Positions 1 through 64,000 of a stretch of DNA of 64,000 nt are shown piece after piece; position 1 is the first letter of the stretch; each line of letters starts with the position of its first letter. A program made the translations under genes and the position numbers. Source of the DNA: Tubulanus polymorphus (taxonomy: Eukaryota > Nemertea > Palaeonemertea > Tubulaniformes > Tubulanidae); contig NC_134027.1 in the NCBI RefSeq assembly GCF_964204645.1, positions 22,432,485 through 22,496,484 of the forward strand. The letters run 5' to 3'. The notes beneath the pieces are model-generated. The model did no database searches and was not told where the DNA came from. It worked only from the letters and a program-made list of their open reading frames with translations.

Positions 1-1839
1 TATTTTCCCCTCATACCTTATGTACCACGGGAATGGTCGGAATGTGATAGAGTTATCTAATCTAATCTTATGAAAATGTCATCGAAATCAGTCATGAGTT
101 CGGTGTTCGCTATATCTTCAGGGTGCGTCGCTACGTTATTTAGACCGGGTTAATTGCGTCCGTTCCAATAAGCCTTTTTACAGTTACCAGGCGCCATTTT
201 TTTGGGTACCCACCGGGTCCGCATTGTTGAATTTTTTGTCCCTTTTTTTCCCCGTTTAATATTTCTATTTCGTTCATATCTCTGGATTGGATAAAGATAG
301 AAACAAAGTGAAAATATCGATGAACTCGGCTGATAATAAACTTTTTAGGATATCACTCATTTGTTAAGTTAATGCAACAATGCGCACTGGTGAAGTTATA
401 AACATTGATATCGTCTTCCCGATAATTCAACTTGAATTATTGCTCATCTCATTCAAAAGTTCGTAATTCTTACAAATTTTAATCTACATTTTTGAAGTTT
501 TCAGGATCAATAGCCATCTATATGTGGTCATATATACCTTTTACTGTTTTCAATTATCCGTATTAGTTTTTAAGTAGTTGCGAGTCAAACTTCCAAAACA
601 CGTTTTCTAGAGTATCATGTTTGCATATTTATATCAAGAAATTTGACAATTCAACCGGTCCTACTTTGTTAAAATCAAAATTTTCAGTAACTATGGAAAC
701 AAGGGCACCTAGTTATTTGAAAAAATGGTAAATAGAGATATATTTCTAGTAACACAGGGACAGACTACGGGTTTGGAGGGTCGGTAGTCCGGACCCCTGC
801 TCCTTCCCATTAAGGTTACCATCTTTGTCAAGACAGTGATCGCATAAAACCTACAAATCTAACACTCTTTTGCAAATTAAATTGTTTTGGATGTATATGT
901 TTCAACACCGAGGAGCACCCTACTCGCAGCCTTAATATACAGAAAATGTCCTTATTTCTGGACCCCTCTCCCAATCATCTAAGATAGTCAAAAAAGTCGA
1001 AATAAGTCTTCTAGTGTCAGGCATTTAAGTTTCATTGATCTCCCGTAAATATTATATTGTTTCACAGTATATTGCATCAATGAAATATGGCCGTTTGCAG
1101 GTGATTCTGGAGCCAGTTGCTCAAAAGTTAACCATATTTCATAGAAATATGTGCTAAACATTTATTATGTATTTCGCAGCCGACATTGAGATAAGTAGGC
1201 TAGGTAGAGATAGGTGTAGGGCTGTGACTGAATAGCTATGGTCGTGAGCGGCATTTATGATAAGATTGGACCTCGGGTGCGGCGGGTTCCTACAGCCAGC
1301 GAGTCGTGCAACTTGCCAAGTTTCTTATCGGTCGGTATCATAAACCTACCAACTACAACAAACATTGAGTAGTTATTGGGTTTATGTGGGGTGCCTCCGA
1401 GAATGAGTCATGGGATAGGAGCGACTGGAATTTTACGGGAACTCCCACGTTCATGTCAAGTTATGAATTTATCGAAAATTGCAATATGACATAAAAAATG
1501 TAATTTTGATATCGAACGATGTTTTACAATTGATTTAAAATTGGAAATAAAATTTTGGAAAAAAGGCGCGATGGCAGCACAGTATGGTAAAATTCAATGC
1601 AAATGTGCTATATTGGATACAACTCGACGCGATCGGGTTCGTGCTGATGCTGCTCTTGCTTTTTGAGCTGGTAAGTGTTACTAAGGGATTACTCATCTTC
1701 ATTCACCGCAATAAAAATCGTACTAAATGTTACTTAGCATCAAAGGTCTAAGTTTCGATGAGTTTGAATAATATTCGAAGCATTTAGCTCCCAAAGTACC
1801 GGGGCTGCCATGGCTGAAGAGCTTGGTTATTCAACAAAT
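1..1839. other. gene-free stretch
   Basis: No open frame with a recognisable domain or exon-like structure is seen on either strand. The stretch is AT-rich. It contains one copy of the dispersed repeat R1 (262-560), and a short ATCTAATCTAATCTTA run near 55-72 that resembles the 3' tail of a decayed retroelement (the same TAATC words recur near 11030 and 11260). Confidence 0.6.
262..560 (+). repeat. dispersed repeat R1, copy 1
   Basis: This segment matches 28190-28440 in direct orientation at high identity, for example the shared words GGATTGGAT, AACATTGATATCGTCTTCCC and TTTTTGAAGTTTTCAGGATC. Relative to this copy, the second copy lacks about 68 bases after the CGATAATTC motif. No coding capacity or terminal inverted repeat is seen, so the class of element is unknown. 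Confidence 0.8.
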
Positions 1840-3092
1840 TTACCGTAAAATTTTGTTGATATTGAGACTATTTCTAAGATACGTGGATGTGTGTTGATCA
1901 GGGTATTCTTTAAAAAAATGGCGAAGTTTGTCGGAAAACGTAGGGTATTTTCGGAAATTTGTCACAAATTGTCCTTGTAAAATATGTTCTTTATACCATA
2001 TCCATTACAGTACAAATTTCTAATTTTCATTCATAATCACCCCCAAAGTTTTAGATTCGGTGAAACACTTTCCGATTTTAATGAAAAAAAACTAATCTAC
2101 AAACAGTAAAACTGCGCCCAACTGGAATCAATTTGATAATCGATTATCAAATGCTAGAGTTTTAAGATCTAACAATTAATCCTTGCTAGTCAATCGATGT
2201 TTTTAAATCTAATCCCAAAACCCATTTGTTAATCAAAGCTTTTAATTAAACAGGTTTTAGTTTTCTCTGTTTTATGTTCGCTTTTTATGGATGATGTAAA
2301 TGAGGATATTTTATATGGATTTTAGGCTGAATGAATCATCATTATTATCAATCATTATTTAATTATCACAAAATGGTTTTAAGATTTTTGTTCGCAATCA
2401 CTGGAAATTCGAGTTATAGGCAATGGAAATTTGAATGAACCTATTACAAATGCAAATTCAACTTGACAGGACTTTAAATTTGAAGTATCGTATATGAGGT
2501 AAGAGTGTCATTTTAAAAGGGACTGGTAGAATATCTGATACATCTACGTACATCGTATATTTGAAATTATCAGTTAAGAATATTCTAAAAAGTTGGAATG
2601 TACAGGGTCATATATATCGCGGTATATGTTATTCTAGCTAGTGCGCGGTGTCCTGTCCAATGGACCGCATTGAACCAGTTCATATTGTGGTCAGTCTTGA
2701 CATTGTGCTCTGGTCATTCAAATAGTTGTATTTGAATGGAACCAGTTCAGAGGATTAATTCTTATCGTACGTTGAATTTACTATACGCGCGCATTTATGT
2801 CCAGTCCTCGCGCGCGGATAGGTGAGTTGAATCTAGAATTTTCTTTAAATTCAGGGGCAATTTTACTTAAAGAATTGATTGAGTACATTTATGTCAACTG
2901 ATTTAAAAAAAAAACTGGTTGGTGAAGTTGCAGGTTCATTTCGCGGGTGATCTAACTTATACAGAGATATTGATTTTTCCAGCCGAAATCAAAATTTGTA
3001 ATGTATCAAATTCTTTGTTTTTTTCAGATCGGCCATTCCTCACCTCTTCTTCGTCAGGATCTGATTGCTGCACATACCACCAGGCGGACTAA
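1840..3092 (+). repeat. dispersed repeat R2, copy in + orientation
   Basis: The segment reappears as a reverse complement at about 12135-13070 and, in part, at 10085-10335. Landmarks shared with the inverted copy, in order, are the GGGTATTC motif near 1900, the AGTTAAGAATATTCT word near 2572, the ATTGTGCTCTGGTCATTCAAATAG region near 2703, the GCGCGCG cluster near 2790-2815, and the CAGGATCTGATTGCTGC word near 3055. No protein is recognisable. It may be the non-coding part of a LINE, since one copy abuts LINE coding remains at 10325. Confidence 0.75.
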
Positions 3093-3689
3093 ACAAAGAC
3101 TAACAACCCAAGACCTTTAGAATTGATCCACATAGAAATCTGTGGTGAGTAGATTTGTCGTCGTATATAATATTGGATGTTACTACAGAGTACATGTATC
3201 ACTCAAATTAACAGTTTTAATGGTGATCGTTGCGGTTTTTGGTTTACCTATGTTATGGCTGTTAGTTGGCAGTCTGCCAAGAGTATGTTAAATCGCGGCA
3301 CAAAATTTAGTGGTAATACTTACGGAGTTGTCTTTTATCGTGAAGCGAGTAGAATTGATGCGCGGGGGTCAGGCCAGTAAGTTTCGAACGGCTACGCGTT
3401 CAGTCAAATATGAAGTGTTAAGTCACGTGACTGTCCCAACTTTCTGGCTGGCACAACTTGAAGGCGTTTCGTCCCTTGTATTTTTATATAGCAAAGCGTC
3501 ACCACCGTCTGATAATGATCCTTAACGACCAATTGTTTATCGGAACTTTATAGCGGATAAATAAAGAATATCAACACAAGGTATTTCCGTGATATTTTGA
3601 ATTTATTCGCAGTTCATATTAAGCGCCATTCTCGCGTGATTATCAACAACAACCCGGAAATAAAATCAAAGCCCATCGCCAAACCCCTA
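3093..3689. other. no gene seen
   Basis: Two short open frames (67 and 71 codons) overlap here in different frames, but neither shows a domain, a signal peptide or splice-site support. I see no assignable feature. Confidence 0.5.
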
Positions 3690-4445
3690 TAATATATAAT
3701 ATATATATATCTTTATTGTCAGAGAATATTCTCGTATGACACATACAAATATAAATATAAGCGGATACAGTTAGTAAAGACATTTACACATACATACAAC
3801 TGCAAAATCAGTGAAAGTGATTACATATTATGATCTGATTTGATTAACTAGATTATTGAAGTGATTTAATATCTTTTACTTTTTTCAAAAACTTTGATAA
3901 ATTGATACTATTGATGGGGTTTCTCATAAATTTGGCAACTTTATATGTGTTTGGACGAATAATAATATTTCTTGGGATGTGTATGGCACGTGCATCACTA
4001 TACTGAGGGCAATATAAAATAACATGGACTTCTTCCTCTATCTCATTAAGATTACAAAATTCACATATACGTTGATGATGGGGTGTAGGGGGCGCAGCCA
4101 TCTCCCAGTTTCCACACGCAGGTCATGACTAGAGCATCTGAACCGAGCAATAGTGGATCTCATCTGTTTCGGATAATCCAGATACAATTCATAAGAAATA
4201 CTAGATTTAAAATGTCGATATAAAAGTGCCTTATTAGACGCATGGATCCAGTTAAACCATCGTTGTGTGTATTGGTCTTTTAAGCGCTGTTCAACCGAGC
4301 GAAAAAAACCATGTTTCGGCTGTTCAACAGATCGAGGCGTGATTATCGGGTGTATTTGACTGGTTACCGCATTACTCGTGTTACCCTTACCGGAAACTAG
4401 AGATGTACCGACGCCCCAAATTATAACAGCGTAGATATTTAACTA
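3690..4445 (-). mobile_element. 5'-truncated LINE (non-LTR retrotransposon) 3' end
   Basis: Read on the minus strand, the sequence encodes the typical C-terminus of a LINE endonuclease-reverse transcriptase polyprotein. A stretch containing RSTIARFRCSSHDLRVETG is followed, after a one-base frameshift, by a CCHC-like zinc motif (CEFCNLNE..., then H and C: C-x2-C-x8-H-x4-C type). The open part of the zinc motif is 3853-4101. The 3' UTR ends with AATAAAG and an (AT)n tail at 3690-3715. The element is cut off upstream at about 4445, as expected for incomplete reverse transcription. The frameshift shows that it is dead. Confidence 0.85.
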
Positions 4446-5154
4446 AACTTAGTCTAAATAAACAGAGCATTTTTAGGCCTAGTTTATGATTTCTATTTCT
4501 TATTTTACGAATATTGTCTTATTTTCATTGATGTTACTACGGGGGCAGGGTGTCAGTCAGTTTTGAAGTGTCGGGCTGTTTGTTCGTTTTAGCAGGGAAG
4601 TGTGCACTTCCCTGGTTTTAGAAAGGTACTTGAAATGTCAATCAGTTTGTATTGTTTTGATAACTGCCTTCTGGTCTCTGTCACCCTTGGTGTCTTACGT
4701 AACAGTATTCTGGTTGAAAATTTGTTGAAAGAAATCAGGGATTCGAGTTGTAGCTTTTAAGCGGGTTGGATGATTACGGTTTGAAGTTTTAAGAACGTCG
4801 TTGGTTCCTAATCGTCGACTTAAGGATTTTTAACGTAGTTACCCTGTGCTTGCAAAGCGGAAATCTCGGGGTGCTGTAGAAATATAAGTGATGTTGATCG
4901 ACCTGAAACAAACTCGATGAATCAAACTATCAATACGAACGAAATGTAACTAATGAGTTAAAAGCGTTTTTGTCTGAATACTTATAGATTCTTAATTCTG
5001 TGTACTGTCAACTTAATTGGGAAATCTGATGTATTTGCATTGAATAAATAACAATAAAATATATTTGAACTTGAATTGAGCCCACCTGGTGGTTGTATTG
5101 GAAGACACCAGGCGGTTTGGTCATCTTAATATGTTCCAGCGCCGTGGCGCTGTC
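4446..5154. other. no gene seen
   Basis: No coding signal is seen. A TGAATAAATAACAATAAAAT run near 5040 followed by TTGAACTTGAATTG looks like the simple 3' tail of a decayed retroelement on the plus strand. Confidence 0.4.
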
Positions 5155-5470
5155 GCAAAAACATATGAATTTGCGTAGTTACGTAACTATTTGCAGTAAA
5201 AGTGCAGACGAAACATGAAGCCTCAATGGCCGTTTACAAAAACAGTCTAGCAATCACAATTGAAAGATAATAATGATATACAACTTGAGTTAAAACTTTG
5301 GCCATTTCTAAAATTATAGCACAATTATATTATAATTTGTAGTCAGTGCGGAACGTTTGGTTTCGGAACAATAATGAGGGGTGGTAGGTTGTCGTTCAAT
5401 TCAAGTTATGATTTACCACATGTTACTTCCGTGTTGTTGAAAATCTCGCGAGAATGGCGCAACATTGAAA
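5155..5470 (+). repeat. dispersed repeat R3, copy 1
   Basis: This copy matches 21370-21655 in the same orientation. Shared words include GTAACTATTTGCAGT, GCAGACGAAACATGAAGCC, AATAATGAGGGGTGGTAGGT and GTTGTTGAAAATCTCGCGAG. No coding capacity or clear terminal repeats are seen. The large minisatellite starts about 40 bases after this copy ends. Confidence 0.8.
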
Positions 5471-5507
5471 CTGGCAATAAATGCCAAATATCATACATAT
5501 TTTTTCG

Positions 5508-7043
5508 TCTGACTCTGTGTTTAGGTGGACGTGTCCGCATATCCGTCTCTCTGTTTTGGTGGGCGTGTCCGTCTCTTTCGGGTGGGCGTGTCTGTCTGTT
5601 CCGGGTGAGCGTGTCCGTCTGACTCTGTGTTTAGGTGGACGTGTCCGTCTGTCTCACTGTTTCGGGTGGGCGTGTCCGTGTCCGCCTGTCTGTCTCTGTA
5701 TGGTGGGCGTGTCCGTCTGTCTGTCTGTCTCTCGGTTTGGCTAGGCGTGTCCGTCTGTCTGTCTCTCGGTTTGGCTAGGCGTGTCCGTCTGTCTGTCTCT
5801 CTGTTTGGGTGGGCGCGTCTGCGTGTCCGTCCTTCTGTCTGTCTCTCTGTTTGGCTGGGCGTGTCCCTCTGTTCGGTTGGACGTGTCTGTCTGTTTCGGG
5901 TGGGCGTGTCCGTCGGTCTGTTTCGGGTAAGCGTGTCTGTCTGTTTCGGGTGGGCGTGTCTGTCTAGGGTGAGCGTGTCCCTCTGTTCGGTTGGACGTGT
6001 CTGTTTCGGGTGGGCGTGTCTGTCTGTTCCGGGTGAGCGTGTCCGTCTGACTCTGTGTTTAGGTGGACATGTCCGTCTGTCTGTCTCACTGTTTCGGGTG
6101 GGCGTGTCCGTCTGTCTCTCTGCTTGGGTGGGCGTGCCCGTCTCTCTGTTTCGGTTGGACGTGTCTGTCTGTTTCGGGTAAGCGTGTCTGTCTGACTAGG
6201 GTGAGCGTGTCCGTCTGTCTGTCTCTCTGTTTTGGTGGGCGTGTCTGTCTCTCTGTGCGTGTCTGTCTGACTAGGGTGAGCGTTTCCGTCTGTCTTTCTC
6301 ACTGTTTCGGGTGAGCGTGTCCGCGTGTCCGTCTGTCTGTGTGGGCGTGTCAGTCTCTCTGTTTGGCTAGGCGTGTCCGTCTGTCTGTCTCTGTTTCGGA
6401 TGGGCGTGTCCGTCTGTCTGCCTGTCTCTCTGTTTGCATGTTCGTCTCTCTGTTTGAGTGGGCGTGTCCGTCTGTTTCGGCTGGACGTGTCTGTCTGTTT
6501 TGGGTGGTAGTGTCTGTTTGTCTGTCACACTTTTTTGGGTGGGGTGGGCGTGTTCTGCTGTCTTTCGGTGTGGGTGGGCGTGTCCGTCAATCTGTCTCTA
6601 TTTGGGTGGGCGTGTCCATCTGTCTCTCGGTTTGGCTTGGCGTGTCCGTCTGTCTTTCTGTTTGGCTGGGCGTGTCCATCTTTCTCTCTCTTTAGCTGCG
6701 CGTTGCCGTCTGTCTTTCTATTTGGGTTGGTGTGTCCGTCTGTCTGTGTGGGCGTTCCTGTCTCTCGGTTTGGCTAGGCGTGTCCGTCTGTCTGTCCCAC
6801 TGTTTCGGTTTGGGTGGGCGTGCCCATCTGTGTGCCCCTGTTTCGGATGGCGTGTCCGGTCTGTCTCTCTGCTTGGGTGGGCGTGTCCGTTTGTCTGTCT
6901 CTCTGTTTGGGTCGGCGTGTCCGTCTGTCTGTTTCGGTTGAATGTGTCTGTCTGTTTCGGGTGGACGTGTCTGTCTGTGTCGGGTGGGCGTGTCCGTCTT
7001 ACTCTGTGTTTCGGGTCGGCGTGTCCGTCTGTCTGTCTCTTCA
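5508..7043 (+). repeat. 1.5-kb GTCCGTCTGTCT / GGGTGGGCGTGTC minisatellite
   Basis: About 1,535 bases consist of imperfect copies of a 30-45 base unit: a TCCGTCTGTCTGTCTCTCTG stretch alternating with TTTCGGGTGGGCGTG, with unit length and content drifting. Pyrimidine/TG bias leaves several frames open on both strands (up to 207 codons), rich in Val, Cys, Ser and Leu or, in antisense, Arg, Thr and Asp. These are by-products of the repeat, not genes. The plus strand is strongly G/T-rich. Near-identical unit groups recur (for example 5594-5660 against 6020-6090), implying higher-order duplication. Confidence 0.95.
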
Positions 7044-7639
7044 TGAAAATTTTTGTGAACTACAAAAATAAGAATTCATGAAAATGAATATGAAATATCG
7101 ATTGTTCATCTTTTACTGATGAAAATGATGCTCAATATGTGGCGCTTTTAGTTGAAGAAACGTGTAGCAATTTTGTATTGGTATAGAAATATGGCCGCAA
7201 CACCGTAGGACACCCTCTGAGGGTAAGTCCAGAGACGACTCTATATTTTTTAGGCGTTGGCCTACAGATCATAGTTACACTTGAACCTCATTAATGCGTA
7301 TGTGTTAAAGACGAACCCGTTTATTACTATGGTTTCCAGCATGTCATAGCTAAGATATTAATCCAGATTTGGATTATATGAAAGCCGTTCAATTCGACAA
7401 TTTCACTTTTACTTTGAATTCATATAAGCGAGGTTCAACCGTACCAAAACATTATGCACAAACGATTATACAATTACCTTAGGGATTATATGATTACCAA
7501 AATATTCCCTATTATATAATATGTCCACACGAGTATGAAATTAATAGGAAATTTTATTGATTGGTTCCATAATACCTGTTAACTGTTTAAAATTTAAGAG
7601 TTTTTCCAGATTTAAGTGAAGCGTTTGATTGTATATTTA
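7044..7639. other. no gene seen
   Basis: AT-rich sequence between the minisatellite and the LINE fragments. No open frame of note and no repeat partner found within the window. Confidence 0.45.
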
Positions 7640-8215
7640 TGGCATAAGGGGTACATACAGCCTTATGAGCGAAGATCTAGAAACAATTCTTAGCGACTGG
7701 TTTTATGCAAATAACCTAACACTAGATTTAGCTACTACGAGAATTGTTTTATTCAAACCTAATAAGTTGGACATATTGAAATGAAGATCTTATGAAAATC
7801 GAAAATCAAACCTTAAAACTATCATCGTTAATGACCTTTTTGGGTTTACAATTGGACGAGAACCTCGATATAAATGAACATGTAATTATGATCAGCGAAC
7901 ATATTTACTTAATGGATTCCATAAAACATTCTGTACAGTCGTTTTTGCTCAAATTATTGTATCAAAGTTACATCAATAGCCACTTATCATACTGCCTGAC
8001 ATCATGGGGAACACTAATTTTAAAGCTACACTAAGTACACTTGTCACATTGCAAAAGATATCCATTAGACTAATTTCCAAAGCTAAATACAATAGCCACA
8101 AAAAAAAATTCAAAATTCTTAATTTGAGAATATGATTGAACTAGAACCATATAAATATGGCTTTAAGTTTTTCAAACAATCAGCTACCGGTATGCGTGTG
8201 TAGAGTGAATTCAAC
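7640..8215 (+). mobile_element. LINE reverse-transcriptase fragment (3' half)
   Basis: Broken frames on the plus strand encode the palm-thumb region of a non-LTR reverse transcriptase. DWFYANNLTL is visible at about 7697, FLGLQLDENLD at about 7837, and LYQSYINSHLSYCLTSWG at about 7957-8010 (within the open frame 7792-8034). Stops and frameshifts separate these blocks. The same region is present in another decayed copy at 10330-10900. The catalytic YxDD box is not visible, so the copy appears truncated or decayed upstream of it. Confidence 0.85.
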
Positions 8216-8389
8216 GTATTCTAAGAATTAATGAAATAATCCTCTGAACATCTCCTTTCAATTATGTAATCATTTAAATGTAAAATTTGATAGTTTAATA
8301 CGCCTTTTATAGAACTTTCAAATGGGCTTTGTATTGGAGTAGTATATAGAATAGGTAATAACTTAACTAATTTTCAAGAGGACCTTCTC

Positions 8390-9423
8390 ATGAATAGAAC
8401 AAAAACAAAAACAAAAACCAATAAGAAATATTTCATTATGGGTGATTTCAACATAAACCTAATGCACTCAAACTTATCTACTACTAAATTTGCTGACTGT
8501 ATGCAATCTTATTCTTTCGTCCCAGTAATAAGTGTGTGTACTCTCATTAGCGATAGCTCAGCAACACTTATCGACACTATATTTACGAATACCACTATTT
8601 CTTATAATTTAAATTCAGGACCTATAGTTTGGGATTAACCGATCCCCGTGTAATAAATTTAATAAATTTAAGCTAGTAGGGAATGATATTAAACAAACAT
8701 GGGCGATCTTAAAAAATCCATCGAATAATGACAAAAATCAATATTATCCGGAAGAATTTGAAATTGATGATAATTTAGTAACAAATTCTTACTTAATTTG
8801 TATTTCAGCAATGTTGGTCCATCATTAGATAAAAAGATCCCTGAACAATCAGTTTCATTTGAAGAAATTATTGGACCAAAGTTAGACCATAGTTTATTTT
8901 TAAGTCCTACTTTACCTCAAGAGATCGAAAAAATGTGTATGAATTTAAAACAAAGAATAACCGTGGGGCCGACGATATAAATCAAAAAGTTTTAAAACAG
9001 GTTATTGATCTTATCTCCTTACCTTTAGCGCATAACTTATATTTTAAGAAGGTATTTTTCCAGAAGAACTTGAACTTTCCCAATTATTTTCATTATAAAA
9101 ATGGTAATAAAATGTGTTAAACAATTATCGGCCAATGTCAATTTTACCACGTATCTCAAAAAATTTGGAGAAGTTTATTTATGTGAGGCAGATAAAATTT
9201 CTAGATAAATACAAATTAATAAATTCACCACCATTTGGATTTAGAGAAGGCATTTGACGGACATGGCTACTTACTTCTCATATCATAGATAATTAAGACT
9301 TTTCCCGCGCTTTTGACACCTTGAACCACAACATTCTGATCAGTAAATTATCTTTTTATGGTATTCGAGGTACAGTTTTAAATCTATTGAAATCTATTTT
9401 ATTTTATCTCCCGGATAATAAGA
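8390..9423 (+). mobile_element. LINE endonuclease-linker-RT fragment
   Basis: The frame at 8390-8638 ends an APE-type endonuclease domain: GDFNINLMHSN near 8440, then TLIDTIFTN near 8567. After a stop the linker continues (8798-8980, SFEEIIGPKLDHSLFLSPT) and shifts frame into 8935-9120 (DDINQKVLKQVIDLISLPLA), the start of the RT. RT remnants FSRAFDTLNHNIL near 9303 and FYGIRGTVLNLLKS follow. Multiple stops and shifts show it is a pseudo-element. It is interrupted at about 9424 by a hammerhead-bearing element, and what looks like its own C-terminus resumes at 9570. Confidence 0.85.
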
Positions 9424-9560
9424 TATGAACCCACTATCTACAGATGAAAAGAACTTAAAAACAAGAATTTATTTATTCAATCTAAAATATATAGAATACA
9501 CAACGTTTCGATCTCTCACCCTAGAGATCATCGTCAGGTGTGAGATATAGACTAAAAACA
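9424..9560 (-). mobile_element. one-armed copy of hammerhead-like foldback element (family H1)
   Basis: The start ACCCACTAT...ACAGATGAAAAG and the run to GTGTGAGAT match the left arm of the foldback element at 55998. On the minus strand, 9504-9538 reads CTGACGA, an 8-bp stem with a short loop (TGATCTCT/AGAGATC), then GAAACG. This is the order of conserved segments in the core of a hammerhead ribozyme (CUGANGA - helix II - GAAA). It sits inside LINE coding sequence, so it inserted later than the LINE. No second arm is seen here. Confidence 0.6.
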
Positions 9561-9569
9561 GGGGCTCCC

Positions 9570-9925
9570 GGATGTTTTCACAAACGTCTTTAATAAAATA
9601 TCAGACTTACACAATATAAGTCTAAGAAACTAAAATAATATTGCTTCAGAACATTTTCATACTCAATTAAAGGCCAAGTCCTTCACATCAAAGGTCCCGA
9701 ATTATGGAATAATTTAGAAAAAGAAATTACAGAATCTAAGTCCATACACATGTTTAAAAGAAAATAAAAAGATTTTTTACTTTCTAATTATAAGATATAA
9801 TTTTTGTCTTCTTTTTTTTCTTTTTTAAATCATTTTCGATTTAAGTTAATCATATCAACTAGATGCATCAATTACATGCACTGGCCACATGCATGTATAT
9901 AAATAAAATATTTCGTGAATGTTTT
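9570..9925 (+). mobile_element. LINE C-terminus and 3' end
   Basis: The plus-strand frame near 9680-9765 reads VPELWNNLEKEITESKSIHM followed by FKRK and a stop, the classic last segment of CR1/jockey-like LINE polyproteins (xPxxWNxLPxxIxxSxSxxxFKxxLK). AT-rich 3' UTR follows. This is the probable downstream end of the element interrupted at 9424. Confidence 0.7.
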
Positions 9926-9989
9926 TTCATCAGCAAGGGATAAGGTTCCAGGGCGAACAAGCGTATAGCTTTTTCTGAAACCTTGCTGA

Positions 9990-10084
9990 TGTATTACAGT
10001 TGTTATCAATGTAACCATTATGTACTTTATGTAACTTATAAAGATAAGGAATGAATTATCATTCAGGAATAAAGATAATAATGA
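9990..10084 (+). mobile_element. retroelement 3' tail
   Basis: GGAATAAAGATAATAATGATGATAAC near 10065-10090 is a typical LINE/SINE 3' simple tail (AATAAAG followed by AAT/GAT repeats). Only the tail is recognisable. Confidence 0.4.
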
Positions 10085-10335
10085 TGATAACAGGTTCTGA
10101 CATTTGAAACATCATTTGAAAGACCATCGAATTATTTGAAAGACCAGAGCACAATGTGATTCTCAGATCTGGATGGACACAATACGAACTGGTTATGTCA
10201 CACAATGAGGTTCATCGGACAGGATATCTCGCATTAGCTAGAACACATATACCATCATAATAGATATAGATATAAATGACCCTGTACATATGTTTCCAAC
10301 TTTTTAGAATATTCTTAACTGATAATTTCAAATGG
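10085..10335 (-). repeat. dispersed repeat R2, partial minus-strand copy
   Basis: The sequence matches the central part of R2 in inverted orientation. GACCAGAGCACAATGTGA, AATGACCCTGTACATATG and AGAATATTCTTAACTGATAA are shared with 12490-12640, and as reverse complement with 2560-2720. LINE coding remains start directly at its right end. Confidence 0.75.
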
Positions 10336-11280
10336 TTTTATGCAAATAACCTAACACTAAGTTAAGTGAAAACAAAAATTGTCTTATATTTAATCTCAAT
10401 TGAAATTGACGTGTTAGAAATGAAGATCTTAAAAATCTGAAATCGGCCTTTCTGGGTTTACAATTGGATGAATACCTTGATTTTAATGAACATGTAAATA
10501 TGGTCTGCAAAAACATAGCTAAGTACATTTACTTTATGAAATCTATAAAACATTTTGTAACGTATTTTTCACTCAAAGTTTCATCGATTGCCACTTATCA
10601 TGCTGCCTGATATTATGGGGACCACTTATTTCTAAAGCTTATACACAAAGACTTACTAGATTGGAACATCAATTTAATATAATAATTACCACAGCTAAAT
10701 GCAAAAGCCAAACGTATGCTTTTTTCAAAAGATTCAACATTTTCCAATTTGGGGATATGATTGAACTAGAATCACTTATATATGGCTATAGGTTTTCAAA
10801 CAATCAGCTACCAATACCTATAACGAACCGCTTTTAAAGGAATTCTTTCAACCTCAGTCACAACACTCGAATTCCATTAACACAATAACTAATTTTCGAT
10901 AACAAATTTCTGTGCTTAATTCCTATGAACTGGCAAAACTTGAACAAAGATCTAAGATCTTCCAAAACGATAAATTCACTAAAGGCAAATTTTAAAAAAA
11001 CTAGAAACAACATTATGATTTATTCCTGTTAATCTAATCTAAAAATCGTGACATAGTCATTACCCTTACATTTGTTTCGGTATGTTGCGTGTTAGTGAGC
11101 GTGATCGCGGTGAAAGTCTGTCTGGTTGAACCTAAGTAACAAAACAATTCCCATCAATGGGCACCCTCAATTGACATTATAACATTCTATGCTTCGAATG
11201 TAAATACTATGTAAAATTTGTATAATTCGTTATGATTTCTTTGTAAATGAAGATCTAATCTAATCTAAGTCCCGATTGTC
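10330..11280 (+). mobile_element. second LINE RT fragment, same family as 7640-8215
   Basis: Plus-strand remnants in broken frames (TGGTTTTATGCAAATAACCT gives WFYANNL; then FIDCHLS, then WGPLISKA, then MIELESLIYGYRFSNNQLP) parallel the blocks of the fragment at 7697-8190. Frameshifts and stops are more numerous here. The end carries a TAATC-type tail at about 11255-11275. Two decayed copies of the same RT region within 3 kb imply repeated insertion or local duplication. Confidence 0.75.
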
Positions 11281-12134
11281 TCATGGATGGATGGCATCAA
11301 TTTGCATTCATTACCTTTTAGAATACATACAATAATTCTATGCATTATGAATTTCCATCGAAAATATGTTTTTGGACGTGTGTAATTGAACTTTAGCAGA
11401 CAATGTATGAATGTCTCGGACGATTGAAGCGGTTGCATATTACAAGTAATATTTCACTATCAAGTTTATAGGAACACATTTAAAGTTTGCTTTATCCGAC
11501 AGATTATTAACCTTTAAAACTCATTTTCGATTTTAAAAATCTATAGCACAGATTTCGAAACCGTTGAAACAATAGAGTATCAATTAAATTTGTCTAATTC
11601 GAATAACATGTATCAGCTAAATAAAACACAAATCACTGGTCACAAGTTAATTCGAGTTTAGAGGAGTGTTAGGGTCTACTGTATCTGAGTTTGCTGTAAC
11701 GAGGGCCCATCTTTTTAGATAAGCTTAAACCTAAGAGGTAGAATGTATACTCACTAATTCATGAGTGGAGCTTCATGGACTGTTTCGATAAGTTATCTTT
11801 TCTCGGATCCCACGAGTCATCTATAAGGCCAGGTTAGTTTAGTCAGCAGCACGCATTTGCAGCAATCAGGTCACGAGGAAGCGAGGAAGGCTTAGTTCCC
11901 ATTTGTTGGTTTAAGTTAGCATGTATTGACAGCAATCGGGTCCAGGAGAAGAGCTTATCTGGTAAAAAAAAAACCGCAACTTACTATTACCATTAGAACT
12001 GTCAATTTCACTCGATACAATATGTACACTGTAGGCACATCCAATATTGTACGACGACAAATCTTCTCACCACCAATTTGTGCGTGGAGCATCGTGGATC
12101 TATTCGAAAGTTTGGTCACCTCTGTTGCTTTCTT
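11281..12134. repeat. gene-free region with diverged tandem duplication
   Basis: A block with GTGGAGC(A/T)TC(A/G)TGGA and GCAGCAATC(A/G)GGTC-type words occurs at about 11760-11900 and again at 12080-12185; a further GACAGCAATCGGGTCC word lies at 11929. The second copy runs into the R2 copy that begins about 12135. The 80- and 85-codon frames at 11926-12212 overlap in opposite directions and show no domain, so I do not call them genes. Confidence 0.5.
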
Positions 12135-13070
12135 CAGGCTGGTGGTATTGGCAGCAATCAGATCCTGACGACGGAAAAGGAGGAATGGGCGATCTAAAAA
12201 GAAAATCACCAATTTGATACATTGTAAATTTTATTTCGAATAGGAGATTCAATATTTAGGTTAGATAGCCGGGTGAGATCAACCCCCGAAATGAACATGG
12301 AGCTTCGCCAACCAGTTGTTAGATAAGTGGGCGTAAATTTACGTAAATGATTTTGCTATCTTAGTTTAAAGAAAAAATTCTAGATTCAACTCACCCAAAC
12401 GCGCGCGAGGACTGGACACATATGCGCGCGTATAGTAAATTCAACGTATGATAAGAATTAATCCTCTGAACTGGTTCCATTCAAATTGAACTATTTGAAT
12501 GACCAGAGCACAATGTCAGGACTGGACACAATATGAACTGGTTCTGTCCAATGCGGTTCATTGGACAGGACATGTCGCACTAGCTAGAATACATACACCA
12601 TAATGACCCTGTACATATAGTTTTTCGAATATTCTTAACTGATAATTTCAAAAATATTAAGTAGATATATCAGATATTCTATCAGTCCCCATTAGAATTT
12701 TATTCTTATCCAATAACTCAAATTTTAAACCCTGTCAAGTAAAATTATAAGGAATTTGATGAAATATCGTAGAATCATTTGTAATAGACTCGTTCTAATT
12801 TCCATTGCTTATACCTCGAATTACCAGCGAACTGTAACACAAATCTTTCAATGAATCTCAAACTTTGGAGTGATTGTGAATCTAAATTAAGAATTCGCAC
12901 GGGAATAAATAACAAGAAATAAAGAAACAAGATCATATTTTACAAGGGCAATTTCTTACGAATTTCCCCGAAACACCCTACGTTTTCTGAAACGTGTTTT
13001 GAAGGAATACCCTGATTAGCAGTGCACATATCCACATATCCTAGAAATGGTCAAAATCTCAAGATAGTTT
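12135..13070 (-). repeat. dispersed repeat R2, copy in - orientation
   Basis: This is the reverse complement of 1840-3092 with several indels. It begins with GGTGGTATTGGCAGCAATC, passes through the GCGCGCG clusters at 12402-12430 and the CCAGAGCACAATGTCAG word near 12502, and ends in AATACCCTGATTAGC near 13008. Together with the first copy it forms an inverted pair about 9 kb apart that encloses the LINE cluster and the minisatellite. Confidence 0.75.
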
Positions 13071-13304
13071 TTTAAAAAGATAATCCAGCTCCAGACCTTG
13101 GGTAGCCCTTATTTTTGGGCGCAAAAAATGTTTAAACCATTTTTCAAACCAATGATTATTGGCACGGTATCGTAGCAAATAGTGACAGGATTTTGGCGAT
13201 AACTCAATAAGGTATTTCTCAAACTCAAAGTTGTTTTTAATCAGTCTATAATTACAAAGGGTATCTTTGTTAGCCATTTCATTCATGGCGCCGCCTTTTG
13301 GCAT
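13059..13304 (-). mobile_element. probable LINE C-terminal remnant
   Basis: The 81-codon frame contains NYRLIKNNFEFEKYL followed by HYLLRYRANNHWFEKW. This order (xYxxxKxxFxxExYL ... RxRxxNH) resembles the region just before the C-terminal zinc motif of many LINE polyproteins. The zinc motif itself is missing. It abuts the R2 copy. I am unsure whether it and R2 belong to one element. Confidence 0.45.
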
Positions 13305-13426
13305 TCAGCCAATCAGAGCCACAGAAACATGTCTTTTCATTTCGTAAGCTCAGGCGTAAAGTAAACATTTTATTTTCCTCCGTTTGATACCGACTTTTAT
13401 GCTCATTTATTCACCCATCTAAAAAG

Positions 13427-13692
13427 AGGTTTCGTCTGATCAGAAAACTACAAAATCAAAACGTACAACTAATGCTTGTAACAGTTTCAATCAGATTTGC
13501 AATACTCGCACCTACAACCACTTTGGCAGGTAATCTCACCGGAACAGAGAGATTTTCTATCATGACATTTTCATACAATTCCATGTTTGTAACTATGTGG
13601 TAAATTATCAAATACATCCTTTTACCAAGACAAGAATTCGGGAATATATCTGTATGAAAATCCACTGCAGAAATTCAGTCAAAAAATAACCA
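13427..13692 (+). pseudogene. decayed partial copy of the neighbouring GPCR (TM6-TM7 and C-terminus)
   Basis: The plus strand matches the 3' end of the GPCR gene at 14668-14940. GTTTCGTCTG, ACAAAATCAAAACG, AATGCTTGTAACAGTTTCA, GTTTGTAACTATG and CTGTATGAAAAT occur in the same order and nearly the same spacing. Translation breaks soon after the SKRTT motif through a lost base, and the TM6 proline region is changed. Only the TM6-TM7-tail part is present, so it is a truncated duplicate lying about 300 bases upstream of the intact gene, in the same orientation. This shows that the receptor belongs to a locally duplicating family. Confidence 0.85.
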
Positions 13693-13986
13693 TTGATGTC
13701 AAGTATGTGTTGAGAGCCAACAGTATTACGAAAATAAATGTACATGTATATTTAATCTCGTCGCATTCATATTTTACACGACAATAAATTTTCACAAAAT
13801 CTAAGTAAACTGTGAAAGATCACAGAGAATTGATTTTCTATTCGGTGTTAACAACATATCTTACAAACGAATCGTAGTTGTTATGAGGACATTAATGATA
13901 TCTCCACATAAGAGTTAAATTAATTTTCCATTACACTAGATGACAAAGCAAGTTCCAGTATATTCTCAGACAGATCCTAATAAATC

Positions 13987-14937
13987 ATGAATTCTACTCA
14001 GATGCAAATTGGTCGTACTCACAGCAGTAACATGGTCCTTATGTATGTGGTGAACAAGTCTGGAATCTACCTAACAGTGTCACTGGTCATTCTGCCTTTC
14101 TTGTTCCTGTTAGGAGCTTTTGGAAATTCAGCTACATTCTTGATAATGATAAGTCGCAGATTTCGCAGTTTGTCTTACGCTAACTATCTGATCGTTTTGT
14201 CTCTCAGTGATTTCATATTCTGTCTCGGTTTTACAATGATGCCTGTTTTACAGTTTGTTATCTTGCATGTAGAAGATGTTCCAATATTCTTCATGAATTC
14301 ACTGATCAGTTGTCAAATCTATGATTTTGTTATAGCGTTTGCAGCTTGCAATAGTTCGTGGTTGATAGTAGCAGTATCTCTAGAACGTGCGGCAGTTGTG
14401 CTCTTCCCGTTCACATCTCGTTTGATATGTACACCGAGATTCGCTAGGTTTGTTATAGTGATAATTGCTGCAGTGAATATACTGGTTAGATGTCTCTCAC
14501 CTGCTTCATCCATACATTTCAGTGATCAGTTTGTCGGATGTTATTATGAATTATTCGACCAAATAGCATCTTTTATTGTAGGTGTCATTCACGCGTACAT
14601 TTTACCGTTGTCTTTAATCATTACATCAAATTTGGTTATAATCGTTCAATTATTCAGAAGTTCAGTAATAGTTTCGTCTGGTCAAAAATCTACAAAATCA
14701 AAACGCACGACAATAATGCTTGTAACAGTTTCATTCGCATTCGCAATATTTACACTTCCAGTCACTATTACTGCAATGATGCCAGTTTCTTCAGGACAGA
14801 AAGAATCTCTTTTGGACATTTTCAATCAGTTTCAAGTTTGTAACTATGCGGTAAATTTCTACATATATCTTTTACTGGGACGAGAAATTCGTGAATATTT
14901 CTGTATGAAAATTCGCTGTAGAAATTTCGAAAAATAA
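13987..14937 (+). CDS. class A (rhodopsin-like) G-protein-coupled receptor, peptide-receptor-like
   Basis: A single uninterrupted 316-codon exon. Seven hydrophobic segments are visible. TM1 has GNSATF (the GN motif), TM2 has LSLSDF (the LxxxD motif), TM3 starts at the Cys of ISCQIYDF and ends with ER in place of DRY exactly 25 residues later. A Cys in the second extracellular loop (VGCYYE) can pair with the TM3 Cys. TM6 has FAIFTLP, and TM7 ends in NFYIY, a variant of NPxxY lacking the proline. The NFxxY/GREIREYF end resembles FMRFamide- and related peptide-receptor-like families common in lophotrochozoans; the ligand is unknown. NST at the start is a possible N-glycosylation site. The start ATG is the first in frame, and an intronless layout is common in expanded receptor families. 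It acts at the plasma membrane. A decayed sister copy lies just upstream. Confidence 0.9.
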   Translation: MNSTQMQIGRTHSSNMVLMYVVNKSGIYLTVSLVILPFLFLLGAFGNSATFLIMISRRFRSLSYANYLIVLSLSDFIFCLGFTMMPVLQFVILHVEDVPIFFMNSLISCQIYDFVIAFAACNSSWLIVAVSLERAAVVLFPFTSRLICTPRFARFVIVIIAAVNILVRCLSPASSIHFSDQFVGCYYELFDQIASFIVGVIHAYILPLSLIITSNLVIIVQLFRSSVIVSSGQKSTKSKRTTIMLVTVSFAFAIFTLPVTITAMMPVSSGQKESLLDIFNQFQVCNYAVNFYIYLLLGREIREYFCMKIRCRNFEK

Positions 14938-15204
14938 CCTTGCGAATGGTGAATCTATGATAATATTGATGTACACATATTGAATTAGATCAACAGCCGC
15001 AAAGCAGCGATTGTGGATAATCTGTACAACTGCATCAACCTGCGAACTGCAGAGAGTTGTTATAGAAAATTTGATAATTGGACATGTTTGATTTCTAACC
15101 TCGTGTGATGACTACATGTATCAAAATGATCCTCGAGAAATAACCGGTTATCAGAGGTTGTTGGAGATGCCTACGGACGGAACGTTCCTGTATCAATCAC
15201 GCCA
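14938..15204. other. 3' flank of GPCR, no further gene
   Basis: No coding signal follows the stop codon. An AAATAACC motif overlaps the stop and no canonical AATAAA is seen close by. Confidence 0.4.
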
Positions 15205-15548
15205 TCTTCGGAAGCGTCCTCCCGCGGCAAGGATTCGAACCGGATGACATCGCTACACTCAGCCACGGCACGAACCCCTTCCACACTAGACCGGGTGCGC
15301 AGGTACATGCGCAGCTTAGCCGCGCGAAAATTTGCGGCACCAATCATATTATTCGTTGTATAAACGCTGAGGTATAAATTTCACGGAAGAACTATAAATG
15401 GGAAAACCCGGGCTAAAATAAAAGGGGCTATCTGATTGGCTAATAATGACATCTTCTAAGCTGCGCGTGTAGCTTCGCACACGGTCTAGTATGACAGGGT
15501 TTCGTGCCGTGGCAATGTCAACAGGTTCAAATCCCTTCCGGGGGAGGA
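15205..15548. mobile_element. foldback element FB1, copy 1 (long terminal inverted repeats)
   Basis: The left end CGTCCTCCCGCGGCAAGGAT and the right end (reverse complement begins CATCCTCCCCCGGAAGGGAT) form inverted repeats of roughly 120-130 bases. These include CCACGGCACGAA, ACTAGACCG and GCGCAGCTTAG. Each arm also carries a tRNA T-arm/B-box-like word (GATTCGAACC; GGTTCAAATCC). The centre holds TTCACGGAAGAACTATAAAT. Related copies are at 48918-49238 (opposite internal orientation) and 24912-25200. No transposase is encoded, so it is a non-autonomous, MITE-like element. Confidence 0.85.
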
Positions 15549-15836
15549 TGAGGGTCGGTAGGTACCATCTTGAATCTGTGTGAAGTTACCGGCTTAATGT
15601 TGTCATTAATCTGTATTCGACTATTCATTGCCAACAATAACAAGCAATGTATATTTTTCGTTATTTGCAAAGGCGTCAACAAACTTTCAAGTTAGTTTTC
15701 TTGTTTCGTACATCCGCTAGTCGGCGTGCTAGTCTAGCTCGCGAGCAGCGGTCAAAATTTTACGGTCGACCCTAGTTCCAGTACGCGTTAACTACCTTTC
15801 AATTTTCGGTTAAGAAGACACTTCAGGCTTAGAGCC
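15549..15836. other. no gene seen
   Basis: A spacer between two foldback elements. Nothing recognisable. Confidence 0.4.
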
Positions 15837-16135
15837 AAAGTCGTCGAAGTCGTTGAAAATGGGCGAAAAAGCGAAATTTGTCGTAAAAACGTCAAGCCGT
15901 CATTTGAAGACACGTCTAAATGTAAGATGAGGACGCCAGTGATATGACGACTGAGTTTCAAGTCGTCATGAATATGTCGACTTGTCGCGAGGTTAATGGT
16001 CGTGAAAACGAAATATGTCATCAAAACGTCACGATATGTCGACATATTCATGTCGACTTGACGCTAATATGACGTAAATATGGCGACTTGTCGAGTTGGA
16101 ACGCGACAACTCGAGGCCCTTTATCGCTTCCGTAA
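15837..16135 (+). mobile_element. foldback element FB2, partial copy
   Basis: Dense in GTCGACATATTCATGTCGAC-like words. The right end, GGAACGCGACAACTCGAGGC followed by CCTTTATCGCTTCCGTAAT, matches both ends of the complete palindromic copy at 18859-19263. The internal part carries AAAATGGGCGAAAAAGCGAA, also found in the other copy, but neighbouring blocks are in a different order and orientation, so the two copies are rearranged relative to each other. No coding capacity. Confidence 0.8.
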
Positions 16136-16235
16136 TGTCTTGCTCTTCTTGGAATCTGGAAGCAAGACTTCATCCACGCGCAATTAATTATTTTAGCAGA
16201 TGGCGACATCTTGTGGGCCCGGTCACAAGCGATTT

Positions 16236-16358
16236 CATCACCGCGTGTCAAAACGCCGTGTGAACGCTCACCAAAATTTGGTCCGGTCTAAATTTGGACC
16301 GGACCAGGTTCGGACCTATTTAGACCGGTCTAACTTGTTGTCGTGTGAACGCGGCTTT
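16236..16358. mobile_element. short MITE with CGTGTGAACGC ends
   Basis: CCGTGTGAACGCTCACC at the left and GTCGTGTGAACGCGGC at the right flank an internal palindrome-rich part in which GGTCCGGTCTAAATT and GGACCGGACC alternate. A related truncated piece (GGTCCGTTCTAAATTGGAAC) is at 28868-28900. It is non-coding. Confidence 0.55.
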
Positions 16359-16871
16359 TATGAGGCTAGTCGTTTTGATAATAATTCGATATAAATCAAA
16401 TTTGTAAAATCAGTGCATAAAATAATTCGCGTCAATAAGTATGTTCTTTTTCAGAAATCAATATGGCTGGTTGATGGTAGTCTTTGATGACACCCGAACG
16501 GAATTTAATCAACTGGAGCTAGTGTCCACAGATAGATGCAGAAAACTGGTTGGAATTTACAACGTTTTTCTGTACACTGCTTTTCTACTTAAGCCGATGA
16601 ACTGTCGGGAATAATCGATTATGATATTTACTCTGCTGCAATTGGTCGATTTTCTGATTTGCCTTGTTACTGCGTGCTATTGGCCCGATATCGTAGTCAA
16701 CATTACAGCATATATAGAGACTAGGAAAAAGTCCATTCTCACAACCAATAAAGTAAACCCGCCTCTCCAATAATTCACCAATGAATGCCTAGTGATGTTC
16801 CGCACTGAGAAATTGAATATGGAAACTCGTTTAGTTCATCCCGGTATTATCTGAGAACCGAAACTGCCGAA
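16359..16871. other. upstream region of PAN-GON gene
   Basis: No repeat or gene is recognised. The promoter of the downstream gene should lie here, but I see no convincing TATA box or other element, and the transcription start cannot be placed. Confidence 0.4.
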
Positions 16872-19800
16872 ATGCAATTGAAATTTGTATATTTTATATT
16901 TTTGCTGAAAATCTACGAATGTTTCGAAACGGGCTCGGTATATTTCGCTGAAGTAGCGACAAGAGGAAACGATTACTCGATAGATAGACCGTATCTGTCT
17001 ATTGATAAGAATTCAGCCTCTTTGATCGGTTGCAGCGCCGCGTGTTCACTGGATACTAAATGCAAATCGTTCAATTATCACGGAGATTCCAGCGTTTGCG
17101 AATTGAGTGACAAGTTACCAACTGGTCCGACGTTCAGGCAGAGAAATGGCACAGCATTTAGATACAAGGTCGGTACGAAGTAGAGCTGATTTCATAGACA
17201 AGTTTTGATTGAATACGACTTACATTCAGCCCTTGGTTTAGGCTAGAACTGCCCTATATAATAATAAATGCATTTGGAGCATGTTCATTTAAATTGACAT
17301 TTAGCAAAAAAATAGCATACAAAACGATAACAAAACCCTGCCAAAATGTTTAAAACAAACAAAAGTCAATTCTAAGTGACCTTCACCGTGTCATTACATA
17401 TTCGTTGATACGTGAAGAAATGGCAGAAATGATGTACATGGCGTCAATTCACTTGTAACGTTTGTCAAGAGGTACATTTGTAAAATATATTTTGTAGCAC
17501 GAATGTGAAAGAGCAAACAAAAGAAAACCTTGAAATTGAAAACCCTACCATAAATATGAAAAAGAATAAAAACAGTTTTTCTTAAATTCATCGTCACTGT
17601 ATTTTAAGTCATTCAGTACTAACGAACTACGCAGCAAATCTAATGTTTTAATTTAAACATCTTCTGAAAATCGTCCCTCCTTGCGCGGGAGGGATCTCCG
17701 AAAGATGAACTCCGTGTATGATTATTATTTCGAATTTTTGAGTCTTATAAAAATAAGTCAGTCCTTTCTAACACCATCATTAGTGGGTTGACTTATCAAC
17801 TTGACGATAACTTGATAACTTGATAATGATGGCTCGAGTCTACTGGCGGTGAATTCCATCGTAGGATCTTCGTACGTCACCGCCTAAGGTTCGTCGGCGT
17901 TTCAAACTCACTATGCGTACATTCCATATTGTCAAATAGCACGCGAGATGGCAACCTTGAAATTTGCGGTTTCATTTACACGTATATTTACAAGCAACTC
18001 CATGGTCGGTCGATACGATGTTCGATTTAAAAACTGGTCAAGAGTCTTGCTAGTTATCGCATGCATGCTTATGCAAATACTTTTACGCAATTGAATTTCT
18101 TTATAATGTCTACGATTGGCGCATTTACGTCGAGATGGTGATGTATAAAACAAATAGAATATCTTCAATGGGGTTCCGGTAACGCTATATACTGTGGCAA
18201 TCAGGGATTCCGCTCGTGGCAAGTGAGGACTAACAGTCTAGTAGTTACTCAGTTCGCTAACGTCAATTTTGTTTTTTATTTCGATGAAAATTCAACCAAC
18301 TTATTTTACTATTTTATCAATTATCATAAAAAACCGTAACATACAATTAGCATTTTTTTTCAACACACATATCATTTATACGAACGTTATATTCACAATC
18401 TACGAAGTACGTATGCAATAAAGTAAATGAAATAAGTAAATGAAATATTTCAAAAAGCGCCATCGGTTTTGTCAATTACGATGAATTTTACGATGACTGA
18501 AATTTAAATCACTTTGAAAATTCAACCAACTTATTTTAGCATTTTATCAATCATCATAAAAAACCGTAGCTTACAATTTATTTTTTTTCTCGGAAGCTGA
18601 TTAGATAATAAACTAGTGCATTCCGCTGTATCAGCTACCTGGAAAAAATTAGAGCATCGATTTAGTAAGAAAATTCACTCATTGGTTATCCTGGCATTTT
18701 GCACCTAGTATGTCGACACTTAATAAAGGAGAATATGAATTATTAATATACATTTATACACGATGATGTATGTTCTTTTTTCTTCACATTTCAGTGTCAG
18801 AACCTTGATGGAGATTGCCTTCGATACAGTAAGTCGTTCATAAATATACATCATAATATTACGGAAGCGATAAGGGGCCTCGAGATGTCGCGTTCCAACT
18901 CGGCAAGTCGTCATATTTATGTCGATATATCGCGATATATCGCGTCAAGTCGACATGAATATGTCGACATATCGTGACGTTTTGACGACATATTTCGTTT
19001 TCATGACCATTTTCCTCGCGACAAGTCGACATATTCACGACGACTTGAAACTCAGTCGTCCTCATCTTACATTTAGACGTGTCTTCAAATGACGGCTTGT
19101 CCCGTGGAAAATGGGCGAAAAAGCGAAATTTGTCGTGAAAACATCACGATATGTCGACATATTCATGTCGACTTGACGCTATATATCGCGTTATGTCGAC
19201 ATAAATATGGCGACTTGTCGAGTTGGAACGCGACAACTCGAGGCCCCTTATCGCTTCCGTATAATATATAGGCCTACTCGTAAACTCGATCGATCCATTA
19301 AGATCACTTAGGAATCTTCCAGTAGTAACGGCTTCGAAACGTTTGGTATGGTTATAGTATGTTATAACGTCTTATGAGGCGCCAAAAACAACAAACGTAT
19401 CAATGTTGATTTTGAAATAGCAAGTATTGTCAGTCTATGGTCATCACGTGACTTTAATGATATGGCTATTCGGCCTTACCCGATAGTAACGACGGCGTCT
19501 AAAAACAAAATAACCTTTCCCCTGACACATCGTTCGGCTAAATCAAGATAATAGCTCGCAAGAGACCGCTGTGGTTAGGAGAGGTGAGCAAGAAAACGAA
19601 ATAGAAAGCTTGAAAACGTTGCATATGCAGCCTTTTTGTTTCATTTACAGGCATTCGTCCGGCCACTTGTACCGACGTGTTGATCAATGGCAATACCGAA
19701 GACAAAGTTTACGCTCTATACCCGATCAAAAGCGCTTACAAACTAAAATTCGATATTTTCTGTCACGGGATGACGTCATTATTGCCTAAAGAGTTTCTTC

Positions 19801-22800
19801 CGCTTCCGGCCGGACCGACGAACAACTTCAGCCAGGCAGCGAAATATGGTATATACAGAGTGTGGGGCGAATGGTGCGACGTGAAATTTCGGCGAGTTCT
19901 TTTCACTATCGAGGTAATCGCATTTATATACGAGGAAAATGTCAACTCGTTGATATTAGCTGACCGATGTGGTCTAACCATCGGCGCTGGTGAAGTGACA
20001 AAAATGGGGATCTAGAAACCTAGTGGCTTATGTCGAGTCGCTTATTGCGTTTAACTCGGGCGAAATTGGCATGTCTGCGACAGACATGGTTGTAGATAAG
20101 TGAAAAAGCCCTATAGATAGATACATTGAACTGAAACCACAGCGTTTCAGCTGTTGACTAACATCGTGGTCATCGTCGGGTGAATGACCAAAACTTATGC
20201 TGGTACCCTACCGAATATCCGCAGTTTAATTTGTCATGGTTTCCCATTGCCATTTTTATTGGACCTACCATGTAACTAGGCTTAATCAAGGGTGCAATTT
20301 CTTGGGCGATACCAGCAACTTCAGAATCGTGCGCACGTTAACCTATTCTGAATTCTATGGCTGTGTTCAGTCCGTCTTAGTTTGAAACCACTAATCTGTT
20401 GATTCGAATTAGGATATGTGCACCAATTATAACGCAAATTGTCAGATTAGACCAAACATTGGCACTCGCATTGTTTCTTGCATAGCTAATGACACGGGCA
20501 TAAATAATGCAAATTCGTGATTAGAGTTTACCGCAACTGTCGATAAACCACTAATCTGTTCATTCGAATTAGGATATGTGCACCAATAACGCAAATTGCC
20601 GTACCCTCCAGATTAGACCAAACATTGGCACTCGAATTTTTGCATAGCTAATGACTCGGGCGTAAATAATGCAAATTCGTGATTAGAAATAATCGCAACT
20701 GTCGGTAGTATCGTTTAGCTGATCGATCACAATAAACAATAAGATGTCTTAAAAATTGTTGAAATATTATATCATATTACGATCAACATCCATCGTCGGG
20801 CGCCTCGAATAGTTAGTTAGTTCTATGCTGATTGTGCGGGAATTAATTCAGGGATCCGACCCATGTGCTAGCTTCACAGGTTAAGTCATATATTTGACCC
20901 TGGTGATTAGTTTTCAAGGCTGTCGTACACGAAAAAAAGAAATTTTCATAATGTTACCACAAAAATCGGATTAATTATTCCTTGTAAAATAATTAATTCA
21001 TATGATATCATTGCTCTATATTAAAAACGTTGCCGGTTAAAGGCCAAAATGTACATTTGTTTGATAATATAATCAATGTTTCTAACAGTAAGCCATCTTG
21101 GATGTCAACGGGTCCTAGTGGCCTAGACGTATCGGCCCCACTCCGCGCGGTTGCGCCACCGCGCGGGATTTACGCGAAGCAGCAAACACAAACATGGCCA
21201 CTCTCTCAATTTTCAATGATAGAAATCGTGTGTGCATTTCAATTATTTCGGCTGTTAGGGTTTTAAGGCACAATATAAGTTGATGATGTGATATGGCGAT
21301 GTTAATTAATGATAATTCCGCAGTGAAGCTAGTCACGAACGGTGCCGATTGAGTGTACAGCTGCCAAAAACACTGAAATATGCGTAGTTGCGTAACTATT
21401 TGCAGTGAATTGCAGACGAAACATGAAGCCTTAACGGCCGTTTAAAAAAAATTATACCCTGACTAAAAATTAGTAATAATATTTTAGAAATGGCCAGAAT
21501 TTTAACTTAGGTTCTATCTCATTTTTATTTTATAATTGCGATTGGGTGCCGAACATTTAGTTTTCCAACAATAATGAGGGGTGGTAGGTAGTCATGCAAT
21601 TCAAGTCATCATTTATTACACGTTACTTCTGTGTTGTTGAAAATCTCGCGAGTCCTGGACCAAACCCCATTGAACAATGTGATCTGTGTGCTGGCCACAA
21701 ATGCACACAGATCACACACACTACCCATTACACACTCCAGTACCCACAGCTTTCATATATCCATCCAAATATTTAGAGTGTCTTTCTTCCTGGATTTATT
21801 TACTGGTATGTAATGGCACCTATCACTGAAAATAGCAATGATCTATATGAAATACATTCACAGATATAGGCCAAATGTACATTTTAAAGAATCAAAGATG
21901 GCTGCCAGTCAGCTCATTGGCCATCTTGGATGCAAATTCCTTGACATTAATTTGTTCATCTTCATGCCACCGCATACCTACGTACCATGAACACTTTATC
22001 TTAATTGTTTTTTGAGTGAAGATAACGCAAATAACCGAGTATGACTACTGACAAACCTCGTGGATATTGTCTTGCCACAAGTGGAATCCTCGATTGCCAC
22101 AGTAGAGGTGTTGACACCCAATAACCTTATGAAAAAATAATTCCATTTCGATTCAATTATTCTCGCCAGTGAATCAAATCAGTTCATCACATCAGGGATG
22201 TCTCAGATGAAGATGTGAAGATGTGACAGCCAATGTTAACATTCAAGTCGTACAGTTGTTTCCACTGGCGTTTCTCGTTGTCATTGTTATCGATTGAATC
22301 TTTTCTAATTCGCTTCGATTCAGGATTATACCATCGTCAAGGACGATTTCACCTACGCGGATGTTGTCAGCGGCCCGGACAAAGAAAGAGTCCTTTACGG
22401 TGACGCGAGGGCATGCAGTTATTCAGATAACCACATGGGGGCAGCACGTATCGACTTAACTGGTACTGGATTCAGGTTGAAACAAGGCGTACGTGTAATA
22501 TTCCGAAATCGTTCACATGGCAATGATGTTGATAAGTTGGTTATCGTTAAGAGCTGAGACTGGTCAAATGGACGTTAAGTTATGAGGATTTGATGTGTTG
22601 CAGTTGCAGAGAAAACACTAGTCAGCTACACGATCGCGTTCTCCGGCCTTTAACTTGTTTTTTGACGGTATTTTGAGTAAACCTTACATCAGAATCTCCA
22701 CTAAAAAGGCTACAACAATATGTCTAATACTAACTTCGATGAATAGACTTGAGCCAGTTGTAACTAGATAGAATACCAATACGAAGCCTCGTTGTGTTTC

Positions 22801-23778
22801 GATTGATACATATTGATGCACTCACCAAAGCGCATTATATACCCAAGGCCTTTTTAGATGATAAGCGTGATGGTATCATAGAGTTTTCGAAATGGGCGGG
22901 TTTACGAGTCAGAGGGCTACATATCTAATCCATGAATTCTATACGTTTACATGTATTTAGTTACCGTACGTATGACCTACTCATTCTCGATGACTTTGAT
23001 GATATATGGTTTTGACGTGAAGTCTGAGTGCATCATAGTCTAGCGCAAACAGCTAAATGCGAATAGTGCTACACGTCAAATGTGACGCACTTGAACAACA
23101 CGACTTTCCAAAATTGTGTTCAAACAAGAAAACTAATTAAAAGTTATATGTATATATGTTGCTCAGTATTGTCGACGATGGATAACTCAGAAAATTATGA
23201 ACAATATCAAAATCAAAACAAATCAAACGAAATTTACCAATCAAATAACTAACAGGGTCAATCCAGGAAAATACTGGACTAAAATCCAGATCTTGCTGGC
23301 CGCATCGTTTTGGTGGTATCGACTATTGGAAATAATTGAATTTAACGGCGCGGCAGCCACTCACCCACTACCTTCATTGCCATTCGAATTCATTGTTAAA
23401 ACGTTACGAACATCTATTGGATGGAAAATAGGAGTCGTGAGCCTTAATCGACTGAAACATTAGCGCCGATATGCGCATTACAACTGTAATTGTTATCATA
23501 TTTTGAAGAGTCACTTTCCCTTAGAAACTGAATAAGTGGTACTGGTACTTAGCAATGCATAAAAACATTATTGTGTAACGTCAAGAAATCAATACTGTCT
23601 CGATACCAAACTAAGTCGGAAATATTCTGAATTTCAGATAAGATGGCGAAATACCGGGTATGGTGGAAAGAACATGATCGGGCCGACATTCTCATCTAAT
23701 CGGCAAATAATGAATGTTAGATGTCGGGCCCAGTGTGGAGGCTGTTACAGTGATGCTCTTCGATTAGTACCCATTTGA
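16872..23778 (+). CDS. secreted PAN/apple - GON domain protein, four exons, 289 aa
   Basis: Exons by splice sites and phase: 16872-17172 (donor GTACGA, phase 1), 19651-19913 (acceptor TTTACAG, donor GTAATC, phase 0), 22324-22488 (acceptor GATTCAG, donor GTACGT, phase 0), 23638-23778 (acceptor ATTTCAG, stop TGA). Total 870 nt. Residues 1-22 form a signal peptide. Residues about 24-98 form a PAN/apple-like fold with Cys at 54, 58, 64 and 76 (GCSAACSLDTKC, then VCELSD). Residues 101-289 match a GON domain: TCTDVLINGN; FCHGM...PKEFLPLPAGPTNNFS; DDFTYADV; RIDLTGTGFRL; and a terminal CGGC-type motif near CRAQCGGCYSDALRL. GON is known from the C-terminus of ADAMTS9/20 (GON-1) proteases, where it affects secretion and extracellular function; no protease or TSP1 domain is present here. 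It probably acts outside the cell. The exon joins are hand-made but all keep frame and restore the domain. Introns carry repeats. Confidence 0.85.
18287..18582 (+). repeat. intronic duplication
   Basis: A 65-base block beginning GAAAATTCAACCAACTTATT occurs at 18287-18351 and again at 18516-18582. Between the copies, the CTACGAAGTACGTATGCAAT...AATGAAATATTTC stretch (18400-18475) resembles 24555-24640 just upstream of the PLAT gene. It lies in intron 1 of the PAN-GON gene. Confidence 0.7.
18859..19263. mobile_element. foldback element FB2, complete palindromic copy
   Basis: Both ends carry the same sequence in inverted orientation: ATTACGGAAGCGATAAGGGG at the left and CCCCTTATCGCTTCCGTATA at the right. 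Each is followed inwards by CTCGAG, GCGTTCCAACTCG and CAAGTCG. The inside is rich in GTCGACAT/ATGTCGAC words and TCGCGATATATCGCG palindromes, so the strand can fold into many alternative hairpins. It has no transposase and sits in intron 1 of the PAN-GON gene. A rearranged copy is at 15837-16135. Confidence 0.85.
20388..20706 (+). repeat. tandem duplication, two units of about 158 bases
   Basis: CCACTAATCTGTTGATTCGAATTAGGATATG begins the first unit (20389) and CCACTAATCTGTTCATTCGAATTAGG the second (20548). Both continue through GTGCACCAAT, CAGATTAGACCAAACATTGG and AATAATGCAAATTCGTGATT. The second unit has an insertion (CCGTACCCTC) and a small deletion. Intron 2 of the PAN-GON gene. Confidence 0.9.
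21370..21655 (+). repeat. dispersed repeat R3, copy 2
   Basis: The partner of 5155-5470: GCGTAACTATTTGCAGTGAA, AGACGAAACATGAAGCCTTA and AATAATGAGGGGTGGTAGGT are shared in order. It lies in intron 2 of the PAN-GON gene. Confidence 0.8.
22040..22112 (+). repeat. short dispersed repeat R5, copy 1
   Basis: ACAAACCTCGTGGATATTGT, then GTGGAATCCTCGATTGCCAC, resembles 58728-58795 (GAACCTGGTGGATC, then GCGGAATCCTCGCTTGCCAC) and the reverse complement of 61847-61925. Three copies define a roughly 70-base family. It lies in intron 2 of the PAN-GON gene. Confidence 0.6.
22489..23637. other. intron 3 of PAN-GON gene, no feature seen
   Basis: AT-rich intronic sequence. An 88-codon frame at 23197-23463 has no domain and no splice-site support. 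Confidence 0.5.
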
Positions 23779-24685
23779 GATGTGTCACGCTTTTTCTTCA
23801 ACGATACACACGAGATAGAATCTAATTCTAAGAATGAATAACAATGTTCACTCATCATCTAAGCAATAGAAATGATACGCAATTACAAACAAAACATACA
23901 TATCCGTATGTGTATCCAGAAAAAAAGAGAACCATCAAAGCTTAATGAAAATTAGGCGATATAATCAATACATTGTTTCTCCTTTCTCCCGGGCATACTA
24001 TCAACACTGACAATAACTGTTTAGAATCATGATCAGGCTAACCATAGCTGCATAGAATGTGTAATCAGCTCATTATATTTCTATAGCTGCGGGTCTGTAC
24101 TGGTTAGATCTGATTTAACAAAAAAGGAAGATAGGCGGCCGGCCGTAGACATCGATTCAAGGTATCAATTTTAAAGCCTTAATAGAGGGAGACAAAAATA
24201 CAACAACCCATACTAAGCAATTATCGCCGTAAGGCCCGCGATCGGGAGTTCGAATCCCGAATTTTCTTGTCGCATTTTGTTCTCATTTGCTTTTGATCAA
24301 CTTAGTAACGGAATTCATTTGAAAATAATTGGTCTATTTATTCCTAAAGTAATAAAAAATGACAAGTATGCGGAATTTGGAAACGGTTGATATATTTTCT
24401 TCCTTAAGTCCAATAATTACCGGTATACGGAATACAATGTTCCAGGCCGCAGAAAACCCGTTATCGCTACTTTGCATTCATTTGCTATTCATTACGAATC
24501 GTTATTAATCCTATATACTGATGCAATGTATATTACCTTTGAAACGTATTATTCGCAATCTAGGAAGTATGTAATAAAGTGAATCTTGGAAGTATGTAAT
24601 AAAGTGAATGAAATATTTCAAAACCAGTTTTGTCAATCAGGAATTTGCTGACATAGTGGGTTTAGTCTGCGTGGAACGGTGGAGA
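23779..24685. other. spacer between PAN-GON and PLAT-TM genes
   Basis: About 0.9 kb. It holds a stretch similar to intron 1 of the previous gene (24536-24640 against 18380-18475, with the word AATGAAATATTTCAAAA) and an isolated tRNA T-arm-like hairpin CGGGAGTTCGAATCCCG at 24244-24260. No full tRNA cloverleaf can be drawn around it. The promoter of the PLAT gene should be here but shows no clear motif. Confidence 0.45.
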
Positions 24686-27600
24686 ATGGGTAAATCAGTT
24701 TACATCGGTCTACTGATTTGGCTTAGTTTTGCCGCACGTATCGAACCCGGTAAGTTGCATTTACAAACACAACGAATCTATTTAAATCTGATGCAGTCGT
24801 TTCGGGATTTGACGGAAATACGTTATAGCCTGTCGGTGCCACGCAGTACCTCATAGTACCGAGTATGCAGCCGTGAGATGGGAGTAGCAAAAAGTTTTTC
24901 CATCATCGCTGCTGGAGACTTTGCCCGAACCCCAGCCCAAATAGACTCGATGCGCCTATGCTTGCGCAGTATTGCCGTGATGTGATTGATATCAGCCAAC
25001 GATCAGAAATCACGTTTCATTTTAGCCCGGGTTATTCTACTTCTATCGCTTAAGCAATTACTATACCCAACAGGCAATCTGAGTAATAGGACTCAGTGGT
25101 GCGACTATATTATGTGCATTTGGGCCCTTCGGATAGGGTTTCGTGCCGTGGTGTACTTGAGCGCCACGCAGGGCATTATCTTTTTGTCTTAGGCCGGATT
25201 GACCCTGTTATTCATTTGATTAGGTAGATTTCGTTCGATTTTTTGATTTGGCGTCAATAAAAACCCATCACACCTGCCGGGAGCGAAACAGGGGGTTTGA
25301 TTTTGAAATCGGAAATCGAAGTACGCAGGGCATTATTAGCGGGTTTGATTTTTCTTTTCCCCGTCTAGTATGCAGAGGCCAAAGAACGTTCGACCAAGTA
25401 CCTCTGTCGCCACCAGGATTCGAGACCTGGATTGAAGAGACCAGCGACCGGTGGCTTGAAATAAATACATTAATGTTTATGATACATTATACCTAATCTT
25501 TTAAACCCGATGCCCCAATGATAATTAGTTTTTTGTTGACGAAACAATTGAATTTCAGTGAAATGGACGGTTATCGTGATCACTGGACATGAGCATTATG
25601 GCGGAATCACCGGTGATATTTATCTCAACATATTCGGGGAAAAGGGACAGAAAAAGATGATGTATTATAATGAATTCTCGCGATACAAGACGTCCGTAGT
25701 AACGATGGAAGCGGAAATGAGAACTCCTAAACGCGTCGTGTTAGAATTGAGATTGACGTACTACGCGCACGATAAAGGCTGGATACCGAAAAAGGTTATT
25801 GTAGAGCACCCTGTCCAGAATTGAAACAGGGGAAAACCGAAAAAAAAACAGGAGATGAAAACATGTTTCCGAGCGTTTCCTGTGTCGTGTACCCAACGCA
25901 CACGATGCAGGGAATCACAGAAACACGGAATCAATCCGGATCACGGATACGTTGTTCCCGAAACCAGGTTTTTCGTTTCTCGTAGGGGCTAAACGCACAC
26001 AACAAGGGGAAACAGAAACATGTTTTTCAAGCGTTTTCCTGTGTCGCGTACCTTTACGAGAAACAAGAAACATGATATCGGGAACATGCTTGTTTCCGTA
26101 TATTTCTCTGCGTTATATGCGTGGGCTTTATCGAAGGAGAATGTATCGACCACGGGGAAAATTTCGTTGAACTACCATCAGTTGAATTCATAACTGTATT
26201 ATTCATTTCTGTACAGGTCATACTCCGGCGACAAATAAACGGAACTGAAGTATCTTATACATTCGCGTGTAACGGTCGATGGATGTATAGCGGTTACGTA
26301 CAAATCTTACATAATCCGGTTGTTTCGCCACCTGGTATGTTGTCATTCGTTTGAAATGGTGGGAAATAGCCTACAAAAAACTACCAAGATATATGTGTAA
26401 CGAATTATCAAACTTTTGCATAGATTTCAAAGATTATTTCATGCGTATGAATAGCACTACCGAACGTCCTACAGATGGCGTAACTGGTAAGGTTTTTCAA
26501 TAAATTAGAGGGTTTAAGGCAGGCTTTAAGCACGCCTAAATAACGGAATATGACCTCTTTGCGTTCGTTTTTATTCATTAATGATAAGTTAGTTTGTGCT
26601 ACATGTTTTCCATTTCCTACCCAGGTACATTCGACAATCGGACCACAACCACAGCCGATTCTACAACTGCAGGTTGGTGATTCTCATTTATAGAATTTTC
26701 TCTTTCCGCCGTAAGATATCGTGAAATAAAAACGTCCCTTCGTGTGATGTTGATTTAAGCGAAATAAACATCTTCCCTCCGGCCTCACAGCTGTGACGAG
26801 ATGTGACTACAAGTACAGCCTCTGTGGAAAGGCCCGTGATGTAAAAGCTAGCTCATGTCGGGCTACGAGTCGACGGATACCGGCTAGATATCAGCAACCA
26901 GAAGGAACTAGCGGCCGGCACGCCGCAGTTTGCCGTCAAATCCGCCCGACATTAGCCGGCTTACAACACTCAGCCCGACGACAACAGACTCGTCACAAGC
27001 CCTATTACACTAGTTGCTCATTTTCTACTCCAGATCTTACCGTATCCCGCCAGTTGCTTTCGAGCGCAACCGACCCTGAGCTCAGCTAATTACAAGGCGA
27101 CGGAACTGAGTTTTTGGGCTATTTTGCCATATTTGCTATATTGGTTATTTCTATTGATGTTGCCAGCATATTTCATTTATCGCTCAACAGCATATTTCAT
27201 ATCAACAACCAACATGTATGATTCCGAACCTTGGATGCCTGAATTTTACAGAGGACAATTCATGCATTATATATTTATATAAATGCATACTGTGCTGACA
27301 TACAAATATTCAAAACATTCAAAGTAAATTTTCCATAAATCTGACTGATTTTCCTTCTTAACAAATATCCCTATGTTAAGCGCCCCCTATAGGCCAAGAA
27401 TCTCAAAAAAATCTCAGTGGCAGACCGGTGTTTCACGGTGGGGGGTACCTTTCATTTAAGCCCAAAAATGACCATGGATTGGTCTTGGATGGCTGACTAC
27501 AATGAATGCGTACAGCCCGTAGTCACTGGGACTTTCTTTGACGTCATTGCGCATCAAACTTCCGCCAAGCTCGTACAAGCGCTCGACTGCCACAGCTGAC

Positions 27601-28548
27601 TGTCATTTGATGGTAAATATATGGAGAAAATTGTCCCCTTTTTGGCACAGCTTGAATATTTTGATTGATTATTTCAGAACCAACAACCCTAGGCCAAATG
27701 AGTGCAATCACGTGGATGACGATATTTCTACCGATAGGTGGTGTGCTAGTCGTGTTGGTGGTTGTCATTTGTGCCGTCCTGGTCGTTCGTCGTCGCAAAC
27801 GACCATCCCAGGCGCCAGGTACGTATCAATTTTTTAAAATCCCGGCGCACACCTCAACGATCATCGGATGATAGCATGATCGCATTCCGTGTCCTTGGAC
27901 AGCTACGCTACTCGTGTTTGTTGTTTTTGGGCATCGTGTGACTTTAATGTACGTGCGAAATCTCACAATAAATCAGCCAAAGATGAAAAGTTCTCAAATG
28001 ATAATCTCTGATGAGGAACCCGCTGAAAATTTTCCCCACCAGGGCGGCGCTACGAACGGTAGAACCGCCGACTAACCCGGAAGTGGGCCTCATTCATTGT
28101 AAAATCTCGTCAAACACCTAAAGCACCCCCTGGATCCGCGCCTGCTTTAAGTTTGACCTTATTCATTTTGCGTCATCGTGAAGATTCCAACATTTCGTTC
28201 ATATCTCCTCTGGATTGGATTAAGATAGAAACCAAGTAAAAATATCGAGGAACTTAGCTGATAATTAACTTCTTTATGATATCGCTCATTTATAAAGTTA
28301 GTGCAACAATGCGCGCTGGTGAAGTTATCAACATTGATATCGTCTTCCCGATAATTCTACATTTTTGAAGTTTTCAGGATCAATAGACATCTATATGTGG
28401 TCTTAAATATTTTTTACCGTTTTCACCTATCGTTTATCCAGGTCAACGCATGAGCGAAATGTACACTACTCCAATAACGCTGGCCACAACTAATGAGGAG
28501 GCTACTTACAGCGAGGTTAGCTTTGCTACACACTTCCAGAAACGTTAA
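24686..28548 (+). CDS. PLAT-domain single-pass membrane protein, six exons, 239 aa
   Basis: Exons: 24686-24749, 25559-25800, 26217-26334, 26625-26672, 27678-27818, 28442-28548; phases 1,0,1,1,1 agree at every join and total 720 nt. Exon 1 is a signal peptide (MGKSVYIGLLIWLSFAA). Exons 2-3 encode a PLAT/LH2 beta-sandwich: WTVIVITGHEHYGG, then VYLN-like IYLNIFGEKGQKK, then WIPKKVIV and TFACNGRWM (the usual xxFPCxxWL end). Exon 4 is a Thr/Ser-rich stalk. Exon 5 has a TM helix at about residues 171-194 (PIGGVLVVLVVVICAVLVV) with an RRRKR stop-transfer. Exon 6 is a 45-residue cytoplasmic tail with Tyr212 and Tyr227; the latter is in ATYSEVSF, an SH2-type YxxV site close to, but not a strict match of, ITIM/ITSM. 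PLAT domains bind lipids or proteins; polycystin-1 and lipoxygenases have them. It is probably a surface receptor or adhesion molecule. The exon 2 donor (GTAGAG) is weak. Confidence 0.8.
24912..25200. mobile_element. foldback element FB1, degenerate copy
   Basis: Fragments of the family are recognisable: GAACCCCAGCC and AGACTCGATGCGC at the left, TTTAGCCCGGGTTATTCTAC in the middle, and GGGTTTCGTGCCGTGG at the right. The arms are much decayed. It lies in intron 1 of the PLAT-TM gene. A further CCAGGATTCGAGACCTGG word at 25410-25427 may be a remnant of another end. Confidence 0.65.
25825..26110 (+). repeat. repeat with ACATGTTTCC...GTTTCCTGTGTCG units
   Basis: Two diverged units, GAAAACATGTTTCCGAGCG then TTTCCTGTGTCGTGTACC (about 25857) and GAAACATGTTTTTCAAGCG then TTTTCCTGTGTCGCGTACC (about 26010), are arranged in tandem in intron 2 of the PLAT-TM gene. 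Related sequence is at 40515-40665. It contains short inverted repeats but no gene. Confidence 0.65.
26673..27677 (+). other. intron 4 of PLAT-TM gene with a GC-richer open block
   Basis: Between exons 4 and 5, bases 26785-27090 are richer in G+C than the rest of the intron. A good acceptor (CCTCACAG at 26783-26790) opens a frame in the correct phase that stays open to 27089 (97 codons, Arg/Ser/Thr-rich, two early Cys). It could be an alternative exon that would replace the TM, but no domain is recognised and it may be a decayed element. Confidence 0.3.
28190..28440 (+). repeat. dispersed repeat R1, copy 2, next to exon 6 acceptor
   Basis: This copy matches 262-560 with a deletion of about 68 bases. 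It ends at the TTTATCCAG that forms the splice acceptor of the last exon of the PLAT-TM gene, so the pyrimidine tract and acceptor region lie at or within the repeat edge. Confidence 0.8.
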
Positions 28549-29425
28549 GGTGAGACGGTGGAAATCACCATTCAGTGAAATTTCATATAGAGGACCCCGC
28601 AAATTATGGCTTGGACTAGTCTCAGGGTTGCAGCATTACATTTTTTTTCTGAAATACTTTTCACTATTCCATGGATAGATTCAACTCATTTAATCTATTC
28701 TAATTTCGGCCTATGTCCTGTAACGGACCAAATCAATGTTGGACGTTTAGAAACCAAGTTTTTGAATTCGATGTTGCCTATGGTTCAGCTAGACGCAAGA
28801 CTGTGACCGACAGGCGATTAAAGCAAAGTTTCTATTGACCTGAGTCAGTCTTTTTGGTCTTAGTTGGTCCGTTCTAAATTGGAACGGACTAAATTCAAAA
28901 CGTTCTTCATGTGTGTGTTAGCGCGGATAATGGAACAGTAGTTCCTCCAAGATGTTACCTTTCGAAAGACTCCCTGGCTCGTTATAATTAGCAGGTGCAT
29001 CGTTTACCAAATGCGGTTCGAATCCCAAATTTAGGGTTAAACATGACTTCGAACCTTGATTTTTTCAGTTACTCTTTTATCACAAGTTTACACCGAGTCA
29101 TCACGAATGCCGACATGTGACGTCATATCGATTCGGACACGGACGTTTTACCGGATGTGAACGAGTGCTGCCCTCTATTCATTGATACCATATCCAAGAA
29201 GATTTGTCATCTTGCAGAAATTATGACGAGCGGGATCGCACCTTGGCAACACTTTTCCACACAGTCAGGACTAGTTTCAATGAGGCCAGGCAAAGCTAAA
29301 TGTGGCGATTCGAAAATCAAATACTTTGACTTAATCCAGTATTCGTACTTGATGACATTATGTGACGGCGTTCCACTAGGCTAATTCGATAGTTCAATAA
29401 AACTGCGAGTGAATAAATCCATGAT
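28549..29425 (+). other. probable 3' UTR of PLAT-TM gene with optional intron
   Basis: A strong donor (TAAG/GTGAGAC at 28547-28554) starts directly after the stop codon, and a good acceptor TTTTTTCAG ends at 29068, so an intron in the 3' UTR is possible. The 75-codon frame at 29157-29384 starts with GTG, shows no domain and is best read as UTR. Confidence 0.45.
29396..29417 (+). terminator. polyadenylation signals AATAAA (x2)
   Basis: AATAAA occurs at 29396-29401 and again at 29412-29417, in the correct strand downstream of the PLAT-TM stop codon. This is the most likely 3' end of that transcript. Inferred from position only. Confidence 0.45.
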
Positions 29426-29713
29426 CGGGTTGCTATCTGTTTATGATTCGTCGGTGAAGATTTTCTGAACTGGTTCTAATATATAGCCGCGGCGAATTCA
29501 CTTGAGAAACACGGTACTCATTAAGAACGTAATTCAGTAGATTTATTGCCGCGGCTTTCGTCGCTGCAGACGCTCTGTAGGCCTACTTCCAACGCCACTG
29601 ATTTCAAAGTGATCAACAGGATGCGCAATTTGGGTAATATTTTAGAGCATCCACGGCGAAACGGAAGTGATATTGGTAGAAACAAAATAGATATCTGTAG
29701 GGTTGAATCGCTG

Positions 29714-29786
29714 AAGGGTTAGGGCTTAGGGTCCAGGGTTAGGGTCAAGAGGGTCCATAGGATTAGGGTTAGGGTAAGGGTTAGGA
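29714..29786 (+). repeat. interstitial telomere-like repeat (TTAGGG)n
   Basis: AGGGTTAGGGCTTAGGGTCC, then AGGGTTAGGGTCAAG, then GATTAGGGTTAGGGTAAGGG are degenerate TTAGGG/TAGGGT units spread over about 70 bases. TTAGGG is the usual animal telomere repeat outside arthropods. A short internal array like this usually marks a repaired break or an old fusion. Confidence 0.85.
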
Positions 29787-29904
29787 TCACAGAAAGTGGT
29801 TTGGGGCTCTTGACCATTTGGGAGCTCTTGACCGTCATATATTATAACAGGAAAGGGTTAAGGGTAAGGCTATAAGTAGTCAAAAAGTTACGTGGATTGC
29901 CAGC

Positions 29905-30205
29905 CGCTGGGTTGCTACAGTGGTTAGAATGCTGAAACATTACACAACTTGCACAGGATGCGCCGTTCCATCCGCGGTGAGGAACATCAATCGTTCAATT
30001 AATTTGAAGACAAAGGGTTTAATTAATGCCTTAAATACCTTATTCCCGATTTACCTTCTCAGTGCATGCGAGTATTAGATTTGGTAACCGGCATTAATAT
30101 TAATTTTATCTTTCATTATTATTCTATGTACAAATAATTTTATGCATATTTTTTATTGTGTACAAAAATGTAATGTCATCATAAACATTGAATTGAATTG
30201 AATGC
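29905..30205 (+). mobile_element. probable SINE or LINE 3' end, decayed
   Basis: GTTGCTACAGTGGTTAGAATGC near 29911 resembles a pol III A box region. The following 270 bases are AT-rich and end in TTGAATTGAATTGAAT (30186-30203), a typical short retroelement 3' tail. The B box is not clear, so the class is uncertain. Confidence 0.4.
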
Positions 30206-31569
30206 CAGTCCTAGGTATTTGTATGCCTAAGTCCAGCAATGCAGAGGGCAGGTTATTCGACTTAGACTGTCAATTCATTTTTCAAATGCAAACCTTTTGC
30301 GGATTTTAGGCAGTTCATCGCAACCCCCTTATTTACCTAACGCTATAAGGGATTGTCCGTGTACATTGGCCTGATGTTCTACGAATACGCGTGCATTGGT
30401 ATGTCCCAAACATGGAGGAGCTGGTATCTATCCCATCTGTGTTTTAGAGCGGGGCGGTGGCTCCTGACACGCCTCTCCCCTGAAGAACCAGTCTGATTCC
30501 CTGTAGAGCACAATGGATGGTGGGTGTAAGGGAATGCATGTATGTCTCCCAGTCGAGTCATTTCTGTTACCGTATTGTTTCTTGTCAAACTGACAATGGA
30601 TTCGAGTTGGAAGAATGTCAGTTGAAATGTCAAGCAAGACAAATTTCGGTTGCCGGAGTTATTCGACTATTGGCGAACTAAGCCGAAATTCAGCTTGACA
30701 GATCTATAGTCAGGAAATAACGCAAGTTGAGCACGAAGTTTGACCTATTCCAAGATAGCCCGCGCTGTGAAATGTGTAAGACCGAACTGCCATGCGTTCG
30801 TTTAATTAGACAAATAGTCGAAATCCGAAGGTCGTCAAATACGACAAAGTATGTAACCAATTTTCTCGTCAAATCATCATTGAATAAATGCCAGCTGTTG
30901 GTTACCAGTGTAACAGTGACCCTCTTTATCCTCAAGACGTGTGAACCTCCATCTGATATAAAATGAACAGTAGAAATTTTGCTTTCTTTGTACGCTTTTT
31001 TCGCTTTATAGTTTTTCTTTAAAACAAATTGTGACGTACACACACAGCCATCTATATACATGCGTAGAAATGATGATATAATTTAAAAGATTAATGCAAA
31101 ACATTCAGTTCAATTCTATTTCATGTATATCTACATTCATTTAATTTAGAAACTATAAAACACGTATTTATATATTTCTATTTATATTTGATAAAAGTAC
31201 AGATATGTTAAGATGTTTGAATTAATTCCGATTTTAAATTCAATTTAAACCCTTCAAAGATATGGCTGACTCCATTGTGATGATTCACGAACCAAACTTT
31301 TGCCTCTAACGTAGCGACGTGATATTGAATTGCCGGCATCTTCTAAATCAGGTTCGTTCATTTGTTGGCAATAATCGATGACGTCATTAGAACTTTATGG
31401 GGTAGCCTTCCTTAAAGTCTATCAGTAGTTGGATAACGCATGCGAAAGGTATTATTATATTGTCCAATGTGAAAATTATTTGATAATTTTTTTGGCATTT
31501 CCAGTGAGTTTGAACTTAAACTTTGATCAAATAGGGGATTTTCAAATAAGGGGATCATAGTCACGTCTG
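30206..31569. other. no gene seen
   Basis: Spacer between the convergent PLAT-TM (+) and Ly6 (-) genes. Overlapping open frames at 30379-30642 and 30690-31061 show no domain or splice support. Confidence 0.5.
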
Positions 31570-32585
31570 TTATCGAAGTTGATGAATAACGAAGGTCAGG
31601 ACGGTTACTAAGACGAGAGATGACAGAGCTAGCGTCGATTTGTCGGCCGAGTTGCAGTTGTGACCGGTGCAACAGTATTGATCCAATTTCAAACCCCCCG
31701 TATACGTAATGTTGCCCTCATTGCACTTCACGTACGGGCTATAACACCCTTTTAACTCCCAGGCAATACCGTCTACTGTCCCGACTTGTTTCTAAAACAA
31801 TGGAAAAAACATAACAACAATAGATATCAATAGATTCCAATTTAAAGTTCGCGTAAGTAGGTTTAGATATTTAAGTATACTTACGTAGCACGGGCCTTTG
31901 GTTGTACATTTGGTGTTATGGCGACAATAGTCATTTTTACAAAATTTGAAGTAGCAATCATCGGCGAACACAACTGAAATAGAATGAATTTCAAACTTTG
32001 CGGTGATATACGTGCAAAACATTAGGGTCCTTCCCGATTTTTTGGTAATATTGGTCTCCTTAGGGGCTGGTACCCCAGTTCTACGACGATCCACGGACTT
32101 CAAAGCGGTGGCTTGATAAATGATGAGTAGCTGAAAATGCCGATAATTCGAAATACTCAATATTCAAGTTAAATCTTAGCATTCCAGCCAAATCGGGTTT
32201 GTTACAAAGAACCATATCCTTCTTCGTGTAAATATCTTCAACTTTCCATGTGAGCTTAAATAGCGTCGGGACATCGATTTTAATTTGAAATTCTTCAATA
32301 CGTATATAATATGACTTTGATTCAAGTTATAGTACGCGTATATTTCGTAAAGATGAGCGCCGGCCCTTTTATCCCTCAAACGACCTTCGCATGAACGAGA
32401 AATGCTGTCGTCATGTTATTCTCCAGATTTCTGAACCATAGTTTGGCATCTACATCCTTTTCTAAAGCTAATAACACATTTAAATCTACATCAACGTATT
32501 CTACTGTTTTGATTCGTTTGCAAAACCTACCAGATGCGCAAAAAGCTAGCGCCAACAGGACACAAATCGGCGAATTATAATTCAT
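31570..32585 (-). CDS. Ly6/three-finger GPI-anchored protein A, three exons, 121 aa
   Basis: Exons on the minus strand: 32585-32531 (donor GTAGGT, phase 1), 31973-31885 (acceptor TATTTCAG, donor GTAAGT, phase 0), 31791-31570 (acceptor GTTTTAG, stop TAA). Total 366 nt. Exon 1 is a signal peptide (MNYNSPICVLLALAFCAS). The mature part begins near ADDCYF and has ten cysteines spaced as in Ly6/uPAR three-finger domains, ending CCTGHNCNSAD (LCCxxDxCN-like). NIT is a likely N-glycosylation site. The last 20 residues are hydrophobic (STLALSSLVLVTVLTFVI) and follow a small-residue site, so a GPI anchor is likely. Ly6 proteins act as surface modulators of receptors or channels, in adhesion or in immunity; the partner here is unknown. 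It is a close paralogue of the next gene upstream. An ATG in frame at 32639 (MWELFVED) is conserved as DNA in both genes but would bury the signal peptide, so I start at 32585. Confidence 0.9.
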
Positions 32586-32608
32586 TTTCGGCGTAGTGTG
32601 ATCAGCGT

Positions 32609-32638
32609 ATAAAATGTCCTCCACGAACAACTCCCACA
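32609..32638 (-). promoter_or_regulatory. conserved block before the start codon of Ly6 gene A
   Basis: Minus strand: GTGGGAGTTGTTCGTGGAGG followed by ACATTTTATA. Almost the same block lies at 38531-38560 before gene B. It is about 25 bases from the ATG, so it is 5' UTR or core promoter with a TATA-like ATTTTATA. Its conservation against the freely diverged introns suggests a shared function. Confidence 0.55.
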
Positions 32639-33129
32639 AACGCGCGTGTACATTAAAACATACACAGCTTTAACACAATATCCGCCGCTAGATAAGCTTA
32701 AAAAATAATGTCGATTGAAAGGATCTGTCCTACATCGATAGTGTCGTCGTAGAGAACAGGTTATTCAGTCGTGAAAAACGCATAGCGCCGAGCATTTCGA
32801 GTATACGCCGCGTTGATGACACGCGATTCATTGCTAGGAATATATATCAAGGGCCTCTTTCAATCGTTCAACGTTTAAAATCTTGTGCCCGGTGGTTCGC
32901 AGCCAGGATTTTCAACAAGGGCGGGTCCAAACTTGGCCCATAGGGCATTTTTAGCGTGGATGAGACAACAGGTGAATTTCAATAGCCTGTATGAGTGTCG
33001 CTTTTTTATCTTAAGACAGTGCACTTTTAGTTGCCCTTTCCATCAAAGAAGCCGGGCCTCTTTCATAAGAGTATGCTTAGTATGTTATGTATCATACGAA
33101 CGGAATGACTTTAACAGATAAGTAATTTC

Positions 33130-33525
33130 TGAGTAAGGAGTTTTAAAGGAGAAAATATCAGATTTCGAGGAAGTTCTGCATCACTTTCATATCACAATTA
33201 CTATAGACAGCACCTCCTAAATCGGTATTGTTCATATCGTAAAACCAGTAATTTGGCGACTTCGTAGGCAAATTATTATCCTTTACACTATTAACTTGGT
33301 TCCTAATTTGTAACCGACTAATATGGCAAAAACAAATCCCAACTGAACCGATTTAGGCTTAGTTTACTGAGCGAGTACGAACTAGACAAAAACTCTCAAG
33401 ATTAAATGCGTTTCGGGCGTTTTACTCAAATGAAAGTAGTTTCAATCACCTTTAAATCCATTTCCCTTTGAGAAGGGTTTTTTAAGTAATCAAGGAGTCA
33501 TAAGGACCCGTTGCATATGTTCAAG
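33130..33525 (+). repeat. dispersed repeat R4, copy 1
   Basis: This copy matches 42870-43220 in the same orientation: ATCCTTTACACTA-TTAACTTGGTT, ACTGAACCGATTTAGGC, ATGAAAGTAGTTTCAATC and CAAGGAGTCATAAGGACCC correspond in order to words in the second copy. No coding capacity is seen. Confidence 0.75.
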
Positions 33526-33975
33526 GGTCGAGGTTCTTTTGCACCTTAAATGTATCCGACCAGAAGAAAATTCGTTAATCTTCAGCCAACTGTTTTAAGT
33601 TGTTCGAAGGTTCACACTCGACCACGAAAGTCCGTTTCATTCAGCTAATATAGTACATTTACATAAAAACGCGGTTGGTTATCGATTAATTTTCAACTAG
33701 CATTTGATCCTCCTTCGTGAGAAGTTTTGGCAAATTAAGTTTCTTCATAATTCGGGTTGATCTTTACGGTTCATATAGCGTGATTTAAGTATTCAGTATT
33801 ATATCAGCTATCGATTCAATTCCACTTTTGAGTATAAATGAAGGTTTGAGGGTAAATGATTGTAGCCCTTGGCGGGCGATCAAAGAAAGGTGCATTCTTG
33901 TTTTTTTCGGTTGGGGCATTTAAGGGGCCCTGGACCCTCAAAAACCCCAAATATTCACTGTCAATTCCACTTTTA

Positions 33976-35047
33976 AGTATAAACATGAAAAAGCGTGAAT
34001 GATGCACGATGATGTGTCTATTACAAATCTAACTCTTAGGAACGACAATTTTGGCCCGTTTTCATTTACAACCAGGGGTCACATAGGGGGTCACATGGGC
34101 GGATCATTTCTATTTCTGAGTATACATCTCAAATTCTTTAATTAATTTATATCAAGTTCCCTGATGCCTACTGATCAAAGAAACATTACTTAAGAATGGA
34201 TATGTTGGGGCAAATTTATTTAAGTCATGGGCCATTCAATTCATAAGAGATCTTCGCGTCGAAAATCAGCGGCAAACAACGAAAATGGAGACAAGCTACA
34301 AAAATCTAATAATTAATTATCTAATGTTCATTCAGTATAAAGATGAAAAAGCGTGAATGATGCACGATGATGTGTCTATTACAAATCTAACTCTTAGGAA
34401 CGACAATTTTGGCCCGTTTTCATTTAAGACCAGGGGTCACATAGGGGTCATGGGCGGATTATTTTACATTTCTGAGTATACATGTCAAAATTTTTAATTA
34501 ATCTATATCAAGTTTCCTGATGCCTACTGATCAAAGAAACATTACTTAAGAATGGGGTATTTTGGGGCAAATGTATTTAAGTCATGGGCCATTCAATTCA
34601 TAAGAGATCTTCGCGTCGAAAATCAGCGGCAAACAACGAAAATGGAGACAAGCTACAAAAATCTAATAATTAATTATCTAATGTTCATTCAGTATAAAGA
34701 TGAAAAAGCGTGAATGATGCACGATGATGTGTCTATTACAAATCTAACTCTTAGGAACGACAATTTTGGCCCGTTTTCATTTAAGACCAGGGGTCACATA
34801 GGGGTCATGGGCGGATTATTTTACATTTCTGAGTATACATGTCAAAATTTTTAATTAATCTATATCAAGTTTCCTGATGCCTACTGATCAAAGAAACATT
34901 ACTTAAGAATGGGGTATTTTGGGGCAAATGTATTTAAGTCATGGGCCATTCAATTCATAAGAGATCTTCGCGTCGAAAATCAGCGGCAAACAACGAAAAT
35001 GGAGACAAGCTACAAAAATCTAATAATTAATTATCTAATGTTCATTC
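33976..35047 (+). repeat. 357-bp tandem triplication
   Basis: Three units of about 357-358 bases start at about 33984, 34342 and 34699, each opening ATGAAAAAGCGTGAATGATG and ending TAATTATCTAATGTTCATTC. Units 2 and 3 are nearly identical, while unit 1 differs at several sites (for example CATAGGGGGTCACATGGGCG and one AT-rich block). This order suggests that a two-unit array recently gained a third by unequal crossing over. A related half-unit (CAATTCCACTTTTGAGTATAAATG) precedes it at 33816. No gene inside. It lies just downstream of Ly6 gene B. Confidence 0.95.
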
Positions 35048-35378
35048 TATTAACATCTTAAAAGACAAACAGATTGCATTCTATGTACATGGTTAATTAA
35101 ACGAATCAAAGGTCGGAAATCCCATCTTAGATTCATTTTAGAGATCTCAAAAATTTCGGTTACGATCGATTAAAATACATTATCAACTTGTTTTACGGTC
35201 GTTTCTATACAATTATCGGACAGACGTTAAATTTCAATTTATATATCGATTAATCGAATATTCAAACATTCAATTCAAATTCCCGTTATTAAATTTCGAT
35301 TTTCAAGAGATAAAAAATGATAGCTTAAAAATTCGATGACTTTTTTAATCAGGAAGTACACATTAAATTCGTTATGGA

Positions 35379-35384
35379 TTTATT
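35379..35384 (-). terminator. polyadenylation signal of Ly6 gene B
   Basis: AATAAA on the minus strand lies about 8 bases after the TGA stop codon of gene B. This would give a very short 3' UTR. Confidence 0.55.
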
Positions 35385-35391
35385 GATTATC

Positions 35392-38300
35392 TCATAGAAA
35401 TTGGCGAATGACGAAGGTCGAGGCGACGAAAACGATGGATGACAGAGCTAGCGTGGATTTTTCAGCCGAGTTACAGTAGTCGCCGGAACAACAGAGTTGA
35501 GTGAGTTTCAGGCCCCCGGTGTATGTGACGTTGCCCTCGTTACACTTCTCGTACGGACTGTAACAACCTTTCATCTCCCAGGAAATACCGTCTACATCGC
35601 CGATTTGTTTCTGAAAATGACAAAAAAAAATGGAAAATTAGAACTTAGAAAATGCGCGACTTCTTTTTAAGTGGTTATCATTGATCGCGAAGGAATGACT
35701 CCTCGGTTCAATCATGGACTCTGAAACGAGGACACTTCGTTTTATGGGCCATAGTGCAATGCCTATGGGGTGACCGCTGCCGATTGCGACAACCATCAGT
35801 CTAGTCCAGATATATTGATGGCATCCTCTCAAAAATAGATTACGCACATGAAAATTTTTCAAATAGAAAATAAAGAGTCATGAATTACGTAATTACAAAA
35901 TGCATGCAAAATTCACGATTGTAATTGTTATTACGAAACGTCAATATCGATGACGTGGTGCACATCGACCCGCACAGATCATAAACACGCATATTAACGG
36001 TTTTTACGGCGTCAAAAAACCCTTGAAAGATATGTTCCCTGTCGTTGTAAATTGACGGACTTTTTTTGTAAGACTTACGTAACACGGGCCATCAGTCAGG
36101 CACTTAGTATTCATCGATCCTGAACAGTCTCCATTTTTGCATATCTTGAAATAGCACTCCCACGACAGAACAGCTGAAAATAATCAATGGCGTTACGTGA
36201 GATGTTTGATATTTACGTTGCACGTTAAATTCGACTCTAAAAACCAGTTGTCGGTATCTCTTAACCCAGATACACAGTTTTAGATTTCGACTCTGGGATT
36301 TAAGGTTTGCGTTTTGCAGCGTCAGTGGGGGACAGAGGTACGCATGCCCCCCCCCCCCAAAAAAAAGTTTTAGTTTCAACAAAATCCCCCTCAAAAAAAA
36401 CAGGTGGCGCCGCTCCTGTGCAGGTGTGTTCATTTGAATATGGACTAGTTCCAAAGGTGTAGTTCGTTACCTAATCGTTGGCGGTAAGCTTTTTATAATC
36501 GGATGGGCTTATACCGACCAATGTGGTTTGTGAAAATATTCGATCGTGAAACTAACCCACAGACAGGTTACTGACTACAAAAGTGTGAGCTTTCGACGCT
36601 GGGTTGTGCTTTCTATTTCACTCTGAACCAGTTCTACGCTGGGCCTATTCCGTGAAATCCGATTCCAGAGTTGTTTCAAATATCTCGCTCCGCGGTAGCC
36701 CCTTGTCATTATCTCATTACAAATGAATAATACATCGAACGGTAGCTTCAGTCCATTATAGCTTAAATACGAATATCGTTATATACGTAATCGAAAGAAC
36801 ACTATACTCGCTATATCAGTATGTGTGCCTAAATACACATTCTATTGGTCATTGGTCATTCTATTATTTGCAAGTCCATGGGTCAAAATAAAGATATACC
36901 GGTACATAATGTGTACAAATGAGTGAAGTACGTGTGTAGTCTATAGTTGTAGTTGGCGGAGAATAAATGGAAACCTTTGGTATTTACGAAAATCGTAATC
37001 CTTCCAGTCATATCTAGTATTTCTATATCGCTATCTATTTATTAACCGTACCATTAAAACGTCGTCGAAATACGAATAAAATTCGAAATCTATTTCACCA
37101 GAAATTGGTAGGCGAATTTCGCGAAATTTCGAGTCGCTTTTCGGGCACATTTTTTATTTCAGGCCCGCGTTGTATTTCAGTTTCCCTTTCTTTTTATTGG
37201 ACCCTCGCCCTCTAGAAACGGCAGATCCGACGGTAGAATTAGTTCGGTTGGTTTGAACATTTTTCAAGCCCCGCGCAATCAATCAGATGCTATATTCGTG
37301 CTCTAAGAGTTCGGCATCCCGTCTGGCACAATATTAATTAGAACTAGACGTATATAGCGCGCTGATACCCAGATCAATAGATACAGATAAACTCATTAAT
37401 CGGACAGACTTGTGTCGCGAATATATAGAAAAGTGATCGATAATTTATGGGTGTTCCCGACGACGCGCAAGTGATTACTTTATGAGCGGTTGGTTTTATT
37501 TTAGGCGAAGCTATCATCATCTTATGTATTGATATTTTAAGATAACAGTTACTTGATAGATATCGATCCAGACGAAAGTCGATGTCTTCGTACTTAACTA
37601 TACCCACCGGTATAATGGAAGAAAACACTAGGGCTAAATCTTTTCATTGCTTAACTACGGCGAGCCCATTCGATCAGCCTTTCCGTGAGGTTTAGGCAAG
37701 ATAGAAATCAGAAATTGTCACCTTTCTAACGATTCCCAAGTGTGAATATTGTGCTAAAAGGGGGATGGACGACAATTAATCGTGCTAGAGATCTGTCCAA
37801 CCATGCGGGACCTCTGGGACCGCCTCAAAATGGCGCCTGGTAACTGGAAACTTCCTTATGTTACGGTCGTTGGATAATTTCACAAACTGCAAACCGTATA
37901 AGCCAATCCGATTACACGAAATCTTATCGCCAATTGATAAGTTAATTCACTAAGGCGAGGCGAGTTTAAGTTCGAAAGTTAAAGGGACTGAACCGGTGCG
38001 CGACAATGGTGACTCGACATCTAGACCGACTACCTAACATAACGTATATTATACTATATTGCTTAGGGTTTGAAAATTTCCGTTGGGCGATATCACGAAT
38101 CCGAACGGAGAAACAACGTGAATTCGGACTGAGAGAAGAGCGACCAAGAGGCCTCAAGAAGCGTTCGAAGCCTTCGAAGAAAGTCCTATGTATGATTCAT
38201 ATCACAACTTTTTGTAAAGTATGAAAGTGTATTTTGTGTACTTTTTTGCTAAAATCTCACGTGTTGAATGTTGAAATTTTCCATTCAACTTTTAGAAATT

Positions 38301-38509
38301 AATGCAGGATTTAACGGTCGATGATGAATTCAGAATATATTTTCAAATTTATTGTGAAAGCGTGAGCTCGTTTCGATGACCCATTGCTACTACATATTCG
38401 TTTAAATTCGTTAATCTGTGCGTCTATAAATACCAACTTTGATTATTATCTTACCTGGTACGAACAGAGCTAAAGCCAACACGACACAAACTGGAGAAAT
38501 ATACTTCAT
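35392..38509 (-). CDS. Ly6/three-finger GPI-anchored protein B, three exons, 122 aa
   Basis: Exons on the minus strand: 38509-38455 (donor GTAAGA, phase 1), 36173-36079 (acceptor TTTTCAG, donor GTAAGT, phase 0), 35610-35392 (acceptor TTTTCAG, stop TGA). Total 369 nt. Exon structure, phases and exon 1 length (55 nt) are identical to gene A. Signal peptide MKYISPVCVVLALALFVP; mature part from about WECYF with ten cysteines (ECYFKICKNGDC, KCLTDGPCY, KGCYSPYEKC, LCCSGDYCNSAE). NVT is a likely N-glycosylation site. The hydrophobic tail STLALSSIVFVASTFVIRQF fits a GPI signal. Exon 3 is clearly more conserved between the two paralogues than exon 2, whose middle (NGDCSGSMNTKC against NDYCRHNTKC) differs in length and charge, as expected for a diverging first finger. 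Intron 1 is long (2.3 kb) and contains a MITE. Confidence 0.92.
36467..36576 (+). mobile_element. MITE family FB3, copy 1
   Basis: Starts AGTTCGTTACCTAATCGTTG and ends ACAGACAGGTTACTGACTAC; the inside reads TAAGCTTTTTATAATCGGAT, then GAAAATATTCGATCGTGAAA. The reverse complement matches 59644-59772. The terminal inverted repeats (AGTNAGTNACCT) are short. Non-coding. It lies in intron 1 of Ly6 gene B. Confidence 0.8.
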
Positions 38510-38530
38510 TTTGACGATATTGTGATACTG

Positions 38531-38560
38531 TATATAAAATGTCCTCCGAACAACTCCCAC
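38531..38560 (-). promoter_or_regulatory. conserved block before the start codon of Ly6 gene B
   Basis: Minus strand: GTGGGAGTTGTTCGGAGGAC followed by ATTTTATATA. It is the counterpart of 32609-32638. Weaker similarity between the two genes continues another 80-100 bases upstream (GACAAGATTGTCCTA against GGATCTGTCCTACATCG), so the proximal promoter was duplicated with the gene. Confidence 0.55.
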
Positions 38561-39137
38561 ATAAGGTCCTTGCGCACAACCTATCTAGAGAAAGCACCTT
38601 GCTCGGACAAGATTGTCCTATACGCCTTTGTTATCGCGAACAATCCCTATTCAGGCATTGGCTAGTCGCGCAAGTCCACCCGGTTAGTGTCCACGTATAG
38701 TCAGTCGGCTATATGCACATGCATATATAGTTACGCTACTTTAAATGCTACTTGCATACCTTAAACCAGTGCGCGCCTCTTGGCGACAGCTGCTAACGCA
38801 AAACTAGAGATGAAAAATACATATTGAGAATTTGTCGTTTATGCGAATAATTTCATACATGTATATCATATATACATTGATTGTAGGTAAAAATGCCACC
38901 GGTTATGCCACCATTATATTATGTGTAGTTAGTTCATCGAGCCCATCTGTACCACACCGCATTTCGCTGGCTTTATGGTTATTCAAACTACAATTATGCA
39001 CATTTACAATACGTTGGAAGTTTCAAAGAGTATTTTTAGAAATAATATATTCGTTCATCAAAAATGTATGCATGTATAAAAGAGGCTGCCACAAAAGTCA
39101 ACGTGTTTTCTAATATGTATGCAACGTATTTAGTGAG
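38561..39137. other. upstream flank of Ly6 gene B, no gene
   Basis: The 93-codon frame at 38832-39113 has no domain and no splice support. The first 100 bases probably contain promoter sequence of the Ly6 gene. Confidence 0.4.
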
Positions 39138-39541
39138 TCGAGAAGATACACGCTATCCGTGTAAAATGGATGACGAGAGAAGTCCCACAATGATTCCGAG
39201 GTGAACAATTCTTGAATAGAAAGGAATTTTTAATGAGCAACGTTTCGGCTAAAGTAACGCTATTAGCCATCATCAGGCGTACTGGTGATGACACACGCCT
39301 GGGGCCGGTTGCATAGTCATTGCTTAGACTTAAGACCAGTCTAAGAGCAACTTGGTTCTATAGCCAATCTAACAACATTAGACCAGTCTTAAGATTAAAG
39401 ACCACTTTTTGACTTAAGTCACGACTGTGCAACTGGCCCCTGATCGCTAATAGTATTTAGGCGAAACGTTGCTCATAATAAATTCACTTCTATTCAATAA
39501 TTTTTCATCTTGGACTGAATCATTTTGGGATTTATCTCGTC
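39138..39541. mobile_element. hammerhead-like foldback element (family H2), Penelope-associated
   Basis: Arms of about 85 bases in inverted orientation: left GACGAGAGAAGTCCCACAAT ... AATGAGCAACGTTTCGGC, right GCGAAACGTTGCTCATAATA ... TTTGGGATTTATCTCGTC. On the minus strand, 39242-39276 reads CTGATGA, then a stem-loop (TGGCTAA/TTTAGCC), then GAAACG, i.e. the conserved segments of a hammerhead ribozyme. The right arm has a decayed counterpart on the plus strand (39440-39470), split by a nested MITE. Only 124 bases further lies a GIY-YIG fragment typical of Penelope-like elements, which are known to carry hammerhead motifs in their terminal repeats. Confidence 0.75.
39301..39440. mobile_element. 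MITE with GGGGCCGGTTGCA ends, nested
   Basis: GGGGCCGGTTGCATAGTCAT at the left and GACTGTGCAACTGGCCCC at the right are inverted repeats. The inside repeats GACTTAAG and CCAGTCTTAAG words. It interrupts the hammerhead-like right arm between CCT and GATCGC, so it is younger than that element. A solo end (TTGCAACTGGCCCCTGG) is found at 47402-47418. Confidence 0.85.
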
Positions 39542-39664
39542 GACGCATTCAGTATAACGAGTAAATGCCGATGGATGTTAAATTTTCATTCACCAAGACT
39601 GAAGAAATTTTTCTGTGCTATCCCCAAAATCACTAGTCTTCTATAAATCTAACGGTTTAATTAT

Positions 39665-39945
39665 GTAGTATAAACATTTCCTATATTGGAAAAACTAAAC
39701 GACACTTGACCGTGAAGGTTAAGGAAAGCATTATATTGATACGCGTTTGTTTGACAAACTCAAAAGGAAAATGGATCAAACTGTTAAATGGACAGCACCT
39801 CGCAATTTGTCACACTTGTGAACAGGAATTCAGTGACAACAAATTCAAAATTTCAGACAAAGGCTCTTGTGATCTAGATTGTAAAATTAGGGAGGCCCTG
39901 CAGTTTATTAAAGCACAACGGCCCTCATTAAATCATGGACTCTAA
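39665..39945 (+). mobile_element. Penelope-like element GIY-YIG endonuclease fragment
   Basis: Plus-strand frame: SYIGKTKRHLTVKVKES near 39682, then a Cys/His pair in ICHTCEQEF, then FKISDKGSCDLDCKIREAL and KAQRPSLNHG before the stop at 39943. Short YIG motif, RHL, the FxIxD-x-D-x-KIREAL stretch and RPSLN are hallmarks of the GIY-YIG domain at the C-terminus of Penelope-like retroelements. The RT part is missing and the segment is a relic. In plus orientation it follows the hammerhead-like element. Confidence 0.75.
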
Positions 39946-41168
39946 AACGAATTCGTTTACTGTCATTAAATCAATAGAGTGTTAAGCGTGTCAGTTTTAC
40001 TCTAAACCTTCGTTCCCGAAATTAGGGATGTAGCCGTTAAGTAAAGAATAGTCTGCACCAGTCCACACATTATGTAGTGAGATCAACACTCATTGGTCCG
40101 TTGAGAGTCTGAATCTTATGATTTAAACTTTCGATGAACAAATTTCGTTTTTCAATTGCTTGAATTTTAAATATTGCTTTTTTCTTTTATTTCAATTTAA
40201 AGGAAGTTAATTGTTAGTCATATAATAGACCAATAATATAATTTCAATCCATTATAAAAACAGGTAGATATTAATTTTACCCGACATCCATTAACCGCAT
40301 ATGCTGGTAATATCTCTGCGACTCATTAGAATATTCAATTGATGTCGAAGCATACTAATTATTTGCCCAGCATGAGTTACATGTACCTAATTTACATACG
40401 TGGTGAATCATTATTAGTAAAGATAAAGACTACATATCCGATGTATATATAGCCTACGAGCAGTGTTAAAAAGACTTTGCTATCGTTAAAATTCGTTTTA
40501 CACATTTAAGCCCAAACCATTTAATGCAAGAAGGAAACACGCACGGAAACATGAGACGGAAAAATGTTTCCGAAAGTTTTCCTGATCTGTCGTGTGCATT
40601 TAAACGAGAAACATGGTTTCGGGAACAACATTTCCAACAGGAACAAAACGAGTTTCGGTTTTTTTTAATGAAATAAACATATATCAAGCCCCCGATAAAT
40701 CGACCGCATCGGTGATTCAAGACGTTGGCGGTATAAAGAATAAGGCGGTTTATGAGGGGTTAATTCTGACACAAGTTCGGAGATGAAATAATCGTGTTTC
40801 GCTTTCCGGGAGAATCATTTTAGAATTAATTTCAGCGATAATTTCTTGCAAAGCGATCCGGGACATAACTCGACATCATCGCTCTAGCCATGGCCCCAAC
40901 CGAGATATCGAATCTTACGAATCTTAACGAATTAATGATCGAACAAATGAAAAGAAGAAATTGCAGACGTTTTTATCATAAATTTTCTATTGTACAACGA
41001 ACATTACGTATATGTACGTAAACAAACGACAGGAAGCACTTAACCATAATCTCATCTAAAACCATGTAATTATTGTCAAGAAAATTACGATGAAAAAACT
41101 GTCAAAACAATGTGACCATTCGCTAAGAGGCTTTTCATATTGCTGAGCCATGCACGTACGAATGTAGG
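39946..41168. other. gene-free; one repeat at 40515-40665
   Basis: No gene. Bases 40515-40665 carry GAAACATGAGACGGAAAAAT, then GTTTCCGAAAGTTTTCCTGA and CGTGTGCATTTAAACGAGAA, related to the repeat in intron 2 of the PLAT-TM gene (25825-26110). Confidence 0.5.
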
Positions 41169-41455
41169 AAAAATGGCCAAGGAAAAAATGGCCGGGAAAA
41201 AATGGCCAAAAAATTTACCTAAACTAATTCAGGAATTGGTCTAATAATCTCAAAAAGTGACATGCCAAAACATCGGAAAAGATCAATGCAATTGATTTCG
41301 TGTTAGTTAATAAAATGACAGTCAGTTTTCCATTTAATCTTCCTTGGCCTTTTTTTTTCCGTGGCCATTTTTTCCTTGACCATTTTTTCCTAGGCAAATA
41401 CCTTGGCCATTCTATCCTTGGCCATTTTTTCCTTGGCCATTTTTTTCCGTTCACC
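41169..41455. repeat. inverted arrays of AAAATGGCCAAGG / CCTTGGCCATTTTTT
   Basis: The left part (41170-41217) has three tandem AAAAATGGCC units on the plus strand, and the right part (41341-41455) has about eight units of the reverse complement (CCTTGGCCATTTTTT). Together they form a large hairpin with a loop of about 120 bases. The lysine/tryptophan/proline/arginine-rich minus-strand frame here is only the translation of the repeat. Confidence 0.85.
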
Positions 41456-41948
41456 GTACGTACATGAAAACAACCACTGTTCTGTGGGGGTAAAAGCTGG
41501 CCATGTAAACAAAAAAAAAATCTTATACAGTACAGCCCGCTCGAGTCGGACCTTTCGGGACCAGGACTGTGGAAAAACTTTTCCACCATTTGACTGATAT
41601 CCATATCAGGCATATATAGATATACATAGACTAACGATTGGTTAAGACAGCGCGAGGTTGAGAAATTGCAATATATCTTAAATGAAAGAATTAACTTATA
41701 AATGCACTAACGGTGACTCATTGTTTTTAAAAAGAAAATAAACAAAACTTTAAAACATTTGTATCAAAACTCATACAAATAGTACACATTTTTTACATTG
41801 TCCAGAAATTTACAATGTATCGATACATTTTATCATAATAATACATTTACATTTTTATTTACAGAAAAGCAGGCAAAAGGAATGATGTCGTTTTTTACTA
41901 TGTTCAGAAGTCTCATTCGAATAGGAGTCTGTATAACTTTACCGAAAT

Positions 41949-42058
41949 ACAGTGGAACCTTGATACAATTTCACGCAAATATGTTTGATAAAATCCATTA
42001 TATCCGATGAATCGTTATATCCGAGTTTGTTGTAACGAGGTTACACTATACTGAAGAA
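41949..42058. mobile_element. MITE with pogo/Tc1-like ends
   Basis: ACAGTGGAACCTTGATACAA at the left and TTGTTGTAACGAGGTTACAC at the right match the typical CAGTNGAACCTCGATA...ends of non-autonomous pogo/Tigger-like elements, with decay. A fragment of the same end (GAGTTTGCTGTAACGAGGG) is at 11689-11707. Confidence 0.6.
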
Positions 42059-42164
42059 CAGTTTAGTTGTCGCTCCATAAAGCATAAATTGATGAAGGGC
42101 CATGCTTTATGGTTACAAGTTTTTAACTTCTCTTGGTATCCATCGACTTATATTACATTACCAT

Positions 42165-42208
42165 ATTATTATCTGTAATTTTCTAATGTAATTTAATTCG
42201 TAAATAAA

Positions 42209-42258
<50 letters not shown>
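42165..42258 (+). repeat. retroelement tail with (AAT)n microsatellite
   Basis: TAATTTAATTCGTAAATAAAG precedes about 15 AAT units (42210-42258). This is the typical end of a LINE or SINE copy whose tail expanded as a microsatellite. Confidence 0.75.
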
Positions 42259-42259
<1 letters not shown>

Positions 42260-42297
42260 ACTGACTAGAATTTCAAATGACTCCTGAACCTGAGACA

Positions 42298-42402
42298 TTG
42301 TGAGACTCTGCTACGTTCCTCCCTCATAGGGATTTGAACCTGATGGCGCCGTGAGACTCTGCCACGTTCTTCCTTCAGAGGGATTCCACCTCATGGTATC
42401 AT
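42298..42402 (+). repeat. short direct duplication
   Basis: GTGAGACTCTGCTACGTTCC...GGGATTTGAACCTGATGGC occurs at 42300 and, diverged, at 42352 (GTGAGACTCTGCCACGTTC...). The GGGATTTGAACC part is B-box-like in reverse, as in FB1. Confidence 0.5.
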
Positions 42403-42869
42403 GATACTTTGTCTTGATCTGCTAGGTAGAGGTGGGTAGAATTGTACATAGGAATGAGGTAACCGTAAGCCATCTACATCATTAGTAGTGAGACTCGATC
42501 AACAGTAAGCACTTTCCAGCGTTAATGGTGCAGAGAAAGTAGCAATTTTAGTGAATTGCACAATGTGTAACTGCTCATCATTTCTCACACTGTAACGATA
42601 ACCTATGTTCAAATTATTTATGCACTTGGACATATCGAATATTGCCCAGAAAAGTGATTTACTTGATTCGTGATTATCTGATCGACACTTCGTATCACAA
42701 TTACGAATGCTGTGACAAAGTTTTTTCAGATGGCTTGTACATTGTAACGCAAAAAGTATTTCTTTTCAGCACATTTTTGTGAAAAGTAAACAAAAATCAG
42801 AGCCTTTGAATATCATCAAATTTTCAAAAGCAGTACTACGTGGACTGGCTTCAGGGTCCCTACAGATTA

Positions 42870-43220
42870 GTCACTCCTGGATATAAGGAGTGTTCAAGGA
42901 GTTTTAAAAGGTCCCGTTTACAGTAGTCTCCTCCTGCAATTCGCTGGTTTTGAAAGCTAATCTTTATCCTTTACACTACTAAACTTGGTTACTAATTCAG
43001 TAACCGCCTAATTGGTTAAAAAATAAATCCTGGTCGCAACTGTACCGATTCAGGCGTAGACTACTGTAAATTTCAAATTGCCTATTTCTTAAAATTGAAA
43101 GGGTTTTAAAAGAGTTTCAGGCATTTTGCTCAAATCAAAGGAGTTTCAAGCGCCTTTAAATGCATTTTTCTGGATAGAAGGAGTTTTCTTCAAAGAACGA
43201 AGGAGTCATAGGGACCCTGG
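42870..43220 (+). repeat. dispersed repeat R4, copy 2
   Basis: Partner of 33130-33525: ATCCTTTACACTACTAAAC, TAACCGCC, CTGTACCGATTCAGGCG, CAAAGGAGTTTCAAGCGCC and GAAGGAGTCATAGGGACCC. It lies immediately downstream of the zinc-finger gene stop codon and therefore probably provides its 3' UTR. Confidence 0.75.
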
Positions 43221-43276
43221 GTGCGCTAAAACTATCGGGTTCAAATCGAGTAAATCATCGTCACGTTCCCTCTATA

Positions 43277-45570
43277 TCAGCAAAGTTCTTCGAACGACAG
43301 ATTATTTCCGTGTTTCGTCGTCGTCGTCGTCGCAGGATTGCCGGTGCGCGCGCCGTTCTCCATCATATCGCCGCACCGATTCAACGACGAATTCAAAACG
43401 TCCGCAGTCGGCGCGGCGAGCTCGTCGGCGACGACGACGCGCTCGAGTCCGGCGAGCTCGACGTACGACGTCGCGAAGCCGTCGTTGTCGAACCGGTTGT
43501 GTCCCGGCGTCGGCGGCGTCTCCGTCAAGCCAGCCAAACCGGTTTTGTCGTCGCGACGGTCGTTCAAACCGGCCGACGGTTTCACGATGCTGTGCAGCGT
43601 TAGATGGTGCCGTTGCAGCGAGATCTTGTTCGCGAAACACTGACCGCAGATGTGACACGAGAACGGCTTCTCGCCGAGGTGGCTTTGTAAATGTCGGTGC
43701 AACGCGTTCGATTGTTTGAAGCGTTGCGGACACATCGAGCACTGATACGGCCGGTGGCCGGTGTGTATGCGCATGTGAGTATTCAGATGAGACGACTGAG
43801 TGAACTGTTTCAAACATACCTAGGAAAACAAATACAGAATGAATCAGATGGCCATGTTTGCGCTAGGTTTTAACTCTTTCAGGGCCCGGTTTCATAAAAA
43901 AGTTTAACTCGAATTTTTGGTGTAATTGCCATTGGTTACTTCATGTATTCAAAGAGGACAATTCAAACTTTTTCGTGAAACTGGACGCAGTGCTGACTGA
44001 TTAATACCCAAAAGCACTGGATATAACTTGAGCACCCCAACGTGTTGAATAACGGGCATACCACTTGAGTGTGTTTACACCGGTGTATCATTAGTTACTA
44101 ATACCACACTATGTTAAACAGGTGCAGCCATATTTCAATAGAGATAAAAACTAATCACTAATAACATCAATACACCACACTGCGGTGTAGACACATCCAT
44201 GGTTTAGAAAGACCAGGGCATGCTCGACTCAATTACGTCTGACAGGATTTGAAGGATAGTCTACAATGAATAAGTTTCAAAGTCTACTATAGGCAAGGCA
44301 TCAAAATCTAGTCTGGCGCATGCAAGGCTATAACGATTTAGAATCTGGCATAAGAACGAATTCAAAATCTTGGGCCTTGACGGTCTGCAATGTGCTTGCC
44401 TTCAAAAGTCTAGGACACAAAACTTAAAAGTGCCTTCTTGTATGTGCTTGGCTTCAACGTGACTGTCTTAAATAATTGGCATGAAATCCAAAAATTTGGG
44501 TCTAAGACTGTCAAGGTATTAAAAGTCTGGATCCAGTTGCACATGGGAGATGGGCCTGGTTTTATAGACTGGTATTACCTTAAACCTGGGGGCTAACTCA
44601 ATTGATTCAGCTCCATGCCTTTTAACTCAATTAAAAACGAATGAGTTAGCATAACATAGCAAACATAACACACAACATAATGCCCTGGCTTTATGTCTAC
44701 AGCGTGGTACAATTTCAATTTGACAGCGTTGAGTTAAAATAAATTCATTTTCAATGTTTCAACTTGAGGCAACTTATAATATAATAATAATATAATATGT
44801 GTCTTATATAGCGCTAAATCCAGCCAGGCTGCTCAGAGCACTTTACATTTTTCGATATTATTACCCCGGCCAATTTTATACTCTAACATGTATCAGTCAT
44901 CTCTCCCTGGGGAGAAGTAACACCGAGCTGCTAACAAACGCTCAGGAGTCATCTATCAGGCCAGGTACCTATTTACTCCTCGGTGGAGAGAGGCAATGAG
45001 GATAAGTGTCTTGCCCGAGGACACTACGGCAATGTACGGGGTTCGAACCCACGACCTGGCTTCCCAGAAACGAACGCTCTAATCGCTCGGCCACACCGCT
45101 CCACTTAAACTCAGAACAGAGGAACTTGATCCAGTGATATAGAAATAGACACACGTAAGCCGCTGCAAACGAAACGAAAACATAATACATTACCTCACAT
45201 CTATAGGGGCGTTCGCCCGTGTGCACTCTGATGTGTTTTTGTTGATGAGCTTTCTGCGTGAAACGTTTCGGGCAGAATTCGCACGTGAACGGGCGCACGA
45301 CGTCGATACCGACGACTTTGGTCGACATCGTCGGCGGCGACGACTTGGTCGGCGATGACGACGACTGCATCGACGCGCGGGTCATCTGACTGACGAATTC
45401 TTCGGCTGAAAAAAAAATGTTCGTATTTTACGGGTGATTACGGTTTCGTGAATAGGCGCCGATTTTTCGGGTCAACCCCAAACCGAATACCGAAGAACGG
45501 CGCAAGACGAATTTCAAGAAACAAATTCAGTCGACGGTTTTAACAAGTAATAGTTGTAGTAGTAGTAGTA

Positions 45571-45629
<59 letters not shown>

Positions 45630-48600
45630 TAGATGCATGAGCCAATTGGCCCTTTCATCCTCATTGTCCTCTTCGTGTCTTAATACATTCAGTTGACCTT
45701 GTTAAGTTGAATGTGTGTCATACAAAGTAACACATTCAGTCGACTGTCGTACCAAGGAACATATTTAGTCCACTGTAAAAGCCAGGAATACATTCAGTCG
45801 GGTGTTATACCTGGTAATACATTCGGTCGACTGTATGAGTTCTACGGTAATAACAGGTAACACATTCAGTCGAGCAGACGAGAAGATACACAATATCCGT
45901 GTATGATGATGACGAGAGAAATCCCACATCAGTACGCCTGATGATGGCTAACACTTGTTAGCCGAAACGTCGCTCCTCAAATACAATCACTCTGATATAG
46001 AATTTTTCAATCTTGGCTTCGTTATTGTGGGATTTCTCTCGTCATTCAGTCGAGCATATTAAGTGTATGTAATACCCAAGTCGACAGTATGTAATACCAA
46101 GTAGTACATTCAGTCAACTGTATGTAAACCGTAATACTAAGTCATACATTCTGTTCACTGTATGTGACATACTGTAATAACGGTATGTTATACCAAGAAA
46201 TACATTCAGTCAACTGTGTGTAAACTGAAATACTAAGTAACACATTCAGTCGCCCATATGAAGTTGACAGTATCTAATACCAAACAAGGAGCCTATCGGC
46301 TTATACAGCTCCGCTGTGTGATTTGAAGGAATAGAAGCTGCATACCTAGGGGTGCCCCTTTTGGCCAAATCCAAAAAAGGCTCTGTACTTTGTAGGTATT
46401 GGTCCATAGAACATTCATACCAAATCTGGACTTGATCTGATTAAAACTGTAGGACTAGTAGCGATTTGAAGAAAAAGTTGACAGACGCACGAACAAATGA
46501 ACGGACGAACGGACGGACGATGATGGCTCACCCCCTAACCCATTAGCTTCGGTCACAGCGGAGCTAAAAATTCAGTCAACTGTATGTCGACTGTAATATC
46601 AAGTATGTCAACTGTAATATCAAGTAATGCATTATGTCGGCTGTATGTGGCAAACTGTAATAACGACTAAAAGATTCAGACGACTGTTATATCGAGTGGG
46701 CCAATTACATCCAGGCAGTCAACTGTGAGTCGACTCTAATAATACCGATTCACTAATTTAGTCGACGGTAATTTTTAGTCAACCATAGAGAGCATCTACG
46801 TGTCGTAATACTTTCACTCATCTGTAATAATCGTAATACCGAGTAAAGCCTAACAGGCAGATACGGTAATACTCACACGAAGGCACGGCTGATGGAAAAT
46901 CAGAGAATTTCATCCAATGCGGAATCACTTGGTGCAATTCGGATATTTCTTGTTTCACTTGGAAATTGCACAAAGCAGCAGATCTATCCAAGTTACAAGA
47001 CGGTGGGTATTGAATCAACCGCTGCTGCTGATGCCGCTGCTGCTGCTGCTGCTGACCTGTGTCGTGATCGGTTATGTAATCTCGCGTATCCGTGGTTGCA
47101 GATGCGTTTGTATCTGTGGCAGATGCATTCCCCAGATGCGACTTATCATTGTAACCATCGTCAGAGTGAACCCTGACTGGCAAACGCTTCCTTCGAGAAC
47201 CCTGAATAATAAAAGACATACACGTATTTGAAGTCGTTCTTACCGCTATTTCAAGGGCCTATTTCTCTACTATGACACAGTATCGATTCGCTGCCTAGAT
47301 TTATGCTCCTTCCAAGATTATTTGATGCCTTACCCAACAACATTCTTTCAATAAATTTTCACTATGTTTACTTTCCACCGCTTAAATCAAACTAACTTTT
47401 TTGCAACTGGCCCCTGGAGTTCATCATCAATTGAAATAGAACTAAAGAACACCACCGACTTCAAATGTGTTCATGACTTCACTGAAGACATTTTTTATTG
47501 AAAATGAACTAAAACACCAGACATCGGACATTTTGTCCACACACTTTCAAAAAGTTACCCTCCAGACTTCTTGCTGCAATGGTAAGTATCTGAAAGAGGA
47601 TTTTTCAGGCAGCAGATATATGGACGAGTGTGAATTGAACTCATATGTTAGTATCATTCGCCACGATAGCACGAGTGTCGGACCAGGCCCGAGCCTATCG
47701 ATCTCATTTAGCCCATAAGCCTATATTTCATTGAAATATATGCGCTATCTTGAATCAAGTGAGATATCCCGGGAACTAGCGGTATATGTGAAAATAATCG
47801 GCACATTATAAAATTTTCTCTGAAAACAATCATGTTTTCCGAGATCTCTAAGTTTCTCACCTTTAAGTTACTTTCATTCGAGCTGTCATGATTTCCCTCG
47901 AAATCTTCCTCATCTGAAACATAGAAAACAGTTCATGAGGTGCGGATCCAACGTGGTCTCGTGGGCCTTTTGAGTTTCCCTATCCGAATGAACTCTTAAC
48001 ATTTTACTGCCTTATAATAAATACTACATGGAAACTTATAACACACTTTTCTTGTATAATTGTTAGGATAAGGAAACGTTTTGGTAGGGAATTAATAACC
48101 TGATATTTTGCTAGTTGATCTTTGAGTTTGCCATCTCAACCAGGTCACTTCGTCGGCTGCCGCGACAAACTTATCTAGTAATTCCGAATGTTTTTCCAAA
48201 CAGCGAAACAACTGCTCCTCGGTGACCTCTGCAAAAACAAAACCATTACGAAATCAGATTCATGTAACATACCCTTCAACCCCTTCTAAGGGATCATTCA
48301 TTTATTACGTACGCATTAGGGGAGGGGGAGCTGGGTCAGTGCAATTGCGTACTATAATGCTTAATGTATATGAAAAAATGGCTGATTTTGCGTACAGAGG
48401 GGGAGGGGGGGTTGGATTAGTAGAATTTCATGCGTACGTAATAGATGAATGATCCCCAATCCAGATCAAAACCCTAATCTTAACACATTTGCTGCCGAAA
48501 CACTCCAAAACATACACAAAATGTAGCAGAAAAACAGGTTTCAACCATTCCATTAAGAAGTGAACTATAGTCACTTTGTTATGGTAAGGTTATGGACGTC

Positions 48601-48667
48601 TGGGTGACAGAAACTGCAGTCACTCCAAATGTCATTCCGCTCTATAATTCCTACCTAGAGTCAACAT
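43277..48667 (-). CDS. C2H2 zinc-finger protein, six coding exons, 424 aa
   Basis: Minus-strand exons: 48667-48655 (ATG, phase 1), 48228-48100, 47913-47861, 47201-46877, 45405-45194, 43819-43277; phases 1,1,0,1,0; CDS 1275 nt. The exon 1 noncoding part runs to an acceptor at 48704, so at least one further 5' exon exists. The N-terminus ([20 protein letters not shown]) looks helical and is not a domain I know; an acidic [10 protein letters not shown] segment and a basic SRRKR, a possible nuclear signal, follow. Residues near 100-115 are Gln-rich (CAG repeats). Four C2H2 fingers: 213-235, 241-263, 269-291 and 297-320, joined by TGERPYRC-, TGHRPYQC- and LGEKPFSC-type linkers. Finger 2 is split by an intron between Glu244 and Val245. 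It probably binds DNA in the nucleus; target unknown. The last exon is CpG-rich, unlike the AT-rich surroundings. The exon 2 donor (GTTATT) is weak. Confidence 0.88.
43877..43993. mobile_element. MITE with GGGCCCGGTTTCA ends
   Basis: GGGCCCGGTTTCATAAAAAA at the left and TTTTTCGTGAAACTGGACGC at the right are inverted repeats. The centre is GTAATTGCCATTGGTTACTT. A solo end (TGGGCCCAGTTTCACAAAAA) is at 58309-58328. It lies in the last intron of the zinc-finger gene. Confidence 0.8.
44776..45103 (-). mobile_element. tRNA-derived SINE with L2/RTE-like GCGCTATATAAG tail
   Basis: Minus strand: the head GGAGCGGTGTGGCCGAGCGA contains a pol III A box (TGGCCGAGCGATTAGAGC), then the B box GGTTCGAACCC about 35 bases later. 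The body has CAAGACACTTATCCTCATTG, and the 3' part has AGTGCTCTGAGC, then TTTAGCGCTATATAAGAC and an (ATT)n tail. This tail is shared by many mollusc and deuterostome SINEs that use an L2-type LINE for mobility. The head resembles a leucine/serine-type tRNA. The copy is nearly full length and sits in the last intron of the zinc-finger gene, about 90 bases from the donor of exon 5, antisense to none: SINE and gene share the minus strand. Confidence 0.9.
45550..45630 (+). repeat. (TAG)n microsatellite
   Basis: About 26 TAG/GTA units with one interruption (AGAAG), in intron 4 of the zinc-finger gene, about 145 bases before exon 5 in gene orientation is reversed. Confidence 0.95.
45877..46044. mobile_element. 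hammerhead-like foldback element (family H2), short copy
   Basis: The ends GACGAGAGAAATCCCACA (45911) and TGTGGGATTTCTCTCGTC (46026) are perfect inverted repeats of 18 bases. Plus strand 45938-45970 reads CTGATGA, stem TGGCTAAC, loop ACTT, stem GTTAGCC, then GAAACGTC. This is the clearest of the four hammerhead-like motifs, with an intact 7-8 bp helix II. The flanking ATACACAATATCCGTGTATG stretch is shared with 39138-39172. Confidence 0.75.
46284..46568. mobile_element. MITE with AGCTCCGCTGTG ends
   Basis: TACAGCTCCGCTGTGTGATT at the left and GGTCACAGCGGAGCTAAAA at the right are inverted repeats. The inside has a GACGGACGGACG-type run (AACGGACGAACGGACGGACGATGATGG) near the right end. It has no coding capacity and is inserted in the minisatellite of intron 4. 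Confidence 0.8.
48285..48455. mobile_element. MITE with GGGATCATTCATTTATTACGTACGC ends
   Basis: GGATCATTCATTTATTACGT at the left and ACGTAATAGATGAATGATCC at the right form near-perfect inverted repeats of about 27 bases. The centre has two G-runs (GGGGAGGGGGAG and GAGGGGGAGGGGGG) on the same strand, a possible G-quadruplex. It lies in intron 1 of the zinc-finger gene. Confidence 0.85.
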
Positions 48668-48704
48668 GTTAATCGCAAACCGTCTCTTCGGTCAATCCCT
48701 GCAG
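48668..48704 (-). other. 5' UTR part of zinc-finger gene exon 1
   Basis: Between a good acceptor (CTATTTTCAG, reverse complement of 48705-48714) and the ATG. An in-frame TGA lies upstream of the ATG, which supports the start. The presence of an acceptor means that a further noncoding exon exists upstream, not located. Confidence 0.6.
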
Positions 48705-48917
48705 CTGAAAATAGAAAATTGCATATTTCAAATAAGATAGTACACGGATTATAGCAGCCAAATGCTAGCAGCCACAGACTTTTCCAAAAGCGATCTATTC
48801 AACTGAAAAAGGATTTTGGTTCAGCATCTGTGTGGTACATCGCTGCGTGCAAATATGGCATATACGCAATGGTGGGAGAGATATGTGTTAGGACGTGCTG
48901 GTCTGTGTAGCGCAGAG

Positions 48918-49238
48918 GCCAGGGTGGATTATCCTCCCCCGGCAGGGATTCGAACCTGACGGCATCGAGATTGCCACGGTACGAAACCCTGCCACACTAG
49001 ACCGAGTGCGCAGCGACACGTGCAGCTTAGATGATGTCATTATCAGCCAATCAGATATCCCGTTTTATCTTAGCTCGGGTTTTCCCATTTATAGTTCTTC
49101 CGTGAAATTTACCTCAGCGATTATACAACGAGCAATCTGATTGGTGCCGCAAGTTTTCGTGCGGCAAAGCTGCACACATGTACCTGCGCACCCGGTCTAG
49201 TGTGGCAGGGGTTCGTGCCGTGGCCGAGTGTAGCGTAG
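48918..49238. mobile_element. foldback element FB1, copy 2
   Basis: Left end CCTCCCCCGGCAGGGATTCG, right end GGTTCGTGCCGTGGCCGAGT; GCCACACTAGACCGAGTGCG and CGCACCCGGTCTAGTGTGGC show the inverted arms. The internal segment TTATAGTTCTTCCGTGAAAT is in the opposite orientation to copy 1 (15205-15548). The right outer arm is cut short and joined directly to TAGTCAGTAACCTGTCTGTG, the end of an FB3 MITE. Confidence 0.85.
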
Positions 49239-49290
49239 TCAGTAACCTGTCTGTGGTTTAGGGGTCTAACTGCAGTTTAGGTCACATTTC
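49239..49290 (-). mobile_element. truncated FB3 MITE end
   Basis: TAGTCAGTAACCTGTCTGTG followed by GTTTAG matches the end of the FB3 copies (59646 and, inverted, 36576). Only one end is present. Confidence 0.55.
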
Positions 49291-52160
49291 CACTGTGTGG
49301 CGCTAGTGTCAATAAAGAATAGTGTTATGGTTAGGTTAGGTACATAACCATTAGTAATGGGGACACCTAAACTGCAGTCGCTCCCCCTCAAGAGTAAGTT
49401 GGTGTATTTCAATTATCAGGGGCGTATATTAAAGATAATAGCACTAAGAAAGCAGTACGATAAACGAGGAGGAAGGATTAAGACTACATTAGATCGAAAT
49501 TTAAGTACCTGGCTCAACCGGATACGAACGAGTGTTAACCTTTACGCATTGACGCTCAGTGTTTTAACCACAGAAAAACAACAATTTTAAACATTTTACG
49601 ACATAAACACATTTGCATTCACTGATATTTACTTAAATCGTGTTTCTGGGTTCGAATTTACTGGGATATCGACAATTCCCGATCGTTGGCGACCGTAAAT
49701 TGGAATATTTTAATGAGTAAAATTCACACGCGATAGCAGCGCCCTCCATGTAAACACTTCCTGTATTTTGGGGTCGAATCCCTCTTTTTTCAATTTTAAT
49801 TCATTTTATCAGGAAATATCATGGACTGATACGGAATAGTTCTATGGAAGTATGATAACACCATGATTGTGGCGAGTTCATTTGAAAAGTTGATTTGGAC
49901 GAGCTTTCTAGTTCTCTGATTCCCAACTTGGCGAAAGTCTATCCATCCTAACGACAATGATTAGACCTACTCTGGGATCGCGATCCTGAGAATAATTGTT
50001 TACCATAATCATTCAGTGTATATATATAAAGATCAAATTTGAGCCCTCGGCGTATTTTTGATACAGCATGACCAAAAAGCTTATTGTCAAATTGTGATTT
50101 ATCAACGAATAAGTTTTGTTTTCTTTTTGAAAGGAGAAAAAACCACTCTACCACCAAATTGATACTGGTAATCAACTTTATGAGAATAATTTTAATAATA
50201 AATTCACCCGATGCAAGAGAAATTAGTCTTGGCCTGGAAGAAAGAAATTATGTTCAGGAGTCCTCAGAAGTGTATCAACAATAAGTCCTATAGGCTCCCC
50301 TGGGATATTGGCGCTCTATTTAATCTATTCTTTATTTAATATTTATTAGATTTCATTTTTCATAAATCTATAACTACCATGAAAATTAGTTTCCTGGGAT
50401 GCCACGGCACTTCTGGAATTTCTGGTAAAATGGATGACAATATATGCGACATTATCTAACCAGAAACCCCTAAGTGCTGAGGTTTTTCTTCCAGCTGAAT
50501 GTAACCCGACGCCACATTGTCACAAAGCCTTGATAGATTCGTACTCTATTCATCTGATTCATGTGTCAACGGTAACTGAATTAGGCTCTTCTCCTCACAA
50601 TAAACTCGTATCGCAGTTCATTTCTGCCCTAGTCAATCTCGCTTCCTTCTGTCTCCCAAATTGGACATACGTGTAGACGGCGTGAGTAGAGTGATATGCC
50701 TCAATGATTTTAGAGTTTCGACAAAATTTTCATAGCGTAATTATATATATACGCTTTTAGACAAAATGATTAACAGAATATTTATCTTATAAAATAAGAG
50801 GTTCCATCAGTGCTACGGCCTAAAATATAGTGGGCATAAGGCCAAAAAATGTTTTTGGTTTGAAACCGAAAATCTGGATTTTTAATAAATTTCAACTGCT
50901 CGTCACGGAGGCTTATATATAGGTGTGTGTTATTTTCCAAGGCGTCAATAATAATAAACTTTCAATTTAGTTGTTTACTTACAAATTGCTACAAAAGTTC
51001 GATAGAATAGAAAATGCATTTACTTAGAGACGTTATCTGGTCCCCTACGGCCGGAGTTATACCGAAATCACGGCTTCCTGTCGCGGCATAAAAACCTCGC
51101 CGACTGTGCGTGCGTTAGACTAGAGAATGTATTCAAAACATCTATCGCTAAAGCGAAAGCTTGATTTTCTACTAATAGATTCTCAAATATTTTAAAAAAA
51201 CCATCATCCTCTTACGCGACCTACGTAAAAATTAATTTCGAAAAATGCCTCTGCTATCTCGAGAGTGACTTTTTGCGTGCATCGTTTTTCTTTTGTTAAA
51301 CCTAGAAATGATGACGATGTACGTATTATAATCCTCTAATGCTCTTACGAAAATAGTTCTCTTGGCAATAAGAACCTTTATTATTGTTGCGACTGCAGAT
51401 GAAAGCGGCTTTTACGTATACTAGAAGCAGAATACGCCATCTGCGGCGATTCGAATAGTCTAGCGTGCGCCAGATGTGCCGGAGTTACCCGCCAGTGTAA
51501 AGCAAGACTGATGCATACTAAAATGTCGCAATACGTATTGAGTGCCGTTAGTGCTGCTCTGTGCTAATGTCACACAAACCTGGTACAGAAAATACAAGCA
51601 CTCGCCGAAGCGTAAAACACGGCTCGGAATTACACTAAATTACGAACCAATGAAGAACGGTCATCAATTAGCGTGCTCAATCAAACTCGTCGTTGCTCGG
51701 TTGAGAAATTAGTTCTCAACTTGTTCTAAACAAAATAATGCTCGTTTTGTTGTATAGTAATTGTCACAAGTGGGATAGTATATAATTCGTGCCCAAACGG
51801 TATCTGTTGATTGATAGCCGTACGTCACGGTACCATAGCCTTACACTGATTAAACGCGGATGGTCGTTACGTGACGGGAAACGGAATAGAATAAAGCTGA
51901 AATTAAAGTAAGTAACGGTAAAATTTTTTAAGCTGAAATAACAACTCGGGGACTCTCGAGTTGTTATCCTGTCTCCCGCGTTGAGGTCACCGTTTTGTCA
52001 GTTTAATGTTTACTCCGTGTGACCCTACTTCGATATTTCGAATGATCGTCCTGAAAATTTGACTCTCGTCATTTTGGAGATGTTATCGTCTCGGTTGTAT
52101 TTCAATCCGCAGTTTCTAACAATGAGGAGATACCCCAGGCTTCCCGCTCGTGACTATCAG
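49291..52160. other. gene-free stretch
   Basis: No coding region recognised. Short open frames at 49357-49590, 49948-50284 and 50434-50676 have no domains. The stretch lies upstream of the zinc-finger gene and may contain its promoter and noncoding first exon. A small inverted repeat (AACAACTCG...CGAGTTGTT) is at 51943-51968. Confidence 0.45.
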
Positions 52161-52415
52161 GCCCACGGCGGATCCAGGGGGTGCACATGGGCACGTGCAC
52201 CCCCTATACTGATGTCGTCTTTACAATTACCAGCGCTTTTTACGGCAGTCCTACATCGTTCATGAAAGTTGTGAAAATCACTATTCAAATTGCGAGTTAA
52301 ATCGTACTCTGATCGTGCCCAGAACGCGTCTCCGCGCGTCTAATTATGAAAAATCCAGACCCCCTTTTTGGATTTGTGCGCCCCCTCCATGGAATCCTGG
52401 ATCTGCCGCTGCCTT
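52161..52415. mobile_element. MITE with GGCGGATCCAGGGGG ends
   Basis: ACGGCGGATCCAGGGGGTGC at the left and ATCCTGGATCTGCCGCTG at the right are inverted repeats. Near the left end GTGCACATGGGCACGTGCAC is a hairpin, and GCGCCCCCTCC lies near the right. Related ends (GGCGGATCTAGG, CTGGATCCGCCCCTGG, CCTGGACCCGCCTC) recur at 53570-53588, 56975-56993 and 57748. Confidence 0.7.
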
Positions 52416-52662
52416 GCTCCATGAAAGGAAGCGCATGGCTAATGAATCTGAACCCGGTATAGACTGGTATTATCTTAACCCGGGGACTAACATACTAAAG
52501 ATAATTTCGATCGAAAAATATTCGTAAGTGAAAACATTTGAAAAGGGGACAGAACGTGGGCTATTACGATAAAAAGGGGAATTTTTTCAAAAATTTACTT
52601 TTCGTCTGATCCACACAGGAAATTGCCCTTTTCGGATAGGTTTGATCCCACTCTTGGAAGTC

Positions 52663-52752
52663 CTGGCCCGGTTTTATAGACCCATAACTCAATTCATTTT
52701 TAATCGAGTTAGCCCCGGGTAAAAGATAATACCAGTCCATAAAACCCCCTGG
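52663..52752. mobile_element. short MITE, GGCCCGGTTTTATAGAC ends
   Basis: TGGCCCGGTTTTATAGACCC and, inverted, CCAGTCCATAAAACCCCCTG, with ATTTTTAATCGAGTTAGCCC inside. Related sequence with TATAGACTGGTATTA is at 44560-44640 and 52455-52500. Confidence 0.65.
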
Positions 52753-54275
52753 GCTTATCCTTTCCATCCTACCCATTTTTTTCGAGATTTTTGCCTTATT
52801 TCTTGATTCTAAGTAGTTGTTTAGCCCAAAACCGGGTTTAGTTACTCAAAGGTCGGTCAACGATAACCCGACGCATAAATACTGCGTCAACTCTGGTTAA
52901 TTCTAACCTATAGTTTTGAGCGACTGGCTTGGAAGAGCAAAAGCGACACAAATTTATTACCAATTCGTCGTCGTTATTTGATTAACCGCGTTGATTGGTC
53001 GTTGAGTGAATCACATGTCGTCAAGATCTTACTGCAAGATCAACTGGATTGTTTCTGGTTTTTTTTATACGTGGTGGGCTTTATCGAGATACATAAAAAG
53101 TCTTCGACCCCGGCCCTGCTGCTGGTTTTTATTTCCATAACGTGTATATGGGACAATGGTACTGCGAATAAAATTGCATTCATACAAATATGCACAATTC
53201 TAGAATTATTCGTCATTAAGCGATTCAAATTACATTGAAATCGTTTTGAATAATGCGAATAGTACCGTTAAACCATGCTATCCAGGTAACCTAGATTATT
53301 GTATATACGTTGTAGGGAATGATTAGGGTAAATTGAAAAAAAATTCAGGGGTGCATTAGGGAGGAATTTGCCGAGATGAAATTTTCACGACCTGGCTTTA
53401 GGAATTTACATAAACAGCGGCAAATTGTTGATCATTTTCTTTTAGAATGAATGCTCAGAAAAATAATCCTTTTTTATAATCAAATTATAATCAATAATAC
53501 CGCGATCGCTACGATGGACTATGTACATGAGTACAACTAGGCCTAGGATGATTTCGGCCCCCTATTCTAAATTCCTGGACCCGCCTCTGAAAATTAAATC
53601 TACTAAACACTAAAACACGAAAAAAACTTAATTAGAGCCAATATTTTCTTTCACCCGGTATGAGGGAATATGAGGATACGGAATGTGCGTACGCATATGT
53701 ATGTATATGACACGCATAAAACTAAAGTAACACAGAACGGCACACAACAGCTGTCTATAAAACCATATCTCTAAAATCAATATCTCATAATTTATCCCCC
53801 AGGGTAGTTGTAATTCATTAGATTTTCATTATTCCGTATTGAAAACAACGACCTGCAAAACATGTAAATCGGTTCACACTCACCTTTGAGACTGATTCTC
53901 TTCTCGTTGCTAGCCGTAGGCCTATATGGGTAAAGGGTTAGAGGTTGAATCCCGATGAAAATGAATCTCCGACAGTCGATAATCCAGTTATACAGTGTTG
54001 TTCGAACCGTCTGTTCGACTATATAAACTGTAAAATGTCTTAATTGAATTTTTCCGCTATAGTACCCGTACGAAATTGACTCTTGGGTATAACATTGCGC
54101 AATAAACAAATTCAACCTAGACCATATTGACCGAGGACTATGCAACTGAACCCAGAGTAATGGATATCTATCTTATTATTGCCTTGTAGCAATAAGAATA
54201 TCACATATTCCCACTCGTTATAGTAAAACACCAATCGACCCCGCGGGGTGCAAGCGCCTATCGCGCGAAACAGTT
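52753..54275. other. gene-free stretch
   Basis: No coding region recognised. An 86-codon frame at 52978-53238 is hydrophobic on both strands and has no splice or domain support. Confidence 0.45.
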
Positions 54276-54479
54276 TTAGACAATAATCCTGGTCGAGTAA
54301 ATAGTCGATCTAGAAGTCCTGGTGATGGGATGTAAAACCCGCAGTTCGCTGAGCCGTCCTTGATCCTTAATAACGGCCTCGACGGTCGTTGTTTCAAGCT
54401 TTTCGATATCGGGTAAGGGTTTAAACCGCCACAACGCCGAACCTAGACCCGGCGCGATGTTCAGCCGTTCCTGACACAA
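54276..54479 (-). CDS. possible coding exon, product unknown
   Basis: The minus-strand frame encodes about 60 residues (RLNIAPGLGSALWRFKPLPD, then EAVIKDQGRLSELRVLHPIT). Codon use is GC-richer at third positions than the surroundings. A possible acceptor (GTGTCAG ending at 54472) opens the frame right after an upstream stop. I recognise no family, and no neighbouring exon was found. It may be an exon of a gene whose other parts I cannot see, or chance. Confidence 0.2.
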   Translation of the reverse strand: MCQERLNIAPGLGSALWRFKPLPDIEKLETTTVEAVIKDQGRLSELRVLHPITRTSRSTIYSTRIIV

Positions 54480-54578
54480 TCACGAGCTATGTGTATGTGA
54501 ACGAACGATGGAGGGTCGTTCACGAAAAACCCGGTTAATGATAATGATGATGAAGAGTGATTCATAGCAGCAGCTGCA

Positions 54579-54636
<58 letters not shown>

Positions 54637-54720
54637 CCACGATGATGATGATGAGGCTATTAGTGCGTCGCTGATGAGAGTAGTCACGCTGCGATACAGA
54701 TGATAATGACGATAAAAGCA

Positions 54721-54779
<59 letters not shown>
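54579..54779 (+). repeat. (GAT/ATG)n microsatellites
   Basis: Two runs of ATG/TGA repeats, 54579-54654 and 54720-54779, separated by 65 bases of unique sequence. The poly-isoleucine minus-strand frame here is a by-product of the repeat. Confidence 0.95.
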
Positions 54780-54969
54780 GACAGATTAGGATTATTAGCC
54801 CTTCGTGAACAACGGTCTTGTTTGAATTAGAATTTTATCTTAACCCTTTCCCATGAGAATCCTATTACGGCTGGTAAGTTAGAACAAGCATCATTAAGGT
54901 CTGTGGGGGTCTGTGTTCATATGAACCGCGCTGCCTGCCTTAAAAACCTTAGCAGTATAGTACAATAGA

Positions 54970-55065
54970 TAATTCAATTCAACTCTTTATCTTTATTGTC
55001 TTTTGACTGATATGATATATACAAGTCAGGTTTATTCAACGACAGAGATATGAACAAGGACTGAA
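54970..55065 (-). mobile_element. LINE 3' end (tail) on minus strand
   Basis: On the minus strand TATATCATATCAGTCAAAAG precedes GACAATAAAGATAAAGAG, very similar to the 3' end of the LINE fragment at 3690-3740 (TCTGACAATAAAGATATATA). Body coding sequence of the LINE is not recognised above it. Confidence 0.55.
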
Positions 55066-55122
55066 TCATAATAAAAACGTGTGCCCGTTAGAAAATAGGA
55101 TTAAACATAAAACATATGATGG

Positions 55123-55629
55123 TTAACTGTTCCTACGTGTATCGATTTTGTCCGAAGCCCAAGGAGTACGCGCGTTGCAGTAGCTCAGTTCCATGGGCGG
55201 AATAGGGGGCCCAAAAGATTTGAGGCCTACACGTGATTGGTACATGAACGTGAGCGCTGATGACGCGAAGTCCTTAAGGATCAGGATTGAGGACCCAAGG
55301 GCGTACGCTCTTATGACCTCCGAAGTCTCCATCCGAAATCTCCGGTTGGCTCCACAAAAAATCCGAATCACACCACGACGACTGAACGGAGGTTTAGAAC
55401 TATTCAAAAGGCAATGATGACCAATAATAATAATAAGATTGGAGGCAAACGGATTCTCCGATCTGATTGAAGAGTACACCGCGAGAAAACTTTGAAAAAT
55501 GTAATCATTTTCTGAGTTTCTGCATGAGTGGTGACGAAGTGCCGTTTTTTCTTGAAATGGAAGTCGAAAAAAGCTCGGCACGGGCCTGAGCCACGCGCAA
55601 ACGAGAATGAAGGGGTTAAGAGGAGTCAT
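55123..55629 (-). other. unassigned 168-codon open frame
   Basis: One of the longest frames of the second half, open on the minus strand; a 74-codon frame overlaps it on the plus strand (55193-55417). No domain, signal peptide, codon signature or splice structure is recognised on either strand. Because a LINE-type 3' tail lies just downstream on the minus strand, this may be the last part of an unrecognised or decayed retroelement. Confidence 0.25.
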
Positions 55630-55997
55630 TGTAGAGCTTTACTTAGGTTTGACGTTTTTTGCGAGATGGGCCGTCGACATTGAACGATATAGTTGATACT
55701 GCAGGCATCTGGAAGCTTCGTAAATCGTAAATCCATATTAAGCTATACGGACACCTCGCTGCATGAAATAAGATACTATCAACCTATCGATCTATCCATC
55801 ATCTGTCATTTAGAGATTAGCGGCGATAGATTTAGGGGTCACCGATGCCTTCTGATCTCTTTAAAATGGCGTGAAAGTCGTCCTTTTTCCACGTGTTCAG
55901 TTCGTCTGCTGCTTGAAGAGTTAATTACCTGCGGTAACCATTGACGAAACGCTATAATGTCCGTCGAGTGGTAAAAGCAGTGTCGCTACAATGACTT

Positions 55998-56193
55998 AAG
56001 ATAAAAACCCACTATTTACAAATTAAAAGGATTCTGAAATCGAGAACAATCTAGAATATAAGAACACGACGTTTCGATCTCACCCTATAGAGATCAGGTC
56101 TGAGCATCTCACACCTGACCCGAGCATCTCACACCTGAAATAAATTCTCGATTTTAGAATTCTTTTTATTTGTAAATAGTGGGTTTTTATCTT
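55998..56193. mobile_element. hammerhead-like foldback element (family H1), two-armed copy
   Basis: Inverted ends: AAGATAAAAACCCACTATTT ... TCTGAAATCGAGAA at the left and TTCTCGATTTTAGAATTC ... AAATAGTGGGTTTTTATCTT at the right, about 45 bases each. On the minus strand 56070-56097 reads CTGA, then stem GATCTC with a loop, then GAGATC GAAACG. The GA of CTGANGA is lost relative to 9504-9538, so the motif is decayed. GAGCATCTCACACCTGA is repeated twice in the centre. Confidence 0.7.
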
Positions 56194-56535
56194 ATTATCT
56201 GTACTATTACAGTAACTCAGTTTATAGAGCAAAAAACGATATTAATAGTTTAGGTTATTCATTTACGTAGATAGCGAGCGTGGTCATTAGCGTCGATCCT
56301 GCGGATAGAAATGAGCTCATACGTGTTTAATATTTAACGGAATGTTTAAAATGCCATGGTTACAATTGGTATCCTGGTCGTTAAAAGCCGTTGTGACTAC
56401 GTACGCAACAGCAAAGGGGCGCTTGATTATCATTGAGTTGTTTCCTGGATACGGACTATCGTTTCTGTATGAAAATTGCAGTCTTTACAATTCAAATTGT
56501 AGTCTTTACAATTCACTATTTTTTATCCTGGATTG

Positions 56536-56674
56536 TCCCCTCTCCCTCTCCCTCTCCCTCTCCCTCTCCCTCTCCCTCTCCCTCTCCCTCTCCCTCTCCC
56601 TCTCCCTCTCCCTCTCCCTCTCCCTCTCCCTCTCCCTCTCCCTCTCCCTCTCCCTCTCCCTCTCCCTCTCCCTT
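56536..56674 (+). repeat. (CTCCCT)n hexanucleotide microsatellite
   Basis: About 22-23 nearly perfect copies of CTCCCT/TCCCTC. The strand bias gives open frames of Ser-Leu, Pro-Ser and Pro-Leu repeats, none of which is a gene. Confidence 0.98.
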
Positions 56675-56739
56675 TCAGTTGGGCCGCAGATATCTTTCCC
56701 TTAGAATTCGCACCATCTGAAGACGTCTAAGACTCCTAA

Positions 56740-57744
56740 TGTATTTTTCTTTGGTTCAAGGTCAAATCCTTGGAAATGGCATCTGCAGAGGCTTACTTTT
56801 CACAATTTTCCTGGAGAATTGCAACCAGCCCCTTTTCGCTACTCGTATGGATAGTGCCAACTTTTCGTTATTAAGCCCCATTCATCAGGTGCTATACCCT
56901 CAATATAACGAGATAACTCCCACAATAAATTACGCCAAAAATGAAAAGTTCTATAATGAAATTATTATATTTAGCTCTGGATCCGCCCCTGGGTAGATTT
57001 GTTTTGATTGGGTGTCACACATGCCGGAAGCGAAATGGGGCTTAGCAAGGCATTAAAAACTTAAGCTTAAAGCAAGGCAACTTAAGCAAGGCATTTAAAA
57101 CTTAAATTCTTAAGCTTTAACATTGAATGACGATCGCTTCAGCGGCGTCAGTTATTTCGAAATATTGAATTTGTCGAACCAACAGTCGCGGTTTAGAAGT
57201 TCAAATTTAAACTGCCGCACACTAGAGCGCAGTACACAATATGTCACATTGTGTCGTTGTTATTCAAACACACACAGTTTGTATGATACGCCGGAGAACG
57301 TCTGATTAAATTTCTCCGTACATCAATCACTGATTTGAAAACTGATCAATTTATATGCAGCTCCGTTCTGCCATATCCCGATCAATTAATATTTCCGAGT
57401 TTTAATCGCGAAGGTCTCAAGGTCGCCATATAATCTATGCGTTAGTGAGATACGCGTACGCGCGCGCGCCTGCTCGTTTATTATAAAACCAATATTTATA
57501 TACTGGCTATACGTGACGTCGTGGTTCGAACTGCAGCAAATGGCTGGATAGTTTGTCATACAATTTGTCACATGCTTCTCTCTAATGAAATCAGCGCACA
57601 ATATTCGCTCATTTCGTGGTGTGACACGTGCGAGTGCCGTGCAAAAATGCCTGAATAATACGTGTAAACACGACTGTAGCTGGCATGTACATAACCCTCC
57701 TGATCGAAAAGACCGAAAGCCTAACTAATGATTTCACTGAATAC
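56740..57744. other. no gene seen
   Basis: Short frames only. A GGATCCGCCCCTGGG MITE end lies at about 56980, and CTTAAGCAAGGCATTAAAAAC-like direct repeats are at 57040-57105. Confidence 0.4.
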
Positions 57745-58165
57745 ATGGGCGGATCTAGGTCTGTTATATGGGTGGGGTCCAGGGAATTAAAAAGGGATCG
57801 AACCATATGAAATGTAACGTAATGTCGATGCAAGAGGTATGACATAGCCCTTATGGCCAACGAACGTGAGGGGTAAACTCGACAACAGAAATGTTTTGAA
57901 ATTTTGATAAGAATTTGGTGAGATTTCCACGAGGTTGAACAATGAAATCCATGAAATTAATCATAAAATACGCAATACCACAACCAAAATCACAATACTA
58001 TTGTACATTCATCATTTTACATGAGGAAATACCACTTCTGTTTTGTTTTATATTCACGTTATTGAAAAAAAAGGTCGCTTAGGATTTCTTGCAAGAGGTA
58101 TTTGAAGGGACCTTCAAAAATTTAGGGAGGGAGTCCGGCCCTCTTGGTTCCCTCTAAATCCGCAC
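57745..58165. mobile_element. composite element with GGGCGGATCTAGG ends
   Basis: GGGCGGATCTAGGTCTG at the left and CCCTCTAAATCCGCACCGG at the right are related inverted ends of the same kind as at 52161-52415. The interior is AT-rich and non-coding. Confidence 0.5.
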
Positions 58166-58412
58166 CGGAATAGAAAGAACTATTTAGTATACGTGTAGAA
58201 GTTGAATGAGACTTAGTGGATGAGAAAGAATGAAAATAGACACTTCCAACGTCGAAATTGTTTTTATACGATTAAATGACGTACGTGTGGGCTTAATGCT
58301 ACGACACTGGGCCCAGTTTCACAAAAAGGTTTAACTCTTAAATCGATTTCGGCCTTAATCCTTGGCCCTGGGCCCTGAGAGCGAAAGGCAAAACAAGATT
58401 TTTTGTTAGGAG

Positions 58413-58545
58413 CACAGGGACTTGACACAAAAGGATTTTGGCCCCAGTATCCTAGGTACTAGGCCCCCTATATATAACAAGACTTTTTATATATAGTACC
58501 TAGGATACTGGGGTCAAAATCCTTTTGTATCAAGTCCCGCCTGTG
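58413..58545. mobile_element. near-perfect hairpin MITE
   Basis: Two arms of about 58 bases: CACAGGGACTTGACACAAAA ... CCCCAGTATCCTAGGTACTA at the left and TAGTACCTAGGATACTGGGG ... TTTTGTATCAAGTCCC at the right, around a short AT-rich loop (ATATATAACAAGACTTTTTA). It is non-coding and would form an extended RNA or DNA hairpin. Confidence 0.9.
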
Positions 58546-58727
58546 ATTAGGACATTTAAGAAGAATCACCCGACATTCGAATGCTAGGAAAGATAGATCA
58601 TCGCCAGGTGTGTGACGCTCCGATCGGTGACTTTACTGTGGCAATCCAGGATTATATTCACCTGAAAATCTATTTAGTAATGAGAAAAGTTGGTTCTAAT
58701 TTATTCGAACTGTGTAGAAGAAAATAA

Positions 58728-58795
58728 ACACGACCACTAGCGAACCTGGTGGATCTCAGCGGAATCCTCGCTTGCCACAGTATCATTGTTCGTAT
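58728..58795 (+). repeat. short dispersed repeat R5, copy 2
   Basis: ACTAGCGAACCTGGTGGATC, then GGAATCCTCGCTTGCCACAG. Partners: 22040-22112 and 61847-61925 (inverted). The AGCG--CCTGGTGG word is close to the reverse of the CTCF core CCACCAGGGGGCGCT. Confidence 0.6.
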
Positions 58796-59643
58796 CCCGC
58801 TACCCTGGAGTCTTTTCACATAGAAATCGACGAATATCACTCGTGATGGATTATCAAAAATAATGCAATCCCAAAATGGAAATCTAACTCGAAAATGAAT
58901 TCTAGGGCGCCTGTCTGTCGTGATATCTAGTTGCGCAAATTAATAATAAGTATATGTATCATGTAGCATGGAGCCACATTTTTGCAGAAGGCTTTTACGT
59001 AAATTGAAGTGTTATTTCATATTTCCCCTCATCACGGATATACACGTATATACATATATACAACGCGTAGTAAATATACCAGAGCAATCATTCGGTTCTG
59101 ATGGGTGAAAATTGAATCGACGCGTTCACTAGCGAATTGGCAATAGACGAAAAGCTGAATTTCACATCAAACGCGCGCGATTTCTGCAACGAAAAAAATA
59201 ACGTTTTTATTTCTTTGCGTAAATTATTTTCACGGTCGATGCTTTCGATGCTGGGAATGTCGTAAAATATGTAATAACTAATCGTGCTCCCAATTCTCAA
59301 TAGAACCTCGTTCCAACTTGATAATTCTTTTTTCGTAATTAAACGATTTTTCTCTCACAAAATGTTCCAAGTACGTACGTTCCTATAGTTTCGCTAACTC
59401 GAGGTCTCTGACCAATACTTAGAAAAACACTTGTACATATGTTATTTCCCGAAAAAGTTAATTCCTGCTGCGAAATTCGAGAAAATGTCGACTTAGGTAA
59501 AATCTGATACGCCGGGACTAAAGCCCGGCGCACAGGAAGCAGAAAAACACGAACACGCAACGAAATACGAAATCGAAAATGTTCCAAAACCTCGTTTCCT
59601 GGTTTTAAACCCACAGGGAAACGCTTCTGTGCCGGTGTTTCCT

Positions 59644-59772
59644 AGTCAGTAACCTGACTGTGGTTTAGTTTCACGATCGGATATTTTCACAAACCACAGT
59701 CAGGAATGGTTGGTACAAGCCCATCCGATTATAAAAAGCTTACCACCAACGATTAGGTAACTAACTAGGTGT
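59644..59772 (-). mobile_element. MITE family FB3, copy 2
   Basis: Reverse complement of the copy in the Ly6 intron: TAGTCAGTAACCTGACTGTG, then GATCGGATATTTTCACAAAC, then CCGATTATAAAAAGCTTACC and ATTAGGTAACTAACTAGG. Ends flank-to-flank give CCTAGT...ACTAGG, so target sequence or the ends are themselves palindromic. Confidence 0.8.
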
Positions 59773-61132
59773 TTCCCAGTGTCGTCTGCGTTGGGATTAT
59801 AAGCGTCTTTGTATATGGGTGATATTAAAATACAAGAGACCGTAGCAAATCGGTGAAACGCTCAACGAATGATGTTTCTTCTCAATAGCAGCAATGTTAT
59901 CGCGCACAGCTGATGTATAGATAGAAAAAGTTGTTGTTATAATCTTTTTCGATGTATTTCAAACGAAATCAAATCAATATTGCCACTTAAAGAGCGCCCT
60001 TTTTCGCTGTAACGCTATGCAGAGGCGCTGCTGTGCTGTTTTGGGTAGCAAGGTATTCAAGGTCCGTTCGCAAAGTTGAACTGTCGGTGAAGCTGTCAGG
60101 TTTGAGGACTAAGCACCAGCTAAAGAATTGCTAATCCGGGCGCGCCACCCGAAATATTTCAGTCGGTATTTCCTTTAGGTGAGATGGTCCTCTGTTCTTT
60201 GCCGTGTGCGCGTAGCCGGGCCTAACTCAGCATAGAAAACGACTAGATGTGATACTTATGTTTATTATGTACATCGGGCTCCCAGGGGTAAATTGTTACT
60301 GTAATCGTACATACAAAGTCTCCCCAAACAACGCTAAAAGTGTTACGTGCACTGTTGTATCGCTTTACACGCTTTTATGTATTTTGTTTATTAGTTTATA
60401 GATTATACCCCTGATAAATATATCGTACGAGTGATGATACTGATATAGCGGAGAATACGGTTCCCATGCGTCTATTTCGATATTCGCTGCTGCAACAACG
60501 GCGAAACCGGGAGCAAAAATCTCCTCTTCGGCTAGTTCGTCGTTTCAGGCGTATATGAACATCTCTTCAGGCAGTCGTCTAGGAGAATTTTGCGCTCTAA
60601 GCTCAGTCATTTTAACTATACGAATTATATTATACGCACCATCTAGGAACCGATCGACTTAAAAATTGCGTATGACAGTAATAGGACCGATAAATGTGGA
60701 ACCCCCGGCGCAAGTTAACCAATAACTTCGGAAAAAACCACTTATAGCCGTAGAACCTTCCAGAAAATAGCTAATCTCATTGACAATATTAATATAGGGC
60801 AACTACGGTGCAGCGACGTCGTAAAATGTCAGACCAATTATGGAGACATGGTTCTTTTGGATTCCAAGTGTATTTATTTTGTGGAAGTAATCGTCTAAAA
60901 ACATGGTCTAATAACTGTAATAGGCATTTAGTGCCAAGCCTGTTTTTTTTTTATAATTCTTTCAAATACACGCGGATGCCTCTGATTTTCCAAGCTTTTC
61001 TGGACCAGGGCCCAGACCCACCGCAAACTTAAAAACGTCAGTTCATGAGTTTGATTTTACTATAGATTCAAAAGCAGTTTGTTTTGAATTGATGCATCTC
61101 TGCTGGGGTGAAAAAATGTATATCCCTTCGAT
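59773..61132. other. gene-free stretch
   Basis: No coding region recognised. A possible donor (TTTAG/GTGAGATGG near 60179) follows a GC-richer block at 60000-60180 and could mark a 5' exon on the plus strand, but there is no supporting frame. Confidence 0.35.
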
Positions 61133-61492
61133 ATGGAATTGCCATTCTCGAGTTGTCACAGAATGGCAAATCAAAGGATAACTTCATCTACAGACTATAA
61201 AATTATCGACGCAACGCGAATTTCGATGAATTTTTCTCTGCGCGAAGCGTTGGCGAGATTTTCTTTTTTTTCCGGCCTGGAATATTCGCGTCTCAACTCC
61301 CAGAGGGTATCACGAACGCTGGAATATGAACGTTTTTCTTCGAACGCCGACGACGATTCTCCGCCGGGCAGAGATTCGCGTATTCTTGTAACAGCGGCGA
61401 AAATTATCGAATATCTGTATAAACGAGATTCGTTTCGCAGGCGCGCACAACGCGATAGATTTATCATTGAAGCTCTTTCTCTCTGCAACTAG
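61133..61492 (+). other. unassigned 119-codon open frame
   Basis: Hydrophilic, Arg/Ser/Glu-rich frame (IEYLYKRDSFRRRAQRDRF near the end); the opposite strand is also open (61195-61488). Third-position composition is mixed, and no domain, signal peptide or splice structure is recognised. An exon of a plus-strand gene is possible but unproven. Confidence 0.2.
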
Positions 61493-61846
61493 TTCGACGT
61501 TTCTCTCTTCTTCCCCCTCTCTATTTTTACAACACCATTCCGTCGAATGTCTGGATATTTTCTGTCATTTGTTAGGGTGGATTACGCTTTTGGGAAATCC
61601 TCTTTCCCCACCGAAAATCCGACGTGAATCAATGAATGCCAGGGCCAATTCATTACTCTTAGAACTTTATCATTTTTCATAAAAAGAATCCTTAAAAGAA
61701 AGTGATATTCATCGTGTAATAGTTTTCGCATATATAGTTGTCCTTGTTAGAAAAAAGAATTCACAACGGACAACTTTTTTACAGTGTTTATTTGAAACGT
61801 TTTCGTCTTTTCTAAAAAAAACTGTCCATTTCTCACCAATGTGGAA

Positions 61847-61925
61847 CCTGCGACTTCATGTGGCAATTGAGGATTCCACCTATGACAGGCAAGGATCCAC
61901 CAGGTGTCGCTAATAGATATCTGGA
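61847..61925 (-). repeat. short dispersed repeat R5, copy 3 with CTCF-like word
   Basis: On the plus strand TGGCAATTGAGGATTCCACC, then GGATCCACCAGGTGTCGCTA. It is the inverted partner of 22040-22112 and 58728-58795. CCACCAGGTGTCGCTA (61898-61913) differs at two positions from the well-known CTCF core CCACCAGGGGGCGCTA. Confidence 0.6.
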
Positions 61926-63319
61926 TTGCTTATTTTATATTTTAGTTGTGTTTTATAATTTCAACACTTATTTATGTCAATCTGTATACCTCTAGTTGAG
62001 GTGATAAGTGTAAATGAATTTCATTTCATTTTCATTAGCTGGTGTTGCGAGTTAGCCAATAATCATGCGCATTCATTCACGGGTTCTATAGTGACATTGA
62101 GACGATCTTTTCTTAGAGCGCTTCATTATTCGTCCGCGTTAGTTCGGTTTCAAAGCCGAATCACATTGGACGTTTACGCAGTGGTTGCGTATTAGGTTCG
62201 AATCTGTCAATGCATTTTATTCTATGTATCAGTATTTTCTTCAATTCCCATCATCCTGAACGGCCATGCAAAAACCCGTTATCGCTGCTTAGCAGCTATA
62301 TTTCAATTCAAAGTTTGGTAAATGATAAGATTTTATTCATGTTTCACTCCCAGCAGTTGTGGTGGGTTGAAGGGACACCAAATCAAAAAAAAAACAAATC
62401 AAACCAAATCAACCAAACGAACAAAACAGAGGGACAATCCCTATTTTAAAATCGAAAGAAAAAAGGATTTCTTGTAAAGTTTTGTGATGATCTAGAATCT
62501 GCATTAGAATTCCACGCTACAAATCTATATTAGATTTGTGTTGTTCACAAGTTCATCATTACAAAATGTCTACCTTTTCTCTGGCCTAACTTGCCTGTTT
62601 GTTATTTTCGATATTTTGCTCATGACGCTGGAATTTTTACGATCTGTCGGAGAGCGTTCCCACTAACTTTCAATACGTTCTCGTTGTTCCTTAGATGAAT
62701 TCTTCAACTAAATGCTAGGTATTTGTAATAACCGATAGACTAAATACAAAAATCACAATAAGGGGCAATAGTGCAAATCTCAATATTAGACACTCTCACT
62801 CATAATTAAATCTCACCAAGATAACCTATCGAATCTGGTCTGTCGTGTCTATAGCCGCTGTTCCTGGAATTCGATTCTAAATGTTTGATTTGGAACCAAA
62901 ATCGTTGGTTGAATAGTAAGAAACAACCGCTATTTGGCAGTTTATTTACGTCAGGAAGTTCTGGGCTTAACGTCCGATTTGGTGTTTCGCAACAGCTGCG
63001 AGACGAGCAGATGGACGCAGCAGACGGCGCAAACCTTCTAGCGATTGTTGTTCAATCTTAACCTTCACCCCAACGAATGAGTCGAGAAGAAACACGTTCT
63101 CTTGCACTATACGAATCAATGGATATTAGCTGTGAATCAAAAAGAATCCCGTTGATTGCGAATCGTCTACGCTGCTATACGGGGTACGAACAACAACAAC
63201 AAGAAAAACAAACCCCTTGTACGAAAACATTGTTTCGAATTGTTCTACGGTGTTCTTCAACTTGCGCGCAATCGTTGAGCTTGATCCTCCAGAGACAAAA
63301 CCAACACGAACACGAAACC
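61926..63319. other. gene-free stretch
   Basis: Only short frames without domains. An isolated B-box-like GGTTCGAATC word at 62193-62202 is preceded by no tRNA-like fold that I can draw. Confidence 0.4.
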
Positions 63320-63485
63320 GGGTCTACAATGAAATAAGCCCACACCAACGCGGAACTGCATGAACACAGAATGATATAAACCTCACGCAACTGTAGAACT
63401 GGGTTTAGAATGAAATAAACCCACGCAACGGTGGAACTGGGGGTCAAATTAAACCCACAGCAGTTGTGGGTTTAATTTGACCCCC
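63320..63485. repeat. GAATGAAATAAACCCAC tandem units ending in a perfect palindrome
   Basis: Three diverged units of about 50 bases (CAATGAAATAAGCCCACACC, CAGAATGATATAAACCTCAC, TAGAATGAAATAAACCCACG), each with a following GGAACTG/AGAACTGGG word. The last runs into a perfect inverted repeat with 21-base arms, 63439-63459 and 63465-63485, around the five-base spacer GCAGT. Confidence 0.85.
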
Positions 63486-64000
63486 ATTTAATTTGTTTTG
63501 ATTTGTTATCGGTAGATTGTCTCTTAGTCTCTTGCATTTCTACAGCTACTGTAGGAATGCACGGACTGAGAGTCGATTTCAAACCGTTAACAATTAGATC
63601 AGGATCCAAAGACACTGTTGTGAAACTGGATCGAGAGTCAAATTACCAGCCGAGACGCGTCGCGTAAATTTTCATCTTTTTTTTCAAACCGTATTCGTCG
63701 ATAATTACTGACGTCGTTTAGTGTCAGCTGGGAGAGGAAGTTTGTACGAAATCGTGATCAAAATAGACGGTGCGCGTAGACAGTGGAGCGATAACAGCGG
63801 AGTTGCTGCGTGTTTTTTTAGATGTTAAGAGCTATAGCAGTTGTTCTCAGAAAATTCACGCCTGCGAATTTAGAGCGGATCTAGATTATCTTGTTTTAAC
63901 AATTTTAAGTTTTTCTCGTTTTTATCATCGTTGCTCAAAATTCTAGGCTACTTTTTTAACATTACGTACGGATTATGGTCTCGCGCTCTGCTTTTGGCTA
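63486..64000. other. no gene seen
   Basis: The end of the window, without a recognisable coding region or repeat partner. Confidence 0.4.

Follow-up and report, generated by a model that had tools for sequence, protein, structure and literature searches.

The window, by which we mean the whole stretch of DNA that was analysed (64,000 nucleotides of Tubulanus polymorphus contig NC_134027.1), contains an insertion of about 170 bp that carries a single hammerhead motif and no gene of a Penelope-like element (PLE). Read directly from the plus strand, positions 45938-45971 have the sequence CTGATGA-T-GGCTAAC-ACTT-GTTAGCC-GAAACGTC. A scan of the 64-kb window with a fixed-spacing core pattern, in which up to three mismatches were allowed, gave one match, which has no mismatches, against 0.02 expected. 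This confirms the initial annotation, which had proposed a hammerhead-type core composed of CTGATGA, helix II and GAAA. The same annotation had described perfect inverted ends of 18 bases; the arms are indeed perfect, but they extend over 20 bp (45909-45928 and 46026-46045). The features of the insertion are listed in Table 1.

Table 1. Features of the insertion and of its hammerhead motif (positions in the window).
Feature	Position	Strand	Based on
Left target-site repeat CATTCAGTCGAGCA; last nt overlaps the mapped element end	45863..45876	.	14-nt direct repeat (row L001)
First cDNA, inverted, 5'-truncated: PLE 3' end with 36-nt tail (long), family +89 to +141	45876..45928	-	mapping
Left 20-bp inverted arm, shared PLE 3' end sequence	45909..45928	-	inverted-repeat search
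Second cDNA, forward: TCAGTACGC via hammerhead to short 3' end, family -8 to +108	45929..46045	+	mapping
TCAGTACGC, initiator-like; many copies have their start here or close by	45929..45937	+	copy-end mapping
Helix I, 5' strand, GC, 2 bp only	45936..45937	+	motif alignment; strands as in L085
Hammerhead core CUGAUGA	45938..45944	+	sequence, motif alignment, pattern scan
Helix II, 7 bp (45946-45952 / 45957-45963), loop ACUU	45946..45963	+	alignment, fold, covariation
Hammerhead core GAAA	45964..45967	+	sequence, motif alignment
Palindrome ACGU, begins with A45967	45967..45970	+	sequence
Cleavage triplet GUC	45969..45971	+	sequence, motif alignment
Helix I, 3' strand, GC, 2 bp only	45972..45973	+	motif alignment
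Right 20-bp inverted arm, short PLE 3' end	46026..46045	+	inverted-repeat search, end pairing
Right target-site repeat CATTCAGTCGAGCA; first three nt overlap the mapped element end	46043..46056	.	direct repeat (row L001)

The PLE stub is inserted into a loose local repeat (about 45690-46260, with phrases such as CATTCAGTCGAC), which is adjoined by an (AGT)28 microsatellite at 45546-45629. At 46306-46566, CAGCTCCGCTGTG and its complement (1 mismatch) border about 260 bp, possibly a MITE. Elsewhere in the window, positions 13987-14937 contain an open frame of 316 aa that is seven-helix receptor-like by eye, and a similar frame is present on the minus strand of a related locus (L062:3142-4128).

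The initial annotation had found neither a clear cleavage triplet nor a closing helix I. An NUH triplet is present, however: it is GUC in the window copy and GUU in some sister copies, and cleavage is predicted between 45971 and 45972. Helix I also exists, with 45936-45937 pairing with 45972-45973, but it is short: beside the core only a C-G and a G-C pair form, and the next three positions are unpaired. With GUC standing directly after GAAAC, the motif has no helix III of its own. It is a genuine but weakened minimal hammerhead of the PLE type. Because helix I consists of only 2 bp, cleavage by the window copy is probably poor or absent, and cleavage of the monomer, with such a helix I and no helix III, is unlikely, in line with the earlier suggestion that a monomer may be inactive. 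In this copy, the hammerhead is carried along as a passenger. A search with the Rfam hammerhead models had been proposed as a check. No Rfam family reached the gathering threshold in the window, and the hammerhead models gave no match at E<=10 in 45600-46300 or 45910-46010. They likewise gave none at E<=10 in L062 (5290-5400; 4-bp helix I) or L064 (5-bp helix I), and none at gathering in eight related loci. As sister motifs with a helix I of 4-5 bp also fail, the Rfam scan is uninformative for this motif.

The genome (267.8 Mb) was then screened with two patterns. The tight pattern, CTGANGANGGC-N4..24-GCCGAAACGTC, has 168 genomic matches and its reversed control none; the loose pattern, CTGANGA-N8..26-GAAACGT, has 4,368 matches and its reversed control 74. 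The hammerhead motif is therefore not a chance occurrence. These counts refer to the whole genome; individual places were listed for up to about 100 matches per search. Among the approximately 100 loose-pattern matches listed, at least five types of helix II are present: GGCTAAC/GTTAGCC, GGCTGTT/AACAGCC, GACTAT/ATAGTC, GATCTC/GAGATC and GGCTAA/TTAGCC. CTGANGA and GAAA are conserved across family members, as the initial annotation had expected, most of the sister copies having been found by patterns that fix those letters.

In the window's lineage helix I is generally short: of 13 further motifs, 10 have 2 bp beside the core, and the range is 0-3. In a sister lineage, a helix I of 4-5 bp (CCAC/GTGG) was found in three of five motifs (L062, L096 and one of the two L063 copies) and is broken in L093 and in the other L063 copy, while a helix I of 5 bp (TATTC/GAATA) is present in all three L064 motifs. 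In the single-strand fold of the window motif, the core GAUG is paired with CGUC, and the same is seen for L062; since L062 has a helix I of 4 bp, this pairing is not specific to the window type. In the single-strand folds of L096 and L064, helices I and II form. Together with the lengths of helix I, these folds therefore support the hammerhead structure for the family, and do so weakly for the window's lineage.

Covariation was analyzed using 17 hand-chosen motifs of common length. Seven motifs were left out because of indels (L046, L087, L089, L090, the plus-strand motif of L094, L098 and one L064 repeat); also left out were the L094 minus-strand motif, although its length is the common one, and numerous other copies belonging to the window's lineage. 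Changes on both sides were found for four of the five pairs in helix I and four of the seven in helix II, a number of pairs that was matched by 6 of 500 shuffles. The fraction of paired cells (76.5%) and the covariation score (0.305) were each reached by none of the 500 shuffles, nor were they ever reached when the helix pairing was slid (best values 51.5% and 0.193). One of the five covariation measures, the number of further pair types, did not rise above the shuffles (271 of 500). Hammerheads are expected to vary at N7 and at the last letter of the triplet; these two positions vary among the 17 motifs and the rest of the core is constant. This invariance is partly imposed, because most of the 17 motifs were found via patterns that fix parts of the core; these patterns leave N7, the inner pairs of helix II and helix I free. 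Sequence comparison thus shows that the family has a hammerhead core whose helices covary across lineages.

One of the sister types forms a tandem array. At L064:420-1001 (G000:C8:14799500-14800500), a unit of 68-69 bp is repeated 8.4 times, and a recognisable PLE-type hammerhead with a 5-bp helix I and a GUU triplet is present in at least three units. For metazoan hammerheads, repeats of 150-450 bp have been described, which are much longer than this unit. Genome-wide, a 44-nt string of this type is matched exactly 522 times and its control not once; of the matches listed, some are 69 bp apart, three direct pairs are 2857 bp apart, and some lie near a contig end (C3:27803972-27804429 of 27807848).

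Pieces of PLE genes were found next to related hammerheads. Of the 30 tight-pattern loci examined, three (L032, L046 and L047) contain pieces of a GIY-YIG endonuclease. In L047/L060, a window-type hammerhead follows a GIY-YIG domain (Pfam E=6.3e-5, which is above Pfam's cut-off), and in L046/L059 an endonuclease piece and an RT piece with YVDD precede it. A sister lineage is represented by L099, which has hammerheads of the L064 type and an uninterrupted frame of 833 aa (RVT_1, 6.3e-10; GIY-YIG, 1.6e-5). This frame is flanked by two pLTR stretches of 300 bp that are 99% alike, lie 2857 bp apart and each contain a hammerhead, and a truncated inverted copy is present on the left. The insertion, which looks recent, extends from about 84 to 4370 (G000:C2:13166500-13171100) and has a 13-bp target repeat. 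The L059 RT piece and the L060 GIY-YIG piece are 63% and 65% identical to the L099 protein, respectively; a further L060 RT piece, located on the other strand about 5 kb from the hammerhead, is 50% identical. The RT pieces of the window's lineage alone gave no Pfam match; the RT and endonuclease pieces in this lineage are broken, and they were found beside the hammerhead at only these three loci. The endonuclease piece has no relative in viral contigs, no plasmid matches the DNA of the element, and searches of solved structures and NCBIfam added nothing. As an aside, an RT frame that is LINE-like by eye interrupts the PLE gene of the window's lineage at L059:4555-5703 (minus strand).

An ORF with RT and GIY-YIG domains, which characterizes PLEs, is thus seen in relatives (L099, and as pieces in L047/L060 and L046/L059) and not in the window stub, whereas pLTRs, head-to-head inverted copies, a tail of 30-40 nt and a TSD are all found. 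The sequences show PLE descent, and we conclude that the window element is very probably a dead-on-arrival insertion of a PLE, with the anatomy and origin described below. The initial annotation had offered a Penelope-derived, non-autonomous unit as one possibility. Both parts of that proposal hold: sister loci have RT/GIY-YIG pieces and L099 an uninterrupted PLE frame, and the window copy itself carries no PLE protein.

To compare copy ends, copy L080 was mapped on the loci, with the C of CTGATGA taken as +1. The 3' ends of the 122 mapped halves fall into two classes: 58 are located at +102 to +112 (short), 58 at +133 to +145 (long) and 6 elsewhere. The 36-nt difference between the two classes is the PLE tail. 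The 5' ends were studied in the first 31 listed insertions chosen only by their 3' anchor, which provided 49 halves. Five of these ends are upstream of -12, 20 at -12 to -3, a promoter-like start zone shortly before the hammerhead, seven at -2 to +2, three at +3 to +32, none at +33 to +36, and 14 beyond +36; single positions are uncertain by a few nt, because joined ends often share GTAC. In the longer copies L059, L074, L075 and L080, the start-like TCAGTACGC or TCAATACGC is preceded by TATAAAT at a distance of about 30 nt. Together, the copy ends and this TATA box suggest that transcription starts near TCAGTACGC. In family coordinates, cleavage is predicted between +34 and +35. As none of the 49 ends lies at this site, cleaved RNA is no visible template, though it could still account for a share of below about 6%. 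This agrees with the report that hammerhead mutants of a lizard PLE leave insertion in vitro unchanged (PMC11167929). One of the 122 mapped halves, in L031, which is outside the set of 31 insertions, begins at +34, beside the cleavage site. At another locus (L039:1171-1442), the start region (-4 to about +21) is repeated at least eight times as short units on the same strand, upstream of a full copy, as if the first 25 nt of the template had been copied over and over.

The combination of the two classes of 3' ends was compared in 44 head-to-head pairs; a further 33 rows, in which just one half was in range, are outside this set. A short and a long end are combined in 42 pairs, none has two short and none two long ends, and two pairs (L065 and L076), counted in the 44 and not in the 42, have one unclassed end. 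For the 21 pairs whose loci had been picked up through their similarity to the region in the window, the window copy included, all 21 are short/long, and for the 23 pairs from pattern matches this number is 21. Of the 49 halves, 23 are short, 22 long and 4 other; with the two classes equally common, independent choice would give about half short/long pairs. Flank repeats of at least 8 nt were found in 31 of the 44 pairs versus 2.7% of re-paired flanks. The longest match among re-paired flanks is 14 nt, which is also the length of the window repeat; 13 of the 44 pairs have no flank repeat of at least 8 nt, and some repeats do not abut both ends. In sister lineages, 10 insertions were inspected (L099-L108), eight of which, with four other hammerhead types and clear target repeats of 11-17 nt, were scored; all eight are short/long, L105 and L107 by eye. 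The two that were left out, L104 and L106, have no clear target repeat and look short/long by eye; L109 and L110 are likewise outside these counts. The two end classes, the target repeat and the clustering of 5' ends are all patterns apparent at the level of DNA sequence.

We also compared the two arms of 26 hand-picked pairs with overlapping arms. In 19 of these, the arms of the same insertion are closer to each other than the between-insertion mean. Ten rare variants are common to both arms, versus a mean of 2.0 after re-pairing (27 of 500 permutations reach 10), and 151 are present in one arm only. The shared rare variants hint that both cDNAs of one insertion may be made from one RNA.

We propose tentatively, judging its chances to be a little short of even, that PLE insertion is obligately two-handed: the two strands would be primed at two fixed RNA sites 36 nt apart, one each, the tail would be present at exactly one end of every complete insertion, and the hammerhead would not be used to make the template. 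Within this two-handed reading, the two priming sites probably reflect a dimeric RT bound to one RNA, its two active sites each positioned at one of the starts. If the reading is true, the tail is not optional. The parts of the PLE literature consulted contain no statement of a strict rule of one short and one long end.

In the origin favoured here for the window copy, the PLE transcript would begin at TCAGTACGC, a short distance before the minimal type I hammerhead with which the PLE unit opens at its 5' end. The two strands of the target would be cleaved by the PLE enzyme at positions about 11-14 bp apart, and each exposed 3' end would prime reverse transcription within the RNA, the first at the far (tail) site and the second 36 nt upstream of it. 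The cDNA of the right piece, made from the short site, would run to the 5' end of the RNA (TCAGTACGC) and generate the hammerhead-bearing copy; that of the left piece, made from the long (tail) site, would stop after about 53 nt, and the two cDNA ends would be joined head to head at 45928/45929. The transcription start, the priming of two strands and the joining are steps that we infer. It follows from two-site priming and head-to-head joining that the inverted ends would be the part common to both cDNAs. These 20-bp ends are not TIRs; they are the 3' sequence that two PLE cDNAs, joined head to head, have in common. Given that the window copy lacks a PLE gene and contains one hammerhead, it would be expected neither to form circles of the retrozyme type nor to move autonomously.

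Perfect 20-bp inverted arms together with a direct repeat at the flanks could also belong to a MITE or a foldback DNA transposon with TIRs, in which the hammerhead-like string would be fortuitous. This origin is barely conceivable given that the outer ends are unlike, with one carrying 36 nt more, so that symmetrical TIRs are lacking; moreover, the arms differ freely in 5' truncation, the flank repeats vary in length, and the loose core string is 59-fold commoner genome-wide than its reversed control. What had been annotated as a foldback element with its own inverted ends is better described as two cDNA 3' ends in opposite orientation. It is also highly improbable that the element is a retrozyme, that is, a small non-autonomous circRNA retroelement that spreads via hammerhead self-cleavage of tandem copies, despite a size of about 170 bp that is near that of metazoan retrozymes (170-400 nt, according to the portion of PMC7229834 consulted) and a type I hammerhead core. 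Within the short flanks that were covered, loci L001-L098 contain no two neighbouring same-strand units that both reach the 3' end, except for L025, which looks like a second insertion nearby, and tandem repeats are fragments only, as in L021 and L039. Helix III is absent, none of the 49 copy ends lies at the cleavage site, and longer copies carry pieces of the PLE gene upstream. Instead of head-to-tail units that each have a type I hammerhead, the window contains one hammerhead in a head-to-head insertion. The retrozyme-like label of the initial annotation is therefore abandoned, and the tandem dimers for which it had suggested a search were, L025 apart, not found as full head-to-tail units in L001-L098.

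A further possibility concerns the activity of the motif: two family transcripts might pair via ACGU and cleave each other in trans as an active dimeric hammerhead. Reviews, as far as consulted, report that PLE hammerheads without helix III may cleave as dimers, and both ACGU and GUC are intact in the window copy. The palindrome could form a helix III between two copies, and the earlier idea that it serves dimer pairing fits the dimeric scheme of these reviews. A PLE protein could still help dimers, as reported for the lizard PLE (PMC11167929). Nevertheless, we regard dimeric activity as unlikely, as helix I of the window copy has only 2 bp and the 49 copy ends contain no trace of cleaved templates. 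The monomer fold, in which the core GAUG pairs with CGUC, also speaks against it, but L062 with its 4-bp helix I folds in the same way.

As a hammerhead, the motif in the window adds a further degraded case to a class that has already been described; what makes it valuable are the sister insertions to which it leads. These bear on the role of the hammerhead, the cleavage product of which is not seen as a template of the sampled insertions, and on how PLEs insert, with two priming sites, one per end; relatives in the same genome show how head-to-head copies arise. Both points, the role of the hammerhead and two-site insertion, can be tested in an in vitro PLE system of the published type.

Minimal type I hammerheads of PLEs were reportedly described by Cervera and de la Pena in 2014 and by Lunse, Weinberg and Breaker in 2017. 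According to the parts consulted of two reviews (PMC7761336, PMC6155905), such hammerheads without helix III are usual in PLEs. The window motif resembles them in having CUGANGA, helix II, GAAA, a GUH triplet and no helix III, and in its location at the border of pLTR and ORF; it differs in that helix I in its lineage is mostly 2 bp, versus 4-5 bp in some sisters in the same genome. With the metazoan non-LTR retrozymes, as far as described in the portion consulted of PMC7229834, the window copy shares its small size, the lack of coding capacity and a type I hammerhead, but those elements are head-to-tail tandems, mostly with helix III in invertebrates, whereas the window copy is a PLE stub. 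The Penelope elements of Adineta vaga have TATA and an initiator in the pLTR, head-to-head inverted pLTRs, a tail on one of them and TSDs (PMC3846280, in part), and the family described here is similar in all these respects. Unlike our proposal for this family, the A. vaga paper treats the tail as optional and proposes self-priming on an antisense template; the word hammerhead is absent from it. A further parallel is PAc, the Poseidon PLE of the lizard Anolis carolinensis, in which, according to the sections consulted of PMC11167929, a hammerhead is located at the start of the ORF, two internal RT start sites define the tail between them, and both target strands are cut and extended. For PAc no difference in RT start between the strands was reported in vitro, whereas the insertions of the T. 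polymorphus family have one of each.
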